Source: Sphingobacterium sp. UBA2700
GTDB taxonomy: Bacteria; Bacteroidota; Bacteroidia; Sphingobacteriales; Sphingobacteriaceae
Direction: 5' to 3'
Assembly (NCBI GenBank): GCA_002354335.1
Contig: DELI01000035.1
Span: forward strand, 1 to 64,000
Length of the DNA stretch: 64,000 bases
The notes beneath the pieces were generated by a model. It had not been told where the DNA came from, did not search any database, and saw only the letters and a program-made list of their open reading frames with translations. The number at the start of each line of letters is the position of its first letter. Position 1 is the first letter of the stretch. Positions 1 to 64,000 of this stretch are shown piece after piece. A program made the translations under genes and the position numbers.

Positions 1-577
1 ACTTTTTTTAGGACATGACATTGGCGTCTTGTATTAAGCTTTTGGTTTAGGATGGAAGGATTTAAGGAAGGGTATTTTGTCTTGAACCAGGAAAAAAAGG
101 ATGCAAGAATTGACAGGATCGGGTATTGTGACATATAAAGGGATGGATTGTATTTTTATAGGAGACGTTTAGTGAAACGTCTATGAAATGTATGATGACG
201 ATTTGCATACCAATATCCTACACTATACCCGATCCTGAAAATCCTAAAATCCTTTTTTTCTTGGTTCAAGACAACTTCTCCTTTCCTAAAATCTTTCCTC
301 CCCTCGTTCAAAACAATCCAATATCTAACAATAGGTCTAAATACTAACTACTAGATACTAAATACTATTCAAACCCAATTCAAACCCAATACAAACCCCA
401 ATCAAAGCCGCTCCAGAAGGGCTATGATTGGGGTTATATACGGTAATGAAAAGTGAGTAATATATCGAAGTTGATATCCTCCACTTACCTTTTCAGAAAT
501 AATGTTTAGTAGTGAGCATTTTAGTTAGCGACCATAGGTCTTAATACTAACTACTAAATAGTAACTACTAGAAAAAA
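1..577. repeat. Composite palindromic intergenic repeat, locus 1
   Basis: This stretch has no convincing gene. It holds several modules that recur at 20.3-20.8, 21.6-22.0 and 45.5-45.8 kb. A 53-nt inverted repeat pairs 78-130 with 221-273 (45 of 53 positions match) and carries the GATCCTGA...CTGGTTCAAGACA module in both orientations. A small perfect hairpin lies inside it at 163-182. A G/C-richer hairpin follows at 394-435. Two copies of a TACT-rich module preceded by TAGGTCT lie at about 332-367 and 534-571, the second ending seven bases before the stop codon of the csbD-like gene. The left end of the element is beyond the window or unclear. Confidence 0.75.
394..435. repeat. Module D hairpin, copy 1
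   Basis: AACCCCAATCA (394-404) pairs with TGATTGGGGTT (425-435) over 11 perfect base pairs. An inner AGCC/GGCT helix and a loop containing GCTCCAGAAG follow. The same AAAGCC-GCTCCAGAAG-GGCT core recurs at 20539-20560, and a related one lies at 45563-45633. There is no U-tract, so it is not an ordinary terminator. Confidence 0.7.
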
Positions 578-766
578 TTATCCTAAGCTCTTCAGCCAAG
601 TGATAACGTCTTCTCTAGTTTGTCCGAGTTTTTGTTGAAGTCTTCCTAATAACTCATCATCTTTCCCTTCTTCATACTTCAAATCATCGTCAGTCCAATC
701 AGCATATTCTTGCTTGATTTTACCTTTCATTTCGTTCCATTTTCCTTTTAAATCTAACTTATCCAT
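578..766 (-). CDS. CsbD-family small stress protein
   Basis: This 62-residue hydrophilic protein matches the CsbD family over its full length. The signs are the [11 protein letters not shown] opening, a W-T-D-D-D-L segment and a G-x-x-Q-x-x-x-G-x-x-x-E-D-V ending. CsbD proteins are small, abundant, general-stress-associated proteins whose biochemical role is not settled. It has no signal peptide or membrane segment and is probably cytoplasmic. It stands alone between two long non-coding stretches. The left-hand one is a repeat element whose last module ends seven bases after its stop codon. The ATG at 766 is the only sensible start. Family assignment is confident, function is not. Confidence 0.85.
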
Positions 767-863
767 TTTTATGATCTCCTATTTTGTTGTGTGAATACTT
801 TACTAATTACAACAGGAGATTGCAGGATTTGTTTTGATTTTTTATGATGGAGTGGGGGGTGGT

Positions 864-1445
864 TTAAGAATATAAACCTTTTTTATCGATAAAATCGATG
901 ACTTTATCCGGCGTATAGAATTTGATCGATTTGCCGTCTTTGACAGCCTGGCGCAAGAATGTGGAGGATAATTCCATAACTGGCGTATCTGTCATGCTGA
1001 TGGAAGGATGGTTCTTAAGCTCTCCGCCATCATAGCCGGGGCGAGGATAAACCACAATACGATAATCCCGGAGTAGGATATCCGCATTTTTCCATTTCAT
1101 TAATCCCTGTAGATTGTCTTCGCCCATGATCAAGATAAAATCCTTTGTAGGATATTTTTCCTTCAGATGGGTCAGGGTATCGATGGTATAGGAGGGTTGG
1201 GGCAATTTAAACTCGATGTCAGACGCTTTTAGCTTGTCGACACCCTCGATTGCCAGATTGACCATCTCCAATCGATCGTACATATTGCCCAAACTCTTCT
1301 TCTCCTTGAATGGGTTTTGTGGGGAGACCACAAACCAAACCTCATCCAAAACGGTATAATTTGCCATATAATTCGCAATAATCAGGTGACCGATATGCAC
1401 CGGATTAAAAGATCCGAAAAACAAACCTACCTGTGTATTGCTCAT
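864..1445 (-). CDS. nadD: Nicotinate-nucleotide adenylyltransferase
   Basis: This enzyme adenylates nicotinate mononucleotide to deamido-NAD, the step shared by de novo and salvage NAD synthesis. The 193-residue protein begins with the nucleotidyltransferase motif GSFNPVHIGH (about residues 11-20) and has the family's SSTFLR signature near residue 160. The length is typical. It starts on the base directly after the gmk stop codon, so gmk and nadD are read without any gap and form one operon with yicC. The other NAD genes, nadA and nadB, lie 22 kb away in the same window. Confidence 0.95.
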   Translation of the reverse strand: MSNTQVGLFFGSFNPVHIGHLIIANYMANYTVLDEVWFVVSPQNPFKEKKSLGNMYDRLEMVNLAIEGVDKLKASDIEFKLPQPSYTIDTLTHLKEKYPTKDFILIMGEDNLQGLMKWKNADILLRDYRIVVYPRPGYDGGELKNHPSISMTDTPVMELSSTFLRQAVKDGKSIKFYTPDKVIDFIDKKGLYS

Positions 1446-2015
1446 TTATGAATTAATAAAATCTAAGACTAGCTTTTCTGCCTCCGCACAAGCGGTTTCT
1501 AAATCGTTGTTCTGAAGCACAACATCAAACTTGTTAGCAAAACTTAACTCGTGCTCTGCTTTCGCAAAGCGTTCTTTCAGTTTTTCCTCTGAGTCTGTGC
1601 CGCGGCCTGTCAAACGTTCTTTCAGTACTTCTAATGAAGGAGGGTTAACAAATATCGCTAAAGCTTCGTCTGGAAATTTAGACTTTAAACGCAAGCCGCC
1701 CACGACATCAATATCAAAGATGACGTGCTTGCCTTCGCTCCAAATGCGTTCAACCTCTGCGCGCAATGTGCCGTAGAAAGTACCGCTGTACACCTCTTCA
1801 AACTCAATAAACTCTTGTTTGGCTACCTTGTGGAGGAAATCTTCTTTAGAGATAAAATAGTAGTCTACCCCGTCTTGCTCGGTTCCGCGAGCTTCACGTG
1901 TACTGGCAGAGATCGAAAAAGCAATCTTATCTCCGTGTTTCTCTAATAGTCTTTTAACTATGGTTGTTTTTCCCGCTCCGGAGGGAGCAGAAAAGATTAA
2001 TAATTTACCGTTCAT
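1446..2015 (-). CDS. gmk: Guanylate kinase
   Basis: It phosphorylates GMP to GDP with ATP, essential for GTP and dGTP supply. The 189-residue protein opens with the P-loop SAPSGAGKTT (residues 9-18). It then has the GMP-binding S-T-R-x-x-R-x-x-E region (about residues 38-46) and the D-Y-Y-F-I-S segment (about 51-56), all characteristic of the family. It sits one base downstream of yicC and directly abuts nadD, an arrangement (yicC-gmk-nadD) common in Bacteroidota. No signal or accessory domains are visible. Start ATG at 2015 places the P-loop at the usual distance. Confidence 0.96.
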   Translation of the reverse strand: MNGKLLIFSAPSGAGKTTIVKRLLEKHGDKIAFSISASTREARGTEQDGVDYYFISKEDFLHKVAKQEFIEFEEVYSGTFYGTLRAEVERIWSEGKHVIFDIDVVGGLRLKSKFPDEALAIFVNPPSLEVLKERLTGRGTDSEEKLKERFAKAEHELSFANKFDVVLQNNDLETACAEAEKLVLDFINS

Positions 2016-2016
2016 G

Positions 2017-2889
2017 CTATAGTACGTTTAGCAATTGCTCTTTTACTTTTTCTAGTTCATCCTTCATTTTCACCACGATTTGCTGGATCTGCGCATTGTT
2101 CGCTTTAGATCCTAAGGTGTTGATCTCACGACCCATTTCCTGCGAGATGAAACCTAATTTCTTTCCATTAGAATCAACACCGTTCAGTGCATCGATGAAG
2201 TAGTTACAGTGGCTGCGCAGGCGAACTTTCTCTTCGGTAATATCCAATTTCTCGATATAGAATACCAATTCTTGTTCGAAACGGTTCATATCGACATTTT
2301 CCTTGCCAACGGCTTCTTCCATATATTGGTTGATGCGCTCGCGAATCAATGGGATTCGGCTACCCTCTACCGATTCAACCTCTGTTAGATGTGATAAAAT
2401 CAATTCTACGCGATGTTGCAAGTCTTGTTTAAGTACATTGCCCTCGTCCTTGCGGAAGGTGTTGAACTTTTCTACAGCGACATAAAAAGCGGATGTCAGG
2501 ACATTGCCTTCTTCTTCATTCACTTCATCATCATGACTGATTACCTCGGGCATATTCAATGCCTGCTCGAACAGATTGGCTTTGGAATCGCCCAACTGCG
2601 TCGCTATTTCCTGAAGCTGCACGTAGTAAGCTTTCAACAGCTCAGCATTGATAGAGGCACCCTTTGCTGTCTGGTCGACATATTCGGTAGAAATATTGAT
2701 ATTGACTTTTCCGCGCTCGATCAGCTTACTGCATTCCCCGCGGAGGAATAGCTCCTTATCAGAAACTGCTTTTGGTAGGCGTAAGTTGAGTTCTAAAAAC
2801 TTAGAATTTAAAGACTTGATCTCTACGGTATATTTAACGGTTCCATTATCGGCAGAACCAATACCATAACCTGTCATTGATTTTATCAT
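2017..2889 (-). CDS. YicC/YloC family endoribonuclease
   Basis: The 290-residue protein opens MIKSMTGYG, the family's typical N-terminus, and ends with the conserved DUF1732 region (N-T-L-G-S-K-A-N near residue 265). Members are endoribonucleases involved in RNA turnover in both E. coli and Bacillus. I chose the ATG at 2889. A TTG two codons upstream is in frame, but it lies inside the predicted promoter box TACCTTTG (2893-2900), so transcription would begin at or beside the ATG. The gene is first in the operon yicC-gmk-nadD. The family call is firm, and the substrate in this organism is unknown. Confidence 0.92.
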   Translation of the reverse strand: MIKSMTGYGIGSADNGTVKYTVEIKSLNSKFLELNLRLPKAVSDKELFLRGECSKLIERGKVNINISTEYVDQTAKGASINAELLKAYYVQLQEIATQLGDSKANLFEQALNMPEVISHDDEVNEEEGNVLTSAFYVAVEKFNTFRKDEGNVLKQDLQHRVELILSHLTEVESVEGSRIPLIRERINQYMEEAVGKENVDMNRFEQELVFYIEKLDITEEKVRLRSHCNYFIDALNGVDSNGKKLGFISQEMGREINTLGSKANNAQIQQIVVKMKDELEKVKEQLLNVL

Positions 2890-2892
2890 ATG

Positions 2893-2900
2893 CAAAGGTA
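2893..2900 (-). promoter_or_regulatory. TAnnTTTG promoter box of yicC
   Basis: TACCTTTG on the minus strand matches the Bacteroidota -7 consensus. Only three bases separate it from the yicC start codon, which predicts a leaderless mRNA. Confidence 0.6.
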
Positions 2901-2929
2901 TAAAACTTCAAGAAAAGAAATAAGCCTAT

Positions 2930-3502
2930 TTACCAATCATGTTTTGCGATAATCACACAGATATAGGTTTTGTAGGTTGAGCCACGTGGAACGCGTGCAA
3001 AGCCTATCCCTACATCCTTGAGTGAGCCATTCCACTCATCCATACCTAGGAGATGTTTACGGTGCATCTTCCCCGGTGATCCGTGACCAATGATAAACGC
3101 GTCGATTGCATCTACGCCACTTTCATGATTTGCTGCAATAGATTCAAAATTATTATTGGAACGGCGTTTCAGCCAGTCTTTGTTCAGGTCATAACCCGCT
3201 TTTTGAATGTAATAGTTAGGTCCTATGCCTTCGGGGTTTGTATGATCGAAATAATTTCTATTGGCCATGTCATAGGCTCGATACTCTGCTACCTTCGCTA
3301 AATCCTTATTCCAGACCAACTTATTGCGGCTTACCTGCTTGATATTGGAAATCTGTAATGCCTTGCGATATTTCTCAGGATTGCTACGAATTTTATTGAG
3401 ATACTCGTAAGCTTCCTTCGCTTCTGAACGATCAATTTTGATGTTTTTTTGTGCAAAAATGGGGTTTACCCATAAGGCAATAGCAAGTAATAGATAGCGC
3501 AT
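2930..3502 (-). CDS. Secreted CAP-domain (SCP/PR-1-like) protein
   Basis: The protein has 190 residues with a signal peptide (about residues 1-17, ending I-F-A-Q). The rest is one CAP domain: A-x-x-R-A-Y-D-M-A followed by Y-F-D-H-T-N-P-E-G, then the G-S-P-G-K-M-H-R-K-H-L-L region, ending with Y-I-C-V-I-I-A. The pair of histidines (D-H-T and H-R-K-H) forms the usual CAP cavity. CAP proteins are exported and bind lipids, peptides or metal, but the role of bacterial members is mostly unknown. It is followed at a 34-nt gap by the yicC operon and has the same orientation, but it probably has its own expression. Confidence 0.88.
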   Translation of the reverse strand: MRYLLLAIALWVNPIFAQKNIKIDRSEAKEAYEYLNKIRSNPEKYRKALQISNIKQVSRNKLVWNKDLAKVAEYRAYDMANRNYFDHTNPEGIGPNYYIQKAGYDLNKDWLKRRSNNNFESIAANHESGVDAIDAFIIGHGSPGKMHRKHLLGMDEWNGSLKDVGIGFARVPRGSTYKTYICVIIAKHDW

Positions 3503-3553
3503 AGTTTTTCTTTTTACAGACTAGTAACAACGAAAAGCGTTTAAACAGCTTTG

Positions 3554-4204
3554 TTATTTTTTACTGTTAGAAAAACGTGCTTTCACGACTTCTATTATAG
3601 CTGGCAGGAGCGAGATCCCTATAATCGCCAGTACCACAAGGGAAAAATTATTTTTTATGAAAGGAATCTGTCCAAAGAAATATCCAACGCTCAGGAACAG
3701 GGATACCCATAAAATACCACCGACGATATTATAGAGCCCGAACTTGCTATAGGGCATCTTGACAATACCGGCGACAAAAGGAGCGAAGGTGCGTACAATA
3801 GGCACGAAACGCGCATAAATAATGGTCTTCAATCCATATTTGCTGTAGAAACTTTGTGTTTTCTCGAGGTAGGCTGGTTTAAAAATTCTAGATCCCGGTT
3901 TGAATACACGCGCACCAAAGTGCTTCCCGATTTCATAATTTACAAAGTCGCCGATAATAGCAGCGGCAATCAGTAAACCCATCATCATAAATAGATTGAG
4001 ATTGGTCTCGGGCTTAGCTATCAACGCGCCAGCAGCGAATAAAACTGAATCTCCGGGTAAAAAAGGTGTAACAACAAGTCCTGTTTCAGCAAAGATGATC
4101 AGAAAGAGGATAAGGTAGGTCCAAGCTTGATATTCTTGGGTTATATTGACCAGATGCACATCAATGTGCAGAATGAAGTCGATGAGGGTACTGATAAGTT
4201 CCAT
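3554..4204 (-). CDS. DedA family membrane protein (downstream copy)
   Basis: This 216-residue integral membrane protein of the DedA/VTT family has the motif [14 protein letters not shown] (about residues 40-53) and [14 protein letters not shown] (about 130-143), which carries the arginine conserved in the family. Members are linked to membrane potential homeostasis and to undecaprenyl-phosphate or phospholipid flipping. A close paralogue lies immediately upstream (4321-4974) with the same motifs and near-equal length, so the pair looks like a tandem duplication. The exact substrate cannot be inferred from sequence alone. Confidence 0.92.
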   Translation of the reverse strand: MELISTLIDFILHIDVHLVNITQEYQAWTYLILFLIIFAETGLVVTPFLPGDSVLFAAGALIAKPETNLNLFMMMGLLIAAAIIGDFVNYEIGKHFGARVFKPGSRIFKPAYLEKTQSFYSKYGLKTIIYARFVPIVRTFAPFVAGIVKMPYSKFGLYNIVGGILWVSLFLSVGYFFGQIPFIKNNFSLVVLAIIGISLLPAIIEVVKARFSNSKK

Positions 4205-4302
4205 TGTTTATTTAAAACTTTGTAAAAGTCTTAAAGTTTGGTGGAAATAACAAAATTGATGACGATATTTTAAAAATTCTAAAACAATCGAATAGTTAGA
4301 TA

Positions 4303-4332
4303 ATTAAAAAAGGAAGCTTTCTAGGCTTCCTT
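4303..4332 (-). terminator. Intrinsic terminator overlapping a stop codon
   Basis: AAGGAAGC (4325-4332 on the minus strand) pairs with GCTTCCTT (4310-4317) and runs into a T-tract. The loop contains the TAG stop codon of the upstream DedA gene, so the last coding codons form the 5' stem. Confidence 0.75.
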
Positions 4333-4974
4333 CTTTTTTCCGTATTTTTCTTTTACTACTTCGATAATCGGAGGTAGCATCGATAATAAGATAATGGCAA
4401 AAATTACAATCGTGAAGTTGTCTTTGATGATAGGTAAACCACCAAAGAAATATCCAATGAATAGGAAGGATGTAACCCATAAGATTGCACCGATTACATT
4501 ATAAGATGCAAATTTAGCGTAGGACATCGATCCTACTCCCGCCACGAAAGGAGCGAATGTTCTGATAATTGGAACAAAACGAGCATAAATAATCGTCTTA
4601 CCACCATACTTCTCGTAGAATTTCTCTGTTTTCTCCAGGTATTCTTTTTTCAAGAATTTATACTTTCCACTGAATGCTTTAGGCCCAATATATTTCCCAA
4701 TATGGTAATTGACTAAGTCGCCCAGAATACCGGCAACCATCAATAGGATCCACATTACAAAGATATTTAAGTCTGTTTCAGGTTTTGCAATAATGGCTCC
4801 TGCTGCAAATAACAGTGAATCGCCAGGTAGAAAAGGCGTTACGACAAGACCAGTTTCTGCGAAAATAATAAGAAACAAGATCAGGTAAGTCCAGGTCTGA
4901 TAGTTATTGACGATTTCCACTAGATGGTCATCGATATGGAGAATAAAGTCAATAATCGAGTAGATAAAATCCAA
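4321..4974 (-). CDS. DedA family membrane protein (upstream copy, TTG start)
   Basis: This 217-residue DedA/VTT protein is a paralogue of the next gene. It has [14 protein letters not shown] (about 40-53) and [14 protein letters not shown] (about 131-144). The N-termini align exactly if this gene starts at the TTG at 4974. No ATG or GTG is available upstream before the dnaN stop, so a TTG start is likely. The start is only 13 bases after the dnaN stop codon, suggesting cotranscription with the sliding-clamp gene. An intrinsic terminator overlaps its own stop codon and would limit read-through into the second DedA gene. Confidence 0.9.
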
Positions 4975-4987
4975 AGTCTTTCGTTAA

Positions 4988-6109
4988 TTAAATATTGTTC
5001 AACATCACAGGCATCACTAACATCAAGACATCAACACCGTCTTCTTTAATTGCTGGCAACAATAGGCCCGCACGATTAGGTGTGCTCATCTCCAACACGA
5101 CTTCTTCGCAGTTTAAGTTGTTCAACATCTCTACTAAGAATTTAGCATTGAAACCGATCTCCATGTCTTCCCCTTCAAACTGACAGCTCAAGCGCTCGTG
5201 TGCTTCGTTGGAGAAGTCTAAATCCTCTGCGGAAATATGTAGTTCAGATCCTGAAATCTTTAAACGCACTTGATGTGTCGTTTTATTAGCGAAGATAACA
5301 ACACGACGTAGCGTGTTTAAGAATAGAGAGCGATCAACTGTTAGCTTATTCGGATTTAAGCGAGGTATTACCGCTTCGTAATCCGGATAGCGCTCGTCGA
5401 TTAGACGACAGATAAGACTGATATTTCCAAATTGGAAGAATGCATTGGTATTATTGTATTCAACAGAAACATTGACATCATCCGAAGGCAAAGAAGATTT
5501 CAACAAAGAAAGTGCTTTCTTAGGTAGGATAAGTGATGTTGGTTTTTCCGCACCGATATCCGTACGACGATAGCGAACTAATTTGTGCGCATCGGTTGCT
5601 ACAAAGGTGATCGATTGTTCTGCCAATTGAACTAAAACACCAGACATTGCTGGGCGAAGTTCATCATTGCTCACTGCAAAGATTGTTTTGTTGATTGCCT
5701 CCAGTAGAACAGGCGCCGCCAAGTTTACTGTAGAGATATTATCAACAACCGGTATTTTAGGGAAATCATCGGCATTTTCACCGCTTAATTTATACTTACC
5801 ATCACCTGCACTGATCTCGATTGCTAACGTGCTCATATCAACAGAAAATGCTACTGGTTGATCTGGCAATGTTTTCAATGTTTCGATTAAGATCTTTGAT
5901 GGCATCGCCACGCGACCTTCTTCTTTCGCCTCGATCTGCAAGCTGGTAACCATACTGGTTTGCAAGTCGGTAGCTGAAATGGTCAACAAGTTATCTTTGA
6001 TTTCAAACAAGAAGTTCTCTAAAATTGGAAGCACTGTGCTAGAGCTTGATGCGCCGCTAATAGATTGTAATTGTTTTAATAAAATAGAGGTGGATACAAT
6101 AAATCTCAT
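4988..6109 (-). CDS. dnaN: DNA polymerase III sliding clamp (beta subunit)
   Basis: It forms the ring-shaped clamp that tethers the replicative polymerase to DNA. At 373 residues it has the family length for three repeated clamp domains. Recognisable blocks include M-R-F-I-V at the N-terminus, the domain II/III region with I-C-R-L-I-D-E-R-Y-P-D-Y, and the C-terminal M-L-V-M-P-V-M. ATG at 6109 begins at the canonical MRF. It is divergent from holB, which encodes part of the clamp loader, so clamp and loader genes share the 128-bp region 6110-6237. dnaA lies 5 kb away, consistent with an origin-proximal region. Confidence 0.97.
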   Translation of the reverse strand: MRFIVSTSILLKQLQSISGASSSSTVLPILENFLFEIKDNLLTISATDLQTSMVTSLQIEAKEEGRVAMPSKILIETLKTLPDQPVAFSVDMSTLAIEISAGDGKYKLSGENADDFPKIPVVDNISTVNLAAPVLLEAINKTIFAVSNDELRPAMSGVLVQLAEQSITFVATDAHKLVRYRRTDIGAEKPTSLILPKKALSLLKSSLPSDDVNVSVEYNNTNAFFQFGNISLICRLIDERYPDYEAVIPRLNPNKLTVDRSLFLNTLRRVVIFANKTTHQVRLKISGSELHISAEDLDFSNEAHERLSCQFEGEDMEIGFNAKFLVEMLNNLNCEEVVLEMSTPNRAGLLLPAIKEDGVDVLMLVMPVMLNNI

Positions 6110-6219
6110 TTCCTGGGAAAAATAGTTTTTATATGCAATAATACAGAAAAGAATCTAAATATTTCAAAAGCAAATGTTAGTTCCTGCGGAATAAAAGCAA
6201 TGCGCTATCTATATTTTTG

Positions 6220-6227
6220 TAACTTTG
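6220..6227 (+). promoter_or_regulatory. TAnnTTTG promoter box of holB
   Basis: TAACTTTG lies 10 bases before the holB start codon, predicting a 5' leader of only a few bases. Confidence 0.55.
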
Positions 6228-6237
6228 CGTATAAAGT

Positions 6238-7380
6238 ATGCAGTTTAAAAGGATAATAGGGCATCAAGCACTTAAACAACAGCTTGTATCTACCGTTAAA
6301 GAAAATAGAGTCAGCCATGCACAGCTCTTTCTAGGACCTGAAGGTTCGGGGAGTCTGGCACTCGCTGTAGCCTATGCTCAGTATATCAACTGCGAGGATA
6401 AACAAGACGATGACAGCTGCGGCAAATGTGCTTCCTGCATCAAATATGAAAAGTTAATCCACCCTGATTTACATTTCTCCTATCCCTTTTTCGCTAAGAA
6501 AGCCGATGAAACCGCGACAACCTACATGGAAGAGTGGAGAACAGCCTTTTTAGCCAATCCATACTTAAGTTTAACGCATTGGCGAGGTCAGTTAGAAGCG
6601 GAAAACAAACAGGCAAACATCAACATCGCGGAAGCTCACGATATCATTAAGAAACTTAGTTTGAAGTCTTTTGAGGCGGAATATAAGGTATTGATCATGT
6701 GGCTGCCAGAATACCTGGACACACAAGGGAATGCACTGCTAAAGCTTATCGAAGAACCGCCTGCTAAGACGCTCTTCTTGTTGGTAGCGGAAAACCAAGA
6801 CAAGATATTAAATACCATTATTTCTCGAACACAATTGGTGAAAGTCAATAAGCTGAGTCATGATGAGTTGACATCTTATCTAATCGAAGAAAAACAGATC
6901 AACAGCGATCGGGCAAATGAAATTGCTTTTATTGCTGATGGAAATATACAAGAAGCGATAGATCAGCTTGCTGAAGAGGCAAACGCGCATTTTGATCTGC
7001 TGATCCGCTGGTTTCGCTTTATCGTTACGGACTCGGGCCTTAATATCATACAGCTTTGTGAAGAAGAATTGAGCAAGTTGGGTCGAGAGAACCAAAAAAT
7101 CTTCTTGATTTACAGCATAAATGTGCTCCGTCAGATCGTTTTAATGCAGAATGGTGCCTCAGATATGTTGTTTTTGAAGGGACAAGAGTTGGATTTCGTA
7201 AAAAAGTTTGCTGAAATAACAAGCTTAGAACAGCTTACAGAGGCGATTGACCTGCTCGAGAAAACACATTATTCTGTTGAAAGAAATGCAAATCCTAAAA
7301 TATTATTTTTAGATTTATCTTTGCAGTTAGTTTTATTATTCAAATACAAGACGTCTCTTAAGGAGACTCAATATATATAA
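6238..7380 (+). CDS. holB: DNA polymerase III delta-prime subunit
   Basis: This is a clamp-loader subunit of the AAA+ type, 380 residues. The N-terminal I-I-G-H-Q-A-L opening, a degenerate P-loop L-G-P-E-G-S-G-S-L-A (lysine replaced by serine, as is usual for delta-prime), a zinc-binding cysteine set (C-x-x-C-x-x-C within D-S-C-G-K-C-A-S-C, residues about 61-69) and the S-R-T-Q arginine-finger region (about 198-201) are all visible. It heads a plus-strand run holB, ricT-like, gldH, lpxK with short gaps, which is likely one transcription unit. Confidence 0.93.
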   Translation: MQFKRIIGHQALKQQLVSTVKENRVSHAQLFLGPEGSGSLALAVAYAQYINCEDKQDDDSCGKCASCIKYEKLIHPDLHFSYPFFAKKADETATTYMEEWRTAFLANPYLSLTHWRGQLEAENKQANINIAEAHDIIKKLSLKSFEAEYKVLIMWLPEYLDTQGNALLKLIEEPPAKTLFLLVAENQDKILNTIISRTQLVKVNKLSHDELTSYLIEEKQINSDRANEIAFIADGNIQEAIDQLAEEANAHFDLLIRWFRFIVTDSGLNIIQLCEEELSKLGRENQKIFLIYSINVLRQIVLMQNGASDMLFLKGQELDFVKKFAEITSLEQLTEAIDLLEKTHYSVERNANPKILFLDLSLQLVLLFKYKTSLKETQYI

Positions 7381-7390
7381 AAAGGAAAAT

Positions 7391-8800
7391 ATGGGATGTG
7401 GCAGTTGCTCATCCGGGGGTGGTTGCGGAAGCAATACACTTGGTACTGTTCCGGCCGGTTGTAATAACAACGGGACCTGCATGACCAGCGGATGTAATAA
7501 ATTAGATATATACGATTGGCTAGTTGATATGGACTTGCCTTCAAATTATAAACCGTTTGATATTGTTGAAGTTAGATTTAAAGGTTCTCGAAAGGAATTC
7601 TTTGTCAATACGGATAACATCTACTTAGAAATGGGCGAAATGGTGGCCGTAGAACCTAATACTGGGGGATACGATATTGGCCACGTTTCTCTGACAGGCG
7701 AGTTAGTTCGTTTGCAACTCAAGAAAAACAATACCAAACCTGAAGATGTAGTCAAGAAAATCTACCGAAAAGCCAATGAAAATGATGTTGCCAAATATCA
7801 ATTGGCGAAGGATTTGGAGTGGGAAACCATGCACCGCGCTCGTAATTTAGCATTGGAGCTGGGTCTTTCCATGAAAATCTCCGACGTAGATTACCAAGGT
7901 GATAAGACGAAAGCTACTTTCTACTATACGGCAGAAGGCCGTGTTGACTTTAGAGAGCTGATTAAGCGTATGGCGGAGGCTTTCCGTATCCGTATCGAAA
8001 TGAGACAGATCGGGATGCGTCAGGAAGCTAGCCGCTTAGGCGGTATTGGTAGCTGTGGTCGCGAGCTTTGCTGTTCTACCTGGCTAACCGATTTCAAAAC
8101 AGTGTCTACCTCTGCAGCAAGGTATCAGAACCTTTCGTTGAATACCTTGAAACTTGCCGGACAATGCGGCAAGTTGAAGTGCTGTTTGAACTATGAGCTG
8201 GATAGCTATATGGATGCCCTGAAAGACATTCCATCAAATATCGAACGTATCGAAACGGAAATAGGCGTTGCTTATTTACAGAAGATCGATATCTTCAAAA
8301 AGACCATGTGGTTCTCTTATCCACGTGCTGAAAGCTGGATTCCATTATCGGCAGATAAGGTGAAAGAATTTGCGGCAATGAACGCAGATGGTAAAAAACC
8401 GGCTGAGTTAGGCGTTGTAAAAGATGATGAGGAGGATAAGGTAATTGCGCCAGACTATGAAAACGTAGTTGGACAGGATAGCTTGACCCGCTTAGACGAT
8501 CGTAATAGAAAGAAAAGAAAGAAGAAAAAGAAAACTCCTAACAATTCGAATACGAACGATAAGTCTCAGGATAACGCGACAAGACCTAAGCAGGAAGCAA
8601 ATCCGCAGGCCAAGCCAGCAAATAGACGACAAAGGCAAAGACCTAATTCAAACAACAATACGGAGGGTCAGCAACCGAGAGTACAGTCGGCCGAAGGAAA
8701 AGATGGAAATCAGAACCAAAGACCGAAGAGACGTCCGAACAATAACAGGAATAGAAACAACAACAGGCCGCAAGACGGAGGGTCGAAACCCGAGAACTAA
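7391..8800 (+). CDS. RicT/YaaT-like PSP1-domain protein with Cys-rich head and basic tail
   Basis: The 469-residue protein has three parts. Residues 1-35 hold six cysteines (3, 6, 12, 24, 30, 35). Residues about 36-330 are the PSP1/RicT core with C-G-R-E-L-C-C-S-T-W-L and Q-C-G-K-L-K-C-C-L-N-Y-E, the cysteines that in Bacillus RicT help bind an iron-sulfur cluster. Residues about 375-469 are a low-complexity tail of Lys, Arg, Asn and Gln. In Bacillus, RicT acts with RicA and RicF in RNase Y-dependent mRNA processing and sporulation control. No RicA or RicF gene is seen here. The position between holB and gldH is commonly seen in Bacteroidota. The tail could bind nucleic acid, but that is inference. 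Confidence 0.85.
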   Translation: MGCGSCSSGGGCGSNTLGTVPAGCNNNGTCMTSGCNKLDIYDWLVDMDLPSNYKPFDIVEVRFKGSRKEFFVNTDNIYLEMGEMVAVEPNTGGYDIGHVSLTGELVRLQLKKNNTKPEDVVKKIYRKANENDVAKYQLAKDLEWETMHRARNLALELGLSMKISDVDYQGDKTKATFYYTAEGRVDFRELIKRMAEAFRIRIEMRQIGMRQEASRLGGIGSCGRELCCSTWLTDFKTVSTSAARYQNLSLNTLKLAGQCGKLKCCLNYELDSYMDALKDIPSNIERIETEIGVAYLQKIDIFKKTMWFSYPRAESWIPLSADKVKEFAAMNADGKKPAELGVVKDDEEDKVIAPDYENVVGQDSLTRLDDRNRKKRKKKKKTPNNSNTNDKSQDNATRPKQEANPQAKPANRRQRQRPNSNNNTEGQQPRVQSAEGKDGNQNQRPKRRPNNNRNRNNNRPQDGGSKPEN

Positions 8801-8812
8801 TACCAGAAAAAA

Positions 8813-9274
8813 ATGAAAGCATACATCGGTTTGTTTCTCATGTTTATCTTCTTGCTTAGTTCATGCCAAGAGGGTAACTTCTTTGAAAAGAATACCGATA
8901 TTCCGAAACAAAGTTGGGACTATAAGAACAAACCAGCTTTCGATGTACATATTACAGAACCCAGAACGAAGTTTGATGTCTATGTTAATCTGCGTCATAA
9001 TGCTTATTATCCCTTTTCTAATATTTTCATTCTATTGCATGAAAAGGGTAAAGGCCTCAAAGATACCGCCTATCGCCATGAGGTTAAGCTAGCAGAACTA
9101 GACGGGCGCTGGACCGGTAAGTCGGCGGGAAATCTATACGAGCAGTCGATATTGGTAAAAGAGAACTTCACATTCCCGGATACCGGGAAATACGTATTCT
9201 CCATTGAACAAAATATGCGTGAGAACCCACTTCATGGAATCAATGATGTGGGTTTGAAGCTTGTTAAAAAGTAA
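8813..9274 (+). CDS. gldH: Gliding motility lipoprotein GldH
   Basis: The 153-residue protein has a lipoprotein signal peptide with lipobox L-L-S-S-C (cysteine about residue 18), followed by the GldH domain (R-H-N-A-Y-Y-P-F-S-N near residue 62 and N-P-L-H-G-I-N-D-V-G at the end). In Flavobacterium johnsoniae GldH is needed for gliding. It is also present in many non-gliding Bacteroidota, so presence alone does not prove motility. It lies 12 bases after the ricT-like gene and four bases before lpxK, in the arrangement common in this phylum. Confidence 0.9.
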   Translation: MKAYIGLFLMFIFLLSSCQEGNFFEKNTDIPKQSWDYKNKPAFDVHITEPRTKFDVYVNLRHNAYYPFSNIFILLHEKGKGLKDTAYRHEVKLAELDGRWTGKSAGNLYEQSILVKENFTFPDTGKYVFSIEQNMRENPLHGINDVGLKLVKK

Positions 9275-9278
9275 GGTT

Positions 9279-10301
9279 ATGCTGATTTTACGATGGTTAT
9301 TACTCCCTTTTACCATCCTCTATACCCTAATTATATGGGTTAGAAATCAGTGCTATGACCTGGGCATATTCCAATCTAAATCATTTCCTGTAAACACGAT
9401 TGTCATTGGTAATCTAGCAGTTGGCGGCGCTGGAAAATCTCCATTGGTACAGCTTTTAGTCAATAGACTTCAGCAGCGATATAAGCTCGCGACGCTCAGC
9501 AGAGGATATGGTCGGAAAACCAAAGGCTTTCGAATGGTAGAGCTTTCTGATACGGTAGAATCCGTAGGCGATGAGCCGCTGCAGTTTAAAAAGAACCATC
9601 CAGAGATTACCGTCGCTGTCGATGAGAATAGGGCAGAGGGCATCGAAATCCTTCAAAAGGATCATAATCTTATTCTATTGGACGATGCTTTTCAGCATAG
9701 AAAGGTTAAACCAACCTGTTCCATCTTATTGTTTGAGTACAATTCCATTATCAACCCAATTATCTTATTGCCTACCGGCAATTTCAGAGATACGTTCGAC
9801 CAAACAAAGCGTGCGGACATTATTTTAATCACGAAATGTCCTCCTATTGTTCGACAGAAAAACAAGGATCGTATAGCGCAGAAGATCAGGAGGCACAATA
9901 CGAAAGCTAGCATCTATTATTCCGAAATAAAATATTTGCCGGTAAAGCCGCTATCTTATACTATAAGCGTAGATAATCTTTCCGACTACAGTGTTCTGCT
10001 TATTACAGGAATCGCTAATCCAGCACCTTTAAAAGAGTATTTGAACAGTAGCGGAATCTCTTTTCAGCATATATCTTATCCAGATCATCACGATTTCCAT
10101 GCGAAGGATTATAAAAAAATAGTATCCAGCTATTATGAGATAAACAACGAAAAAAAACTTATCCTAACCACAGAAAAGGATGCACAACGCTTGGACATCA
10201 CCCAATTAAGTAACATCCCGGTCTATTATATCCCCATTGAAACACATATCATTGAGGAAGATAGCTTCCTAAAACAACTCGAAGAGAAGCTTAATCATTA
10301 A
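9279..10301 (+). CDS. lpxK: Tetraacyldisaccharide 4'-kinase
   Basis: LpxK phosphorylates the 4' position of the lipid A precursor in the inner membrane, so the organism makes lipid A. The protein has 340 residues from ATG 9279. An N-terminal membrane anchor (about residues 1-20) precedes the P-loop-like V-G-G-A-G-K-S-P (about 48-55), with L-L-D-D-A-F-Q-H-R further on (about 134-142), both LpxK signatures. A TTG at 9261 would extend it into gldH. I prefer the ATG four bases after the gldH stop. The gene ends the holB operon. Confidence 0.95.
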   Translation: MLILRWLLLPFTILYTLIIWVRNQCYDLGIFQSKSFPVNTIVIGNLAVGGAGKSPLVQLLVNRLQQRYKLATLSRGYGRKTKGFRMVELSDTVESVGDEPLQFKKNHPEITVAVDENRAEGIEILQKDHNLILLDDAFQHRKVKPTCSILLFEYNSIINPIILLPTGNFRDTFDQTKRADIILITKCPPIVRQKNKDRIAQKIRRHNTKASIYYSEIKYLPVKPLSYTISVDNLSDYSVLLITGIANPAPLKEYLNSSGISFQHISYPDHHDFHAKDYKKIVSSYYEINNEKKLILTTEKDAQRLDITQLSNIPVYYIPIETHIIEEDSFLKQLEEKLNH

Positions 10302-10540
10302 TATGACGAAGCAACTTCCTGCATTACGTATTTATCCCTTCCAATTCAGGTATATTTATCTTTATACTATTAAAAATATCGCTTAAACGAGGTTTAAAGC
10401 TAGTTTTCACTCATTATTTATCGAATTAAACAAGGTAGATTCTTGTTAAGAAATGTTAAAAAGTAACAAACCTGATACAATCAAATAATAAATCAGGCAA
10501 TTCGACTGTTATTATTGTACAGAAACGGAGTAAATAATAA
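10302..10540. other. Intergenic region without a gene
   Basis: No terminator or open frame stands out after lpxK. A weak 6-bp inverted repeat (CCTGAT/ATCAGG) lies at about 10471-10497, upstream of the small secreted protein gene, and may be an operator, though the evidence is slight. Confidence 0.4.
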
Positions 10541-10564
10541 ATGTTAAACGAAAAAAAACACATC

Positions 10565-10942
10565 ATGAAAAAGTTATTTTTAGCAGTATCCGCAGTATTA
10601 TTTTCATTAACTCTAACCTTTGCACAGGAAGTAAATCCTGAGGAAAAAGCAAAACAAACTGTTACCGAGTGGACTTCACAATTGAACTTGACTCAGGAGC
10701 AACAAACACAAATCTATGATATCGTGTTAGAAGCAAAAAAAGCTAAACTTGCGATCAAATCTGATGCTGCGCAAACAGACGAAGCAAAAAAAGCTGAACA
10801 ATTAGCAGCAATCACAGCTGACTTAGATAGCAAAGTGGTTGGTTTATTAACTGAAGAACAAAAACCATTGTATGCTAAAATCGTGGAAGAACGTGCTGCG
10901 AAAAAACAAGCACCTGAGGCTCAACCACAACCTCAACAATAA
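10565..10942 (+). CDS. Small secreted helical protein (LTXXQ/Spy-like)
   Basis: The protein has 125 residues from ATG 10565. A signal peptide (residues 1-19, ending T-F-A-Q) is followed by a charged, Ala/Lys/Gln-rich helical protein with two L-T-x-E-Q motifs (L-N-L-T-Q-E-Q and L-L-T-E-E-Q). That pattern resembles the periplasmic LTXXQ proteins (Spy/CpxP) but is too general for a firm assignment. An in-frame ATG eight codons upstream would place a charged stretch before the signal peptide and is less likely. A strong terminator hairpin follows directly. Periplasmic chaperone or envelope-stress function is only a guess. Confidence 0.7.
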   Translation: MKKLFLAVSAVLFSLTLTFAQEVNPEEKAKQTVTEWTSQLNLTQEQQTQIYDIVLEAKKAKLAIKSDAAQTDEAKKAEQLAAITADLDSKVVGLLTEEQKPLYAKIVEERAAKKQAPEAQPQPQQ

Positions 10943-10969
10943 TCTGAAATTATTCATGTTTCATATGAA

Positions 10970-11007
10970 AGAGGGGTTTGACAAATGTCAAACCCCTCTT
11001 CTCTTTT
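10970..11007 (+). terminator. Strong bidirectional terminator
   Basis: A 14-bp perfect stem, 10970-10983 with 10986-10999 (GAGGGGTTTGACA arm), has a two-base loop and is followed by a T-rich stretch. It closes the small secreted protein gene. Confidence 0.9.
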
Positions 11008-11160
11008 TAGAAAGATACCATCCCAAAGATATAACCTACATAAGGATATTTTACAAAGGCTCGAGCAAGATGCAATAAATAATTCTTTATGTTTTCCATG
11101 AATGCCGATAGCCGGAATTAAAAAGGACTTATGGAATAGAATAGGTACTACGTAAGACAA

Positions 11161-11193
11161 AAAGAAAGGGCATCCTCTTCAGATGCCCTTTTT
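11161..11193 (-). terminator. dnaA terminator
   Basis: On the minus strand the stem AAAGGGCATC/GATGCCCTTT (11182-11191 and 11065+100 to 11174) is followed by C-T-T-T and lies about 30 bases after the dnaA stop codon. Confidence 0.8.
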
Positions 11194-11219
11194 AAAAAAT
11201 CTTTAGCTTTACTATATAT

Positions 11220-12647
11220 TTAAGAAGCTTTTAACTTCTTTTGAATATCTTGCACGTATGTTTTAAATTTCTTATCCGTCTCGATCAAGTCCTCTACAGT
11301 TTGACATGCGTAGATAACCGTTGAGTGATCTCGTCCTCCAAAGAAACTACCGATAGATTTAAGTGATGACTTTGTGTGGTTCTTCGCCAAGTACATCGAA
11401 ATCTGTCTCGCCTGAACGATTTCACGTTTCCGAACTTTCGATTTTACCATCTCTACAGGTACTTCGAAATATTCACAAACTAGTTTTTGAATGTATTCCA
11501 TTGAAATCTCTTTGTGGGTATTCTTCACAAAGTTTTTCAACATAGATTTTGCAAGGTTCAAATCAATCTCGCGCTTGTTTAATGTTGATTGGGCTAGTAA
11601 TGATACCATAGCACCCTCTAATTCGCGAACTGAATTATCAATTTGATTTGCAACATACTCTACCACATTTTCTGGTAGTTCGATACCATCAGAGTACATC
11701 TTCTTCTTTAAGATAGCCATACGGGTCTCCAAATCCGGAACCTGGATATCCGCTGATAAACCCCACTTAAAGCGGCTCAACAAGCGTTCCTCCAATCCTG
11801 AAAGATCCTTCGGCGCCTTGTCAGAAGTAAGAATAATCTGCTTTCCTGTCTGATGCAGGTGGTTGAAGATATGGAAGAAGATATCCTGCGTCTTCTCCTT
11901 GCCGGCAAAGTTATGCACGTCGTCCATAATAATAACGTCCATAGCCTGATAGAAATTCACGAAGTCATTGATTGTGTTGTTCTTTAAGGAGTCAACAAAT
12001 TGCTGACAGAACTTCTCACATGACACGTAAATAACAAGTTTGTCCGGAAGATTACGCTTGATCTCGTTTCCGATAGCTTGCGCAAGGTGGGTCTTTCCTA
12101 AACCTACATCGCCATAAACCATCAAGGGATTGAATGATGTACCTCCTGGTTTGTTTGCCACTGCATAACCCGCCGAACGCGCCAGACGATTACACTCCCC
12201 TTCAATGAAGTTATCGAAAGTATAGTTCTGGTTCAATTGCGGATCAACTTGCAATTTCTTCAAGCCAGGAATCACGAATGGATTCTTGATGTTCTTATTA
12301 AGCGCTACAGGAACTGGAATTGACTGTCTCTTGCCTTCTGCACCATTACCATTTGAAGGAATGTTTGTTGTATAGGGAGTGTTAGCCGAAGACTTCTCTA
12401 CTACGATATTGTACTCCAAACGACCTTGCTCTCCTAAAAACTTTTTAACCGTTTTTCTGAGAATACCTACATAATGTTCTTCCAACCACTCGTAGAAAAA
12501 CAAACTAGGTACTTGAATAGTTAAAACGTTTCCTTCAAGACGTACAGCTTTAACGGGTTCGAACCATGTTTTAAAACTTTGTGTCGGTATGTTATCTTTT
12601 ATGACCGCAAGACAACTTTCCCAAACACTTGTACACGTTTTTTCCAT
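11220..12647 (-). CDS. dnaA: Chromosomal replication initiator DnaA
   Basis: DnaA is the ATP-dependent protein that opens the origin. From ATG 12647 it has 475 residues with the usual domains. Domain I is at about 1-80. A short linker follows. The AAA+ domain carries Walker A G-D-V-G-L-G-K-T-H (about 179-187) and Walker B D-V-I-I-M-D-D-V-H. The C-terminal DNA-binding domain has G-G-R-D-H-S-T-V-I-Y-A (about 437-447), the signature that reads DnaA boxes. A TTG 13 codons upstream is not needed. The gene stands alone. dnaN is 5 kb to the left and the best DnaA-box cluster is 12 kb to the right. Confidence 0.97.
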   Translation of the reverse strand: MEKTCTSVWESCLAVIKDNIPTQSFKTWFEPVKAVRLEGNVLTIQVPSLFFYEWLEEHYVGILRKTVKKFLGEQGRLEYNIVVEKSSANTPYTTNIPSNGNGAEGKRQSIPVPVALNKNIKNPFVIPGLKKLQVDPQLNQNYTFDNFIEGECNRLARSAGYAVANKPGGTSFNPLMVYGDVGLGKTHLAQAIGNEIKRNLPDKLVIYVSCEKFCQQFVDSLKNNTINDFVNFYQAMDVIIMDDVHNFAGKEKTQDIFFHIFNHLHQTGKQIILTSDKAPKDLSGLEERLLSRFKWGLSADIQVPDLETRMAILKKKMYSDGIELPENVVEYVANQIDNSVRELEGAMVSLLAQSTLNKREIDLNLAKSMLKNFVKNTHKEISMEYIQKLVCEYFEVPVEMVKSKVRKREIVQARQISMYLAKNHTKSSLKSIGSFFGGRDHSTVIYACQTVEDLIETDKKFKTYVQDIQKKLKAS

Positions 12648-12999
12648 TCTATATTTGTTAATAACTTGATAACCAATAATTGACAAAAATTCTGTTTATA
12701 ACTTTTGCCTACTACGAATATGACCATTTTTTTCTACCAAAAAAACTAATTTGGTAAAAAAATGTTAAATCACTTGTTTACAGCAATTTAATTGTAATTT
12801 TTATGATTTAACAGGTTTAGAAATGAACACAAATTTAGTTTTCAACACCTTGAAAATACCTCGATCAAAATTCAATTTTTTAAAGGAAAAATTAAGTTTA
12901 AGTTTTTGAGTGTGGAAAACTTTGAATAAAAAAAGAAGCCGCGTGGCTTCTCTTCTTTATTCTTTTAAAGTTTCTGTAAAACCTTATAAATGATAGCAA
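12648..12999. other. AT-rich dnaA upstream region
   Basis: This 352-bp AT-rich gap lies between dxs and dnaA, both read leftward. It holds the dxs terminator (12928-12950) and presumably the dnaA promoter. Only one DnaA-box-like word was found (TGTGGAAAA, 12911-12919), so it is a weaker origin candidate than 24.2-24.5 kb. No gene is seen. Confidence 0.6.
12928..12950 (-). terminator. dxs terminator
   Basis: On the minus strand GAAGCC-ACGC-GGCTTC is followed by seven T residues, about 50 bases after the dxs stop codon. Confidence 0.85.
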
Positions 13000-14928
13000 T
13001 TATCCTACCAAACTTTCCGTTTTTATACCCTTGGTTAATTTTCTGACCGTCGCTTCGATACCTGTAGCATCATAACCACAGATTTGCCACAATTCAGCCT
13101 GTTCACCATGCTCCACAATCGTATCTGGGATACCTAATCGGGTCACGTCGGCATCGTAGTGATGGTCTACCATGAATTCCAATACCGCAGAACCAATACC
13201 TCCAGGAAGACATCCGTCTTCAACAGTGATCACTTTATTGAACTTCTTGAAAACTTCGTGCAACATGTCCTCATCCAAAGGCTTCGCAAAACGCAAATCG
13301 TAATGTGCCGGATGTATCGCATCCTCAGAAAGCTTCTGAATAGCCTTGCTAGCCTCATTACCGATATGTCCGAAGGTCAAGATAGCAATATCCTCCCCAT
13401 CACAGATCTTTCTGCCTTTGCCGATAGGAATCTCCTTAAAAGGTAATTTCCAATCTGGCATAACCCCATTACCACGTGGATAACGGATCACGAAAGGACC
13501 CTTATCCGGTAATTGCGATGTGTACATCAGATTGCGAAGTTCTTCCTCATTCATGGGTGATGAAACCACCAAATTCGGAACGCAACGCATAAAAGAGATA
13601 TCATAAGCACCGTGATGCGTAGGTCCATCTGCACCCACTAAACCGGCACGGTCCAAACAGAATACCACGTTTAAGTTCTGTAAGGCTACATCATGAATCA
13701 CCTGATCATAGGCGCGCTGCATAAAAGAGGAATAGATATTACAAAAGGGAACTAAGCCCTGTGCAGCCAAGCCCGCACTAAATGTAACCGCGTGCTGTTC
13801 CGCGATACCCACATCGAAAGCTCTGTTAGGCATCGCTTTCATCATAATGTTCATCGAAGATCCACTCGGCATCGCCGGTGTAATCCCCATGATTTTATCG
13901 TTTGCCTCTGCCAGCTCCACTAAGGTATGTCCGAAAACATCCTGGTATTTCGGTGGCTGTGGTTTATCTGATATGCTCTTTTTTATCTCGCCGGTAATCT
14001 TATCAAAAAGACCCGGAGCATGCCATTTGGTTTGATCTTTCTCCGCCAAAGCATAGCCTTTTCCCTTTACCGTTACTACATGTAACAACTTCGGCCCATT
14101 GATATGCTTCAAGTCTTCAATGGTCTTCACCAATTTATTGACGTCATGTCCGTCTACTGGTCCGAAATAACGGAAATTTAAAGATTCGAAAAGGTTAGAA
14201 TTCTTTAATAAAGTTCCCTTGATGCTTTGTTCTAGTTTTTTTGCCCATCCATATGCATTTGGACCCTTTTTAGAGATCTTCGATAATACCGACACCAAAT
14301 CATCACGAAAACGGTTATAGCTCTTAGAAGTCGTTATACTGGTCAGATACTCCTTCATCGCCCCAACATTCGGATCGATGGACATACAGTTGTCATTTAA
14401 GATGACCAACAGATTCGATTTCTCTATACCCGCATGATTTAATGCTTCAAAAGCCATCCCGCCCGTTAATGCGCCATCACCTATGATCGCCACATGCTGA
14501 CGATCGGTTTCGCCTTTATATTCCGAAGCAACCGCCATGCCTAATGCGGCAGAGATTGATGTAGACGAGTGGCCCACACCAAAGGCATCATATTCGCTCT
14601 CCGAACGCTTCGGGAATCCCGATAAACCTCCGATAAGACGATTGGTATGAAAAGTATCACGACGACCAGTCAGGATCTTATGACCGTAGGCTTGGTGCCC
14701 AACATCGAATAAAATCTGATCATAAGGAGTATTTAAGGCGTAATGTAAGGCAACTGTCAATTCAACAACACCTAAACTTGCCGCAAAATGTCCACCATTG
14801 ACCGATACAATATCGATGATGAATTGCCTAAGTTCTTTACAAACCTGCTCTAGGTCAGCTTCTTTTAAGTCTCTTAGATCTGCTGGATATTGTATTTTCT
14901 TTAGTAGCTCTCCTGCTTCTACCTGCAT
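13000..14928 (-). CDS. dxs: 1-deoxy-D-xylulose-5-phosphate synthase
   Basis: This thiamine-diphosphate enzyme makes DXP from pyruvate and glyceraldehyde-3-phosphate, the first step of the MEP isoprenoid pathway. From ATG 14928 it has 642 residues, close to the family norm. Visible motifs are G-H-Q-A-Y-G-H-K near residue 78, the TPP-binding G-D-G-A-L-T-G-G-M...N (about 150-178) and D-R-A-G-L-V-G-A-D-G-P-T-H (about 423-435). Upstream in-frame codons would add 37 residues unlike the family, so the ATG before Q-V-E-A-G is preferred. It is divergent from scpA. Confidence 0.96.
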   Translation of the reverse strand: MQVEAGELLKKIQYPADLRDLKEADLEQVCKELRQFIIDIVSVNGGHFAASLGVVELTVALHYALNTPYDQILFDVGHQAYGHKILTGRRDTFHTNRLIGGLSGFPKRSESEYDAFGVGHSSTSISAALGMAVASEYKGETDRQHVAIIGDGALTGGMAFEALNHAGIEKSNLLVILNDNCMSIDPNVGAMKEYLTSITTSKSYNRFRDDLVSVLSKISKKGPNAYGWAKKLEQSIKGTLLKNSNLFESLNFRYFGPVDGHDVNKLVKTIEDLKHINGPKLLHVVTVKGKGYALAEKDQTKWHAPGLFDKITGEIKKSISDKPQPPKYQDVFGHTLVELAEANDKIMGITPAMPSGSSMNIMMKAMPNRAFDVGIAEQHAVTFSAGLAAQGLVPFCNIYSSFMQRAYDQVIHDVALQNLNVVFCLDRAGLVGADGPTHHGAYDISFMRCVPNLVVSSPMNEEELRNLMYTSQLPDKGPFVIRYPRGNGVMPDWKLPFKEIPIGKGRKICDGEDIAILTFGHIGNEASKAIQKLSEDAIHPAHYDLRFAKPLDEDMLHEVFKKFNKVITVEDGCLPGGIGSAVLEFMVDHHYDADVTRLGIPDTIVEHGEQAELWQICGYDATGIEATVRKLTKGIKTESLVG

Positions 14929-15060
14929 AACTTGAAAAATTTCAAAATAAGATACAAAGTAACAATTTATTCTTCTAACTGTGGAATATATATACAATTT
15001 TATAGCGCATATTGTTTTCTCCAATTCCGCAAAAATCAATAAGATTCGGGATTAAATCCT

Positions 15061-15068
15061 TATTTTTG
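15061..15068 (+). promoter_or_regulatory. TAnnTTTG promoter box of scpA
   Basis: TATTTTTG sits seven bases before the scpA ATG, again predicting a leaderless or near-leaderless transcript. Confidence 0.5.
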
Positions 15069-15075
15069 ATTTTCT

Positions 15076-15825
15076 ATGGAGGCAAGCAACTACGAAATTA
15101 AACTCGCCCAATTTGAAGGGCCATTTGATTTACTTCTCTTCTTTATCGAACGAGATGAATTGAATATTCACGATATCCCTATCTCAAAAATTACCGACGA
15201 TTTCTTAGCCTATATACAACATATGCAGGCCTTGAACATCGAACTGGCGAGTGAATTTATCTTCGTAGCCTCGACCCTCATGCGCATCAAAGCCAAAATG
15301 CTATTGCCTCGTCCGGAGCTTGATGAAAATGAGAACGAAGTCGATCTGAAAAAGGAACTTGTTCAAAAACTATTGCTCTATAAGCAGTTCAAGGTGGTAA
15401 CCGAGGAACTCAAAGTAATGGAAGAGACACGCGCTATGCATTTTGAACGTGGGAATATCGCTCAAGACCTCAAGATCGCCTCGAAATCCATCCGCAATAC
15501 TGAAGAAGAACTGTCTTCCTTTACCCTCTACCGCCTGATGATGGTGTACGAAAGAATGATGTACAATTATACGCACCGCATTCAGGAAGTCAAACATACG
15601 GTCGTTAAGTATCCTTATACCATAGAACAACAAAAGAAAGCAATTTCAGAGCTTATAGAACTTAATAAAACCTTAGATTTCTCGGCTATCGCCAAACATT
15701 CAGAAAATAAAGTACAGTTTGTTTATAATTTCTTAGCCGTACTGGAGATGTTGCAACAAAAGTTGCTAGATATCGAAGTTGGCTTGGGATACAACAACTT
15801 CTTTATCAATAAAAAGGTTTCTTAA
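15076..15825 (+). CDS. scpA: Segregation and condensation protein A
   Basis: This is the kleisin subunit of the SMC-ScpAB condensin. The 249-residue protein opens with F-E-G-P-F-D-L-L-L-F-F-I (about 13-24), the conserved ScpA N-terminal motif, and has the A-S-T-L-M-R-I-K-A-K-M-L-L-P-R-P segment (about 65-80). It bridges the SMC heads and helps compact newly replicated origins. Neither smc nor scpB is in the window. Its stop overlaps the stop of the convergent enoyl-CoA hydratase gene by four bases, so there is no room for a terminator between them. Confidence 0.94.
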   Translation: MEASNYEIKLAQFEGPFDLLLFFIERDELNIHDIPISKITDDFLAYIQHMQALNIELASEFIFVASTLMRIKAKMLLPRPELDENENEVDLKKELVQKLLLYKQFKVVTEELKVMEETRAMHFERGNIAQDLKIASKSIRNTEEELSSFTLYRLMMVYERMMYNYTHRIQEVKHTVVKYPYTIEQQKKAISELIELNKTLDFSAIAKHSENKVQFVYNFLAVLEMLQQKLLDIEVGLGYNNFFINKKVS

Positions 15826-16568
15826 TCTTTCTTTAGCTGATCAGCAATTTGCTTTTTAACCTCTTCTTTATCTCTCAATTTAGATAAACAGGTCAACAGG
15901 TAATCGTATTGTCCCTTTGAATCCATTCCTCTGATCGCTTTCATGGCTTCCATCCCAGCTTGGAGGGCATAGGTGTTCTTATTCTCGAAAGAAGCAATCA
16001 AATCGCGCAAACGCTCGTCTACCAGATAATCATCCACAATGCCATATGCCATTGCCTTCGATGTCGTAAATGGTTCGCCATCTAAACAAAGCTGTAAAGC
16101 CTTCTTTTCCGGCATCACGCGAACTAAGCTCGCCAATACCTGAAACGGAAAAATACCTAAATTAACTTCCGGAAGCTTAAAATTCAGGTTTTCCTTAGCC
16201 AAAACATAAGTACAACCCAAGATAAACAAAAAGCCACCGGCAATAACATCACCCTCAACCACGGCAATCGACGGCTTGTTCAAGCGATCGAAAACCTCAC
16301 CTAATGATATCGTCTGATTTTGAATCTCTGGATTCTGCTGATCCAAGCTAGGATCTTGATAGGTCTTCAAATCCATACCTGCACAAAAGACAGGGCCATT
16401 TGCACGAACGACAACCACTTTCACACGATCATCGGCATCCGCTTCCGCCAGGGCATGAGCAATCTCATTGACCATCGTCGGTGTAAAAGCATTTCTCTTC
16501 GCCTCACGATTTAGTGTTAGCGAAAAAATATAACTGTCAACGTTCGTTTGAATGTAATTATAGTTCAT
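15822..16568 (-). CDS. Enoyl-CoA hydratase/isomerase family protein, probably methylglutaconyl-CoA hydratase
   Basis: This 248-residue crotonase-fold enzyme has the N-terminal L-N-R-E-A-K-R-N-A-F region and an oxyanion-hole segment G-P-V-F-C-A-G-M-D-L-K (about 59-69). Crotonases hydrate or isomerise enoyl-CoA thioesters. Its start overlaps the end of the HMG-CoA lyase gene by 11 bases, so the two are translationally coupled. By context it is the hydratase that feeds HMG-CoA to the lyase in leucine breakdown (LiuC type), but the fold alone cannot tell this from other enoyl-CoA hydratases. Confidence 0.82.
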   Translation of the reverse strand: MNYNYIQTNVDSYIFSLTLNREAKRNAFTPTMVNEIAHALAEADADDRVKVVVVRANGPVFCAGMDLKTYQDPSLDQQNPEIQNQTISLGEVFDRLNKPSIAVVEGDVIAGGFLFILGCTYVLAKENLNFKLPEVNLGIFPFQVLASLVRVMPEKKALQLCLDGEPFTTSKAMAYGIVDDYLVDERLRDLIASFENKNTYALQAGMEAMKAIRGMDSKGQYDYLLTCLSKLRDKEEVKKQIADQLKKD

Positions 16569-17418
16569 TGCGAATCAAATCTTGAAAACCAAACATCAAT
16601 TGCTGTACTTGTTCGTAAGAACCCTTATTAAAACGGTCTACCAACAATTCCGTAGGAATATTGCCTACCAATTCGTCTTTCGCAAACGGACAGCCACCAT
16701 AGCCTAATATTGCGCCCTCAAAACGTCGGCAACCAGCATCATAAGCCGCATTTACCTTCAATAAAGCACTCTCAATCTGGCTATGCAAATGGATACTGAA
16801 AGAGTTATCCGGAAAATCAGATCCTAATTTTCTAAACAGTTCTCCAACCGATTCCGGGGTTGCTTCAGCCGTTGTATCAGCAATAGAAAAATTGCTTACG
16901 CCAGCCTCTCGTAGCCTACCGATCCAATCGCTTACCAAAACCATGCTCCAGTCGTCCCCATAAGGATTACCAAAGGCCATCGAGATGTAAACTACCAGCT
17001 CTTGCTTGCCTGCTTTATTTAAAATATCCAGGATGCCCTGTACATTTACATAGGCCTCCTGGATACTTGAATTCGTGTTATTTTGTTGAAAGGTCTCCGA
17101 AATAGAAAACGGAAAACCTAAATAATCAATTTGTTGATGCTCAGCCCCGATTTGCGCGCCTCGTTGATTGGCTATAATAGCCAATAACTTAACCTGCTCA
17201 TCTTTTTCCAATCCCTCCAACACCTCTTTTGTATCAGCCATCTGCGGAACCGCTTTTGGAGAAACAAAACTGCCAAAGTCAATACAATCAAACAGTTTAC
17301 TTTTTATCAACTGATTAATATATTGAATCTTGCGTTTGGTATCTATAGGATATTTTATCCCCTGGATAGCATCCCGAGGACAATCGACTAAGCTTACAAA
17401 AGGATTATTATTCGACAT
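16558..17418 (-). CDS. Hydroxymethylglutaryl-CoA lyase
   Basis: It splits HMG-CoA into acetyl-CoA and acetoacetate, the last step of leucine degradation. From ATG 17418 it has 286 residues. D-C-P-R-D-A-I-Q-G (about 12-20), G-S-F-V-S-P-K-A-V-P-Q-M-A-D (about 49-62) and the signature G-Y-G-G-C-P-F-A (about 238-245, with the catalytic cysteine) are all present. The first motif deviates from the usual G-P-R-D-G-L-Q. The start overlaps the acyl-CoA dehydrogenase stop by 11 bases. A longer frame upstream is out-of-frame read-through of that gene and was not used. Confidence 0.88.
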   Translation of the reverse strand: MSNNNPFVSLVDCPRDAIQGIKYPIDTKRKIQYINQLIKSKLFDCIDFGSFVSPKAVPQMADTKEVLEGLEKDEQVKLLAIIANQRGAQIGAEHQQIDYLGFPFSISETFQQNNTNSSIQEAYVNVQGILDILNKAGKQELVVYISMAFGNPYGDDWSMVLVSDWIGRLREAGVSNFSIADTTAEATPESVGELFRKLGSDFPDNSFSIHLHSQIESALLKVNAAYDAGCRRFEGAILGYGGCPFAKDELVGNIPTELLVDRFNKGSYEQVQQLMFGFQDLIRNEL

Positions 17419-18559
17419 CTTTTTTAATTTCTCTAGCAATAACCATACGTTGGATCGAGCTTGTACCTTCACCAATCGTACATAACTTCGCATCTCTAAA
17501 ATATTTCTCCGCAGGGAAATCCTTGGTAAATCCATATCCACCCAAGATCTGTACCCCTTCGTTTGAAACTTCTACCGCCGTTTCCGAAGCAAACAACTTC
17601 GCCATAGCACCTTCACGAGTCACTTTCTTGCCCTGATCTTTTAAAAGACCAGCTTTGCGGATCAATAGCTCCGAAGCTTCAATCTTCGTCGCCATATCTG
17701 CTAATGTAAAGCCTACAGCTTGAAAATCAAAAATTTTAGAGTTGAATTGCTCACGCTCATTCGCATATTTCAAGGCACATTCGTAGGCTCCACGTGCAAT
17801 ACCCAAAGATAAAGCTGCGATAGAGATACGTCCGCCATCCAATAATTTCAATGCTTGCACAAAACCATCACCGATCTCGCCGATCAATTGGTCTTTGTGG
17901 ATACGACAGTTATCGAAGAATAAAGATCCTGTTTCCGACGCACGCATCCCTAACTTATCCATCTTCGCACCAGCCGTAAATCCTGCTGTTCCTTTTTCAA
18001 TAATAAATGCTGAAATGCCTTTTTTATCACCTTTCTCACCTGTACGAGCCATCACTACGGCCACATCTCCGCTAATCGCATGTGTAATAAAGGTTTTATC
18101 GCCGTTCAAAACAAAGTAATCTCCGTCAACAACAGCTGTAGTGTTCATACCACCAGCATCTGATCCCGATCCTGGTTCTGTTAAGCCCCATGCTCCGATC
18201 CACTCACCGCTAGCCAGTTTCGGTAAGTAACGTTGTTTTTGCTCTTCATTCGCAAAAGACAAGATATGATTTGTACATAATGAGTTATGCGCAGCTACCG
18301 ATAGGCCGATAGATCCACACACTTTAGAAATTTCGTCAAGAATAGTGATGTATTCCTGGTAGCTTAAGCCGGAACCGCCGTACTGCTCAGGTACGACGAT
18401 ACCCATAAAGCCGTGCTCTCCCAATTTTTTAAATACGTCGATAGGGAAGGTTTGGGCTTGATCCCACTCCATCACGTACGGCTTAATGTAATTGACGGCA
18501 AAATTTCTAGCGCTTTCCTTGACCAGCATTAACTGCTCGTCCGAATCAACTTGAAACAT
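17408..18559 (-). CDS. Acyl-CoA dehydrogenase
   Basis: This 383-residue flavoenzyme oxidises acyl-CoA to 2-enoyl-CoA with electron-transfer flavoprotein as acceptor. Family blocks are [12 protein letters not shown] (about 124-135), [11 protein letters not shown] (about 335-345) and G-E-G-T-S-S-I-Q-R (about 361-369). The Glu in the last block is the catalytic base position of short-chain and 2-methylbutyryl-type enzymes. Isovaleryl-CoA dehydrogenases usually have a small residue there, so the cluster context (leucine) and this residue do not fully agree. It is first of three overlapping genes on the minus strand. Confidence 0.93.
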
Positions 18560-18695
18560 AATATTATTTTATTTTAGTTTATATTTGGGTTTAAATATTT
18601 TTTACAAAGATTATAAAAAACAAATAATATTTTATGATATTTATAAAATAAAGTTTTTTTGACCAGTTTAAATTTACATTATTTTAATAACCAAT

Positions 18696-20303
18696 ATGCA
18701 CACTTTAATTAATGAACTTCAGAAAAAGAGGGAGGCTTTACTATTAGGTGGAGGCTTAGATAAAATCCAAAAACAACGTGAAAAAGGAAAGATGTCAGCG
18801 TGGGAGCGCGTTATTTACCTATTGGATGAAAACAGGCCTTATACCGAAATAGGGATCTTTGCTGGAGAAGGACAATACAAGGAACATGGTGGATGCCCTA
18901 ATGGGGGAGTTGTGGTCGTAATGGGCTATGTAAAGGATAGATTATGTATTGTTGTATCAAACGATGCTACCGTAAAAGCGGGTGCTTGGTTCCCGATTAC
19001 ATGTAAAAAGAACCTGAGGGCACAGGAGATTGCCATGGAGAATAATCTCCCTATTATTTACTTGGTAGACTCTGCCGGTGTGTATTTACCGATGCAAGAC
19101 GAGATCTTCCCGGATAAGGAACATTTCGGCCGTATTTTTCGTAACAATGCAAAGATATCTGCAATGGGAATTCCACAGATCGCTGCTATTATGGGTTCCT
19201 GCGTAGCAGGTGGTGCCTATTTACCGATCATGTCTGATTATGCACTTATCGTTGAAGGTACTGGTTCGGTCTTCTTAGCCGGTTCCTACTTGGTAAAATC
19301 GTCCATCGGCGAAAATATAGATAACGAAACCTTAGGCGGTGCAGCAACGCACTCCGAAATATCAGGCGTAACAGACAACAAATATCCGAACGATGAATCT
19401 TGCTTAGATGCTATCAAGAACATTGTGGATAAGTTTGGCGCCAGCCCTAAAGCCTTATTCTCTAGAGTTGAGGCTATTGCTCCGGAATACACTATAGATC
19501 AATTATATAATTACTTTCCTGAAGATCGTTTAAAGCCTTACAACATGTTGGAGGTTTTAAAAAGCATTGTGGATAAGGGAAGTTTAGAGGAATATAAAAA
19601 GGACTACGCAAAGACGTTAATCTGCGCCTTAGCCCGTATTGATGGTTGGGCTGTCGGTATCGTGGCAAATCAACGCGAAGTAGTAAAAGCTAAAAAACCG
19701 GGCAATTCAACCGAGATGCAGATGGGCGGAGTAATCTACTCGGATTCGGCCGATAAAGCAGCACGCTTTATCATGAACTGCAACCAACAGAAGATTCCAT
19801 TGGTATTCTTCCAGGATATCTCCGGATTTATGGTAGGCTCCAGAGCCGAGCATGGCGGAATCATTAAAGACGGTGCTAAGATGGTCAACGCTATGGCAAA
19901 CTCCGTAGTACCTAAGTTCACCTTTATGGTCGGCAACAGTTATGGAGCCGGAAACTACGCGATGTGCGGAAAAGCCTACGACCCACGTCTGATCTATGCA
20001 TGGCCGACAGCAAAAATAGCCGTAATGAGCGGTGCATCAGCCGGAAAAACCTTATTACAAATACAGGAAGCAACCCTCAAATCTAAAAATGTCACACTTA
20101 GCGAAGAAGAAAAAAATAAGCTACTCAAAGACATCGAAGAAAGATATAATGAACAATTGAGTCCCTATTATGCAGCTTCCCGCTTATGGGTAGACGGTGT
20201 AATCGACCCGGCAGAAACCCGAAAAATAATTTCCATGGGAATAGAAGCCGCAACCCATAATCCAAATATACCCGACTATAAGGTAGGTGTTATTCAGACG
20301 TAG
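18696..20303 (+). CDS. Acyl-CoA carboxylase carboxyltransferase (beta) subunit, probably methylcrotonyl-CoA carboxylase
   Basis: This 535-residue carboxyltransferase transfers CO2 from biotin to an acyl-CoA. The family block G-K-M-S-A-W-E-R (about 29-36), M-G-S-C-V-A-G-G-A-Y-L-P (about 166-177) and the C-terminal-half G-N-S-Y-G-A-G-N-Y-A-M (about 413-423) fit methylcrotonyl- or geranyl-CoA carboxylase better than propionyl-CoA carboxylase. It is divergent from the acyl-CoA dehydrogenase gene across 136 bp. The biotin carboxylase (alpha) subunit needed for activity is not in the window. Directly after the stop codon lies a composite repeat whose first part carries its terminator. Confidence 0.88.
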   Translation: MHTLINELQKKREALLLGGGLDKIQKQREKGKMSAWERVIYLLDENRPYTEIGIFAGEGQYKEHGGCPNGGVVVVMGYVKDRLCIVVSNDATVKAGAWFPITCKKNLRAQEIAMENNLPIIYLVDSAGVYLPMQDEIFPDKEHFGRIFRNNAKISAMGIPQIAAIMGSCVAGGAYLPIMSDYALIVEGTGSVFLAGSYLVKSSIGENIDNETLGGAATHSEISGVTDNKYPNDESCLDAIKNIVDKFGASPKALFSRVEAIAPEYTIDQLYNYFPEDRLKPYNMLEVLKSIVDKGSLEEYKKDYAKTLICALARIDGWAVGIVANQREVVKAKKPGNSTEMQMGGVIYSDSADKAARFIMNCNQQKIPLVFFQDISGFMVGSRAEHGGIIKDGAKMVNAMANSVVPKFTFMVGNSYGAGNYAMCGKAYDPRLIYAWPTAKIAVMSGASAGKTLLQIQEATLKSKNVTLSEEEKNKLLKDIEERYNEQLSPYYAASRLWVDGVIDPAETRKIISMGIEAATHNPNIPDYKVGVIQT

Positions 20304-20341
20304 ATCAGATATCAGATTTTAGATATAAGACATTAGAGTAG

Positions 20342-20365
20342 GGAGCCGATTAGGCTCCTTTTTTT
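20342..20365 (+). terminator. Terminator of the carboxyltransferase gene, inside repeat locus 2
   Basis: GGAGCC-GATTA-GGCTCC is followed by seven T residues, 38 bases after the stop codon. The same hairpin recurs in inverse orientation at 20731-20750. Confidence 0.85.
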
Positions 20366-20531
20366 GTGGTTTAAAGGGGGGTTGTCCGCATAGGTCTTTA
20401 TACTAACTACTAAATACTAGATACTCACTACTTTTTCTTAGTTCAAGACAAGTACCAACTACTAATAAATACTAACTTAAGACTTAGTCAGCTTAGTTCC
20501 CTTTTAAACCCAATGATAACCCAATACAAAC

Positions 20532-20568
20532 CCCAATCAAAGCCGCTCCAGAAGGGCTTTGCATTGGG
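20532..20568. repeat. Module D hairpin, copy 2
   Basis: CCCAAT (20532-20537) pairs with ATTGGG (20563-20568), and AAAGCC (20539-20544) with GGCTTT (20555-20560). The loop region GCTCCAGAAG is identical to copy 1 at 410-419. Confidence 0.7.
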
Positions 20569-20730
20569 TCATATAGGGCAGTGAAAAATGTTAGACTAGA
20601 AGTAAGTTATAAGACGATAGACACTAGACCCGATCCTGCCAATCCTAAAATCCTTCCTTTCCTGGTTCAGAAAAAGTAGTTAGTACTTAGTACTTAGTAT
20701 AAAGACCTATGCGGACAACTACCCCTCGTA

Positions 20731-20750
20731 AAAAAAGCCTAATCGGCTCC
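20731..20750 (-). terminator. Terminator facing leftward, inside repeat locus 2
   Basis: On the minus strand GGAGCC-GATTA-GGCTTT (two G-U pairs) runs into a T-tract about 75 bases after the LuxR-type gene. It mirrors the terminator at 20342-20365. Confidence 0.7.
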
Positions 20751-20824
20751 ATACTCTAATATCTAAAAGCATGTATCTACTCCCACCCAAGGTCTAAATA
20801 CTAACTACTAAATACTAACTACTA

Positions 20825-21562
20825 TCAAATCAACTTCAACGCTTTCACCTTTTTCAATAAATCGATGGTGTTATCACATTCTGTTTTGTTGAGTAAGTTT
20901 TTGCGGTGGGTTCTAACGGTGTGGATACTGATGAATAATTTCTCGGCTATTTGTTCTGACTTGTAAGCTTGATCTAATAATTGCAGAATCTCTATCTCTC
21001 GCTTCGTCAGTTGAAAGGACGGTGGTGGGGCGAGTAGATTCTCCTCTCGTACATTATAAATCGATCCTGAGCCTTTAAGATCGATAAAATGAAGCTCCGG
21101 TTCATTGCTCATCTTTATCGCGGTGATGTCAATATGTTGAACCAAGGTTTTTAATACACAGACTTCGTTGATCTCATAGGCAACAGTTTGTTGCAAAATG
21201 CGTATATATTGTCCGGATTTCTTCCTTACACGAAAGTCATGAACAATCTTAAAGTGCGTTTGCTTCTCAATGGGGATACTTAAGCAAAAAGTCAGCGCTT
21301 GTTTTTCGTGTAAAATAAAGTAGCGTTGATCGTCGGGGTGGATAATATCTATCAATCCTTCCATGCTAAAGGTATCAGTATCATAGCCCAGTATTCGGGT
21401 AAAGTCCTCCGAAAACGACACTATCTTGATGTTAACACAGTCGAAAATGAAATAATAGCTATCTAATTTGAGGGCAATATTATCGTTATATAAACGATTT
21501 CCTTGCTCACTCAATTCTGCTAATAGAGATGCAGCAGATTTAACTAGTTCCTTCCAGCTCAA
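20825..21562 (-). CDS. PAS-domain LuxR-type transcriptional regulator
   Basis: The 245-residue protein has a PAS-like sensor (about residues 28-155: V-S-F-S-E-D-F-T-R-I-L-G-Y, then I-I-H-P-D-D-Q-R-Y) and a C-terminal LuxR helix-turn-helix (about 180-240: L-T-K-R-E-I-E-I-L-Q-L-L, then I-S-I-H-T-V-R-T-H-R-K-N-L). There is no receiver domain. The only workable start is a TTG at 21562. An in-frame stop lies two codons upstream and the next Met is inside the PAS domain. TATATTTG at 21582-21589 fits as its promoter. It is flanked on both sides by composite repeats. Signal and targets are unknown. Confidence 0.85.
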   Translation of the reverse strand: MSWKELVKSAASLLAELSEQGNRLYNDNIALKLDSYYFIFDCVNIKIVSFSEDFTRILGYDTDTFSMEGLIDIIHPDDQRYFILHEKQALTFCLSIPIEKQTHFKIVHDFRVRKKSGQYIRILQQTVAYEINEVCVLKTLVQHIDITAIKMSNEPELHFIDLKGSGSIYNVREENLLAPPPSFQLTKREIEILQLLDQAYKSEQIAEKLFISIHTVRTHRKNLLNKTECDNTIDLLKKVKALKLI

Positions 21563-21581
21563 TAGTTAATAATTTGGTAAT

Positions 21582-21589
21582 CAAATATA
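21582..21589 (-). promoter_or_regulatory. TAnnTTTG promoter box of the LuxR-type gene
   Basis: TATATTTG on the minus strand, 19 bases before the TTG start codon, supports that start. Confidence 0.55.
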
Positions 21590-21967
21590 GTAAAAGTATT
21601 TAGACGTTAGATGTTAGATATAAGACAATTAGAGCAGGGCGCCGTTTAGGCTCCTTTGTTTGCGTAAATATCAAAGGTTATCTTTTTTTTGTTGCAGAAA
21701 AGATGATTTGTCTGAACCAAGAAAGGAAGGATGAAAGGATGACCATGATCCTGCTCATCTTTTTATCCTTTTTTTCCTGATTCAGACTAGATATATAGAT
21801 TTTAGACATCAGATATTAGACCGATCCTGACAATCCTAAAATCTATCCTTTCCTGGTTCAGACGAGATATTAGTTCTTAGACATCAGATATTAGACCGTA
21901 TCCTGACAATCCTTAAATCCTTCCTTTCCTGGTTCAAGACAAACGTTCAAAACAGCCTACAAATAGC

Positions 21968-21993
21968 AAAAAGAAAGGCGCCTTATCGGCGCC
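21968..21993 (-). terminator. thiL terminator, inside repeat locus 3
   Basis: On the minus strand GGCGCC-GATAA-GGCGCC is followed by TTTCTTTTT, 37 bases after the thiL stop codon. The sequence is homologous to the terminators of locus 2. Confidence 0.85.
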
Positions 21994-22029
21994 CTGCTCT
22001 AATATCTAAAGTCTAATATCTAAAATCTA

Positions 22030-23067
22030 CTACGAAAAAGCATTCCACCCCTGCGCTTTCAGCTCATGTACATTTCCTGATTTAGAGATCAGTTGTCGGC
22101 CGGCGGCTTCTTCGGTCATATAGCCGATGATAGAGATATCTAATTGATTTTTAACCTTATCGTATTCGCTTTGAGGTACTGTGAAGAGCAGTTCGTAGTC
22201 TTCACCGCCACTAAGTGCACATACCGTTGGGTCTAATCCGAACTCACGAGCTGTCTCGTAGGTCATGGGATCGATAGGGATTTTTTCTTCATATAACTTA
22301 CAGCCTAGTTTCGAGGCATTACAGATATGGAATAAATCGGATGCTAGACCGTCTGATACGTCGATCATGGCATTAGGTTTCACGTTTAAATGGCGGAATA
22401 GTTCCACAACATCACCACGTGCTTCCGGTTTTAACTGACGCTCTACGATATAGTCTTTCCCTTCCAGATCGGGCTGAATATTAGGGTTTTCTAAGAAAAT
22501 CTGTTTCTCACGTTCCAATAATTGTAGACCTACATACGCACCACCTAAGTCACCCGATACACAGATAAGATCGCCTTCTTTTGCACCAGAGCGTAAAGCA
22601 ATTTGATCTTCATCTGCATAACCAATACTGGTTACCGAGATCACTAAGCCTTGAGCGGATGTGGAAGTGTCGCCACCAATAAGGTCGACACTGTATTTCT
22701 CACAGGCAAACAATGCTCCTTGGTACAATTCTTCGATGGCTTCCAATGGAAATTTAGATGATAAACCTATGGAAATAGTTACTTGTGAGGCTATACCGTT
22801 CATGGCATAGATATCACTAAGATTCACCTGTACAGCCTTGTATCCTAAGTGTTTAAGCGGTACATAGCGAAGGTCGAAGTGTACATTTTCCAAGAGCAAA
22901 TCCGTGGATATCAGGGTCTTTTTACCTTTAAAATCTAACACTGCAGCATCGTCGCCAATGCCTTTTTCTGAGGATTCATTCTTTAACTCAATCTGGCTCG
23001 TCAGGTGTTTGATCAATCCGAACTCGCCAAGTTCATTAAGGTTTGTCTTATCTTTATTATCGAACAT
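22030..23067 (-). CDS. thiL: Thiamine-monophosphate kinase
   Basis: ThiL phosphorylates thiamine monophosphate to the active cofactor thiamine diphosphate, which dxs and pyruvate dehydrogenase in this window need. The 345-residue protein has the AIRS-fold signatures G-I-G-D-D-A-A-V-L (about 36-44), S-T-D-L-L-L-E-N-V-H-F-D (about 54-65), I-G-G-D-T-S (about 131-136) and I-D-V-S-D-G-L-A-S-D-L (about 227-237). It follows nadA by eight bases on the same strand and is probably cotranscribed. No TPP riboswitch is seen upstream, consistent with a downstream operon position. Confidence 0.95.
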   Translation of the reverse strand: MFDNKDKTNLNELGEFGLIKHLTSQIELKNESSEKGIGDDAAVLDFKGKKTLISTDLLLENVHFDLRYVPLKHLGYKAVQVNLSDIYAMNGIASQVTISIGLSSKFPLEAIEELYQGALFACEKYSVDLIGGDTSTSAQGLVISVTSIGYADEDQIALRSGAKEGDLICVSGDLGGAYVGLQLLEREKQIFLENPNIQPDLEGKDYIVERQLKPEARGDVVELFRHLNVKPNAMIDVSDGLASDLFHICNASKLGCKLYEEKIPIDPMTYETAREFGLDPTVCALSGGEDYELLFTVPQSEYDKVKNQLDISIIGYMTEEAAGRQLISKSGNVHELKAQGWNAFS

Positions 23068-23075
23068 ATTGTATT

Positions 23076-24074
23076 TTATAGACCTAGTTTTGCTGATATC
23101 TCTAACATACGCTCGATCGGTTTTTGCGCACGAGCGATAATGTCTTCTGAAAGAACAATCTCCGGTTGCTCGTAGTACAGACAGTTATACAGCTTCTCTA
23201 GGGTATTTAATTTCATGTGAGGACAGTCATTACATGCACATAGGTTGTTTGGAGGTGCAGGGATGAATGTTTTTGAAGGGCTAGCCTTCTGCATTTGGTG
23301 CAAAATACCAGACTCCGTCGCGACGATGTAAGTGTCCGTAGGATCTTCGATCGTATATTTCAACATTCCGGATGTGGAACCGATATAATCAGCTTGCGCT
23401 AAGATATGATCTTCACATTCTGGATGTGCGATAAACTTCGCATTAGGGTATTCAAGTCTTAGTGCATTAATTTTTTCTTGCGAGAAAATCTCATGTACCA
23501 TACAAGCGCCATTCCATAGCACTAAATCTCTGCCTGTTTTCTTCTTAACATAGTCGCCTAGGTTACGATCCGGGCCAAAGATAATCTTTTGATCTGCCGG
23601 AAGACTTTCAACAATCTGTACCGCATTGCTTGAGGTACAAACGATATCCGAAAGAGCTTTTAACTCCGCGGTACAATTCACATAAGTAATGACCAGGTGA
23701 TCTGGATATTTTTCTTTAAACTTAGCAAATAAGTGTGGAGGACAACTATCTGATAATGAGCATCCTGCTTTTAGATCAGGGAGCAACACCTTTTTCGATG
23801 GTGAAAGGATCTTGGCTGTTTCGGCCATGAAATGCACACCAGCAAAAACGATCATATCTGCATCGGTCTTCGCTGCCTGTTGGGATAAGCCTAAGCTATC
23901 GCCGATATAATCAGCAAGGTCTTGGATTTCAGAATCTTGGTAGTAATGCGCTAGGATAACGGCATTCTTTTCCTTCTTCAGTCTATTGATCTCAGCGACT
24001 AAATCAATCGTCGGGTCAATATCCACATCAATAAATCCTTTTGCCGAAAGGTCTTGTTCAAAAGTAGTGTTCAT
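23076..24074 (-). CDS. nadA: Quinolinate synthase
   Basis: It condenses iminoaspartate (from NadB) with dihydroxyacetone phosphate to make quinolinate for NAD. From ATG 24074 it has 332 residues. A 4Fe-4S cluster is expected from the cysteines in [16 protein letters not shown] and C-N-D-C-P-H-M. The motif [10 protein letters not shown] (about 41-50) is typical. An in-frame extension upstream of 22 residues is unlike the family and was not used. Its partner nadB is divergent across a 479-bp AT-rich region that also looks like the replication origin. Confidence 0.95.
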
Positions 24075-24143
24075 TTGCTTTTCTAAGTAAACTGATTTCT
24101 TTGACTCATCAATAGCACAAAAGTAAAGAAAGAAATTCAAACG

Positions 24144-24540
24144 AAATCCACATTCCCTTTTTTCAATAAATTATAATGTTTTTTATAAAAGAGAATATTG
24201 TTGTTTATTAGTGTGTGGATAATGGGGATAAGTTTGTGATTTTAGATTTTATTTCTTCGTTATTCTATGTTTTTCCACAATTTATCCACAGTTTTCAACG
24301 CTTTAAGTGCTGATTTTCAATTCCTATTTTTTTGTGCTTTTATTTTTTCCATATTTTATTGTTCATTTTATTTCTGTTGGGATTTGTTAATATTCGTAAC
24401 ACATTCTCTTAATATTTTGGTAATATTTGTGTGTAAAACCTGTGGATTGTGGATTAATAAATAGTTTTCCTTTTTAATTCACTTCTTATTTACATGTTTT
24501 GCACATTATTTGTTAATTTGTTGATTCCTAATTAGAATAA
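24144..24540. other. Candidate chromosomal replication origin (oriC) with DnaA-box cluster
   Basis: This AT-rich gap lies between divergent nadA and nadB. Words matching TTWTNCACA in either orientation are TGTGGATAA (24214-24222, perfect), TTTTCCACA (24271-24279), TTATCCACA (24282-24290, perfect), TGTGTAAAA (24430-24438) and TTTTGCACA (24497-24505). Near matches are AAATCCACA (24144-24152), TGTGGATTG (24441-24449) and TGTGGATTA (24448-24456). Long T-rich stretches at 24310-24430 could serve for unwinding. dnaA, dnaN and mnmG are all within 20 kb and two parS-like sites are 6 kb away. The assignment is inferred from these words alone. Confidence 0.7.
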
Positions 24541-24553
24541 TAGTTGATTATAG

Positions 24554-26146
24554 ATGCTGGATAGAAAAGTAGATTTTTTGGTAGTCGGCTCTGGGATTGC
24601 AGGATTAAGTTTTGCATTGAAAGCTGCTGACCTTGGCAAGGTGTTGATTGTGACGAAAGCCAATGAGGATGAGTCGAATACGAAATATGCACAGGGTGGT
24701 GTCGCTGTTGTGACGGACGAGACGGACAGTTTTGAGAAGCATATTCAAGACACCTTAATAGCTGGAGATGGTTTATGCGATCCACAAGTTGTGGAAAACG
24801 TGGTGAAAGAGGGCCCGGACCGTATTGCAGAGCTGATAGCCTATGGGACTTCTTTTGACAAGGAAGACTCCGGGGAGTATGATCTAGCGAAAGAAGGTGG
24901 GCATTCTATGCACAGAATCCTTCATTATAAGGACATTACGGGGTATGAAATTGAACGTGCTTTATTAGCTAAGATACATGCCCATCCGAATATAGAGATA
25001 TTAACACATTATTTTGCTGTTGATTTAATAACACAGCATCATCTGGGTGAACATGTGGATAAACGTTCGGATAATATCACTTGTTATGGTATTTACGCGT
25101 TAAATACCCGCACAAAGAATGTGGAAAAAGTGTTAGCAAAGGTAACATTAATGGCCACAGGTGGTGCAGGGCACGTTTATTCATCCACAACGAATCCCAC
25201 AATAGCAACAGGTGATGGTATTGCGATGGTGTTTCGCGCGAAGGGTAAAGTTCGTAATATGGAGTTTATTCAATTCCATCCGACGGCCTTGTATAATCCT
25301 CGTGAATATCCTGCTTTTTTAATATCAGAGGCTGTGCGAGGTTTCGGAGGCGTATTACGTCGTGTGAACGGTGAATCCTTTATGGAGGAGTATGATGAAC
25401 GCGCTTCTTTAGCGCCGAGGGATATTGTTGCTAGGGCGATCGATGCCGAGATGAAGAAATCTGGATTGGATTACGTGTACCTCGATATTACACATCGTTC
25501 CAAGGCGGATATACTTTCACATTTTCCTAACATCTATGAAAAGTGTTTGTCTGTAGGTTTGGACATGACGAAAGACTATATTCCGGTTTCACCTGCTGCG
25601 CATTATTTATGTGGGGGGATCATGGTCGATGAATTTGGTGCTACTTCTATCAAGAATTTATATGCTTGTGGCGAATGTTCTTCTACAGGTTTACATGGTG
25701 CTAATCGTTTGGCTTCCAATTCGTTACTTGAAGCGGCAGTTTATGCTCATCGTATTTTCCAGAATGCGAGTGAAATTTTTCCTGGAATAGATTTTCAAGA
25801 GGGCATTCCTTCCTGGGATGAGTCGAATACGGCCTTATCGAATGAAGATATCTTAGTGACACATAATCTACGTGAAACACAGAAGTTGATGAGTGATTAT
25901 GTGGGTATCGTGCGTTCTGATTTTCGTTTAGAACGAGCCATGCGCCGTTTAGGCTTGCTACACGAGGAAACCGAAGCTTTTTATAAGAACACTAGATTAT
26001 CGGTTAAGCTTTGTGAGCTTCGTAATGTGATTCAGGTTGCTTTTTTAGTGGTAAAATCAGCTACCCTTCGTAAGGAGAGTCGCGGTTTACATTATACGAC
26101 CGACTATCCTCAGCATGCTGATGAATTGAAAGACACTGTTTTATAG
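24554..26146 (+). CDS. nadB: L-aspartate oxidase
   Basis: This FAD enzyme oxidises aspartate to iminoaspartate, the substrate for NadA. The 530-residue protein has the FAD-binding V-V-G-S-G-I-A-G-L (about 9-17) and K-Y-A-Q-G-G-V-A-V-V (about 44-53). H-S-M-H-R-I-L-H-Y (about 118-126) and the catalytic region A-P-R-D-I-V-A-R-A-I-D (about 292-302) follow, all as in the succinate dehydrogenase/aspartate oxidase family. R-L-A-S-N-S-L-L-E-A (about 387-396) is a further signature. It is divergent from nadA and is followed 15 bases later by a carbonic-anhydrase-like gene, probably in the same transcript. Confidence 0.96.
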   Translation: MLDRKVDFLVVGSGIAGLSFALKAADLGKVLIVTKANEDESNTKYAQGGVAVVTDETDSFEKHIQDTLIAGDGLCDPQVVENVVKEGPDRIAELIAYGTSFDKEDSGEYDLAKEGGHSMHRILHYKDITGYEIERALLAKIHAHPNIEILTHYFAVDLITQHHLGEHVDKRSDNITCYGIYALNTRTKNVEKVLAKVTLMATGGAGHVYSSTTNPTIATGDGIAMVFRAKGKVRNMEFIQFHPTALYNPREYPAFLISEAVRGFGGVLRRVNGESFMEEYDERASLAPRDIVARAIDAEMKKSGLDYVYLDITHRSKADILSHFPNIYEKCLSVGLDMTKDYIPVSPAAHYLCGGIMVDEFGATSIKNLYACGECSSTGLHGANRLASNSLLEAAVYAHRIFQNASEIFPGIDFQEGIPSWDESNTALSNEDILVTHNLRETQKLMSDYVGIVRSDFRLERAMRRLGLLHEETEAFYKNTRLSVKLCELRNVIQVAFLVVKSATLRKESRGLHYTTDYPQHADELKDTVL

Positions 26147-26161
26147 AATTTTAAATACTTT

Positions 26162-26680
26162 ATGGCAACGATATTACCTGTAGTAGATAAACAGCCCATT
26201 ATTGGAGAAGAATGCTTTATAGCGCCTAATTCGACCATTGTTGGCGATGTCACGATTGCTGATCATTGTTCGGTATGGTTCAATGCGGTGATCCGCGGCG
26301 ATGTGAATTATATCAAGATTGGGGAGTACTCTAACATTCAGGATAACGTAACGATACATGGTACCTATCAGAAGAATGGTACCGATATTGGTAATTACGT
26401 GAATATTGGTCATAATGCTATTGTACACGGTTGCCGCATAGATGATTATGCCTTGATAGGGATGGGTGCTATTGTGATGGATAGGGCGCATATACAATCA
26501 AATGTCATTATTGCTGCCGGCGCCGTTGTGTTGGAAAATATGGTTTGCGAGTCTGGTTATTTATATGCCGGTGTACCCGCTAAAAAGATCAAGCCGCTCA
26601 CAGAGGAGCAGCTTGATCTTTTAAAACGTCTTCCGCACAATTACGTGCTTTATAGTTCCTGGTTTACCGATCAGGATTAA
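26162..26680 (+). CDS. Gamma-carbonic-anhydrase family protein
   Basis: This 172-residue left-handed beta-helix protein has repeated hexapeptides throughout. The ligand histidines expected for zinc or iron are present in V-T-I-H-G (about 62-66) and I-G-H-N-A-I-V-H-G (about 82-90), and N-A-V-I-R-G-D (about 41-47) matches the gamma-CA/YrdA/PaaY group. Members may hydrate CO2, though many show little activity. Its stop codon overlaps the stop of the convergent Ig-like gene by four bases. It is likely cotranscribed with nadB, without an obvious functional link. Confidence 0.88.
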   Translation: MATILPVVDKQPIIGEECFIAPNSTIVGDVTIADHCSVWFNAVIRGDVNYIKIGEYSNIQDNVTIHGTYQKNGTDIGNYVNIGHNAIVHGCRIDDYALIGMGAIVMDRAHIQSNVIIAAGAVVLENMVCESGYLYAGVPAKKIKPLTEEQLDLLKRLPHNYVLYSSWFTDQD

Positions 26681-28362
26681 TTTTCTTCAAACTTTACATC
26701 GATAGTTTCGTTCTGTTCCCAGTTGGCTCGGATGGTGAATGTACGATCGAGGTACCAGATACGCTCCGGTTTTCGTCGGGTATAGACGTCTCCAGTATCC
26801 CACTTCCCATTATTGTTAGTATCTTCAATGATACGGATACTATATTTCCCTCCGTTGAATTTGATATAGGAAAGCTTGTTGGTGCCGGATAGGATTCTTT
26901 TATCGAATATGTTATCTTTTTTCTCGTCTATTAACTCTATAATATAGCTTTTTGTTTGGTCTAAACCATTGAATGTGAGTGTGATATCTCCATAGTTCTC
27001 CGTCTCGTTCAATGTGAATGGTATTTTCGATTCCTTGTTGAATTCATCGAAGGGTCCTAGAATTGCTTTTTCCTGTAAAACGAGTTCGTAGTTTTTGTTT
27101 GGTCGCCAGTTGAAGCGGATATGATACATTTCCTTGTCTATACTATCTTGCTGTAATTGGAAGTTTCTACGTGAAACAGAATCTTCATTAAGGATGATTT
27201 TATTCTTATCGACCGATGCGATGGGATAGTTGGCACGCAGTTCCAGATGTTTTACACGATCTACTTTATTCGTAATATTGAATTTTGGCTCTATGATTCG
27301 CTCGGTCTTTAGGTTCCGTGGTTTACGGAATTTAATCGTATCCATCACTTTGCCAGCTTCGGATAGTTCGATATGCAAGGAATCGATATCCACAGATTCC
27401 AGGTACATTCTCGCTGTATCTAAGGTTTCATTGAAACGAACGATTTTATTTGCTTCAAGTTCCGCAGGAGCAATAATCTTTAGGTCAGGATCTTCTAATG
27501 ACCTGTTGAAGGTTAGGAATAGACTTCCATCTTTTTCCATTTTCTTGTCCAGATTACGTAGGAAAGCGGCTTTACCTTTGGTGTATTCTAAACGGATGTT
27601 ATGTATATTATTGGTTAACACGAGGCTGTCTTGTAGGAAACCGATCCACTCGTCTGCACCATTAAATATCTTATCGTTATTTTGTTCTTTGATGGCATAG
27701 ATTCGGTAGGTGTCTTCGCGCAGGTTATTGAATTGGAAATTTCCGGACGAATCTACAGCGGTATAATAGGATGCTTTTCGCTTTCCGAATATGCTATCTC
27801 TTGCTGTTGGGATCAGGATGACATTGACGTCTTTGTCTTCTGAATAGTCGAATGTCTTTTTATAACCATTGATTACCTTTCCGCTAATCGATAGCGAGTC
27901 AAGCTGATTGCCGGTTGCAAATACATAGGTATAGTTGGGTAGGGGATTGCCTTCGTTATAATCAACAAGACCTTTACCGAAGTTGATGGTATAAGTAGTA
28001 TTCGCTTCTAGGGAATCGGGAAGAACAATATGTAAGTTCTTCTTCTTGATTTTGTAAATAGGTTGCGTTTCGACATCGGGGGAGATAGTGAACTCCTTTT
28101 GCTGATTCGTTATTTTAATGTACTCGTCAAAAGTTAATACAATCTCTTTGCTTTTGAAATTTTTTGTGAGGTTAGCTGGAGATTCGTTCAAGACTTTCGG
28201 AGGAATAGAGTCTTTTGGTCCTCCGCTTGGTCGTTGCATGTTTGCACATTGAAAAAAGCTAAAGCTGATGACCATTAAAACTAATAAAAATGGCCATTTT
28301 GTATTTAAGGCTATTTTTAAGCGATTTAAAGAGTTTTCACCTTTTTTGGAATCAGAAGTCAT
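26677..28362 (-). CDS. Lipoprotein with Ig-like (SbsA-type) domain
   Basis: This 561-residue protein has a charged start, a hydrophobic segment (about residues 24-39) and a lipobox-like F-F-Q-C (cysteine about residue 39) followed by R-P-S-G-G-P-K-D-S-I-P-P. It then has an Ig-like domain of the BIg_5 type (about 50-155, K-E-I-V-L-T-F-D-E-Y-I). The rest is beta-rich repeats with an N-N-N-G-K-W-D-T-G-D segment near the C-terminus that resembles calcium-binding loops. It is probably an outer-membrane-anchored surface or periplasmic protein. The function is unknown. Homologues of this architecture are widespread in Bacteroidota. Confidence 0.8.
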   Translation of the reverse strand: MTSDSKKGENSLNRLKIALNTKWPFLLVLMVISFSFFQCANMQRPSGGPKDSIPPKVLNESPANLTKNFKSKEIVLTFDEYIKITNQQKEFTISPDVETQPIYKIKKKNLHIVLPDSLEANTTYTINFGKGLVDYNEGNPLPNYTYVFATGNQLDSLSISGKVINGYKKTFDYSEDKDVNVILIPTARDSIFGKRKASYYTAVDSSGNFQFNNLREDTYRIYAIKEQNNDKIFNGADEWIGFLQDSLVLTNNIHNIRLEYTKGKAAFLRNLDKKMEKDGSLFLTFNRSLEDPDLKIIAPAELEANKIVRFNETLDTARMYLESVDIDSLHIELSEAGKVMDTIKFRKPRNLKTERIIEPKFNITNKVDRVKHLELRANYPIASVDKNKIILNEDSVSRRNFQLQQDSIDKEMYHIRFNWRPNKNYELVLQEKAILGPFDEFNKESKIPFTLNETENYGDITLTFNGLDQTKSYIIELIDEKKDNIFDKRILSGTNKLSYIKFNGGKYSIRIIEDTNNNGKWDTGDVYTRRKPERIWYLDRTFTIRANWEQNETIDVKFEEN

Positions 28363-28439
28363 AAAATTTATTTTATTCGTTTATATCGCTTTATTTTAAT
28401 TGTATTGTTTATATAGTTAATACATTGATATTCAGTATA

Positions 28440-30299
28440 TTAACTCATATGTACCATTAACACACTAATATCTGCAGGTGAAACTCCAGAAATGCGTGAC
28501 GCTTGTCCTAATGTTCTTGGTTTCACTTTCAATAGTTTTTGACGCGCTTCAATAGAGAGGGAAGTTAATGAATTATAATCAAAGTCAGGATTGATTTCTT
28601 TGTCTTCCATCTTTTTCATTTTATTCACGATTTCCATTTCTTTCTCGAAGTAGCTTTCGTATTTCACTTTGATTTCAGCTTGCTCGATCGTCTCTTCGTC
28701 AAATTGACTTAAGTAGTTTCGTAGTTCTTCATCAGCTTTCGCAAGGTCTTTGATTTCTATTTGCGGTCTGCTGAGTATATTGAAGAGTCTGGTTTTTTGT
28801 GTCAATAGACTGGAACCTTTTTCTGCTAATACCGGGTTCATGGTTTCTGTTGATACGGAGTTCGATCTGAAGTAGTCAACAATATCGTCTGAGTTTTTAA
28901 CTTTCTCATCTACGATTGCCAACCGTTCATCGGATACTAAACCTAATTGATGTGCGATAGGGGTTAGCCGGATGTCCGCATTATCCTGACGTAAGAGTAG
29001 TCGGTGTTCTGCTCGTGAGGTAAACATACGATAAGGTTCTTCCGTACCTTTTGTTACGAGGTCGTCGATCAGTACGCCTATATAAGATTCAGATCTTTTC
29101 AAGATCAGCTCATGAAGATCGTTTATTCTTTGGTGTGCATTGATACCTGCTACGAATCCTTGGGCTGCGGCTTCTTCGTATCCCGTCGTTCCGTTGATCT
29201 GTCCTGCAAAAAATAGATGTTTCACGTGCAACGTTTCTAAAGTAAGGTCGAGTTGCATAGGAGGGAAGAAGTCATATTCGATGGCATAGCCCGGTCTGTA
29301 CATCTTGGCATTTTCAAATCCAGGGATTAATTGTAATGCTTTTAATTGTACGTCCTCAGGTAAAGAGGTGGAGAATCCATTGACATATATTTCTACTGTT
29401 CGGAATCCTTCTGGTTCTACGAAGATCTGATGTCTTTCACGCTCGGCAAATCTGTTGATCTTATCTTCAATGGATGGACAGTATCTCGGACCTAAACCTT
29501 TGATTCGACCAGTGAACATCGGTGATTTTTCAAAGCCAGTTTTTAATACTTCATGCACTTCCGCATTGGTATAGGTAATCCAGCAACAACGTTGTTCGGT
29601 TGGTACATCGACTTTGGTATAAGAGAATCTACCTCTTTTTTCATCGCCCCATTGTTCTTCCATCAAGGAGTAGTTTAAGCTTCTGCCATCAACACGTGGG
29701 GGAGTACCAGTTTTCATTCTTCCGGATTCAAATCCTAAGGATACTAATTGTTCGGTCAATCCGGTTGCTGCTTTTTCACCTGTTCTACCTCCGCCGAATT
29801 TCTTTTCGCCGACATGGATTACACCATTTAAGAATGTACCATTTGTTAATACTACTGCATCCGATTCGATACGAATTCCCATTGATGTAATGACACCTTT
29901 TGCTCTACCGTTCTCGACGATGACTTCCTTTACGGTGTCTTGCCACATGTCTAGATTTGGTAGAGATTCCAATTGCCATCTCCATTCTTCAGCAAAACGC
30001 CTTCTGTCGTTTTGTGTTCTGGGGCTCCACATTGCTGGTCCTTTAGATAGGTTCAGCATACGGAATTGTATAGTAGATTTATCAGCGATTATACCAGTGT
30101 ATCCGCCCATGGCGTCGATCTCTCGAACAATCTGTCCTTTTGCTACTCCGCCGATAGCGGGGTTACAACTCATCTGTGCGATGACGCCCATGTTCATGGT
30201 GATGAGCAATACAGATGATCCTAAGTTTGCAGCTGCCGCTGCGGCCTCACATCCGGCGTGGCCGGCTCCAACTACGATGACGTTATATTTCTTAAACAT
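28440..30299 (-). CDS. mnmG: tRNA uridine-5-carboxymethylaminomethyl modification enzyme MnmG
   Basis: With MnmE it installs the cmnm5 group on the wobble uridine of several tRNAs, using FAD and methylenetetrahydrofolate. The 619-residue protein has [11 protein letters not shown] (about 9-19), the C-N-P-A-I-G-G (about 46-52) and [11 protein letters not shown] (about 153-163) blocks, and the C-terminal helical domain. Length is typical. The gene (also called gidA) often lies near replication origins. Two parS-like sites occupy its upstream region and a third parS-like word is inside the coding sequence (29218-29233). Confidence 0.97.
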
Positions 30300-30311
30300 A
30301 TTTATCTATTC

Positions 30312-30327
30312 TGTTCCACGTGGAACG
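30312..30327. promoter_or_regulatory. parS-like centromere site 1
   Basis: TGTTCCACGTGGAACG contains the perfect 14-bp palindrome GTTCCACGTGGAAC, equal to the core of known chromosomal parS sites (ParB binding). It lies 13 bases upstream of the mnmG start codon and 6 kb from the candidate origin. Confidence 0.75.
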
Positions 30328-30355
30328 AAGTTCTTTTACCCGTTGTTTTTATTAT

Positions 30356-30371
30356 GGTTTCACGTGGAACC
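30356..30371. promoter_or_regulatory. parS-like centromere site 2
   Basis: GGTTTCACGTGGAACC is a parS-type word with a single break in symmetry, 44 bp from site 1 and abutting the stop codon of the ABC-F gene. Confidence 0.7.
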
Positions 30372-32219
30372 TTATGCGAATTCTGCTAAGGTTAACCAAC
30401 GTTCGCTTTTTGTATCAAGCGCTTCCTTATGTTTTTCTATTTCTTCTGCGATCTTTTGTAACTCGACGTGATCGGTTGTGTTGGATAGCGTACTGGTTAG
30501 GTCGGCTATCTGTTCTTCTAATTCGGAGATTTCGCTTTCTAAAGTTTCAAATTCTTTTTGCTCTTTGAAACTAAGCTTTTGTTTTTTCTCAACGACCGGC
30601 TTCGGTTTCTCTACTTTCTTCTCGACCTTCTTATTAAGTTCTTCTTGCTCTAACTTGAAGTCGGCATAATTACCGTTATAAATAACAACTTCTCCGTCGC
30701 CCGTAAAGATGAAGAGTTGATCTGTTAGCTTGTCTAATAAGTAACGATCGTGGGATACTAAGATTAGGATACCCGGGTACTGTTCCAGAAAGTCTTCTAG
30801 TACATTCAAGGTGTGGATATCCAAATCGTTGGACGGCTCATCGAGAATTAGGAAGTTGGGGTTCGCCATTAATACGCGCATTAGCTGTAGTCGCTTTCTT
30901 TCTCCGCCGCTTAGTTTGTTGACTAAGCCGAATTGTTTCTCTGGCGGAAATAAGAATTTTGTCAATAGCTGAGATGCCGTGATAACTTCTCCATTCTTCA
31001 TCTCGATGAAGTCGGCAATATTCTTAACGACATCCAATACGCGTTCGTCTGGCCGTGCCTGTAAGCCTTCTTGTTTGTAATAACCATACTTGGTTGTTTC
31101 ACCTACATCAATCTTACCCTGAGTAGGGGTGAGGACACCGGTAATTAGATTTAGAAAGGTGGTCTTTCCACTCCCATTTTTGCCGGCTAGACCAATACGG
31201 TCTCCCTTCTTAAAAGTATAGGTAAAGGAGTTGATGATGGTCTTATCTGCGATAGCAAATCCTACTTGCTCTAACTCTAAGATTTTATTTCCCTGACGGG
31301 ATACTTTAACACTTAGCTCTACCTGGTCTTTCTGTCTTGGACCTTTCGATCGTTCTTCCAGATCGTAGAATGATTCTATTCTCGCCTTTGCTTTCGTACC
31401 TCGGGCTTGTGGTTGACGGCGCATCCAATCTAGTTCTTTACGCCATAGATTCCTCGCTTTGTCCGCAGCTAAGATATCATTCGCTTCTCGCTCTGCTTTC
31501 TTCTCCAGGAAGTACGCATAGTTGCCTTTGTATAGATAAATACTTCCCTTGTCCAACTCTCTAATTTCTGTACAGATATTATCTAAGAAGTACCTGTCGT
31601 GAGAGACTAGGAGTACGGTTTTGCTGCCGGTAGTTAATAGCTTTTCTAACCACTCAATAGTTTCAATATCCAAATGGTTAGTTGGCTCATCCAGGATATA
31701 TATATCCGGTTCGTCGATCAGAAGCTTTGCCAAGGCTAGGCGTTTCTTCTGTCCGCCGCTCAGCGATTCGATCTTTTGATTGAAGTTCTTGATCTGAAAT
31801 CTGTTGAGAATAGTTTTAATGTTATTCTCATATTCCCAGGCATTTAATGCAGTCAGTTTATCTGTTAGATCTTGAAACTTTTTAGAGTTAACATCTTGAT
31901 TATCAATCATTTCTTCGTATTCTTGGATAAGCTGTTGTTGCTCATTTTCAGCGGAATAGATAAAATCATTGATGGTTTTTAAATCAGAGAAATCAGGATC
32001 TTGTGGGAGGTAGCCCACGCGCAATCCTTTTTCTTTTACTACACGACCTTTGTTGGGAATAACCGTTTCGGCTAATATTTTTAATAGGGTAGATTTTCCT
32101 GTTCCATTGATTCCGACCAATGCTACCCGATCACCTTTCTGCAATGCAAAATGTAAATCAGTAAATAGCCATTTATCGTTATAGGAATGGCTAACTTGTT
32201 CTGTGCTTAGTATACTCAC
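30372..32219 (-). CDS. ABC-F family ATPase (Uup-like)
   Basis: This 615-residue soluble protein has two ABC ATPase domains. The first shows G-I-N-G-T-G-K-S-T (about 36-44), L-S-G-G-Q-K-K-R and D-E-P-T-N-H-L-D. The second shows G-K-N-G-S-G-K-T-T (about 345-353), L-S-G-G-E-R-K-R and D-E-P-S-N-D-L-D. A charged C-terminal coiled coil (about 540-610) is typical of Uup. There are no membrane segments. ABC-F proteins act on ribosomes, and Uup is also tied to DNA stability. The start appears to be GTG at 32219, since no ATG is available and TAATTTTG at 32248-32255 fits as promoter. Confidence 0.92.
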   Translation of the reverse strand: MSILSTEQVSHSYNDKWLFTDLHFALQKGDRVALVGINGTGKSTLLKILAETVIPNKGRVVKEKGLRVGYLPQDPDFSDLKTINDFIYSAENEQQQLIQEYEEMIDNQDVNSKKFQDLTDKLTALNAWEYENNIKTILNRFQIKNFNQKIESLSGGQKKRLALAKLLIDEPDIYILDEPTNHLDIETIEWLEKLLTTGSKTVLLVSHDRYFLDNICTEIRELDKGSIYLYKGNYAYFLEKKAEREANDILAADKARNLWRKELDWMRRQPQARGTKAKARIESFYDLEERSKGPRQKDQVELSVKVSRQGNKILELEQVGFAIADKTIINSFTYTFKKGDRIGLAGKNGSGKTTFLNLITGVLTPTQGKIDVGETTKYGYYKQEGLQARPDERVLDVVKNIADFIEMKNGEVITASQLLTKFLFPPEKQFGLVNKLSGGERKRLQLMRVLMANPNFLILDEPSNDLDIHTLNVLEDFLEQYPGILILVSHDRYLLDKLTDQLFIFTGDGEVVIYNGNYADFKLEQEELNKKVEKKVEKPKPVVEKKQKLSFKEQKEFETLESEISELEEQIADLTSTLSNTTDHVELQKIAEEIEKHKEALDTKSERWLTLAEFA

Positions 32220-32247
32220 CTGCTGTGTTGACGTAATTATCCAAGCA

Positions 32248-32255
32248 CAAAATTA
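32248..32255 (-). promoter_or_regulatory. TAnnTTTG promoter box of the ABC-F gene
   Basis: TAATTTTG on the minus strand lies 28 bases before the GTG start codon. Confidence 0.5.
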
Positions 32256-32316
32256 TTAAATATTTATAAAAGTACTCTCTATTAATGAAAAGTAGACAGA
32301 GGGCTGACCTTTGGTC

Positions 32317-32703
32317 TTAGTTCAAACGGTAGCTTGCGATCAGATTAAATCGAGGAATGTGGACATGGAAGATGGAGTTATCCAGCTGTCTCAACATCTC
32401 ATAATATCCTTCCATGAAGCCTAAGTCGGTCTTCAGATTGCATCCTGAAACATATTGATGTACTTCGCCAGGCTGGAGCACTGGCTGCTCACCAACGACG
32501 CCTTCGCCATCAACTTGCTTGGTGTCGCCATTGGAATCAAAGATATTCCAATGTCTGCGCATAAGCTGTACCGTATATTCGCTCGTATTTTCTATAGTAA
32601 TACGGTAAGCAAACATGAAGTGCTCATTCTCTGGATTGGAATATTCGGATTGATAGATCGCTTCAACCGATATCTTTACGCCTGATGTGGTTTGTGTCGC
32701 CAT
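32317..32703 (-). CDS. apaG: ApaG domain protein
   Basis: This 128-residue protein from ATG 32703 is a single ApaG (DUF525) domain. Y-A-Y/F-R-I-T-I-E-N-T, R-H-W-N-I-F-D-S-N-G and the V-x-G-E-G-V-V-G-E-Q-P-V-L-x-P-G-E motif are typical. ApaG in Enterobacteria is genetically linked to cobalt/magnesium resistance, but the fold is a small fibronectin-like domain with unclear activity. An in-frame TTG at 32712 lies within the promoter box (32710-32717), so it cannot be the start of translation if that promoter is used. Confidence 0.92.
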   Translation of the reverse strand: MATQTTSGVKISVEAIYQSEYSNPENEHFMFAYRITIENTSEYTVQLMRRHWNIFDSNGDTKQVDGEGVVGEQPVLQPGEVHQYVSGCNLKTDLGFMEGYYEMLRQLDNSIFHVHIPRFNLIASYRLN

Positions 32704-32709
32704 TTCAGT

Positions 32710-32717
32710 CAAATATA
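32710..32717 (-). promoter_or_regulatory. TAnnTTTG promoter box of apaG
   Basis: TATATTTG on the minus strand, six bases before the ATG, predicts a leaderless mRNA. Confidence 0.55.
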
Positions 32718-32921
32718 TTAAAACTTATAGTTCAGACAAATATAATCATGCTATCGTTTGAAAATAGGCTATATTTCTACATTTATTTTACATAAGTGTT
32801 TGTGCACTAGCGGTTAGATTGTCAAGGGGGTCATTCTGATACGAAAAGTCGTACATGGATTTGGGGGCGTGCCTTAGATCAATAAATTCGACTTCCTAAA
32901 GGTTTTAAAACTTTAAATAAG

Positions 32922-32929
32922 TAGGTTTG
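32922..32929 (+). promoter_or_regulatory. TAnnTTTG promoter box of the RsmI-like gene
   Basis: TAGGTTTG sits four bases before the ATG at 32934, predicting a leaderless mRNA. Confidence 0.55.
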
Positions 32930-32933
32930 CATT

Positions 32934-33647
32934 ATGGCAAAAGGAACCCTTTATTTGATCCCCGTACCGTTAGCAGAACAGGCTGAGAACGTATCATATA
33001 CCCTATTTCATTTAGAATTGATTAACCATGTTAAGGAGTATATCGTAGAAAACGAAAAGACAGCTAGGAAATTTCTGAAGGAAGCAGGACTGAAGACTCC
33101 ACAAAATCAACTAAAGATTCATGACTACGGAAAACATGCTCGTGATAAGGTCAATTATCAGGAACTATTTGCAGCTGCATTGAAAGGCGAGGATGTGGGT
33201 TTGATGTCAGAAGCAGGTTGTCCTGGCGTTGCGGATCCTGGTGCTGATGTTGTATTTGAGGCACACAAGCGCGGAATTAAAGTCGTGCCATTGGTGGGGC
33301 CAAGCTCTATTCTTTTATCGCTTATGGCTTCAGGATTCAATGGTCAGAACTTTTGCTTTCTTGGCTATTTACCAATCGATAAAGCTGCTAGAACAAAGAA
33401 AATAAAGGATATTGAACAGGAAAGCGCGAGAGAAAAAAGAACACAAATTTTCATTGAAACGCCGTTCCGAAACAATCAATTACTATCGGAGATCCTAAAG
33501 ACTGCTAAGCCGCAAACGAAACTATGTATTGCATGTAACATCACTGCTGAAGATGAGTTTATCTATACACAAACGGTCGAGAAGTGGAGAAATCATCCGA
33601 TAGACTTGCATAAGAAACCTTGTATTTTCTTATTATTTGCAGGCTAA
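32934..33647 (+). CDS. SAM-dependent methyltransferase, RsmI/tetrapyrrole-methylase family
   Basis: The 237-residue protein of the COG0313 family opens G-T-L-Y-L-I-P-V-P-L, has E-A-G-C-P-G-V-A-D-P-G-A (about 92-103) and the V-P-L-V-G-P-S-S-I-L-L-S-L block (about 118-130). RsmI methylates the 2'-O of C1402 in 16S rRNA. This protein differs from canonical RsmI in its N-terminal half (the usual G-N-L-G-D-I-T-L-R-A region is replaced by V-S-Y-T-L-F-H-L), so it is a paralogous family common in Bacteroidota, and its target may differ. It is monocistronic with its own promoter. Confidence 0.83.
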   Translation: MAKGTLYLIPVPLAEQAENVSYTLFHLELINHVKEYIVENEKTARKFLKEAGLKTPQNQLKIHDYGKHARDKVNYQELFAAALKGEDVGLMSEAGCPGVADPGADVVFEAHKRGIKVVPLVGPSSILLSLMASGFNGQNFCFLGYLPIDKAARTKKIKDIEQESAREKRTQIFIETPFRNNQLLSEILKTAKPQTKLCIACNITAEDEFIYTQTVEKWRNHPIDLHKKPCIFLLFAG

Positions 33648-33738
33648 TTCCAATAAGAAGGTCGATTAAAGTCGCTTAAACTGCGTATCTTTTGTATCTT
33701 TATTGGAGTCATTTTTCATATTGAGTAATAGTAAATAA

Positions 33739-34224
33739 ATGCCCGAAATATTATCTCCCGAAGTACTAGCAGATTTTCAACGATTAGCGATCATTTTCTT
33801 TATAGTAATTTTAGTGGTTTGGCTGCTATTTGCCAATACCGTTAAAAACACGCTAAAGCTTATTTCTAAGGAAAATAGAGCTATTCTCCCCAATCAGGCC
33901 TGGTTCCTGGTCATCCCATTCTTCAATATTTATTGGAATTTCGAAGTGGCGAGGCGCTTGTCCTATTCCCTTAACAACGAGTTTTACGATCGAAAGATTC
34001 CCGTAGAAGAAAACCCTTCTATGGGCGCTGGAATGACCTTTGCTTGGTCTTTTCTGATATACAATATGCCGTTTCCTATTTTCTGGAAAATGTTAAGCAT
34101 GATTGTGAGCCTTGTTTATTTCGTTACTTATTGGTTCAAAATCAATCAGTATAGATCTTTATTGCTGGCGCATGATATATGGAAAGAACAACAATTAAAT
34201 AATCAGACGGAAGATGAAGATTAA
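33739..34224 (+). CDS. DUF4328-like membrane protein
   Basis: The 161-residue protein has about three or four membrane segments (about 15-33, 53-68, 97-112 and 115-130) and the W-F-x-x-I-P-F-F-N-I-Y-W-N-F-E-V-A-R-R-L pattern resembling DUF4328. No catalytic motif is visible and its function is unknown. The stop codon lies 11 bases inside the next gene (Nif3-like), so the three genes 33739-36048 are probably translationally coupled. The start ATG at 33739 precedes a short hydrophilic N-terminus. Confidence 0.75.
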   Translation: MPEILSPEVLADFQRLAIIFFIVILVVWLLFANTVKNTLKLISKENRAILPNQAWFLVIPFFNIYWNFEVARRLSYSLNNEFYDRKIPVEENPSMGAGMTFAWSFLIYNMPFPIFWKMLSMIVSLVYFVTYWFKINQYRSLLLAHDIWKEQQLNNQTEDED

Positions 34225-35311
34225 AGATATTACATCCTATTTGGAGCAAATAGCTCCGTTGAATTATCAAGAAAGTTATGATAACTCGGGCCTGATCGTT
34301 GGAAACCCGGAACAGGAAATTGATAAGGCGATGATCTCTTTGGATTGCACAGAGGCCGTTGTCGATGATGCAATTGCTAAGGGTTGTGGCTTGATCATAT
34401 CTCATCATCCCATAGTTTTCTCAGGATTGAAGAAACTGACCGGTAAAAACTACGTCGAGCGAACGGTAATCAAAGCGATTAAGAATAATATCGCTTTATA
34501 TGCGATCCATACGAATTTAGATAATATTCAAGGCGGAGTGAGCTCTAAGATGGCCGATCGATTAGGCTTACAGAACCAGGCGGTGTTACGACCAAAAGCA
34601 GGGCTTCTGAAGAAATTGGTAGTCTATGTTCCTAGAACCCATGTTGATGCCGTGAGAGAAGCTATTTTCGAAGCTGGAGCAGGGCAAATAGGAGATTACG
34701 ATCAGTGCAGTTACAATACTGCAGGATACGGCACATTTCGGCCTTTGGAAGGAGCTAATCCAACCATTGGAGAAGTTGGTGCGCAGGAACGTGTAGAAGA
34801 AACGAAAATAGAGGTGATCTTCCCTGTGCAGTTGGAGCGTCAGATACTGGTAGCAATGTTTGCTTCGCATCCGTACGAGGAGGTCGCATACCACATCATC
34901 AATTTGGAAAACACGCATTCTTACGTCGGTTCCGGCGCTATTGGCAACCTGGAAACCCCGATGAGTGAGCCAGAATTCCTAGCTTATTTGAAAGAGAAGT
35001 TCAATTTAAAAGTCATTCGGCACACAGCAACGCAAGGTAAGAATATCAGTCGTGTTGCGCTTTGCGGAGGTGCTGGAGGTTTCTTACTAAACGATGCTAT
35101 TCGTTCGGGTGCTGATATCTTTGTCACAGCGGATTATAAATATCATGAGTTTTTCGATGCAGAAGGTAAAATAGTAATCGCCGATATTGGACATTTTGAA
35201 AGTGAACAATTTACACAAGAATTATTATTGGATATAATTCGGAAAAAATTTGCTAACTTTGCTGTCCTATTGACGGAAATAGACACAAATCCAATAAAAT
35301 ACTACAGTTAA
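34214..35311 (+). CDS. Nif3-like dinuclear metal centre protein (YqfO type)
   Basis: This 365-residue NIF3 family protein has G-L-I-I-S-H-H-P-I-V-F-S-G (about 57-69) and A-I-H-T-N-L-D (about 96-102). The C-terminal D-I-G-H-F-E-S-E-Q (about 324-332) completes a two-metal site. Residues about 125-230 form an inserted PII/CutA-like domain (L-V-V-Y-V-P and H-P-Y-E-E-V-A-Y), so it is the longer YqfO variety. Activity in the cell is unsettled; GTP cyclohydrolase 1 type 2 is an unproven label. It overlaps the previous gene by 11 bases and shares one base (TAATG) with the zinc-ribbon gene. Confidence 0.9.
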   Translation: MKIKDITSYLEQIAPLNYQESYDNSGLIVGNPEQEIDKAMISLDCTEAVVDDAIAKGCGLIISHHPIVFSGLKKLTGKNYVERTVIKAIKNNIALYAIHTNLDNIQGGVSSKMADRLGLQNQAVLRPKAGLLKKLVVYVPRTHVDAVREAIFEAGAGQIGDYDQCSYNTAGYGTFRPLEGANPTIGEVGAQERVEETKIEVIFPVQLERQILVAMFASHPYEEVAYHIINLENTHSYVGSGAIGNLETPMSEPEFLAYLKEKFNLKVIRHTATQGKNISRVALCGGAGGFLLNDAIRSGADIFVTADYKYHEFFDAEGKIVIADIGHFESEQFTQELLLDIIRKKFANFAVLLTEIDTNPIKYYS

Positions 35312-36048
35312 TGGAACAAACCGTAGAACAAAAACTAAAAGCATTATGGGCTTGGCAATCAGTTCAAACCCAAATCGATAAAATTCGCCAGGTACGTGGC
35401 GAGTTACCTATTGAGGTAGCTGACCTAGAAGACGAGATCGCGGGTCTAGATACACGTATTGAAAAAATTCGTAACGAATTAGACGAGCTAGAGGATTCAA
35501 TTGTGAAGCGCAAGAATATGATCAAAGATTCGCAAACAGCGATCAAGAAATATGAAGCGCAACTGAACGAAGTAAAAAACAATCGTGAATATGATGCAAT
35601 CTCTAAAGAGATTGAAATCCAAGGATTAGAGATTCAAGTTTGTGAAAAGCGTATTCGTGAAGCGGAGTTCGAAATCAAGAACAAAACTGAATCATACGAT
35701 GCTACTTTGAAAAACGTAGAGTTCAGCAAAGGCGAATTGGAAGCAAAGAAACAAGAACTGGATACCATTACTTCTGAAACTCAGAAAGAAGAAGATCAGT
35801 TACTTGCTGAGGCACAAGCTGCTGAAAAGAACATTGAAGATCGTTTATTGAAAGTAACGAACAAACTTCGTAACTCTTTCCGTAATGGATTAGCTGTTGT
35901 TTTCATCGAACGTGATAGCTGTTCAGGATGTCACAACAAGATTCCACCTCAGTTACAGTCAGAGATTCGTCAGCGTAAGAAAATCATCATTTGCGAGCAC
36001 TGTGGTCGTATTTTGGTTGATGAAGAAATTGCTAACGGAGAAGGTTAG
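35311..36048 (+). CDS. Coiled-coil protein with C4 zinc ribbon
   Basis: The 245-residue protein has an extended coiled coil (about residues 15-180) and a C-terminal zinc ribbon with C-S-G-C-H-N-K-I-P-P (about 202-211) and C-E-H-C-G-R-I-L (about 229-236). This matches the zf-RING_7/C4-type group, related to bacterial proteins often encoded next to nif3. The role may involve nucleic acid binding, but nothing specific is established. Its start codon overlaps the nif3 stop codon by one base (TAATG), so it is coupled. A strong terminator follows. Confidence 0.85.
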   Translation: MEQTVEQKLKALWAWQSVQTQIDKIRQVRGELPIEVADLEDEIAGLDTRIEKIRNELDELEDSIVKRKNMIKDSQTAIKKYEAQLNEVKNNREYDAISKEIEIQGLEIQVCEKRIREAEFEIKNKTESYDATLKNVEFSKGELEAKKQELDTITSETQKEEDQLLAEAQAAEKNIEDRLLKVTNKLRNSFRNGLAVVFIERDSCSGCHNKIPPQLQSEIRQRKKIIICEHCGRILVDEEIANGEG

Positions 36049-36074
36049 TACCTTATTTAGATAAAAATATTGCT

Positions 36075-36099
36075 AAGCCGGACAATGTCCGGCTTTTTT
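36075..36099 (+). terminator. Terminator after the zinc-ribbon gene
   Basis: AAGCCGGACA pairs with TGTCCGGCTT (perfect, tight loop) and is followed by a T-run, 26 bases after the stop codon. Confidence 0.9.
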
Positions 36100-36266
36100 G
36101 TGTTGTAACATGTTCGATATAGGCGATGTTGCAACAGCCTTTTATGGTGGCTTTGCGTTAGGGCGGGCGATGATTTTCTCAATGACCCCAGCACGCGGGT
36201 ACTTTCAGAAAAATTAAGTTTATATTAGAGAAATTTTAACCCACTTTTTGACTACCAATTGAATAT

Positions 36267-39200
36267 ATGTTAAAGAATCTGTTAACTCTGCTTGCCTTGT
36301 CAGCAAGTCAGATTAGTTTTGCTCAATCGACAAACGAAACCCTCCTTTTAAGACATCCAACAATTAGCGATCAACATGTAGCCTTCGTTTATGGAGGTGA
36401 TATCTGGATTGCGGAAAAAAACGGACAACATCCGAGACGCTTAACAGTCAACCCTGCGGTCGAGCGAAATCCTATTTTCTCACCAGATGGCAGCCAGATT
36501 GCTTTTACAGGGAATTATGACGGCAATACGGATGTGTATGTAATTTCCATCCATGGCGGTGAACCGAAGAGAATTACGAGCCATCCATCTGCTGATGTGG
36601 TTCGTGGCTGGTTATCCAACGATGAGGTTTACTTTACGACTGCCAGAGAGTTTGATTTTTCATTGGGCAGCCGCTTGTATAAATCTAAATTGGATGGGGC
36701 ATTGGATCTTCCTTTGATGATGCCGGAAGCCTCTCAGGGCGCTCCATCTCCTGATGGAAGATATTGGGCTTATATCAAAAATACGGACCCTACGGAGCGT
36801 GATGCTGTGGCTTTCAAGCGCTACAGAGGGGGAGGTATGCCTTCGATCTGGATCTTTGATACTAAAACAAAAGACGTTCAGGTGGTTCCCGGCGAACGAT
36901 GTAATGATGTAAAACCGATTTGGATGGGAGACAAAGTGTATTTTCTATCCGATCGCGATAAAATAGTCAATGTGTTCAGCTACGATGTCAAATCTGAGAA
37001 GGTTGAGAAGTTAACCAATTTTACAGATTACGATGTTCGAACTTTACAAGGCAAAGGCAATGAATTGGTGTTCGAACAGGCGGGCAGAATACATTTATTA
37101 AATACGAGCAACAAGGAAAACCGGTCACTTGCTATCCAATTAAACGCTGATGCTGTTTACAAACGCCCGCGTTACGTAGATATGAATAATGATATCCGAG
37201 GCTGGAATATTTCACCGACGGGACAGCGAGCCTTATTTGAGTCCAGAGGGGAGATCTTCACCGTGCCGAAGGAAAAGGGCGACGCAAGGAATATCTCTAA
37301 TTCACCAGGATCCCATGAGCGATACCCAGCATGGTCGCCGAATGGAAAATGGATTTCCTATCTCTCGGATAAAAACGGTCGCTATGAGCTTGTGCTGCGT
37401 GATCAGAAGGCCATGGATCAACCAACTTACATCAAGTTGGGCGATGCCAGCTTTTATTTCCAGCCCGTTTGGTCTCCAGACAGCAAAAAGCTATTCTTCA
37501 ATGATGCGCATTTGAATTTATATTATGTAGATATTGACTCAAAGCAGATTACGAAGGTTGCAGATGATTATCTGGGCTCGCATACAGGCAGAAGCTACAA
37601 TCCTTTCCAACCGAGTTGGTCATTTGATTCCAAGCTTATCGCTTATAGTAAAGTCTTGAAAAATGGCGTGAATGCGATATTCATCTATAATTTAGACAGC
37701 AAACAATCGCAACAAATTACTGATGGCATGAGTGCCGTGAGCCAGCCGACTTTCACTCGTGATGGCAAATACTTAGTATTTAATGCAAGTACCAACATTG
37801 GTTTAACCAATAGTGGTCTTCACATGACGGCCTATGACCGAAGACCGGAATATAATGCGTATGCCTTTATTCTTTCCAGCGACAGTCCTTCGATTTTCAA
37901 AAATGAAAGTGATGAGGAGACAGTAAAGACCGACGCTCCAGCGAAAGAAGAAGAGAAAAAGGAGAAAGAACCTGCTAAGAAGAAAGACGGCAAGAAAGAA
38001 TCTACGGACAAGTCGAAAACAGAAGATAAAGCAACAGATAAAGTAAAGCCTGTTAAAGTAGATTATGCAAACGTCAACAACAGGATCATTGCACTTCCAA
38101 TACCTTCAGGAGCTTATAATTTCAACGGCAATATAGAAAACACGCTTTTATACGTTCGAAACGGTAGTTTATTTGCGTTCGATCTTAACAAACTAGAAGA
38201 GAAGAATCTGGTCGACAACTTAGGAAGCTATGCCGTATCTGCAGATGGAAAACAAATGTTATACAGCACGCGTCAGGGTTATTATATTGTCAATGCTGGT
38301 CAGAAGCCTGCTGGCGAATCCGGTAAGTTGAAGATGGAGAATATCAAGCTTCAGGTAGATCCTGCGGCAGAGTGGAATCAGATTTTCAATGAAGTTTGGG
38401 CGATGCAGAAAGAATTCTTCTATGTAGAAAATATGCATGGCGTTGATTGGAATGCTGTGAAAGCGAAGTACGAGAAATTCCTACCTTATGTAAATCACCG
38501 TTCCGACCTAGGATACTTATTGAATGAAATGATGGGCGAAATGGTGGTAGGCCACAACTACATCATGCCAGGCGATGAGCCGTCGGCTCCATCTGTTTCT
38601 ACGGGGGTGTTGGGCGCAGATTATGCTATTGAAAACAATAGATATAAAATCAAACGGATCTACAACCGAATGGACTGGAATCCTGAGTTTAAAGCCCCTT
38701 TGGCAGAGCCAGGACTACATATTCGCGAAGGCATGTATCTTCTTGCGGTCAACGGCAAAGAGCTAACATCGGATATCGACATCTACAGCCTATTCGACTT
38801 TACAGTAGGCAAGCAGATTTACTTAAAGGTGAATGATAAACCTAGTTTATCGGGCGCTAAAGATGTTATTGTTCGTCCTATTTCTTTCGCAAATGAGGTA
38901 GCCCTGCGCAGACAGCATTGGGTAGAGCGCAATATAAAGAAAGTCGACGAGTTAAGCAATGGACAGATTGCCTACGTTTATATGCCGAATACCGGTAGAG
39001 AAGGATACACTTCATTTAACCGTTATTATTTCTCGCAAATGGATAAGAAAGCCTTGTTGCTGGATGAGCGTAATAATGGGGGAGGATCGGTAGCCGATTA
39101 TGTAATCGACCTCTTGTCGCGCGAACTTATCGCAGGTTGGGGTATTCGCGACGGAAAGAGCTTTACAACACCAGGCAACGGTATTTTTGGTCCGAAAGCC

Positions 39201-39566
39201 ATGATCATCAATGAAAATGCGGGGTCTGGTGGCGATATGATGCCCTACATGTTCCGTTTCAAAAACCTGGGTAAACTAGTCGGACGCACGACCATGGGAA
39301 TCCTGGTTGGTATTTCCGGATACCCTCCGTTATTAGACGGCGGAAGTGTTACTTCACCTAACTTTGGGGTATTCGACTTAAACGGCAATTACATCATAGA
39401 AAACGAAGGGGTGGCTCCAGACATCTTTGTTGAGCAGATGCCGAAAGATCTATTGGAAGGAAGAGATCCACAGCTAGAACGCACCGTACAGCTGTTATTA
39501 GAGGAAATAAAAACCTATCCGTATAAAGAACTCAAGAAGCCCGCGGATCCAATCCGTGTCAACTAA
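36267..39566 (+). CDS. Tricorn-like S41 protease, secreted
   Basis: This is a 1099-residue exported protease. A signal peptide (about 1-20, ending I-S-F-A-Q) is followed by beta-propeller repeats (about 28-540, with F-S-P-D-G-S-Q-I-A-F and W-S-P-N-G-K-W). A Lys/Glu-rich linker (about 545-600) comes next, then the C1/PDZ region and the S41 catalytic domain, with the nucleophile in N-A-G-S-G-G-D (about 988-994). It is expected to trim peptides in the periplasm or at the surface. The acidic/basic linker is unusual. It is flanked by terminators on both sides and is monocistronic. Confidence 0.92.
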   Translation: MLKNLLTLLALSASQISFAQSTNETLLLRHPTISDQHVAFVYGGDIWIAEKNGQHPRRLTVNPAVERNPIFSPDGSQIAFTGNYDGNTDVYVISIHGGEPKRITSHPSADVVRGWLSNDEVYFTTAREFDFSLGSRLYKSKLDGALDLPLMMPEASQGAPSPDGRYWAYIKNTDPTERDAVAFKRYRGGGMPSIWIFDTKTKDVQVVPGERCNDVKPIWMGDKVYFLSDRDKIVNVFSYDVKSEKVEKLTNFTDYDVRTLQGKGNELVFEQAGRIHLLNTSNKENRSLAIQLNADAVYKRPRYVDMNNDIRGWNISPTGQRALFESRGEIFTVPKEKGDARNISNSPGSHERYPAWSPNGKWISYLSDKNGRYELVLRDQKAMDQPTYIKLGDASFYFQPVWSPDSKKLFFNDAHLNLYYVDIDSKQITKVADDYLGSHTGRSYNPFQPSWSFDSKLIAYSKVLKNGVNAIFIYNLDSKQSQQITDGMSAVSQPTFTRDGKYLVFNASTNIGLTNSGLHMTAYDRRPEYNAYAFILSSDSPSIFKNESDEETVKTDAPAKEEEKKEKEPAKKKDGKKESTDKSKTEDKATDKVKPVKVDYANVNNRIIALPIPSGAYNFNGNIENTLLYVRNGSLFAFDLNKLEEKNLVDNLGSYAVSADGKQMLYSTRQGYYIVNAGQKPAGESGKLKMENIKLQVDPAAEWNQIFNEVWAMQKEFFYVENMHGVDWNAVKAKYEKFLPYVNHRSDLGYLLNEMMGEMVVGHNYIMPGDEPSAPSVSTGVLGADYAIENNRYKIKRIYNRMDWNPEFKAPLAEPGLHIREGMYLLAVNGKELTSDIDIYSLFDFTVGKQIYLKVNDKPSLSGAKDVIVRPISFANEVALRRQHWVERNIKKVDELSNGQIAYVYMPNTGREGYTSFNRYYFSQMDKKALLLDERNNGGGSVADYVIDLLSRELIAGWGIRDGKSFTTPGNGIFGPKAMIINENAGSGGDMMPYMFRFKNLGKLVGRTTMGILVGISGYPPLLDGGSVTSPNFGVFDLNGNYIIENEGVAPDIFVEQMPKDLLEGRDPQLERTVQLLLEEIKTYPYKELKKPADPIRVN

Positions 39567-39570
39567 AAGG

Positions 39571-39599
39571 AAAGCCCCGGCAAAAAGCTGGGGCTTTTT
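39571..39599 (+). terminator. Terminator of the tricorn-like protease gene
   Basis: AAAGCCCCGGC and GCTGGGGCTTT pair around A5, followed by T residues, five bases after the stop codon. Confidence 0.9.
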
Positions 39600-39620
39600 C
39601 GTTTAATGCCATTAAAACAG

Positions 39621-39628
39621 TATTTTTG
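39621..39628 (+). promoter_or_regulatory. TAnnTTTG promoter box of the DsbA-like gene
   Basis: TATTTTTG ends three bases before the ATG at 39632. An in-frame TTG at 39626 lies inside the box and is unlikely to be used. Confidence 0.55.
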
Positions 39629-39631
39629 ACT

Positions 39632-40345
39632 ATGCTTATAGAAATTTGGTCGGATATCATGTGTCCCTTTTGTTATATTGGGAAGCATCATTTTGAAAAA
39701 GCTTTAGCTTCTGTTGATTTTGCAAATCAAATTCAAGTAGCCTATAAAAGCTATCAATTAAACCCAGAAACACGTTTTACACCCGGTGAAACGGTATATT
39801 CGATGCTCAGTAAATCAAAAGGAATGCCCATCGAGCAGGCCAAGGAGATGACCTCCCATGTGGTCAAAATGGCTAAGGAAACAGGTCTAACCATAGATTT
39901 TGATACCAACATCCCTGCAAACACCTTTAAGGCTCATATCCTGATCCACTTTGCTGAAAACAAAGGGAAAGCTAGTGAAATGAAGGAACGTCTTTTTGAG
40001 GCGCATTTCGTTTCTGGATTAAATATAGAAAATGACGAGGTTTTACTACAAGTAGGCGAGTCATTAGGCTTCTCCGCAGAAGAAATTAAGGACGCGCTGA
40101 GCTCAGAACAATATGCTTACGCTGTAAAACAAGATATCAAAGAGGCGCAACACATCGGCATTCGAGGTGTTCCATTCTACCTTTTCGATCGTAAATATGC
40201 TGTTTCCGGTGCTCAACCCGTTGCTGCCTTTGTAGAAGTGCTAGAAAAAAGCTTCAGCGAATGGAAAGCCAAAAACCCCGGGATACAAATGTTAAATGAC
40301 CAAAACAGCGATGCTAGCTGTGGACCCGATGGCTGTAGTTTCTAA
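39632..40345 (+). CDS. DsbA family oxidoreductase (FrnE-like)
   Basis: The protein has 237 residues from ATG 39632. I-W-S-D-I-M-C-P-F-C-Y-I-G has the active-site CPFC (about residues 11-14). The thioredoxin fold with its helical insert continues to G-I-R-G-V-P-F-Y-L-F (about 186-195) with the cis-proline. A C-terminal C-G-P-D-G-C-S-F tail holds two extra cysteines. There is no signal peptide, so it is cytoplasmic like FrnE, a disulfide isomerase. It begins close to the previous terminator and has its own promoter. It is followed 12 bases later by the CPBP gene. Confidence 0.9.
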   Translation: MLIEIWSDIMCPFCYIGKHHFEKALASVDFANQIQVAYKSYQLNPETRFTPGETVYSMLSKSKGMPIEQAKEMTSHVVKMAKETGLTIDFDTNIPANTFKAHILIHFAENKGKASEMKERLFEAHFVSGLNIENDEVLLQVGESLGFSAEEIKDALSSEQYAYAVKQDIKEAQHIGIRGVPFYLFDRKYAVSGAQPVAAFVEVLEKSFSEWKAKNPGIQMLNDQNSDASCGPDGCSF

Positions 40346-40357
40346 GTAATCAAAGGT

Positions 40358-41287
40358 ATGAACGCCGCCAAACCACATTCGCCATGGCTATCTTTAGTGA
40401 CTCTTTTAGGCTTCACCTTTGTGGGAGCCTTAGCTTCACAGATTGTCGTTATAGTCCTTTTCGCGCTATTTTCCGGAAAATTCGATATCAGTTCGCTCGG
40501 TAACCCACTCAGCCTAGCTGAATCTAAACGTAGCTTATTATACCTGCTATTAGCAAGTAGTAGTCTAGGCACATTCCTGTTTCCTGCAATATTGTTACAA
40601 CGTTTAGAAAGAGATCAGTTCAATTATTTTCCTTCCAGGGATATGCGCTTGAATTTATTTCTAGGATTAAGCTTTCTTTTCCTATTAGCGGCGAGTCCGA
40701 TTATGGAACTCATCAGCCGCTGGAATATGGAAATGAGCCTACCGGAAAGTCTGGTAGGGGTTGAAACATGGATGCGCACGCAGGAGGATGCGATGGCTGA
40801 GTTGACCAAGAGCTTGGTCATGGTCGATAGCCCGAGATGGTTAATCGTGAATATTCTGGTCATGGCTGTAATACCCGCGATCGTAGAAGAGTTTTTTTTC
40901 CGCGGCGCCTTACAAAACATCTGTTTTCGCATTTTCGGCAACCAGCATGCTGCCATATGGATTACGGCGATTATTTTTTCAGCAATCCACGTTCAATTCT
41001 TCGGCTTTTTTCCGCGAATGATTCTCGGACTGATATTCGGATATGCCTTTGTGTGGACCAAAAATATTTGGGTACCGGTATTTGCCCACTTCGTAAACAA
41101 TGCCACAGTAACGATTATTGCTTTCACTTTCCATAAGCAAGGAAAAACATACGACGACCTGCAATCTGCAGACGTGTACTCTCCGATCATATATTTGACA
41201 AGCTTTATCGCCGCCTTATTGATTGGTTACTATTTTTATAAAAAGTCACAAGAAGTAAATAGATTAGATGAATCCGAATTGGACTAA
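40358..41287 (+). CDS. CPBP family intramembrane metalloprotease
   Basis: This 309-residue multi-pass membrane protein (about seven or eight segments) has the CAAX-protease/bacteriocin-processing (Abi) signature E-E-F-F-F-R-G-A-L-Q (about 175-184), a second H-V-Q-F-F-G-F-F (about 211-218) and F-A-H-F-V-N-N (about 243-249). These are the glutamates and histidines thought to bind the catalytic metal. The substrate is unknown. It overlaps the next gene by 20 bases, so the run CPBP, DUF2007, cdsA appears coupled. The pairing with cdsA may point to the membrane, but this is inference. Confidence 0.9.
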   Translation: MNAAKPHSPWLSLVTLLGFTFVGALASQIVVIVLFALFSGKFDISSLGNPLSLAESKRSLLYLLLASSSLGTFLFPAILLQRLERDQFNYFPSRDMRLNLFLGLSFLFLLAASPIMELISRWNMEMSLPESLVGVETWMRTQEDAMAELTKSLVMVDSPRWLIVNILVMAVIPAIVEEFFFRGALQNICFRIFGNQHAAIWITAIIFSAIHVQFFGFFPRMILGLIFGYAFVWTKNIWVPVFAHFVNNATVTIIAFTFHKQGKTYDDLQSADVYSPIIYLTSFIAALLIGYYFYKKSQEVNRLDESELD

Positions 41288-41495
41288 AGTAAAAGTTTTT
41301 ACGAATGCGCTGCAGGCGGAAATCGTAAAACAGATGTTGGTAGAAAACAATATCCCCGCAGTCGTATTAAATAAACAAGACTCTTCCTATCATTTTGGAT
41401 TGGTAGAACTCTATGTAGATAATGAGCATACGTTGGAAGCAACAGCGCTAATTGATAGTTTCAACGACGAAGAATTACAAAACAATGAAGACTAG
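41268..41495 (+). CDS. DUF2007 small protein (putative signal-transducing)
   Basis: This 75-residue protein contains the DUF2007 fold (V-K-V-F-T-N-A-L-Q-A-E-I-V-K-Q-M-L, then A-V-V-L-N-K-Q-D-S-S and V-E-L-Y-V). Members are small soluble proteins resembling PII-like regulators by fold only, with no proven activity. It overlaps CPBP by 20 bases and cdsA by 11 bases, so its expression is tied to both. No cysteine or catalytic residue is conserved. Confidence 0.82.
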   Translation: MNPNWTKVKVFTNALQAEIVKQMLVENNIPAVVLNKQDSSYHFGLVELYVDNEHTLEATALIDSFNDEELQNNED

Positions 41496-42282
41496 AGCGA
41501 TAACCGGACTCTTTTTTGTGATTGCCTTGGTTCTTGCCACGCTATTGAACTCGTATGTCTTCGTGGCATTCTTCAGCTTGATCGGCGTACTGGCCGCACG
41601 CGAATTCTTCCTGATCTGCAAAACCGAAAACACCAAGCCGCTCATGGCGCTCGGTTTGGGCACTGCCACCGTATTGGCTTTACTAGTTTCTTTATATCTA
41701 TTAGGGCATCTGGAGGTAAAATATCTATGGCTCGTTCTGCCACTTTTTTCCTTCATTTTCATTGCCTCTCTTTTCTTAAAACGAGATCAACCCTTCCACG
41801 ATATAGCATACACCTATCTGGGCATCTGGTACGGAGCGATCCCCTTTCTATTTTTTATCGCATTGGGATTCACTCAAGGGAGCTTCAATCCATACATCCC
41901 ATTAGGGTTCTTGATTATCCTTTGGGCAAATGATACAGGCGCCTACCTATCGGGCAGAGCTTTTGGCAAGACCAAACTCTTCGAACGGATTAGCCCAAAC
42001 AAAACCTGGGAAGGATTTGTTGGAGGCGTGGCGCTGGCAGTCCTGATCGCATTGAATCTGGAGCAGTATTTCGGCTCGTTGACCAAAATGCAGTGGGGAA
42101 GTGTCGCGCTGATTATATCTGTATTCGGTACGCTTGGCGATCTGGTGGAATCCATGCTGAAACGTAGCCTCGGAATTAAGGATTCCGGACAGATACTTCC
42201 CGGCCATGGTGGCTTCTTAGATCGTTTCGACGGGCTTTTAATTGCAGCACCATTAGTATTTCTTTTACTCTTATTTATTTAG
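41485..42282 (+). CDS. cdsA: Phosphatidate cytidylyltransferase
   Basis: It makes CDP-diacylglycerol from phosphatidate and CTP, the branch point of phospholipid synthesis. The protein has 265 residues from ATG 41485, with about eight membrane segments. The S-P-N-K-T-W-E-G-F-V-G-G segment (about 167-178) and the signature G-D-L-V-E-S-M-L-K-R-S (about 214-224) followed by P-G-H-G-G-F-L-D-R-F-D are complete. The DUF2007 gene overlaps its start by 11 bases. An earlier in-frame start inside that gene is rejected because the family begins near this Met. Confidence 0.93.
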   Translation: MKTRAITGLFFVIALVLATLLNSYVFVAFFSLIGVLAAREFFLICKTENTKPLMALGLGTATVLALLVSLYLLGHLEVKYLWLVLPLFSFIFIASLFLKRDQPFHDIAYTYLGIWYGAIPFLFFIALGFTQGSFNPYIPLGFLIILWANDTGAYLSGRAFGKTKLFERISPNKTWEGFVGGVALAVLIALNLEQYFGSLTKMQWGSVALIISVFGTLGDLVESMLKRSLGIKDSGQILPGHGGFLDRFDGLLIAAPLVFLLLLFI

Positions 42283-42288
42283 ACGCGT

Positions 42289-42951
42289 ATGAAAATCGAT
42301 AAGGCAAGCTTTGATTTTTTGCTAGGCTTAAAGGAAAATAACAATAGAGAGTGGTTCCAGGAGCATAAAGCAGCATACGATGCTGCACACAAAAATGTCA
42401 TCGAATTTATTGAGGCGATCATTCAACGATTAGCAGAGCTTGATCCCCATATACATACGGACATCTCAGCGAAGAAATGTTTATTCCGCATCTATCGCGA
42501 TGTTCGGTTTTCTAAAAACAAAGATCCTTATAAATCCTGGTTTGCCGCCGGTATCTCGGTCGATGGCAGAAAGCTAGCCGGACCAGAATATTACATACAT
42601 ATCGCTCCGGAAGAGACTTTTTTAGCTGTAGGCTATTGGCGTCCCGAGAAACAACATTTAGAAGCGATTAGACAAGAGATTGACTATAATGCCAAGGGTT
42701 TGTTCGATTCGCTGGAAAAAGGCGGCTGGAAGCCCGAAAACATGTCGGGCGAGGATAAGTTGAGTAGACCACCCGCTGGTTATACTGCCGATCATGAACA
42801 TATCGATATCCTAAAGCATCGCAGCTTTATTCTATCCAAGAATATCAGCCGCAAAGACATGGAATCTAATAAAGCTCTAGATATCGTTATTAAAACCTAC
42901 GAAAGCATGATCCCCTTCAAGCAATTTATCCATACCGCATTGGATCAGTAG
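42289..42951 (+). CDS. DUF2461 domain protein
   Basis: This 220-residue protein matches DUF2461 (TIGR02453): F-D-F-L-L-G-L-K-E-N-N-N-R-E-W-F-Q (about 7-23) and F-R-I-Y-R-D-V-R-F-S-K-N-K-D-P-Y-K (about 65-81) are hallmarks of the family. Its function is unknown. It lies six bases after cdsA and probably ends that operon. The stop codon region overlaps the end of the convergent anmK gene by seven bases, so no separate terminator fits between them. Confidence 0.88.
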   Translation: MKIDKASFDFLLGLKENNNREWFQEHKAAYDAAHKNVIEFIEAIIQRLAELDPHIHTDISAKKCLFRIYRDVRFSKNKDPYKSWFAAGISVDGRKLAGPEYYIHIAPEETFLAVGYWRPEKQHLEAIRQEIDYNAKGLFDSLEKGGWKPENMSGEDKLSRPPAGYTADHEHIDILKHRSFILSKNISRKDMESNKALDIVIKTYESMIPFKQFIHTALDQ

Positions 42952-44141
42952 GGAAGACTGATTTTACCCATACATACCGCTGGGGAGTCTTTGATAGCAG
43001 TAACGTTATCCGGATCTCCGGCCAAAGTTTCATTGGCTAATACCGCAAAAAGACAGGCTTCTTTCGCATCGGGGTCCAATCCCAATTGCAGAAAGGAGGA
43101 TACCGCATTCGGGAAAGCTGTTTCCAGTTGCTGCATAAGCATAGGATTATGCAAGCCACCGCCACTCACATAGATCTTTACGTTTTCTAAGCCTTCGATT
43201 GCCCGTTCTATACCCTCAACCATTGTTTCCGCAGCAAACTTGTTCAGTGTCGCCATCATATCCGCATGAGTGAGATCTTTTGCCTCCTGCAGATCCTGTA
43301 GACAAAGATTCAAATAATCCAGGTTGAACAATTCCGGGCCGGTTGTTTTCGGAAAGGGAAGCGTCAAGAAGTTATGGTTTTTCAGACGTTCCAAGACTTC
43401 AGAATCTGCTTGGCCCGATAGCGCGACTTCCGCATTGAAGTCCATCTCTTTTCCAAAATGACGAAACATGTACTGGTTCATCATGGTATTACCAGGGCCC
43501 AAATCAGTAGCGTAGGCTTCCAGGCCTGTCCCAACTTGTGGCAGGAAGGTAAAGTTGGAGATCCCTCCAATATTCAATAATATTCTATGCTCAGCGGTAG
43601 AGCTGAATAGCAGGAAGTCACCATAGGCCGCCAATGGTGCACCTTCGCCGCCCGCTGCCAAGTGCTTCTGTCTGAAATCGCTTAAGGTGATGATGCCGCT
43701 ACGTACTGCAAAATGATCGCCATCGCCAATCTGTAGCGTGGAATTTGGTAGACGTTTATCGCCGGTATGTGATTGTGGCGCATGAAACACCGTTTGCCCA
43801 TGGCTTGCAATCGCATCTACTTCCGCCGGATCAATTCCCCATTCGGCTAAAGCATCCAGAATAAGGCGGGAATGGACTTCAGCGACGTAAGCATTCAACC
43901 CACAAAGAACCTGATGGTCGATTGCACGCTTCGCAAAGACCTGACGAATCCATTCTCTAAACTCATCTTCATAAGGCATCGTAGTAAAGTGAAGAAGCGA
44001 TAACTCTGTAGAAGTGCCCGAACCGGCAATTTGACACAAGGCAATATCCAAACCATCCAACGAGGTACCCGACATTAACCCGATAATTAGGCGTTCTTCC
44101 TTTTGGCTTATTTTCGCCAGCTTAACGATACTCTTATTCAT
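42945..44141 (-). CDS. anmK: Anhydro-N-acetylmuramic acid kinase
   Basis: AnmK recycles cell-wall anhydroMurNAc by coupled hydrolysis and phosphorylation to MurNAc-6-phosphate. The protein has 398 residues from ATG 44141. The N-terminal phosphate-binding G-L-M-S-G-T-S-L-D-G-L-D (about 22-33) and L-L-N-I-G-G-I-S-N (about 190-198) define the family. Further Y-V-S-G-G-G-L-H-N (about 323-331) completes the ATP site. In this window it fits with the secreted glucosaminidases and amidase at 49.5-53.7 kb, whose products it could help recycle. Start ATG 44141 is preferred over a TTG five codons upstream. Confidence 0.95.
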   Translation of the reverse strand: MNKSIVKLAKISQKEERLIIGLMSGTSLDGLDIALCQIAGSGTSTELSLLHFTTMPYEDEFREWIRQVFAKRAIDHQVLCGLNAYVAEVHSRLILDALAEWGIDPAEVDAIASHGQTVFHAPQSHTGDKRLPNSTLQIGDGDHFAVRSGIITLSDFRQKHLAAGGEGAPLAAYGDFLLFSSTAEHRILLNIGGISNFTFLPQVGTGLEAYATDLGPGNTMMNQYMFRHFGKEMDFNAEVALSGQADSEVLERLKNHNFLTLPFPKTTGPELFNLDYLNLCLQDLQEAKDLTHADMMATLNKFAAETMVEGIERAIEGLENVKIYVSGGGLHNPMLMQQLETAFPNAVSSFLQLGLDPDAKEACLFAVLANETLAGDPDNVTAIKDSPAVCMGKISLPY

Positions 44142-44184
44142 ACGATAAAAATACATTTAAATTTGTAATCTCCTTTCTTAATCC

Positions 44185-44192
44185 TATTTTTG
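44185..44192 (+). promoter_or_regulatory. TAnnTTTG promoter box of gcvH
   Basis: TATTTTTG lies 22 bases before the gcvH start codon. Confidence 0.5.
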
Positions 44193-44214
44193 GGGAAATA
44201 CAAAAATTAAAAAC

Positions 44215-44595
44215 ATGAATTTTCCTTCTGAATTAAAATACACCAGAGATCACGAATGGATTCGTGTGGAAGGTGATGAGGCTGTTATCGGTATTACAGA
44301 CTTCGCACAACGCGAATTAGGAGATATTGTATTCGTAGATATCAATACAGTAGGTGAAGAAGTAGCGGCGAACGAAGTATTCGGTACTATCGAAGCGGTA
44401 AAAACTGTTTCTGACTTATTTATCCCGGTTACAGCTACAATCTTAGAAGTAAACGATGCTATCGATGCATCTCCAGAGTTAGTAAACTCGGATCCTTACG
44501 GTGAAGGTTGGATTATCCGTGTAAAATTAAACAACGCTGCAGACGTTGATGCTTTATTAACAGCAGATCAATACAAATCAGAAATCAACGCTTAG
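44215..44595 (+). CDS. gcvH: Glycine cleavage system H protein
   Basis: This lipoylated carrier protein of glycine decarboxylation has 126 residues. The lipoyl domain has [17 protein letters not shown] and the lipoylation lysine in [10 protein letters not shown] (about residue 63). The C-terminal [10 protein letters not shown] is conserved. The other subunits (gcvT, gcvP) are not in the window, so it is encoded separately as in many Bacteroidota. It is a monocistronic unit with a strong terminator. Confidence 0.96.
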
Positions 44596-44615
44596 TCTTA
44601 AGCGAAATCCATAAG

Positions 44616-44645
44616 AAAGCCCGATTGTTAGCAATCGGGCTTTTT
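44616..44645 (+). terminator. gcvH terminator (bidirectional)
   Basis: AAAGCCCGATTG pairs with CAATCGGGCTTT, followed by T residues. The convergent DUF6263-like gene ends at 44661 and may share it. Confidence 0.9.
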
Positions 44646-44660
44646 CTTTATCTGATAAAC

Positions 44661-45407
44661 CTATTGGGTTACGCTGATATTCATTTCAAGAACCACTTTT
44701 TGCCCTTGCGCATTCATATCCATTTTCATATTAGCGCCTTTGGTATAGTGGGTTTTCTCGTCCAATACATATTTAGAAGTGAATGAACCAATCTTCTCAT
44801 CCGATGGCGTGAAAACATCGCCTGTAGACTCGATGATATAACCTTCAGCATCTTTGCCTATATACTTGTTCAAAGCCTTGATTTTCGTTTGTTTGCTGTC
44901 GATCTCTGAATTCCAGGTATCGCCAGGGTTTACAGCATGATCTGGATAACTTGCTGTCATCCCCATGCTCTCCATAGACTGTCCAGCAGGTGTGTCTACA
45001 CCATCTGGCATCGTAACGTCCACTAGCTTTCCTTTTTCCGTGATGGTCATAACCATCTTCTTACCGATTAGTTTTTCCATCTCAGCACCCAACATCTTTG
45101 TCATGGGATCTTCGGATGGGTTTTCCGAATCATAGGACATCGTCATCATCCCCGCATCCATATCCATCTTAATAGCATCTGTAACCGACTCGAACACATA
45201 ATTGACACCATCTTTCTTTACGCCTGTAACGGTGTTTTTCATGTTCATGTCCATAATTATGCTTTGTTCTCCTTCCACATCCGTTTTCATGACCGTCGTT
45301 TGCTTAAAGGGCTTATTTAGAGGAACGTTGATTTTAAATTCAACTTGTTGCGCTTTAGTATAAAACGCAGCAGAGGATAGTAAAAATAATACAAGTAATT
45401 TTTTCAT
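44661..45407 (-). CDS. Secreted DUF6263-like protein
   Basis: This 248-residue protein has a signal peptide (about residues 1-19, ending F-Y-T-K-A-Q) and a beta-rich, methionine-rich body (M-D-M-N-M-K-N-T, D-M-D-A-G-M-M-T-M). The pattern fits the DUF6263 family of Bacteroidota exported proteins of unknown function. The string of methionines could be a metal-binding feature, but there is no established motif. It ends against gcvH. Upstream (45408-45840) is a composite repeat. Confidence 0.75.
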   Translation of the reverse strand: MKKLLVLFLLSSAAFYTKAQQVEFKINVPLNKPFKQTTVMKTDVEGEQSIIMDMNMKNTVTGVKKDGVNYVFESVTDAIKMDMDAGMMTMSYDSENPSEDPMTKMLGAEMEKLIGKKMVMTITEKGKLVDVTMPDGVDTPAGQSMESMGMTASYPDHAVNPGDTWNSEIDSKQTKIKALNKYIGKDAEGYIIESTGDVFTPSDEKIGSFTSKYVLDEKTHYTKGANMKMDMNAQGQKVVLEMNISVTQ

Positions 45408-45562
45408 AGTTTATGTTTTGTCTACAATATTAGCGTTATATGATTTAATCTATTGAGTGCTCTAAAGTACATAAAAAAATAAGTAATTGAACGGTCAGCA
45501 AGCCAGGCAGAGACAAATATTTTACATCCTACGTGGCAGTCCTTTTCTAAACCCAATTCAAA

Positions 45563-45633
45563 CCCCTTTCAAACCCAATGTAAAGCCCTTCCAGAGCGGG
45601 CTTGAAAGGGTTATACATTGGGTTTGAAAGGGG
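45563..45633. repeat. Module D cruciform, copy 3
   Basis: CCCCTTTCAAACCCAATG (45563-45580) pairs perfectly with its 18-base complement at 45616-45633. Inside, AAGCCC (45583-45588) pairs with GGGCTT (45598-45603) around a CCAGA-containing loop, leaving a 12-base side loop (45604-45615). Confidence 0.8.
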
Positions 45634-45790
45634 AGAGTAATGGTTTTATCTAGTACTAAGTATTTAGTAGTTAGTATTAAGACCTAGGGCGTGAATAGAT
45701 TTAGATATTAGATGTCAGATGTGAGATTTTAGCGTATGGTTCAAGACACGCGTCTAAAATCTAATGTCTCATATCTAAAATCTAAAACAA

Positions 45791-45826
45791 AAAAAAGAGC
45801 TATCCATTGGACAGCTCTTTTTTTTT
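45791..45826 (-). terminator. pdhB terminator (bidirectional)
   Basis: AGAGCTATCC (45796-45805) pairs with GGACAGCTCT (45809-45818), with A/T runs on both sides, 15-45 bases after the pdhB stop codon. Confidence 0.85.
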
Positions 45827-45840
45827 GTTTTAAATATTTT

Positions 45841-46827
45841 TTACTTTTTAACGTAAGATACTTCTTTTACCGCTTTAACCACTTTAGCGATGCTAGGAAG
45901 AGAAGCTTCTACTAAAGTAGGAGCGTATCCTAGAGGTACATCTGCTGATGTTACGCGGATAACTGGAGCGTCTAAGTAATCGAAAGCGTGTTTTTGAACG
46001 TGGAAAGTAATCTCTGAAGAGATCGAGGCGATAGGCCATGCTTCTTCAACAATTACTAAACGGTTTGTTTTCTTTACAGATTCGATGATTGCTGGGAAGT
46101 CAATTGGACGAACTGAACGTAAGTCGATTAATTCTGCATTGATTCCTTCTTTTGCTAATTCCTCTACCGCAGGGATTACTACGCGTGGAACCATTTTACC
46201 GAAAGAAACAATCGTTACGTCTGTACCTTCTTTTACTAAGTTTGCTTTTCCGATAGGTAAGTAATACTCTTCTTCAGGAACCGGACCTTTATCGCCATAC
46301 ATCACCTCAGACTCCATAAAGATTACTGGATCTGGATCAATGATAGATGATTTTAAAAGACCTTTAGCGTCATATGGGTTAGAAGGAACTACCACTTTAA
46401 GTCCTGGTGTGTTTGCAAACCAGTTCTCGAAGTTCTGTGAGTGCTGAGCCGCTAATTGGCCAGCATTTCCTGTAGGACCTCTAAATACGATTGGACAACT
46501 GAATTGACCCCCGCTCATTTGGTGAATCTTTGCAGCAGCATTGATAACTTGGTCGATAGCTACTAATGAGAAGTTGAATGTCATGAACTCAACAATTGGT
46601 TTTAAACCATTCATAGCAGCACCAACACCAATACCTGCAAAACCAAGCTCAGCGATAGGTGTGTCAATAACACGTTTAGCACCAAATTCATCAAGCATAC
46701 CTTGACTTACTTTGTAAGCACCGTTATATTCAGCGACTTCCTCGCCCATTAAAAAAATTGTTTCATCTTTACGCATCTCTTCGTTCATTGCTTCACGAAG
46801 GGCTTCTCTGAATTGTATTTCTCTCAT
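45841..46827 (-). CDS. pdhB: Pyruvate dehydrogenase E1 beta subunit
   Basis: This is the beta chain of the thiamine-diphosphate E1 component that decarboxylates pyruvate to feed acetyl-CoA. It has 328 residues. R-E-A-L-R-E-A-M-N-E-E-M (about 7-18), G-E-E-V-A-E-Y-N-G-A-Y-K (about 28-39) and P-I-V-F-R-G-P-T-G (about 112-120) match transketolase-type E1 beta chains. The alpha chain (pdhA) and E2 are not adjacent. The related branched-chain 2-oxoacid enzyme is possible but the motif set favours pyruvate. TATTTTTG at 46860-46867 fits as its promoter. Confidence 0.88.
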   Translation of the reverse strand: MREIQFREALREAMNEEMRKDETIFLMGEEVAEYNGAYKVSQGMLDEFGAKRVIDTPIAELGFAGIGVGAAMNGLKPIVEFMTFNFSLVAIDQVINAAAKIHQMSGGQFSCPIVFRGPTGNAGQLAAQHSQNFENWFANTPGLKVVVPSNPYDAKGLLKSSIIDPDPVIFMESEVMYGDKGPVPEEEYYLPIGKANLVKEGTDVTIVSFGKMVPRVVIPAVEELAKEGINAELIDLRSVRPIDFPAIIESVKKTNRLVIVEEAWPIASISSEITFHVQKHAFDYLDAPVIRVTSADVPLGYAPTLVEASLPSIAKVVKAVKEVSYVKK

Positions 46828-46859
46828 CAGTGTTAGGAATAGTGTCTTTTTAAGATATG

Positions 46860-46867
46860 CAAAAATA
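46860..46867 (-). promoter_or_regulatory. TAnnTTTG promoter box of pdhB
   Basis: TATTTTTG on the minus strand lies 32 bases before the pdhB start codon. Confidence 0.5.
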
Positions 46868-46947
46868 CTATATTTTCTCGATATTTAGCACGAACACATG
46901 TACTATTTTCGATGTTCGCGTGTCGTTCATCGCAAATAATCACAATA

Positions 46948-47574
46948 TTATGACCTATGTTGTAGGATAAATTCCTGTAAGTAGCGGTTCAGTTTGCTTA
47001 GCGCGATCGGAATGTTCCAGTTTTTCGTGTTTCGGGTTTCTACATAATTGGAGATGGCCCGGACTTGTATAGCAGGCACATTGGCTCGCCGTGCGCAGTA
47101 GAAAAATGCCGCGCCTTCCATACTTTCAACAGTTTGCGGGTTCAGCAGTTCTTTCAGCCGGGTAATAGATCTTTCACAACCGTGCACCTTATTAACCGTG
47201 ATGCCCTCGACTTCATCCAATTTTGTGTAGACCGGAGGGAGCTCAACCTCAGGCAATACGGTGGGGAAGACCGATTGTCCAAAGCCCAGCGTCTCGATCG
47301 GAATGAAGGTATCCTTGTCTTCGGCTCCGAATTCAAAGATTCGGTCGGTCGTAACCCGAACAAGATCGCCAAGCACTCGCGAATAGTCAAAAGAGCCTGC
47401 AATGCCGACATTGAGAAGGAGCTCATAAGTTTCCTTAGCCAATTGCTGTCCGAGGCTAAATGCCGTTGCGGTCATTCCGACGCCAGTGACCAGATAATCA
47501 ACCTGATACTCTTGTAAAAAAGGGATGGATTCTGCGATTTCGAACTCGGTTGCCGCGACGATAAGAATTTTCAT
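46948..47574 (-). CDS. mqnB: Futalosine hydrolase
   Basis: It releases hypoxanthine from futalosine in the alternative menaquinone pathway. The 208-residue nucleosidase-fold protein has L-L-N-V-G-I-A-G-S-F (about 60-69) and V-E-S-M-E-G-A-A-F-F-Y (about 148-158), where the Glu of M-E-G is the ribose-binding residue. The pattern V-T-G-V-G-M-T-A-T (about 30-38) separates it from MTA/SAH nucleosidases. From ATG 47574 the family's opening M-K-I-L-I-V-A-A-T-E is complete. It is divergent from queD across 52 bp. Confidence 0.9.
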   Translation of the reverse strand: MKILIVAATEFEIAESIPFLQEYQVDYLVTGVGMTATAFSLGQQLAKETYELLLNVGIAGSFDYSRVLGDLVRVTTDRIFEFGAEDKDTFIPIETLGFGQSVFPTVLPEVELPPVYTKLDEVEGITVNKVHGCERSITRLKELLNPQTVESMEGAAFFYCARRANVPAIQVRAISNYVETRNTKNWNIPIALSKLNRYLQEFILQHRS

Positions 47575-47614
47575 ATGTCTAAATGGATGCACGCTAAATT
47601 ACATTAAATTACGC

Positions 47615-47622
47615 TATCTTTG
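47615..47622 (+). promoter_or_regulatory. TAnnTTTG promoter box of queD
   Basis: TATCTTTG lies four bases before the ATG at 47627, predicting a leaderless mRNA. Confidence 0.6.
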
Positions 47623-47626
47623 TACT

Positions 47627-48040
47627 ATGATTTATATAACACGACGCGAACGATTTAACGCTGCCCATAAATTGCATAGGGAAGACTGGACTCCGGAGGA
47701 AAATGAACGAGTTTTTGGTATCTGTGCAAACCCTAATTGGCATGGCCATAATTACGATCTGTTTGTTACTGTTAAGGGCGAGATTAACCCGGAGACCGGG
47801 TTTTTGATCGATCTTAAGTTGATGAAAGAGATCATTAACACGCAGATTATCGACAAAGTGGATCATAAGAACATTAACTTGGATGTTGACTTCATGAAAG
47901 ACAAGATGGCTTCAACGGAAGTGATAGCTATGGAAATCTTCCACATCTTGAAACCTCACTTTGCAAAAGAAAATGTAACGCTTCATGCCATTCGTTTGCA
48001 CGAAACGGAAAATAACTCGGTCGAATACTTCGGCGATTAA
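47627..48040 (+). CDS. queD: 6-carboxytetrahydropterin synthase
   Basis: This 137-residue protein of the 6-pyruvoyltetrahydropterin synthase family has the zinc-binding histidines in F-N-A-A-H-K-L (about 9-15) and N-W-H-G-H-N-Y (about 37-43), with the catalytic Cys in G-I-C-A-N-P-N. It converts dihydroneopterin triphosphate, the product of the adjacent FolE, to carboxytetrahydropterin for queuosine. A biopterin role is a lesser alternative. The gene begins 27 bases before folE and both share one transcript. An in-frame upstream extension would run into mqnB and is rejected. Confidence 0.9.
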   Translation: MIYITRRERFNAAHKLHREDWTPEENERVFGICANPNWHGHNYDLFVTVKGEINPETGFLIDLKLMKEIINTQIIDKVDHKNINLDVDFMKDKMASTEVIAMEIFHILKPHFAKENVTLHAIRLHETENNSVEYFGD

Positions 48041-48067
48041 CTCATCATTAGTTTTAAAAGAAAGAAT

Positions 48068-48691
48068 ATGCACGATTTTGACGAAGCAGAACAAGACGGC
48101 TATATCAAAATAGATCAATACAATGAAAAACATGTGGAGCGTATTGCGAACCACTATAAAGACATATTAGACGCCTTGGGCGAAGATCCAAACCGCGAAG
48201 GCTTGGTGAAAACGCCGGAGCGCGTGGCGAAGGCATTGCAATTTTTGACGCATGGTTATGATATCGATGCTTCGGAAGTTTTGCGCAGCGCCATGTTTGC
48301 AGAAGAATACAGTCAGATGGTGGTGGTGAAGGATATCGAGGTGTACTCGATGTGTGAGCATCATATGCTTCCATTCTTCGGGAAAGCGCATATCGCCTAT
48401 ATTCCAAATGGTCATATTGTAGGATTGAGCAAGATTCCACGCATTGTAGATGTATTTGCGCGCAGATTGCAGGTTCAGGAGCGCTTGACCAACGAGATCC
48501 GCGACTGTATTCAGGATACTTTAAAACCTGCAGGCGTAGCTGTTGTTATCGAATGCAAGCATATGTGTATGGCGATGCGCGGTGTACAGAAGCAAAACTC
48601 GGTAACTACGACTTCTGCTTTTACAGGAGCATTTCAAAACGACGTGACGAGATCGGAGTTTTTACGCTTGATTACGGCATCTTTAGACTAA
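48068..48691 (+). CDS. folE: GTP cyclohydrolase I
   Basis: It opens GTP to dihydroneopterin triphosphate, the first step of folate and queuosine synthesis. The 207-residue protein has T-P-E-R-V-A-K-A (about 47-54), the zinc and catalytic region [12 protein letters not shown] (about 95-106) and a second ligand Cys in [11 protein letters not shown] (about 162-172). It is downstream of queD by 27 bases, which acts on its product, so the two form a coherent pair. A terminator follows at 48716. Confidence 0.96.
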
Positions 48692-48715
48692 AAGTCTCTA
48701 AATATAATACTTGTT

Positions 48716-48741
48716 AAAACCGCTTTTAAAGCGGTTTTTTT
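48716..48741 (+). terminator. folE terminator
   Basis: AAAACCGCTTT pairs with AAAGCGGTTTT and continues into a T-run, 25 bases after the stop codon. Confidence 0.9.
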
Positions 48742-48818
48742 GTTTTCCCGTTACCGTGTAATCTTTTGATTAGCAGTCTTTTAAATAAAAAATCATTGTT
48801 TTATAAAAACTAAATTTT

Positions 48819-48826
48819 TACCTTTG
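48819..48826 (+). promoter_or_regulatory. TAnnTTTG promoter box of the O-methyltransferase gene
   Basis: TACCTTTG lies six bases before the ATG at 48833, predicting a leaderless mRNA. Confidence 0.6.
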
Positions 48827-48832
48827 CGCAGT

Positions 48833-49468
48833 ATGTTTGAAGATTTTGAGCGTCTAAATTCCTATTTGGAATATACTACCGATGAGGAAAATGCGTTGTT
48901 AAAAAGGGTCAATCGAGAGACCTATCTTAAGGAGACCATGCCGCATATGCTGTCGGGACATTACCAAGGAAGGGTGCTGTCGATGCTTAGCAAATTGGTA
49001 CAACCAAGATTAGCGCTTGAAATAGGAACATTCACCGGCTATGCGACGATTTGCCTAGCGGAGGGATTAGCAGAGGGGGGCGTTTTACATACCATAGATA
49101 TCAACGAAGAGCAGCAGGAGCGCGTTCAGGGTTATTTTGAGCAGTCGGACTATGCATCGCAAATTGTTTATCACATTGGAGACGCCGCGGAAGTTATTCC
49201 AACAATCGAGGGTCAGTTTGACTTGATATTTATAGATGCTGATAAGAAACGCAATCTGTATTATTTTCAGGAGCTTATTGATCGGGTGAAGACAGGAGGG
49301 GTGATATTAATAGACAATGTCTTGTGGAAAGGCAAGGTTTTTGATGATAAGCCGGACAGCCAAACACAACAAGTAATTGAATTAAACAAAACACTGGCGA
49401 GTGATAATAGGGTAGAAAAATTAATTCTCCCGATACGTGACGGACTTTTTGTGCTACGCAAAAAGTAG
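48833..49468 (+). CDS. Class I SAM-dependent O-methyltransferase
   Basis: This 211-residue enzyme of the catechol/caffeoyl-CoA O-methyltransferase fold has the SAM motif A-L-E-I-G-T-F-T-G-Y-A-T (about 62-73) and the metal-binding I-F-I-D-A-D-K-K-R (about 132-140) with V-L-I-D-N-V-L-W-K-G further on. It probably methylates a phenolic hydroxyl with the help of a divalent metal. The small substrate is unknown. It begins a plus-strand run with two glucosaminidase genes 21 bases downstream, although no functional link is evident. Confidence 0.88.
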   Translation: MFEDFERLNSYLEYTTDEENALLKRVNRETYLKETMPHMLSGHYQGRVLSMLSKLVQPRLALEIGTFTGYATICLAEGLAEGGVLHTIDINEEQQERVQGYFEQSDYASQIVYHIGDAAEVIPTIEGQFDLIFIDADKKRNLYYFQELIDRVKTGGVILIDNVLWKGKVFDDKPDSQTQQVIELNKTLASDNRVEKLILPIRDGLFVLRKK

Positions 49469-49489
49469 TGTTAAACTAAAAACAGGTTT

Positions 49490-49996
49490 ATGCTAAAACA
49501 TTGTAGAAAGATTTTTATGGTATGTATACTTACCGTAATTACAACTTTAAGCTTGCATGCGCAAGACTACACAACAAAAACGTATATAGCGAAGCACAGC
49601 ACAGATGCGCAACGCTTAATGCGAGAAACAGGGGTTCCAGCATCAGTAATATTAGCTGTAGCCATTCATGAAAGTGCATACGGAAACAGCCGTATCGCTA
49701 AGTACCTAAATAACCATTTCGGGATTAAGGGAAAAAACAACAGTACGAAGATTCGCTCTGCTTATAAAGGCTATGGTTCCGTACTAGACTCTTATCGGGA
49801 TTTCGTTGGGCTATTGCAAAGAAGAAAGGCTACCAAACCTTTGTTCGATAAGCATGAATCAGACGACTATAAAGCCTGGGTAAAAGGGATTGCCAAATCC
49901 GGCTATTCGGCAACCGGCGATTGGTCGCGCAAGGTGATCTCTACGATTGATCGATACAACCTAGAGAAATACGACGAAAAGATAAATCTGAATTAA
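49490..49996 (+). CDS. Secreted glucosaminidase-domain protein
   Basis: This 168-residue protein has a signal peptide (about residues 1-24, ending S-L-H-A-Q) and a single GH73-type glucosaminidase (FlgJ-like) domain. It has H-E-S-A-Y-G-N-S (about 64-71) with the catalytic Glu, and H-F-G-I-K-G (about 80-85). It is expected to cleave the GlcNAc-MurNAc glycan strand in the periplasm. It is the shorter of two adjacent relatives and lacks LysM. It is followed 13 bases later by the second gene. It lies in a cluster with a DUF3078 protein and an amidase. Confidence 0.88.
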   Translation: MLKHCRKIFMVCILTVITTLSLHAQDYTTKTYIAKHSTDAQRLMRETGVPASVILAVAIHESAYGNSRIAKYLNNHFGIKGKNNSTKIRSAYKGYGSVLDSYRDFVGLLQRRKATKPLFDKHESDDYKAWVKGIAKSGYSATGDWSRKVISTIDRYNLEKYDEKINLN

Positions 49997-50009
49997 TCGT
50001 ACTTAACGA

Positions 50010-50858
50010 ATGACAAAGAGATTGATGTTGGCCAGTTTAATATTGGCCATATTTTTTGTTTCATGTGGAACGAAGCGCTCTACAGTACTACAGAAACCTG
50101 GTTCGAACAAGGGGACGACCCATCGCCCCAATACATCGGGAAACAGCGGTAACAAGGGAGCTGTGTCGATGACAGGATTGGCCTATATCGACCGATATAA
50201 AGGCATTGCCATCGAAGAGATGAACAAGTATGGTATTCCGGCAAGTATTAAACTAGCACAGGCGCTATTGGAATCGGGCAACGGTAATTCCTACTTAGCT
50301 GTCAATGCAAACAACCACTTTGGTATCAAGTGTGGCGGTTCATGGTCCGGACGCTCTGTTACGCGACCTGACGATGCAGTAAACGATTGCTTCCGCGTAT
50401 ATAATAATCCTGAACAATCTTTTAAAGACCACTCGCAATTCTTGTTAAGAAAGCGCTACGAGCCGCTCTTTGCGTTGAAAAAAGACGATTATAAAGGCTG
50501 GGCTCGCGGGTTGAAGGTGGCAGGATATGCGACTAACCCTCGATATCCGGAATTGCTGATCGATCTGATCGAGCGCTACAATCTACAACAGTATGACGTA
50601 GCGGAACGACATGTCGAGGTCATCGCTCGCGCGGAACGCGTTGAAGAAATTATCGAAGACAAAAAAGTGGTGGAACCTCAGGTGCCAGCAGAGGAAATCA
50701 AGAAGCCTGTTGCCATGCAAATCTATGAGGTTAAAGCCTCCGACACATTAACGAATATTGCAAGCAGATATCAGACGACGGTAGCCGCATTGAAAGAAAT
50801 GAACGGGTTGTCTGGTGAAAGTGTTTATGTCGGACAGCTTTTAGTCGTATCAAAATAG
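50010..50858 (+). CDS. Glucosaminidase lipoprotein with LysM
   Basis: The 282-residue protein has a lipobox F-F-V-S-C-G (cysteine about residue 19), then a Ser/Gly-rich linker. The GH73 glucosaminidase domain spans about residues 55-195 (L-E-S-G-N-G-N-S with the catalytic Glu, H-F-G-I-K-C-G-G). A C-terminal LysM domain spans about 235-280 (V-K-A-S-D-T-L-T-N-I-A-S). It is expected to be a membrane-anchored peptidoglycan hydrolase held on glycan by LysM. A parS-like word with one mismatch (50057-50072) is found in its signal-peptide codons. Confidence 0.92.
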   Translation: MTKRLMLASLILAIFFVSCGTKRSTVLQKPGSNKGTTHRPNTSGNSGNKGAVSMTGLAYIDRYKGIAIEEMNKYGIPASIKLAQALLESGNGNSYLAVNANNHFGIKCGGSWSGRSVTRPDDAVNDCFRVYNNPEQSFKDHSQFLLRKRYEPLFALKKDDYKGWARGLKVAGYATNPRYPELLIDLIERYNLQQYDVAERHVEVIARAERVEEIIEDKKVVEPQVPAEEIKKPVAMQIYEVKASDTLTNIASRYQTTVAALKEMNGLSGESVYVGQLLVVSK

Positions 50859-50911
50859 TTACACGGCTCATTAAAAGATGTTAAATATTAGCAACCTATT
50901 CGTCTAAGATG

Positions 50912-50919
50912 TAGTTTTG
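50912..50919 (+). promoter_or_regulatory. TAnnTTTG promoter box before 50927
   Basis: TAGTTTTG lies seven bases before the start codon of the CarboxypepD_reg-like gene. Confidence 0.45.
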
Positions 50920-50926
50920 GTATTAG

Positions 50927-51688
50927 ATGAAAAACCTAATAGCACTACTTTTTCTAATTTTAGTTTCTTTATCTAGCAACCTATATGCCCAAACGCTGGT
51001 GTCTGGTATTGTTTATGATAGAGAGTCTAAGCAACGCTTGGGAGAGGTACAAATTAAAAACCTAAGCACCAACGTACTGCTATTTAACGATTCGCGAGGT
51101 GAGTTTAGTTTGAAGGCGCAAGCCGGTGACCGGATATCGATTCGTAAGTTAGGCTATGTCGGCGACACATTGACGTTCAACAATCAGCAAGCATTGATTA
51201 TCAATTTAACGCCTGCGGTCAAACGGATAGATCCGGTACAGGTATATGGTCGTCGCTCGCCGGATGATGTATTAAAAGAGATAAAAAGAGACTATAAGAA
51301 AGCTTTCGATCTGGCACAGCCGAAAGACTATTTTACGGTCGGACCGACTGGCGCTGGGGTTAGTATTGATGCGCTGTATAGTTTGGTAAGCCGGGAAGCA
51401 AAGAATGCGCGACGCTTTACGCAGCATATCGAACGAATACATGAAGAGAATATCGTTGATTTTTATTTTTCGCCCGATTTGGTGCGTTCGCTGACAGGTT
51501 TAGAGGACGAGCAACTGCAAGTATATATGCGTTTATTTCGACCCTCATATGAGTTTATCTCAAAAGCTAATCATTATCAATTGGTACAATATATAAAAAG
51601 TAAGTACGAAGTGTTTAAACTACACCCAAATTTGCGACCTTTGCGTGAGTTGCCTGATATAAAGCTGGATGTTAATCAAAAAAAATAA
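50927..51688 (+). CDS. Exported protein with carboxypeptidase-regulatory-like domain
   Basis: The 253-residue protein has a signal peptide (about residues 1-21, ending L-Y-A-Q) and a CarboxypepD_reg-like beta-sandwich (about 22-105, V-S-G-I-V-Y-D-R-E-S...I-S-I-R-K-L-G-Y). A helical C-terminal region follows (L-K-E-I-K-R-D-Y-K-K-A-F). It lacks a TonB-receptor barrel. Function unknown. It is separated by one base from the DUF3078 gene and probably forms an operon with it and the amidase gene. An envelope role is inferred from context only. Confidence 0.78.
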   Translation: MKNLIALLFLILVSLSSNLYAQTLVSGIVYDRESKQRLGEVQIKNLSTNVLLFNDSRGEFSLKAQAGDRISIRKLGYVGDTLTFNNQQALIINLTPAVKRIDPVQVYGRRSPDDVLKEIKRDYKKAFDLAQPKDYFTVGPTGAGVSIDALYSLVSREAKNARRFTQHIERIHEENIVDFYFSPDLVRSLTGLEDEQLQVYMRLFRPSYEFISKANHYQLVQYIKSKYEVFKLHPNLRPLRELPDIKLDVNQKK

Positions 51689-51689
51689 T

Positions 51690-52736
51690 ATGAAGATAAA
51701 ATTCTACCTATTACCATTTTTTCTTTTGATGCTTGGGTTTTCCGTAGCACATGCGCAAGATTTGAAGGATTTGCGCGTCAAACCTGACACGACAATCAAT
51801 GAAAATAAAGAAGGAAAAGCATTGAATGTAAAGAATATTAATGTTCCTATCCCGAAGTTGGATCTAAAGGTAAACTACTGGAAACATTGGAGCAAGATCG
51901 GAATCAACTTTAATCAGGCCTCTTTTAGTGATAACTGGAAGCTGGGGGGTATCAACTCATGGGCGATTATGGGCTTGATATGGCATAAATCCGATTATAC
52001 GAAGAATAATTTCAACTTTACCACAGAGATTGACCTGAAGTATGGTAAGATCAGAAACGAAGGACAGTTAGCAAAGCCTAACAACGACCGTGTGTTCTGG
52101 GATAATAAGCTTTCTTACAAATTGTCGAAAAGCTGGGCGATCTATACCTCGTTCACTTTCGAATCGCAGTTTGATAGCCGTTATACTTATGCGAAGGCAG
52201 CGGACGGACAGGATTCAATTACCGGCGTGGTTTCAGCATTCATGTCTCCAGGATATTTTACAGAATCCCTGGGTTTGGAGTATAAACCAGATAACACTTT
52301 CTCCTTACGTTTCGGTACGGGTACAGCACGTCAGACTATTATTTTGGATGAAAGAATTAAGCCAAGATCTGCTGATGCTTATTTCCAACGCTATGGGGTT
52401 TACCCGAATCCTAAGGATCATAGCAAAGGAACCGGCGAGAAATACGGTGTGGAAGAGGGTAAGAGCTTTAAAAACGAGCTGGCTTTCCAGCTTACAGCGA
52501 ATTTAGATCGTAATCTGACGAAGAACCTCAATTTGAAAGCCCGTTATAATTTATTTGCTGACTACGAGGATATGAACGACCCGGCACACCGCTTGGACGC
52601 AACCTTTTCAGCAAAAGTAACCTCATTAATAAATGTATCCTTAAGTGGTACAATGCTTTACGACTCGGCGATGGATGGAGCGGTACAGTGGAATCAAGCT
52701 TTGGCAGTAGGTTTGCTTCTTAACTTACCAAAATAG
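51690..52736 (+). CDS. DUF3078 exported protein, probably outer-membrane beta-barrel
   Basis: The protein has 348 residues from ATG 51690 with a signal peptide (about residues 1-22, ending A-H-A-Q). Residues about 60-340 are rich in alternating hydrophobic strands and aromatic ends, with the DUF3078 block W-K-L-G-G-I-N-S-W-A-I. The pattern fits a small outer-membrane beta-barrel, as suggested for DUF3078, though no transport substrate is known. It starts one base after the preceding gene and is followed by an amidase gene five bases later. Bacteroidota-specific family. Confidence 0.82.
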   Translation: MKIKFYLLPFFLLMLGFSVAHAQDLKDLRVKPDTTINENKEGKALNVKNINVPIPKLDLKVNYWKHWSKIGINFNQASFSDNWKLGGINSWAIMGLIWHKSDYTKNNFNFTTEIDLKYGKIRNEGQLAKPNNDRVFWDNKLSYKLSKSWAIYTSFTFESQFDSRYTYAKAADGQDSITGVVSAFMSPGYFTESLGLEYKPDNTFSLRFGTGTARQTIILDERIKPRSADAYFQRYGVYPNPKDHSKGTGEKYGVEEGKSFKNELAFQLTANLDRNLTKNLNLKARYNLFADYEDMNDPAHRLDATFSAKVTSLINVSLSGTMLYDSAMDGAVQWNQALAVGLLLNLPK

Positions 52737-52741
52737 ATTGG

Positions 52742-53668
52742 ATGTTGAAGATAAAAGAGTTTTTGGTCGTAGGAGTAGGGTTAGTTTTCTTGGTTGCTTG
52801 TTCAACAGCCAAGAAAACAACCGTCTTACAAAACCCACAAACTGCCGTTATAAAACCTTCTGAAGTTGTAGAAAATACAGTTATTCCAAAAGATACTGTG
52901 ACGCTGAATGAGCAGATTACCCAACAAGCGAATCAGCAGAATCAAATAGATCCGAATGCTCCACTTAGTCCGGAGGAGCAAGCAAAGCAGCTTTTTACGA
53001 CAGGTATTCATAAAGAATACGATTTTGCGCAAGCGATGCATTATGATTGGAGGAAGCCTTCCTACGTCATGATTCATCATACTTCCCAAAACAGTACAGC
53101 GCAGACGATACGTACTTTTCAGCTCCCGCATACCAAGGTGAGCAGCCATTATGTGATTGGCCGTGATGGTCGTGTGGTGCAGATGCTGAACGATTATATG
53201 CGTGGCTGGCATGCCGGAAGAGGTAAATGGGGACAGATTACCGACATGAACTCGGTGTCTATCGGGATCGAGCTAGACAACAATGGTTTCGACGCCTTCC
53301 CAGAGCCGCAAATTAACGCCTTGTTGACCTTATTGGATACGCTGAAGACGAGATACAGCATTCCGCAATTAAACTTCATTGGACACAGCGATTTCGCGCC
53401 CGGGAGAAAGGATGATCCGAATGTGTTGTTCCCTTGGGATCGACTTGCAGCACGAGGATTTGGTATATGGTTCAACGAGTCATACCTAATGCCCGCTCCA
53501 GCGACATTCAATCCTATCGATGCGCTTAAGTTAATGGGCTATGATATGAAGAATGAATCTGCGGTAATCCGAGCGTTCAAGAAGAAGTATGTAAGGACGG
53601 ATCTGAGTCCGGTTTTAACGGATAGGGATAAGGCGATTATATACGATTTGTATAGGAAGTATTATTAG
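52742..53668 (+). CDS. N-acetylmuramoyl-L-alanine amidase (Amidase_2), lipoprotein
   Basis: The 308-residue protein has a lipobox L-V-A-C-S (cysteine about residue 20), a Gln/Thr-rich linker and an Amidase_2/PGRP-like domain (about 100-245). The zinc ligands are expected at I-H-H-T (about 112-115) and in the G-H-S-D-F-A-P-G-R-K-D-D-P segment (about 218-230). S-S-H-Y-V-I and W-H-A-G-R are further hallmarks. It is expected to cut the amide between MurNAc and L-Ala. It ends the five-gene envelope cluster 49490-53668. Confidence 0.9.
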   Translation: MLKIKEFLVVGVGLVFLVACSTAKKTTVLQNPQTAVIKPSEVVENTVIPKDTVTLNEQITQQANQQNQIDPNAPLSPEEQAKQLFTTGIHKEYDFAQAMHYDWRKPSYVMIHHTSQNSTAQTIRTFQLPHTKVSSHYVIGRDGRVVQMLNDYMRGWHAGRGKWGQITDMNSVSIGIELDNNGFDAFPEPQINALLTLLDTLKTRYSIPQLNFIGHSDFAPGRKDDPNVLFPWDRLAARGFGIWFNESYLMPAPATFNPIDALKLMGYDMKNESAVIRAFKKKYVRTDLSPVLTDRDKAIIYDLYRKYY

Positions 53669-53675
53669 AATATTG

Positions 53676-53705
53676 GAGGTCGCTTTTCAGCGGCCTCTTC
53701 TTTCT
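53676..53705 (+). terminator. Amidase terminator
   Basis: GAGGTCGC pairs with GCGGCCTC (one G-U pair), followed by TTCTTTCTT. It lies in the 36-bp gap to the convergent symporter gene. Confidence 0.75.
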
Positions 53706-55402
53706 TAACCCAGCCCTTTTTTCTTTCCCATCAATTCCTGAAGAATCAAACCTAAGGCAATCACAAAGACGCAGCCAATCAGATTAAGCCATAGGAACGC
53801 AACAACATCCAATCTCCAAATACCTACGACGATAATCTCAGAAAGAATAGCGGCAAGAAAAACTGCTTTTCCGCCAATTCTTTTGATATAGAATGCTACC
53901 AAGAAGATACCCAATATAGTCCCATAGAATAAGGATCCAAGGATATTCACAGCTTCCAGCAGATTGCCGAGTTTACTAGAATAGAGGGCGATTGCAATCG
54001 TAAATACACCCCAAAAGGCGGTCGCGATTCGAGAGGCATTTAAATAATGCTTCTCATTTGCATCCTTATTTACAAAACGCTTATAGATATCAATGACAGA
54101 AGTAGAGGACAGGGAATTGATTGCGCTGGCCGTAGCACCCATGGATGCCAGGAAAATAATCGCAATTAATAACCCGATCAATCCCTTTGGAAACACATCC
54201 GTAACGAACTTTAAGAAGATGTAGTTATTATCGTTGGTGTCAGCGGCGCTATCATTTTTCTTCATGAGGTCCACCAAATCCGCGCGGAGTTCTTTTTCCT
54301 GATTGTTATATGCCGCAAGCCGATCACGGATGCCATCGATCTTCGCATCTTCCTTTTTCGCTAGCGCATCTGTCAGTTCATTAACCACAAGTGTTTTCTC
54401 GGCGCTTATCTTTTCATGCGATTGCATGATCTTTTGGTAATCCGCTTTGTAGGCACTTTGCTCGAGTTTGGTAGTTTCCTGTTCATTAAAGAATAGGGGC
54501 GGCGTGTGATACTGATAGTATGCAAAGACAAGTATACCTATCAACAGGATAGAAAACTGCATAGGCACCTTTAAAAGGCCATTCATGAGCAAGCCTAGAC
54601 GGCTCTCTTTAACCGATGAGCCTGTAAGATAGCGACCCACCTGACTTTGATCTGTTCCGAAATAGGAAAGTTGGAGAAAAAAACCGCCGATAAGACCCGT
54701 CCATACAGTATATTGATTATCTAAATCGAGGGTAAAGTCTATGGCATTGGTTTTTCCCGACTTCCCAGCAATATGGAGAGCCTCCGTAAACCCAATATGT
54801 TCTGGAAGTAACTGTACCACCAATACACCGGCTAAAAGTAGCCCGCCGAATATGATGGACATCTGTAGCAATTGAGTATAGGATACTGCCTTTGTTCCAC
54901 CGTATACTGTATAGATCAACAAAAGCGCACCGATGGACAAGGTTGTCACGGTCAAATCGATGTTAAGAATGGTGGATAGGATAATGGCAGGGGCGAATAT
55001 GGTAATCCCGGTTGATATGCCTCGTTGTATTAGAAAGAGGATTGCCGTTAATACTCTGGTTTTTACGTCGAAGCGTTTCTCGAGAAATTCATAGGCGGTA
55101 TAGACTTTCAGCTTATGAAAGATGGGGACAAAAGTAATACAGAGTACAATCATCGCCAAGGGAAGTCCGAAATAGAATTGGACGAAACTCATTCCTGAAG
55201 AATACGCTAATCCTGGGGCAGAAAGAAAGGTGATTGCGCTGGCTTGTGTCGCCATGACCGAAAGACCTACGGTGTACCAGGGTAAAGAGCGGTCACCAAG
55301 GATGTAGCCGTCAATATTTTTGACGTTCTTGCTTTTATAGAGTCCATAAAGCACTATAGAAAGCAAGGTGAGGATGAGTACTATCCAGTCGATACTACTC
55401 AT
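53705..55402 (-). CDS. Sodium:solute symporter with charged insertion
   Basis: This 565-residue transporter of the SSS family has about 13 membrane segments. G-D-R-S-L-P-W-Y-T-V-G-L-S (about 36-48), the sodium-site region A-T-Q-A-S-A-I-T-F (about 51-59) and G-T-D-Q-S-Q-V-G-R-Y-L (about 249-259) are typical. Residues about 307-392 form an additional charged, predicted coiled segment between two membrane helices, not found in most family members. Its start codon overlaps the stop of the 39-residue gene (ATGA), so it is translationally coupled. The PIG-L gene upstream suggests an amino-sugar-like substrate, but this is inference. Confidence 0.88.
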   Translation of the reverse strand: MSSIDWIVLILTLLSIVLYGLYKSKNVKNIDGYILGDRSLPWYTVGLSVMATQASAITFLSAPGLAYSSGMSFVQFYFGLPLAMIVLCITFVPIFHKLKVYTAYEFLEKRFDVKTRVLTAILFLIQRGISTGITIFAPAIILSTILNIDLTVTTLSIGALLLIYTVYGGTKAVSYTQLLQMSIIFGGLLLAGVLVVQLLPEHIGFTEALHIAGKSGKTNAIDFTLDLDNQYTVWTGLIGGFFLQLSYFGTDQSQVGRYLTGSSVKESRLGLLMNGLLKVPMQFSILLIGILVFAYYQYHTPPLFFNEQETTKLEQSAYKADYQKIMQSHEKISAEKTLVVNELTDALAKKEDAKIDGIRDRLAAYNNQEKELRADLVDLMKKNDSAADTNDNNYIFLKFVTDVFPKGLIGLLIAIIFLASMGATASAINSLSSTSVIDIYKRFVNKDANEKHYLNASRIATAFWGVFTIAIALYSSKLGNLLEAVNILGSLFYGTILGIFLVAFYIKRIGGKAVFLAAILSEIIVVGIWRLDVVAFLWLNLIGCVFVIALGLILQELMGKKKGLG

Positions 55403-55518
55403 CCAAAGTATCTAGTGAAAAAATACATGAGGACTATACATACGAAAAGCCAGAGTACAATGATCCAATAGAATTGTCTCCAATTTCGTACGAAAGGAGG
55501 AAGTCCCTTATCTGTCAT
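55399..55518 (-). CDS. 39-residue single-pass membrane protein coupled to the symporter
   Basis: A short open frame of 39 codons plus stop lies between the 65-residue gene and the symporter. The protein starts M-T-D-K-G-L-P-P-F-V-R-N-W-R-Q-F-Y and continues as one hydrophobic helix (about residues 18-33), ending R-Y-F-G. It overlaps the end of the upstream gene by 11 bases and its TGA shares two bases with the symporter ATG (ATGA). The two overlaps and the membrane-protein character make it a likely real gene. Tiny membrane proteins encoded before SSS-family symporters (as with DUF4212) are known accessory subunits, so a helper role is plausible. Confidence 0.75.
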   Translation of the reverse strand: MTDKGLPPFVRNWRQFYWIIVLWLFVCIVLMYFFTRYFG

Positions 55519-55705
55519 GTTTTTTATACGGTAATAAAACCGAAATAAAGAAAATTGCGAAGATTAAGCCCGCTACTGTACCGGTAATTACACCTAAAAA
55601 AGTACCAGTTGCAACCCAAGCAGTTAAAGCAGCTAATAAAACACCAACTAATAAAATAATTCCTTTTACGTTGATTCCGTTAGAGTTTTCGATTTGATTT
55701 TCCAT
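55508..55705 (-). CDS. 65-residue two-helix membrane protein
   Basis: The protein has 65 residues, with a polar start (M-E-N-Q-I-E-N-S-N-G) followed by two hydrophobic segments (about 13-30 and 38-58) and a basic end (K-K-H-D-R). Glycine/alanine-rich helices resemble small membrane or holin-like proteins, but no family is recognised. It sits between the PIG-L gene (12 bases) and the 39-residue gene (11-base overlap), all on the minus strand. It is thus part of a four-gene operon whose purpose may be uptake and deacetylation of an amide. Confidence 0.7.
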   Translation of the reverse strand: MENQIENSNGINVKGIILLVGVLLAALTAWVATGTFLGVITGTVAGLIFAIFFISVLLPYKKHDR

Positions 55706-55717
55706 TATATGTTATTA

Positions 55718-58153
55718 TTATTTTTCTTCGTTAGCTAGCAAATTTACAAATAATCTATAAGCTCCGGGCACTCCCGCCGGTAATTGTCGGAAAAACGCCA
55801 AAGAAGTATAGACAAACTTGCCTTTCCCATATTTAGCGACCAATAAAGAGCCCTTATGTTGCTTCTCATTCTGATCAGCGAAGGATAATGGCGTGCGATA
55901 TTGCTTATCGATATCCTCGGCGAAGTATAATCCGCGCTCTTGTATCCATCCGTCGAAGTCTTTTTGCGTTATTTTATTCGGATAGTTGAGTACAGGATCT
56001 TTTGGCTCGACAAATGTTGCCTTCGCATCTTCCTCCGTCACTCGAGCTCGGCTGATCTTAAAGGGATAAGGGCCGAACTGGTCGATGCCAGTACGCGAGT
56101 TGACATTATATTGAACTAAGGCTGTCCCGCCTTGCTCCACATAGCTCATCAGCTGTGGAAACCAACGCTGAATGGATCGACTTACATTATAGGCTCTAAC
56201 CCCTAGAATGACAGCATCATAGCCCTGCAAACTCGAAGTAGTAATTTGAGACTCCGATAACTGCTCGACTTGAATACCGATATTGGCTAATGAACTAGGA
56301 ATAAGGTCGCCCGCTCCGGCAATATAAGCGACGCGCTTAATTGGATTATTCAATTCTAAGGCCTTCACTTGTAATTTTACAGGAGGAAACCACGTAATCG
56401 GAGGGACATGCGGGTATAGAAGACGTTTATAATCATGAAGCGGCACCCCATTGGCAAGAAGTTCAATGCTTGAGGAAGCACTGTTCTTCGGGTTGCTGAT
56501 TTCTACGGTCTTTATAATCTCCTGATTCGGCTCGAATGTGATAGTAAAACTATTAGGGTTTAATTGCAGACCATCTGACTGCTTAAAAGTAAGATCAATT
56601 TGTTGCTTTTTTGAGGAGTTGTTCTTCAACGTGATAGTCAAAACCTTTGTTTCTCCTTGTTGGAGCAACATATTGGGATGGTTGATGGAAGCCGTAATAA
56701 CCGGACTAATGCTCATCGGCTCATATACCTCACCCTCTACAGGATCAACGTATTTGTATTTAATCTGACGCTCTACAGGAAATGTAAACCCGTTAATATC
56801 CAGGATAAATGTCGAACTCGGCAAGTTGCTGTTCTCCGGATTACCGTAATCTTTCGCATCTACAGCGAACTTTCCAAGGCTATGTGGCTTTTCCAGCCAA
56901 TAAGGCTGTGTCCACACCGAAAAGGACTGGTTGTCCTCATATTTCTTGACCTCATTCCATGGCAATTCTTGATCAATGGATTTACCATTAATCGACTTTA
57001 CCCGCACTTTAATTCCAGGATTGCGAAGGATAAGTTCGTTGGAAACCGGAATCTCTTCATTGACCACATAGTTGAAGTCGCTAGCAGTGGCTTCGATCCA
57101 TAATCCCGAGCACGCGATAATCAACTCTTCGACATCTTGTAGCTTTTGCGTCTTGTAAACAGAGGGCTTAAGCTTTGAAATCAAGGTATGCAAGTTGATC
57201 AGTTTATCGATTGACGCTGCTGGGGCTTCCGCCTGAAACGTATTTTGAATATCTTTGATAGTCTGTTCAATGGCTGAAGTAGACTCGCCGAGGCGCTTCC
57301 AGCTGGAATCAATACCGTCAAATAAGCTTTCTTTAGCCTCATCGCCTGCAACGGCCTCAAAGTATTCGATGGACTTGCCACGACCTGCAGCAGCACCAAA
57401 ACCCTGACTCTTATGCTGTGAGCGGCTTAAAGCAGCAATTTCCCCATAAGAATATCCCAATAATGGATTATAAGCACCAATATCGACCTTTAGCTGATCT
57501 TCGCGCGTATTGTTCATTCCGCCAAAATTGGCGGTGTTCCACAGCAAGCGTTTTGCTTTCCATGGTTTCAAGTCTTTTAACTGTTCTTGGAATCGCTTTG
57601 GATCGCCTGCAGCCTCGAAAGCTTCTTTGGCAAGGATAGCAGACGCTTGGTGATGACCATGTCCTCCACGTGTGTCGGGAGGGAAGCGATTGATGATAAC
57701 ATCCGGCTGTAGCTTACGGATTAGATAAACCGCTTCTCTTAGCGTTTCTTCCTTTTGCCAAAATGAGAAAGTCTCTTCATGCGTTTTCGAGAAACCGAAA
57801 TCATAGGCAGAACTGAAATATTGCTCTCCTTTATCGATAGCGCGAGCTGCCAATAGCTCCTGCGTCCTGATTAAACCCAACTCAATGCCCTGCTCTGTGC
57901 CTAGTAAGTTCTGTCCGCCATCTCCTCGAGTCAATGATAAATATGCCGTTCTGTAGTTCTTTTCATTGGCTAACCAAGCTATCAAACGTGTGTTTTCATC
58001 GTCCGGATGCGCCGCAAAATATAGTACAGTACCCAAGGTAGAAAGCTTATCTATTTTAGACTTGATCAGCGCCGATGAATAGCTTTGCTGGCTAAAAGAT
58101 AGTGTGATTGAACATAGGTATAGAATGACGAGGAATAGGGTTCTTTGCATCAT
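55718..58153 (-). CDS. Secreted PIG-L family deacetylase, large form
   Basis: The 811-residue protein has a signal peptide (about residues 1-21). The PIG-L/LmbE deacetylase domain (about 40-290) has the zinc motif A-A-H-P-D-D-E (about 47-53) and the H-G-H-H-Q-A (about 164-169) ligands. The C-terminal half is beta-rich, with an Ig-like/NEW3-type region (I-T-L-K-N-N-S-S-K-K near residue 520) and a final ThuA-like fold (A-V-I-L-G-V-R-A-Y-N near residue 650). The domain is expected to hydrolyse N-acetyl groups from a sugar in the periplasm. It is the first gene of the operon with two small membrane proteins and a symporter. Confidence 0.88.
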   Translation of the reverse strand: MMQRTLFLVILYLCSITLSFSQQSYSSALIKSKIDKLSTLGTVLYFAAHPDDENTRLIAWLANEKNYRTAYLSLTRGDGGQNLLGTEQGIELGLIRTQELLAARAIDKGEQYFSSAYDFGFSKTHEETFSFWQKEETLREAVYLIRKLQPDVIINRFPPDTRGGHGHHQASAILAKEAFEAAGDPKRFQEQLKDLKPWKAKRLLWNTANFGGMNNTREDQLKVDIGAYNPLLGYSYGEIAALSRSQHKSQGFGAAAGRGKSIEYFEAVAGDEAKESLFDGIDSSWKRLGESTSAIEQTIKDIQNTFQAEAPAASIDKLINLHTLISKLKPSVYKTQKLQDVEELIIACSGLWIEATASDFNYVVNEEIPVSNELILRNPGIKVRVKSINGKSIDQELPWNEVKKYEDNQSFSVWTQPYWLEKPHSLGKFAVDAKDYGNPENSNLPSSTFILDINGFTFPVERQIKYKYVDPVEGEVYEPMSISPVITASINHPNMLLQQGETKVLTITLKNNSSKKQQIDLTFKQSDGLQLNPNSFTITFEPNQEIIKTVEISNPKNSASSSIELLANGVPLHDYKRLLYPHVPPITWFPPVKLQVKALELNNPIKRVAYIAGAGDLIPSSLANIGIQVEQLSESQITTSSLQGYDAVILGVRAYNVSRSIQRWFPQLMSYVEQGGTALVQYNVNSRTGIDQFGPYPFKISRARVTEEDAKATFVEPKDPVLNYPNKITQKDFDGWIQERGLYFAEDIDKQYRTPLSFADQNEKQHKGSLLVAKYGKGKFVYTSLAFFRQLPAGVPGAYRLFVNLLANEEK

Positions 58154-58185
58154 ATCTTAAAAGTAACGAAGTTTCAGTACAAAAT

Positions 58186-58216
58186 AAAAGGAATCAAAAA
58201 TAATTTGATTCCTTTT
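58186..58216. terminator. Bidirectional hairpin upstream of the PIG-L gene
   Basis: AAAAGGAATCAAA pairs perfectly with TTTGATTCCTTTT around a short loop. It lies 33 bases before the PIG-L start, so it could end transcription from the right. Confidence 0.65.
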
Positions 58217-58354
58217 ACCAACAATTAAAAATCTTTGACTTCAAACCCTGATTATAAACCTATCGGTTCGATTTGGCAGGATAATTTGCTTCGGGTCTAA
58301 CCTTTAACGATTATAAAAGTACTATAAAATAGATGTAATCGGGCAGACCCCTTT

Positions 58355-58406
58355 AAAAAAACTTTTCCACAAAAACCAAGTTATACACAAGGTTTCTGTG
58401 GAAAAG
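58355..58406 (-). terminator. Terminator hairpin built from DnaA-box-like words
   Basis: On the minus strand a 16-bp stem (one mismatch) at 58391-58406 and 58362-58377 is followed by seven T residues. Its arms contain TTTTCCACA (58363-58371) and TGTGGAAAA (58397-58405), and the loop side has TTATACACA (58381-58389), all fitting the TTWTNCACA DnaA consensus. It lies 42 bases after the stop of the DUF6952-like gene. Confidence 0.75.
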
Positions 58407-58447
58407 AATAATAAATATAATAGTGCAGGCATCCAGCCTACAGGAGT

Positions 58448-58705
58448 TTATTTGTCGATAGACCCTAATACACGTTTCATGAAGGTGTTCAAGGCCTCTT
58501 TTTGTGGCATTCCCTCTTGTACCAACTTGTTCACTTCAACCGCACCGTACATATTGGAAATCAATTCGCCGATTACATCAAGCTCCTCATCCTTTAAGGA
58601 AGGAACCTCTGTTAATGCCTCCAGGGTCTCGATAGTTTCTAAGACGAAGTCAACATCGTTCTCGGCAATAAATTCTGTAAGGTGTTTAATTACTGGTAAC
58701 TTCAT
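58448..58705 (-). CDS. DUF6952-like small protein
   Basis: This 85-residue acidic helical protein (M-K-L-P-V-I-K-H-L-T-E-F-I-A-E-N, followed by I-G-E-L-I-S-N-M-Y-G-A-V-E-V) fits the DUF6952 group of Bacteroidota. No catalytic residues or cysteines are visible. Its start overlaps the end of the thioredoxin-like gene by 20 bases, so the two are translationally coupled. This suggests the protein serves the thioredoxin, but the function is unknown. Confidence 0.75.
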   Translation of the reverse strand: MKLPVIKHLTEFIAENDVDFVLETIETLEALTEVPSLKDEELDVIGELISNMYGAVEVNKLVQEGMPQKEALNTFMKRVLGSIDK

Positions 58706-59000
58706 TTAATAAGTCTGTTAATCCGTCGATTTTATTTGTTTGTACTTGGTTTACCAATTTGCCGTTCTTGAAAGCAGCGAAAGTAGGTAAGTTATTTACG
58801 TTCGCAAGCTTTCTTGACTCTGGGAATTTCTCCGCATCGGCAATGATGAAAGTTACTTGCTCGTTCTCGCCAGATAGTTTTTTAAATTTAGGCTTCATGA
58901 TACGGCAGTTTCCACACCATGAGGCTGCATATTGAACCATCACCGTTTCATTGCTGTCGATGATCGCCTGTAAATTATCTTCTGTTAGTTCTTGTAACAT
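58686..59000 (-). CDS. Thioredoxin-like protein with CGNC active site
   Basis: This 104-residue thioredoxin fold has the active site S-W-C-G-N-C-R-I-M-K-P (about 27-37), where classic thioredoxins have C-G-P-C. N-N-L-P-T-F-A-A-F (about 69-77) has the cis-proline. It is a cytoplasmic reductant. It starts 68 bases after the peroxiredoxin stop with a terminator between, so it may be expressed separately even though it could reduce that peroxiredoxin. It is coupled to the DUF6952-like gene. Confidence 0.9.
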   Translation of the reverse strand: MLQELTEDNLQAIIDSNETVMVQYAASWCGNCRIMKPKFKKLSGENEQVTFIIADAEKFPESRKLANVNNLPTFAAFKNGKLVNQVQTNKIDGLTDLLNEVTSN

Positions 59001-59025
59001 AATGCTTGTATTTTAGTTGTTGAAA

Positions 59026-59054
59026 ACAAAAGAGGAGACTGAACGCCTCCTCTT
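59026..59054 (-). terminator. Peroxiredoxin terminator
   Basis: AAGAGGAG pairs with CTCCTCTT on the minus strand, followed by TTGTTTTC, just after the peroxiredoxin stop codon. Confidence 0.8.
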
Positions 59055-59067
59055 GTATAAGCGTTTA

Positions 59068-59700
59068 TTAGTTATTTGATAGGTAAGACGCTACTCCGTC
59101 GCGTGTTGCGCTCATAGCCTCTTTACCTTCTTCCCAGTTTGCCGGACAAACCTCACCGTGTTTTTGTACGTGAGTGTAAGCATCGATCAAACGGATATAT
59201 TCTTTAACGTTACGGCCTAATGGCATATCGTTTACTGATTCGTGGAACACTTTACCAGTTTCGTCGATTAAGTAAGTCGCGCGGTATGATACTGCAGAAC
59301 CTTCTACCAATGTACCGTACTCTGGGTGCTCAACTTCTTTCATCTCTAAAATACCTAACACGCTTGATAAGTTGCGGTTAGTGTCAGCGATCAATGGATA
59401 TTCAACTCCTTCGATACCACCGTTATCTTTTGCAGTGTTTAACCAAGCAAAGTGAACCTCAGCAGAGTCGCATGAAGCGCCTACTAAAATGGTATTTCTT
59501 TTTTCGAATTCTGCAGCAAGCTCTTGGAAAGCGTGTAACTCCGTAGGACAAACGAATGTAAAGTCTTTTGGATACCAGAATAACAAAACTTTCTTGTTTT
59601 CTTTCTGTGCTTTCTCAAATAAATTTAAAGTGAAGTTGTCACCTAAATAATCAATCGCATCAACTGTAATGTTCGGGAAATTTTTACCTGTAAAACTCAT
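59068..59700 (-). CDS. Peroxiredoxin (AhpC/Prx1 type)
   Basis: This 210-residue 2-Cys peroxiredoxin reduces peroxides. The peroxidatic Cys is in D-F-T-F-V-C-P-T-E-L (about residue 49) and the resolving Cys in G-E-V-C-P-A-N-W (about residue 180). Length and motifs fit Prx1/AhpC. From ATG 59700 it starts M-S-F-T-G-K-N-F-P. An upstream in-frame extension is rejected because it crosses the promoter. Upstream are a TAnnTTTG box (59726-59733) and a perfect TGTGA-N6-TCACA palindrome (59814-59829), suggesting CRP/FNR-type control. Confidence 0.94.
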   Translation of the reverse strand: MSFTGKNFPNITVDAIDYLGDNFTLNLFEKAQKENKKVLLFWYPKDFTFVCPTELHAFQELAAEFEKRNTILVGASCDSAEVHFAWLNTAKDNGGIEGVEYPLIADTNRNLSSVLGILEMKEVEHPEYGTLVEGSAVSYRATYLIDETGKVFHESVNDMPLGRNVKEYIRLIDAYTHVQKHGEVCPANWEEGKEAMSATRDGVASYLSNN

Positions 59701-59725
59701 AATATTATTCTTTTCTTTTGTGCTA

Positions 59726-59733
59726 CAAAGGTA
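59726..59733 (-). promoter_or_regulatory. TAnnTTTG promoter box of the peroxiredoxin gene
   Basis: TACCTTTG on the minus strand lies 25 bases before the start codon. Confidence 0.55.
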
Positions 59734-59813
59734 CACAATTTTATGCCTTCTTTTTATTGATATTCTTTATCCACTATTGGTTTTGTCTATATAAGGCAGG
59801 GGTCATTTATAAG

Positions 59814-59829
59814 TGTGATTTATATCACA
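59814..59829. promoter_or_regulatory. CRP/FNR-type operator palindrome
   Basis: TGTGATTTATATCACA is a perfect TGTGA-N6-TCACA site. It lies about 80 bp upstream of the peroxiredoxin promoter box and 115 bp upstream of its start, between that gene and the tRNA gene. Confidence 0.6.
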
Positions 59830-59939
59830 AAACGGGATCTGCTGATAATGAGGAGGCAAGATTTAGTGACGCTCTGTGAAATGGGTTTTAATGAAGAGTG
59901 ATAGGTGCAGGCAGAATAGCGCAGACTTTGAAATTATTG

Positions 59940-59970
59940 TTTGCACAAGTTCTTTAAAATAGTAGTTTTG
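59940..59970 (+). promoter_or_regulatory. Promoter of the tRNA gene
   Basis: TTTG (59940-59943) and TAGTTTTG (59963-59970) are spaced by 19 bases and lie six bases before the tRNA. This is the best full match to the Bacteroidota -33/-7 promoter in the window. Confidence 0.7.
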
Positions 59971-59976
59971 TTTTCC

Positions 59977-60048
59977 GGCCCCGTAGTTCAACGGATAGAA
60001 TAGATGTTTCCTAAACATTTGATAGCAGTTCGATTCTGCTCGGGGCTA
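59977..60048 (+). tRNA. tRNA-Arg (CCU anticodon)
   Basis: The gene folds as a full cloverleaf of 72 bases. The acceptor GGCCCCG pairs with CGGGGCT (with a G-U at the end), the anticodon stem GATGT pairs with ACATT around loop TTCCTAA (anticodon CCT at 60010-60012, reading AGG), and the T arm is GCAGT-TCGATTC-TGCTC-like. CCA is not encoded. It has its own promoter and is followed by an AT-rich spacer before the hicB stop. Confidence 0.95.
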
Positions 60049-60096
60049 CTAAATTTGAGACACCCTAAATCGCTGGTCTCCTTTCTATTTCCTCGA

Positions 60097-60498
60097 CTAC
60101 CGTAATCGCACAGCCAATAAATCATTCGCTAACTTATGTAATCCATCTTCAATTCGCTTCAACTGTGATGCGCGAGGCTTTTTCAATCCGGCGGAATAAT
60201 GCTGTAACTGCCGCTGATTGATACCGGTGATTCTTTCCAACGCGGAATTAGTGAAAATCCCTTTGTAATAGTTTAACAAACTTTCTACATCAAAATGAAA
60301 GGAAATCTGATAATCAGATTTTAAGATCTTGGGAATATTTTTGGAATTAAATTCTTGTTTAATAATTTGAATGCTATTAAGAATAGAATTCTTGGCCTCT
60401 TCGACAGTATCACCCCCTCCGTAAATACCCGCTGCATTCTCGGCATAAGCACTGAACATGTCAGCACTGCGCTCAATAATAATTTTCAAGGTTTTCAT
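60097..60498 (-). CDS. hicB: HicB-type antitoxin with HTH
   Basis: The 133-residue protein has an N-terminal HicB fold (about 1-75, with F-S-A-Y-A-E-N-A-A-G-I-Y-G-G-G-D-T) and a C-terminal XRE-like helix-turn-helix (about 83-133, L-E-R-I-T-G-I-N-Q-R-Q-L-Q-H-Y). HicB neutralises the HicA mRNA interferase and represses the operon. The hicA gene upstream (60538-60716) is frameshifted, so the antitoxin is here without a functional partner if the sequence is right. The ATG at 60498 is 39 bases after the hicA stop. Confidence 0.88.
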   Translation of the reverse strand: MKTLKIIIERSADMFSAYAENAAGIYGGGDTVEEAKNSILNSIQIIKQEFNSKNIPKILKSDYQISFHFDVESLLNYYKGIFTNSALERITGINQRQLQHYSAGLKKPRASQLKRIEDGLHKLANDLLAVRLR

Positions 60499-60537
60499 TT
60501 AATTTGTTTTTCCTTTTCTACTTATTTCTACAGGTTT

Positions 60538-60716
60538 TTATTTCAAACCAAGATCCTTTATCATTTTTTTTCGAAGGCCTTCGCCTATTTCTTTACTTCC
60601 ATGATAGGGAATGGATACTATTCTTCCGTGTTTTCATAGATATAATGAGATCCATTGGTCCGAATATGAATCCAACCATTCTTGCGTAAAATCCTGTGAA
60701 ACTCACTGGATTTCAC
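60538..60716 (-). pseudogene. hicA: hicA toxin, frameshifted
   Basis: Reading from GTG 60716 gives K-S-S-E-F-H-R-I-L-R-K-N-G-W-I-H-I-R-T-N-G-S-H-Y-I-Y-E, the double-stranded-RNA-binding-like fold of HicA, until a stop after about 32 codons. In the next frame V-S-I-P-Y-H-G-S-K-E-I-G-E-G-L-R-K-K-M continues to a proper end at 60538. The span is 179 bases, one short of 60 codons, so a single-base deletion between about 60612 and 60622 would explain it. The toxin is thus probably inactive, unless this is a sequencing error or programmed shift. Confidence 0.8.
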
Positions 60717-61057
60717 GAAAATGATAATTTAACTAGATGTATCATATCTCTATAACGAAGTGTTCCTGTCATTTACAAACTAACAATATAAAGGTAGTAA
60801 TAATACTACTTATTTAAAAGCAAATGATTTAGCAATCTGAAGCGGATATTTCCCCCAAAATCTCCCCATCCTTAAACCTTCTTCCAAAAATCTGCTCCTA
60901 TCTAATATCTCTAGCTAAGCTTATTGCCAGCAAAGCAAACAAGAAATTATAATAGAAAAAGGCAACCTGATAAGTTGCCTTTTTTCATTAACCTGCATTT
61001 CCGTTGAAGGTTAATATATCTTGATCAAGTACTCGGTACTTCAATACCGCTGAAAAG
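60717..61057. other. Intergenic region with a bidirectional terminator
   Basis: This gap lies upstream of hicA and downstream of the 302-residue gene. Nothing coding is evident. It holds a terminator at 60956-60985, and the rest is AT-rich and would include the hicAB promoter. Confidence 0.5.
60956..60985. terminator. Bidirectional terminator
   Basis: AAAAAGGCAAC pairs with GTTGCCTTTTT around CTGATAA, with A and T runs on both sides. It would end the transcript of the TPR pair (61058-62984). Confidence 0.85.
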
Positions 61058-61966
61058 CTACTCCTGATAATAGCTCTTGAATTTCTGCAATGTCGCATCA
61101 TAGACCAAGGCCAGCTTAACATCCTCTCCACGCAGGATAAGCCCATCGGAAGGCGCTGGGCTGAATCCATTGGCGATCTCCGACATGTAAATCTTCGCAC
61201 CTTTCTTAAATCCATTGATTCGCATCTTGTCCGAATAGTTTTCAGAATAGGCCACATAGGGTAAATCGGTCTTTTCATTGAAGCTAAGGATCAAGAGACG
61301 GCTGAACTGTTTCTCATTATTATCCAAAACGACGGCCACATCGGTAATACCATCGCCATCGAAGTCTCCGGTGCTATAGGTCGATTTAGCGCGTTCAGCG
61401 TTTTGCGTAATCGTATAGTCATTGCCGTTATAGCGGTTGTTCTGCAGGATCAATTGTTTATAGCTGACGCCTAGGTTATCAAAGGGTGGCAAAGAGAAAT
61501 TCTTCTTATAGTCATCGAACTGGTAGGAAGGGATTAATTCCTTTTCCTTAAAACGATAGGCTATTGGATAAGCCTGTCCTGTTTTCGGTTCCACGAGATA
61601 GCCCCATGTTTCTTGGGCGTTGCTCCGCTCGGCATCACGGTAGATCACCGTACCGAAAGCCTGAGCGATATCTTTTCCCGTCGACTCTTCATATCCGATT
61701 GCTCCTCGTTCAATAACTTGATAGCGCTCAAAATAGATGCCCTCTTCCCCGGAAGATTCCGGCACAATGCGAACCTCATTGTTAATTGCAATGGGTGCTA
61801 CCGGCGTTTTCTTCGTCGTGTCGACTTGCTCAGGCTGTCCAGGTCTTCCCGTCCCATTTTGCTGCGATGCGTAATACCAGTAGCCTATGCCGGCAAGGGC
61901 GACAAAACCTAACACGATCCAAAGCCAGTTATTATTGCGTGTGTTGTCTATTGATTCTCTTTCCAT
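61058..61966 (-). CDS. Single-pass membrane protein with FG-GAP-like segment
   Basis: The 302-residue protein has a short cytoplasmic N-terminus, one membrane helix (about residues 13-30, W-L-W-I-V-L-G-F-V-A-L-A) and a large periplasmic region. A Thr/Pro/Gly-rich linker is followed by beta-rich sequence with an FG-GAP-like repeat D-F-D-G-D-G-I-T-D-V-A-V (about 200-211). No enzyme motif is visible. It starts four bases after the TPR gene and the two form an operon. An envelope role is suggested by localisation only. Confidence 0.75.
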   Translation of the reverse strand: MERESIDNTRNNNWLWIVLGFVALAGIGYWYYASQQNGTGRPGQPEQVDTTKKTPVAPIAINNEVRIVPESSGEEGIYFERYQVIERGAIGYEESTGKDIAQAFGTVIYRDAERSNAQETWGYLVEPKTGQAYPIAYRFKEKELIPSYQFDDYKKNFSLPPFDNLGVSYKQLILQNNRYNGNDYTITQNAERAKSTYSTGDFDGDGITDVAVVLDNNEKQFSRLLILSFNEKTDLPYVAYSENYSDKMRINGFKKGAKIYMSEIANGFSPAPSDGLILRGEDVKLALVYDATLQKFKSYYQE

Positions 61967-61970
61967 TGGT

Positions 61971-62984
61971 TTACAAGATATTACCAGAAATTAACTTTTC
62001 AAAAAATAGGTCCATCATCTTCGAGCTGGCCAGAAACTGTCTGTAATCTTCTGCAGTCGGGTTTTCCTTTTTAATGACCTCATTAAAAACCAGCTTTAAC
62101 TGCTCATTGGTTTCGTTCAGCTTCTCATCCAGCTCCTGCATAGAAACACTTATGCGTTCTGGATTACGGCTCAAGAGCAATTCCTTGGCAAAAGCACGTT
62201 CCTTGCTTTCCAACAGCTGCGCAAGCATCATTAAGAGGATGATGCGCATTTCGTAGCGTTGCGATAAATTATCACTGTATTCTTCATCTCGTAGCGCCCG
62301 AAGTCGCGCCTCCAGGGCTTCAGCGTCGCCTTTTTGAGAGACAATCTGATTCATCAACTGGGCGATATAACTATTGAACATGTAGGACTGCGCATTTTCC
62401 CGCTGCTTCATCAGTTCGTCCTCCGAACCATATTGGTTCAGAAAGGTTTCAAAATAAGAAGCTGCCTTCTCAAATTCACGACCATGATAATGCGCTAGAC
62501 CCAGCACCAGATTGAATTTATTCTCAGTTGCTAAGTCAATGTATTGCTTATGGATCCGAAAGCTTTCCTCATATTTATGGATATTGTTGGCATTGGCCAT
62601 GGCGTTATACACCGTCAAGCTGGTCGGTTTCACCTGCATCGCCTTTACGGCATATTCATAAGCCTTCTGGTTTTCGTCGAGATTGCTGTAGGCCGCTGCT
62701 AAATTAGACAGATGGGTTTCATTATCCTCGGAGTACAGCACAGCTAAGCGGAACTTCTCCTTTGCTTTTTCAAAGTTCTCCATCCGAAAATAGGCAATCC
62801 CTGCATAGGATAGATATGTCGCGTTATTAGGCTCGGCTTTGCAAAGCTGCTCGAATAAGACTACAGATTTTTCATACTCCCCTAAATTAGAAAGGCTGTC
62901 TGCAGTAGCAAACAGCTTATCTTTATCTTGAGCATGCAGATGTAAACTGCCGATGAAGGCAAAAAATACGAGCAACCATTTCAT
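61971..62984 (-). CDS. Exported TPR-repeat protein
   Basis: The 337-residue protein has a signal peptide (about residues 1-18, ending H-L-H-A-Q) and several tetratricopeptide repeats (about 22-150, for example L-S-Y-A-G-I-A-Y-F-R-M-E-N-F-E-K-A-K). The rest is helical to the C-terminus. TPRs mediate protein contacts. The next gene, four bases away, encodes a membrane-anchored protein, so the two may act together in the periplasm. The biological function is unknown. Confidence 0.83.
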   Translation of the reverse strand: MKWLLVFFAFIGSLHLHAQDKDKLFATADSLSNLGEYEKSVVLFEQLCKAEPNNATYLSYAGIAYFRMENFEKAKEKFRLAVLYSEDNETHLSNLAAAYSNLDENQKAYEYAVKAMQVKPTSLTVYNAMANANNIHKYEESFRIHKQYIDLATENKFNLVLGLAHYHGREFEKAASYFETFLNQYGSEDELMKQRENAQSYMFNSYIAQLMNQIVSQKGDAEALEARLRALRDEEYSDNLSQRYEMRIILLMMLAQLLESKERAFAKELLLSRNPERISVSMQELDEKLNETNEQLKLVFNEVIKKENPTAEDYRQFLASSKMMDLFFEKLISGNIL

Positions 62985-63107
62985 TTTTATGCTGTCAGGT
63001 TAATTAGTGTTCAGTTAAGCTATCGCTAAGCTATATCAAAACTCATACCCGAAATATAAACAAAACCTTTGATTAAATAATTTTATCAATCCAACATCAC
63101 AAAGACG

Positions 63108-64000
63108 CTACAACCAATCATCGAATTTCCTTATAAACCAAACCTTAACAGCTTGCGTCAGCAGGCAATAGGCTGTCAGAATTCCGATTAACCAAGGGAA
63201 GTAGGCTAGGGGCAAAGCCTGTAGCTTCAAGGACTCTGCGAATGGCGAAAAAGGAAGCAAGATACCGATCAGCATAATTAGACTGGTCAAAGCGACAACC
63301 GGCTTGGCAGCCCAACTCTGAAAGAACGGAATCTTACGCGTACGAATCATATGGATGATCAGCGTCTGCGACAGTAAGCCCTCGACAAACCAGCCACTTT
63401 GAAAGAGCGTTTGATGCTCTGGACTGTTCGCTTTGAATACAAAGAACAACACCGCAAAGGTTGCAAAGTCGAATATCGAACTGATTGGACCCACATAAAG
63501 CATAAACTTCGACACGCTACTGGCATCCCACTTCTTCGGAGTTTCCAGAAACTCCTTGTCCATGCGATCCCAGGGAATAGAGATCTGCGATACATCGTAC
63601 AGCAGGTTTTGCACCAGTAGATGTATAGGCAGCATCGGCAGAAAAGGAAGAAAAGTGCTGGCGCCAATCATGCTGAACATATTACCGAAGTTGCTGCTCG
63701 CTGTCATCTTGATATACTTAATGATATTTCCGAAGGTTCGACGACCATAGAGCACGCCTTTCCGCAAGACGAGCAGGTCTTTTTCCAATAGAATGATATC
63801 CGCACTTTCCTTCGTAATGTCCACCGCGGTGTCTACACTGATGCCTACATCGGCAGTCTTGATCGCTGCGGCATCATTGATGCCATCGCCCATAAAGCCG
63901 ACGGTATGCCCTTTGCTCCGTAGAGCATCCACGACCCGGACTTTCTGCAAAGGACTTAACTTCGCAAATACCGAAACCTCATCCACACGGTCTAGCAGTT
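63108..64000 (-). CDS. mgtA: Magnesium-translocating P-type ATPase, 3' part (runs off window)
   Basis: About 297 C-terminal residues are present and the gene continues beyond the right edge. V-G-F-M-G-D-G-I-N-D-A-A-A-I is the hinge motif of P-type ATPases, T-A-S-S-N-F-G-N-M-F-S is M4-M5, and the end has I-P-W-D-R-M-D typical of the MgtA/MgtB type. About six membrane segments follow the hinge. The visible GTG at 63986 is internal, not a start. Magnesium import is the expected function. Its promoter and any Mg-sensing leader lie outside the window. Confidence 0.93.
   Translation of the reverse strand, partial: LLDRVDEVSVFAKLSPLQKVRVVDALRSKGHTVGFMGDGINDAAAIKTADVGISVDTAVDITKESADIILLEKDLLVLRKGVLYGRRTFGNIIKYIKMTASSNFGNMFSMIGASTFLPFLPMLPIHLLVQNLLYDVSQISIPWDRMDKEFLETPKKWDASSVSKFMLYVGPISSIFDFATFAVLFFVFKANSPEHQTLFQSGWFVEGLLSQTLIIHMIRTRKIPFFQSWAAKPVVALTSLIMLIGILLPFSPFAESLKLQALPLAYFPWLIGILTAYCLLTQAVKVWFIRKFDDWL

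What the first reader, a model, noticed from the sequence alone, without database searches (positions are those of the whole stretch)
24144..24540. Candidate replication origin between nadA and nadB, not next to dnaA
The 479-bp AT-rich gap between divergent nadA and nadB holds five words fitting TTWTNCACA (24214, 24271, 24282, 24430, 24497), two of them perfect TTATCCACA boxes, and three near matches. The dnaA upstream gap has only one. dnaN, dnaA, mnmG and parS-like sites surround it. If true, origin activity shares the NAD-synthesis promoter region.
Basis: partly seen in the sequence, partly recalled or inferred. Interest (0 to 1): 0.7.

Follow-up and report, generated by a model that had tools for sequence, protein, structure and literature searches.

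The report
Replication origin between nadA and nadB
The short gap between two NAD-making genes, nadA and nadB, is likely where this bacterium starts copying its chromosome, and in related genomes the gap keeps its two flanking genes while dnaA, the gene usually taken as the landmark, lies up to 1.47 million bases away.

Summary
In detail: the 24,141-24,553 gap has five TTWTNCACA words, two of them perfect, against 0.11 expected. The origin reading is well supported computationally. The cumulative GC-skew minimum of the window (24,164) and of a contiguous 154 kb of the nearest held genome (G001) lies in the gap. In G043 and G049, where dnaA is 1.47 and 0.70 Mb away, the minimum of 160 kb still lies within 30 bp of where the nadA match begins. 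Of 36 parS-type sites in 13 one-contig genomes, 35 lie 2-9 kb from the gap, also in the eight whose dnaA is 0.38-1.47 Mb off. Divergent nadA/gap/nadB is kept in 117 of 119 family genomes; the other two are split between contigs. The gap has a conserved DnaA box, a 4-base spacer and a trio-like run beside its least stable DNA. G095 and G097 have skew too weak to decide, and parS is tied to mnmG. Nothing was tested at the bench. oriC away from dnaA is a known kind. Less expected: at three aligned box positions, CACA-type words in Sphingobacterium become AACA-type in a Pedobacter/Mucilaginibacter group, although the DnaA recognition motif is unchanged in the 12 proteins aligned.

The parts
24141..24553 (.). 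nadA-nadB intergenic gap, predicted oriC
   Evidence: Cumulative GC-skew minimum of the window at 24164; largest TTWTNCACA cluster of the window; syntenic gap in 117 of 119 family genomes
24152..24211 (.). predicted DNA unwinding element: least stable 60-mer of the gap
   Evidence: Nearest-neighbour energy; 0.2% of the window's 60-mers are less stable
24195..24209 (-). DnaA-trio-like run (AAT AAA CAA CAA TAT, read on the - strand after box 1 and a 4-base spacer, CACT)
   Evidence: Conserved block TAATAAACAAtA next to box 1 in the 50-row alignment; trio description from passages of PMC8235120
24214..24222 (-). DnaA box 1, TTATCCACA, proximal to the predicted unwinding element
24271..24279 (+). 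DnaA box 2, TTTTCCACA
24282..24290 (+). DnaA box 3, TTATCCACA, 2 bp after box 2
24430..24438 (-). DnaA box 4, TTTTACACA
   Evidence: less conserved than boxes 1, 2, 3 and 5
24448..24456 (-). near-box TAATCCACA
24497..24505 (+). DnaA box 5, TTTTGCACA
23076..24140 (-). nadA, quinolinate synthase (likely starts at the ATG at 24073)
   Evidence: NCBIfam; start inferred
24554..26146 (+). nadB, L-aspartate oxidase
   Evidence: NCBIfam
28440..30299 (-). mnmG (gidA), origin-region neighbour
   Evidence: NCBIfam; about 4-6 kb from nadB's start in the Sphingobacteriaceae loci that hold it
30312..30371 (+). two parS-like palindromes just upstream of mnmG (30312, 30356); a third at 29218-29233 inside mnmG
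11220..12686 (-). dnaA, about 11.5 kb from the gap
   Evidence: Pfam
4988..6109 (-). dnaN
   Evidence: Pfam

Best explanation
The gap between the divergent genes nadA and nadB (about 24,141-24,553) is likely the chromosomal replication origin (oriC) of this Sphingobacterium-like bacterium, where the initiator protein DnaA would bind a cluster of boxes and melt the AT-rich DNA beside them. Inferred working: DnaA fills boxes 1-5; from box 1, across a 4-base spacer, it would extend onto a trio-like run and open the least stable stretch (about 24152-24211) on the nadA side. Two forks would then leave the gap, one with nadA and one with nadB, both genes being read away from it. parS-like sites at mnmG, about 5-6 kb away, would let ParB and ParA segregate the copied origin. 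Shown by sequence: the boxes, the skew minima, parS linkage, synteny, and dnaA moving independently. Inferred: DnaA binding, melting, fork start, and any coupling to nad transcription.
For: Box cluster: 5 TTWTNCACA against 0.11 expected. In the Sphingobacterium group, 18 of 18 gaps have at least two (67 in all against about 2.7 expected, summed; the window, G001 and L124 are near copies). Skew: window minimum 24164 and G001 minimum 4360874 in a contiguous 154 kb. G043 minimum 16 bp and G049 29 bp from the start of the nadA match (just inside it), with dnaA 1.47 and 0.70 Mb away. In a two-replichore fit nadA is at the best grid position in G001, G043 and G085; in G049 it scores 0.587 against a best of 0.588. 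parS: 35 of 36 GTTNCACGTGNAAC sites in 13 one-contig genomes lie 2-9 kb from the gap; dnaA is 0.38-1.47 Mb away in 8 of these 13. Over the family, 97 of 101 listed GTTTCACGTGRAAC sites lie 2.6-15.2 kb from nadB. Synteny: 117 of 119. In G121 and G032, where the gap is widened, the box array stays together on the nadB side. Conserved box 1 plus trio-like run beside the least stable DNA.
Against: The window's own assembly is not held. In G097 the fit slightly favours dnaA (R2 0.467 against 0.421 at nadA), though its best position (2.78-3.00 Mb) is nearer nadA; in G095 the two tie (0.637 and 0.638); G049's best position is 80-480 kb from nadA; G085's local minimum is 10 kb off and its raw, not mean-removed, minimum lies elsewhere. 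A skew minimum between two divergent genes is partly a coding-strand effect. Only 8 of 23 short family loci have their minimum inside the gap. In the Pedobacter/Mucilaginibacter group canonical boxes are few: 11 TTWTNCACA in 18 gaps (about 2.4 expected) and no TTATCCACA. In G085 and G049 the gap has no TTWTNCACA. parS sits at mnmG and stays there when nadA/nadB are lost (G006) or on another contig (G102), so it marks the region, not the gap. One parS word in G055 is far off and one in G001 is 52 kb off.
Confidence: 0.87

Rival explanations
1. The origin is at dnaA as in many bacteria, and the nadA-nadB boxes are incidental.
For: In the window dnaA is only about 11.5 kb away, too close for sampled whole-genome skew to separate (G001 R2 0.484 at dnaA against 0.495 at nadA). 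The dnaA upstream stretch has four TTWTNMACA words. G097's fit slightly favours dnaA.
Against: In G043, G085 and G049, where the two are far apart, the fit is better at nadA (0.645/0.282, 0.816/0.747, 0.587/0.260). parS follows the gap in all eight one-contig genomes with a distant dnaA.
Confidence: 0.06
2. The origin lies elsewhere in the same neighbourhood, for example upstream of mnmG 5-6 kb away, and the gap boxes are regulatory or titration sites.
For: parS is anchored at mnmG and stays there without nadA/nadB (G006) or apart from it (G102). A predicted Y. pestis oriC lies between gidA (mnmG) and mioC, like that in E. coli (passage in PMC10225481). Sampled skew resolves to kilobases at best.
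Against: The gap has the largest TTWTNCACA cluster in the window and in 773,748 sampled bases of G001. Skew minima fall at the nadA edge of the gap, not at mnmG, in G001, G043 and G049.
Confidence: 0.05
3. DnaA acts here only as a transcription factor for nadA and nadB, or the site only titrates DnaA, and it is not an origin.
For: The boxes lie between divergent genes. DnaA can regulate genes (recalled).
Against: It does not explain the chromosome-wide skew reversal, parS linkage, or the unstable DNA next to box 1.
Confidence: 0.02

Closest known systems
E. coli-like oriC between gidA (mnmG) and mioC, away from dnaA
   Same: Intergenic DnaA-box cluster with AT-rich DNA, not next to dnaA, in the mnmG region
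   Different: Here between nadA and nadB, several kb from mnmG; SeqA/GATC and IHF sites were not examined (E. coli layout recalled; a passage on Y. pestis seen in PMC10225481)
Box + spacer + DnaA-trio unwinding element of B. subtilis and H. pylori (PMC8235120, abstract and passages)
   Same: A box, a short spacer, a run of triplets with A in the middle, then AT-rich DNA
   Different: The spacer (CACT) is only half G+C; three of five triplets fit the relaxed consensus; in H. pylori the middle base alone was not enough for opening; untested here
Ori-Finder-type predicted origins not close to dnaA (passages of PMC10225481)
   Same: Same kind of in-silico evidence; [quoted passage not shown]
   Different: No nadA-nadB origin was named in the passages seen; the DoriC database could not be searched

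Membership tests
Bacterial oriC (DnaA-dependent) | Cluster of DnaA boxes in an intergenic region | tested here: met
   5 TTWTNCACA against 0.11 expected
Bacterial oriC (DnaA-dependent) | At the cumulative GC-skew minimum | tested here: met
   Window, G001, G043, G049; G085 about 10 kb off; G095 and G097 inconclusive
Bacterial oriC (DnaA-dependent) | AT-rich, easily melted element beside the boxes | tested here: met
   Least stable 60-mer 24152-24211, 0.2% of the window less stable; prediction only
Bacterial oriC (DnaA-dependent) | parS sites in the origin region | tested here: met
Bacterial oriC (DnaA-dependent) | Binding and melting by DnaA | not testable with these tools
   Needs footprinting or P1 nuclease assay
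Bacterial oriC (DnaA-dependent) | Autonomous replication / marker-frequency peak | not testable with these tools
   Needs experiment or read data
dnaA-adjacent oriC | Next to dnaA | tested here: not met
   About 11.5 kb away here; 0.38-1.47 Mb away in 8 of 13 one-contig relatives
DnaA-trio origin element | Box, GC-rich spacer usually of 4 or 5 bp, about 5 triplets | tested here: inconclusive
   CACT spacer and five triplets with middle A, three fitting the relaxed consensus; block conserved

The most novel reading that the evidence does not exclude
A family-wide origin locked between two NAD-synthesis genes has rewritten its DnaA boxes in parallel: at box positions 1, 2 and 5 the Sphingobacterium group ends in CACA in 51 of 54 cells and the Pedobacter/Mucilaginibacter group in AACA in 54 of 54, while DnaA's recognition motif (RDHSTV) is the same in all 12 proteins aligned, among them three genomes with TAACA-type gaps. 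Origin recognition would thus have been re-tuned outside the recognition helix, for example by the V-to-T/S change next to the residue that aligns with E. coli R399 (recalled numbering), or by a helper protein.
Probability: 0.25. Interest if true: 0.8.

Novelty: new member of a known kind. Interest (0 to 1): 0.6.

Why it matters
Nine of the 13 one-contig genomes are numbered from within about 550 bases of dnaA, and in all five genera other than the window's own with such genomes dnaA is at least 0.38 Mb from the likely origin. Growth-rate estimates from coverage, replication-strand analyses and oriC plasmids for this family would use the nadA-nadB gap instead. The parallel drift of the boxes makes DnaA-origin co-evolution directly testable within one family.

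Tried and rejected
Strict TTATCCACA counts as a family-wide marker failed: zero in all 18 gaps of the Pedobacter/Mucilaginibacter group. I drew the three groups by hand from the alignment; Pedobacter helvus (L056), with two perfect boxes, fell in the middle group. The V/T neighbour of the R399-like residue is only a lead, and G095 (T) still has four TTWTNCACA in its gap. L064 was left out of the 50-row alignment, and L140, L143 and L146 had no nadB in the stretch held, so they are not in the 51 gaps counted. One search read twelve loci in the wrong orientation and is replaced. A regex for the trio core missed most rows and is replaced by aligned columns. A conserved 18-base word was too strict: 31 sites in 30 of 121 genomes, 28 in the gap or beside nadA and 3 elsewhere. 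A Bacteroidota-type promoter scan gave only -7-like words (24229+, 24125-, 24066-) and no full promoter. The widened gaps of G035 and G056 were not looked at. Literature searches listed no paper that by title or start of abstract describes a nadA-nadB origin; the listings were capped. Passages were seen of PMC10225481, PMC8235120 and PMC5771137. DoriC and subscription papers were not searchable.

Full report
What is there. The window is from a Sphingobacterium-like member of the Sphingobacteriaceae: its NadB is 87% identical to that of Sphingobacterium faecale. The own assembly is not held; the nearest genome, G001 (one contig, 4,373,748 bases), is 97% identical over 8.2 kb of the 20-30 kb stretch. 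nadA (23076-24140, -) and nadB (24554-26146, +) diverge from a gap of 413 bp, or about 480 bp from nadA's likely ATG. dnaN, dnaA and mnmG are at 4988, 11220 and 28440. The five TTWTNCACA words are confirmed; the whole window has 15 and shuffles of the gap give 0.11. In G001 the gap is the largest TTWTNCACA cluster (per 450 bp) among 773,748 sampled bases; in G095 it is also the largest, in G097 it ties, in G043 it has one and in G085 and G049 none. With A also allowed at position 6 it is the largest in G001, G043 and G095 and ties for it in G085, G097 and G049.

Skew. The window's cumulative GC skew has its minimum at 24164. In G001, over a contiguous 154 kb, it is at 4360874, 38 bp before the nadA match at 4360911. 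Sampled skew over G001 is mainly positive to about 1.6 Mb and mainly negative from there to the gap. In this genus dnaA is mostly close, so the real test is in relatives. In G043 (dnaA 1.47 Mb away) the minimum of 160 kb is 16 bp inside the start of the nadA match; in G049 (dnaA 0.70 Mb away) it is 29 bp inside it; in G085 (dnaA 0.38 Mb away) the mean-removed minimum is near 375 kb, the local one 10 kb from nadA, and the raw one elsewhere. A two-replichore fit puts the best origin at the grid point of nadA in G001, G043 and G085 and gives nadA 0.587 against a best of 0.588 in G049; G095 ties and G097 slightly favours dnaA, although its best position (2.78-3.00 Mb) lies nearer nadA (3.09 Mb). 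Six genomes were sampled, and two of the six do not decide. A minimum between divergent genes is partly a coding effect, so the base-level agreement should not be over-read. In short (5-22 kb) loci, 8 of 23 have their minimum inside the gap.

parS. GTTNCACGTGNAAC occurs 36 times in 13 one-contig genomes; 35 sites lie 2-9 kb from the gap and one (G001) 52 kb away; the reversed control word gives one site (distances worked out by hand). dnaA is 0.38-1.47 Mb from nadA in eight of the 13 (G008 and G092 measured round the circle by hand). Over 121 genomes, GTTTCACGTGRAAC is found in 75. Of the 101 sites that I could copy from its list, which is cut short, 97 lie 2.6-15.2 kb from the nadB start, one is far (G055), two are on another contig (G102), and one is in a genome without nadA and nadB (G006). 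In G006, G102, G026 and G113 the parS word is beside mnmG, so parS is tied to mnmG and marks the region rather than the gap.

Synteny. nadA and nadB are each found in 119 of 121 genomes of the family. They are divergent with a gap of 372-2966 bp (median 430) in 117 of 119; in the other two (G031, G113) they lie on different contigs. Among the 80 best loci of a capped search, 23 Sphingobacteriaceae loci show the same order, one (L053) starts too close to nadB to tell, 55 have no nadA match in the stretch held (some hold only short flanks), and one (Dyadobacter) has both genes on one strand. dnaA is 8.6-15.3 kb from nadB, where both are on one contig, only in the window's genus; the nearest in another genus is 32 kb. 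In G121 and G032 extra DNA separates the box array from nadA, and the array stays together on the nadB side.

Anatomy. Aligned over 50 gaps, the strongest block is box 1 followed by about four bases and AATAAACAAtA. In the window box 1 is followed by CACT and AAT AAA CAA CAA TAT. PMC8235120 (passages) describes a box, a GC-rich spacer of usually 4 or 5 bp and about five triplets with a strictly conserved middle base. The least stable 60-mer of the gap, 24152-24211, overlaps the run; 0.2% of the window's 60-mers are less stable. Boxes 2 and 3 are a direct pair 2 bp apart; boxes 4 and 5 lie towards nadB.

Box drift. At box positions 1, 2 and 5, the 18 gaps of the Sphingobacterium group end in CACA in 51 of 54 cells, and the 18 gaps of the Pedobacter/Mucilaginibacter group (eight Pedobacter, seven Mucilaginibacter, one Daejeonella, one Pseudopedobacter, one unnamed) end in AACA in 54 of 54; 14 further gaps are mixed; box 3 and box 4 do not show a clean shift (counted; rows are related, so cells are not independent). 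In that group TTATCCACA is absent, TTWTNCACA occurs 11 times against about 2.4 expected, and TTNNTAACA 46 times against about 9 (summed). Pedobacter helvus (L056), in the mixed group, has two TTATCCACA. A6-type words also lie upstream of dnaA in the window and in several relatives, which suggests that DnaA may read them; this is inference.

Judgement. The origin reading is strong and fits a known kind: an intergenic oriC away from dnaA. The new parts are its place between nadA and nadB, its fixity across the family while dnaA moves, and the parallel box drift. No claim of binding, melting or initiation has been tested.

Noticed in passing
window 20305-20840 and 21600-22040: Stretches that match many dispersed places in G001 (226 matches to the 20-30 kb query): a dispersed repeat family around a LuxR-type regulator ORF.
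   Followed up: no
window 58363-58405: Three TTWTNCACA words within 43 bp upstream of a large PIG-L-domain gene (55718-58153), a second small DnaA-box-like cluster.
   Followed up: no
window 19424 and 19568: Two perfect TTATCCACA words 144 bp apart inside a carboxyltransferase-like gene (18696-20303), also 144 bp apart in G001.
   Followed up: no
L146 (G031 contig end): The nadA side of the gap seems to run into a transposase-like reading frame at the contig end, so an insertion may split this gap (read by eye).
   Followed up: no
G006 (no locus): A 1.7-Mb genome of the family without a nadA or nadB match that keeps a parS word beside mnmG; where its origin lies is open.
   Followed up: partly
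L140/L266 (G121) and L143 (G032): AT-rich inserts of over 1 kb between the box array and nadA; coding content was not examined.
   Followed up: partly
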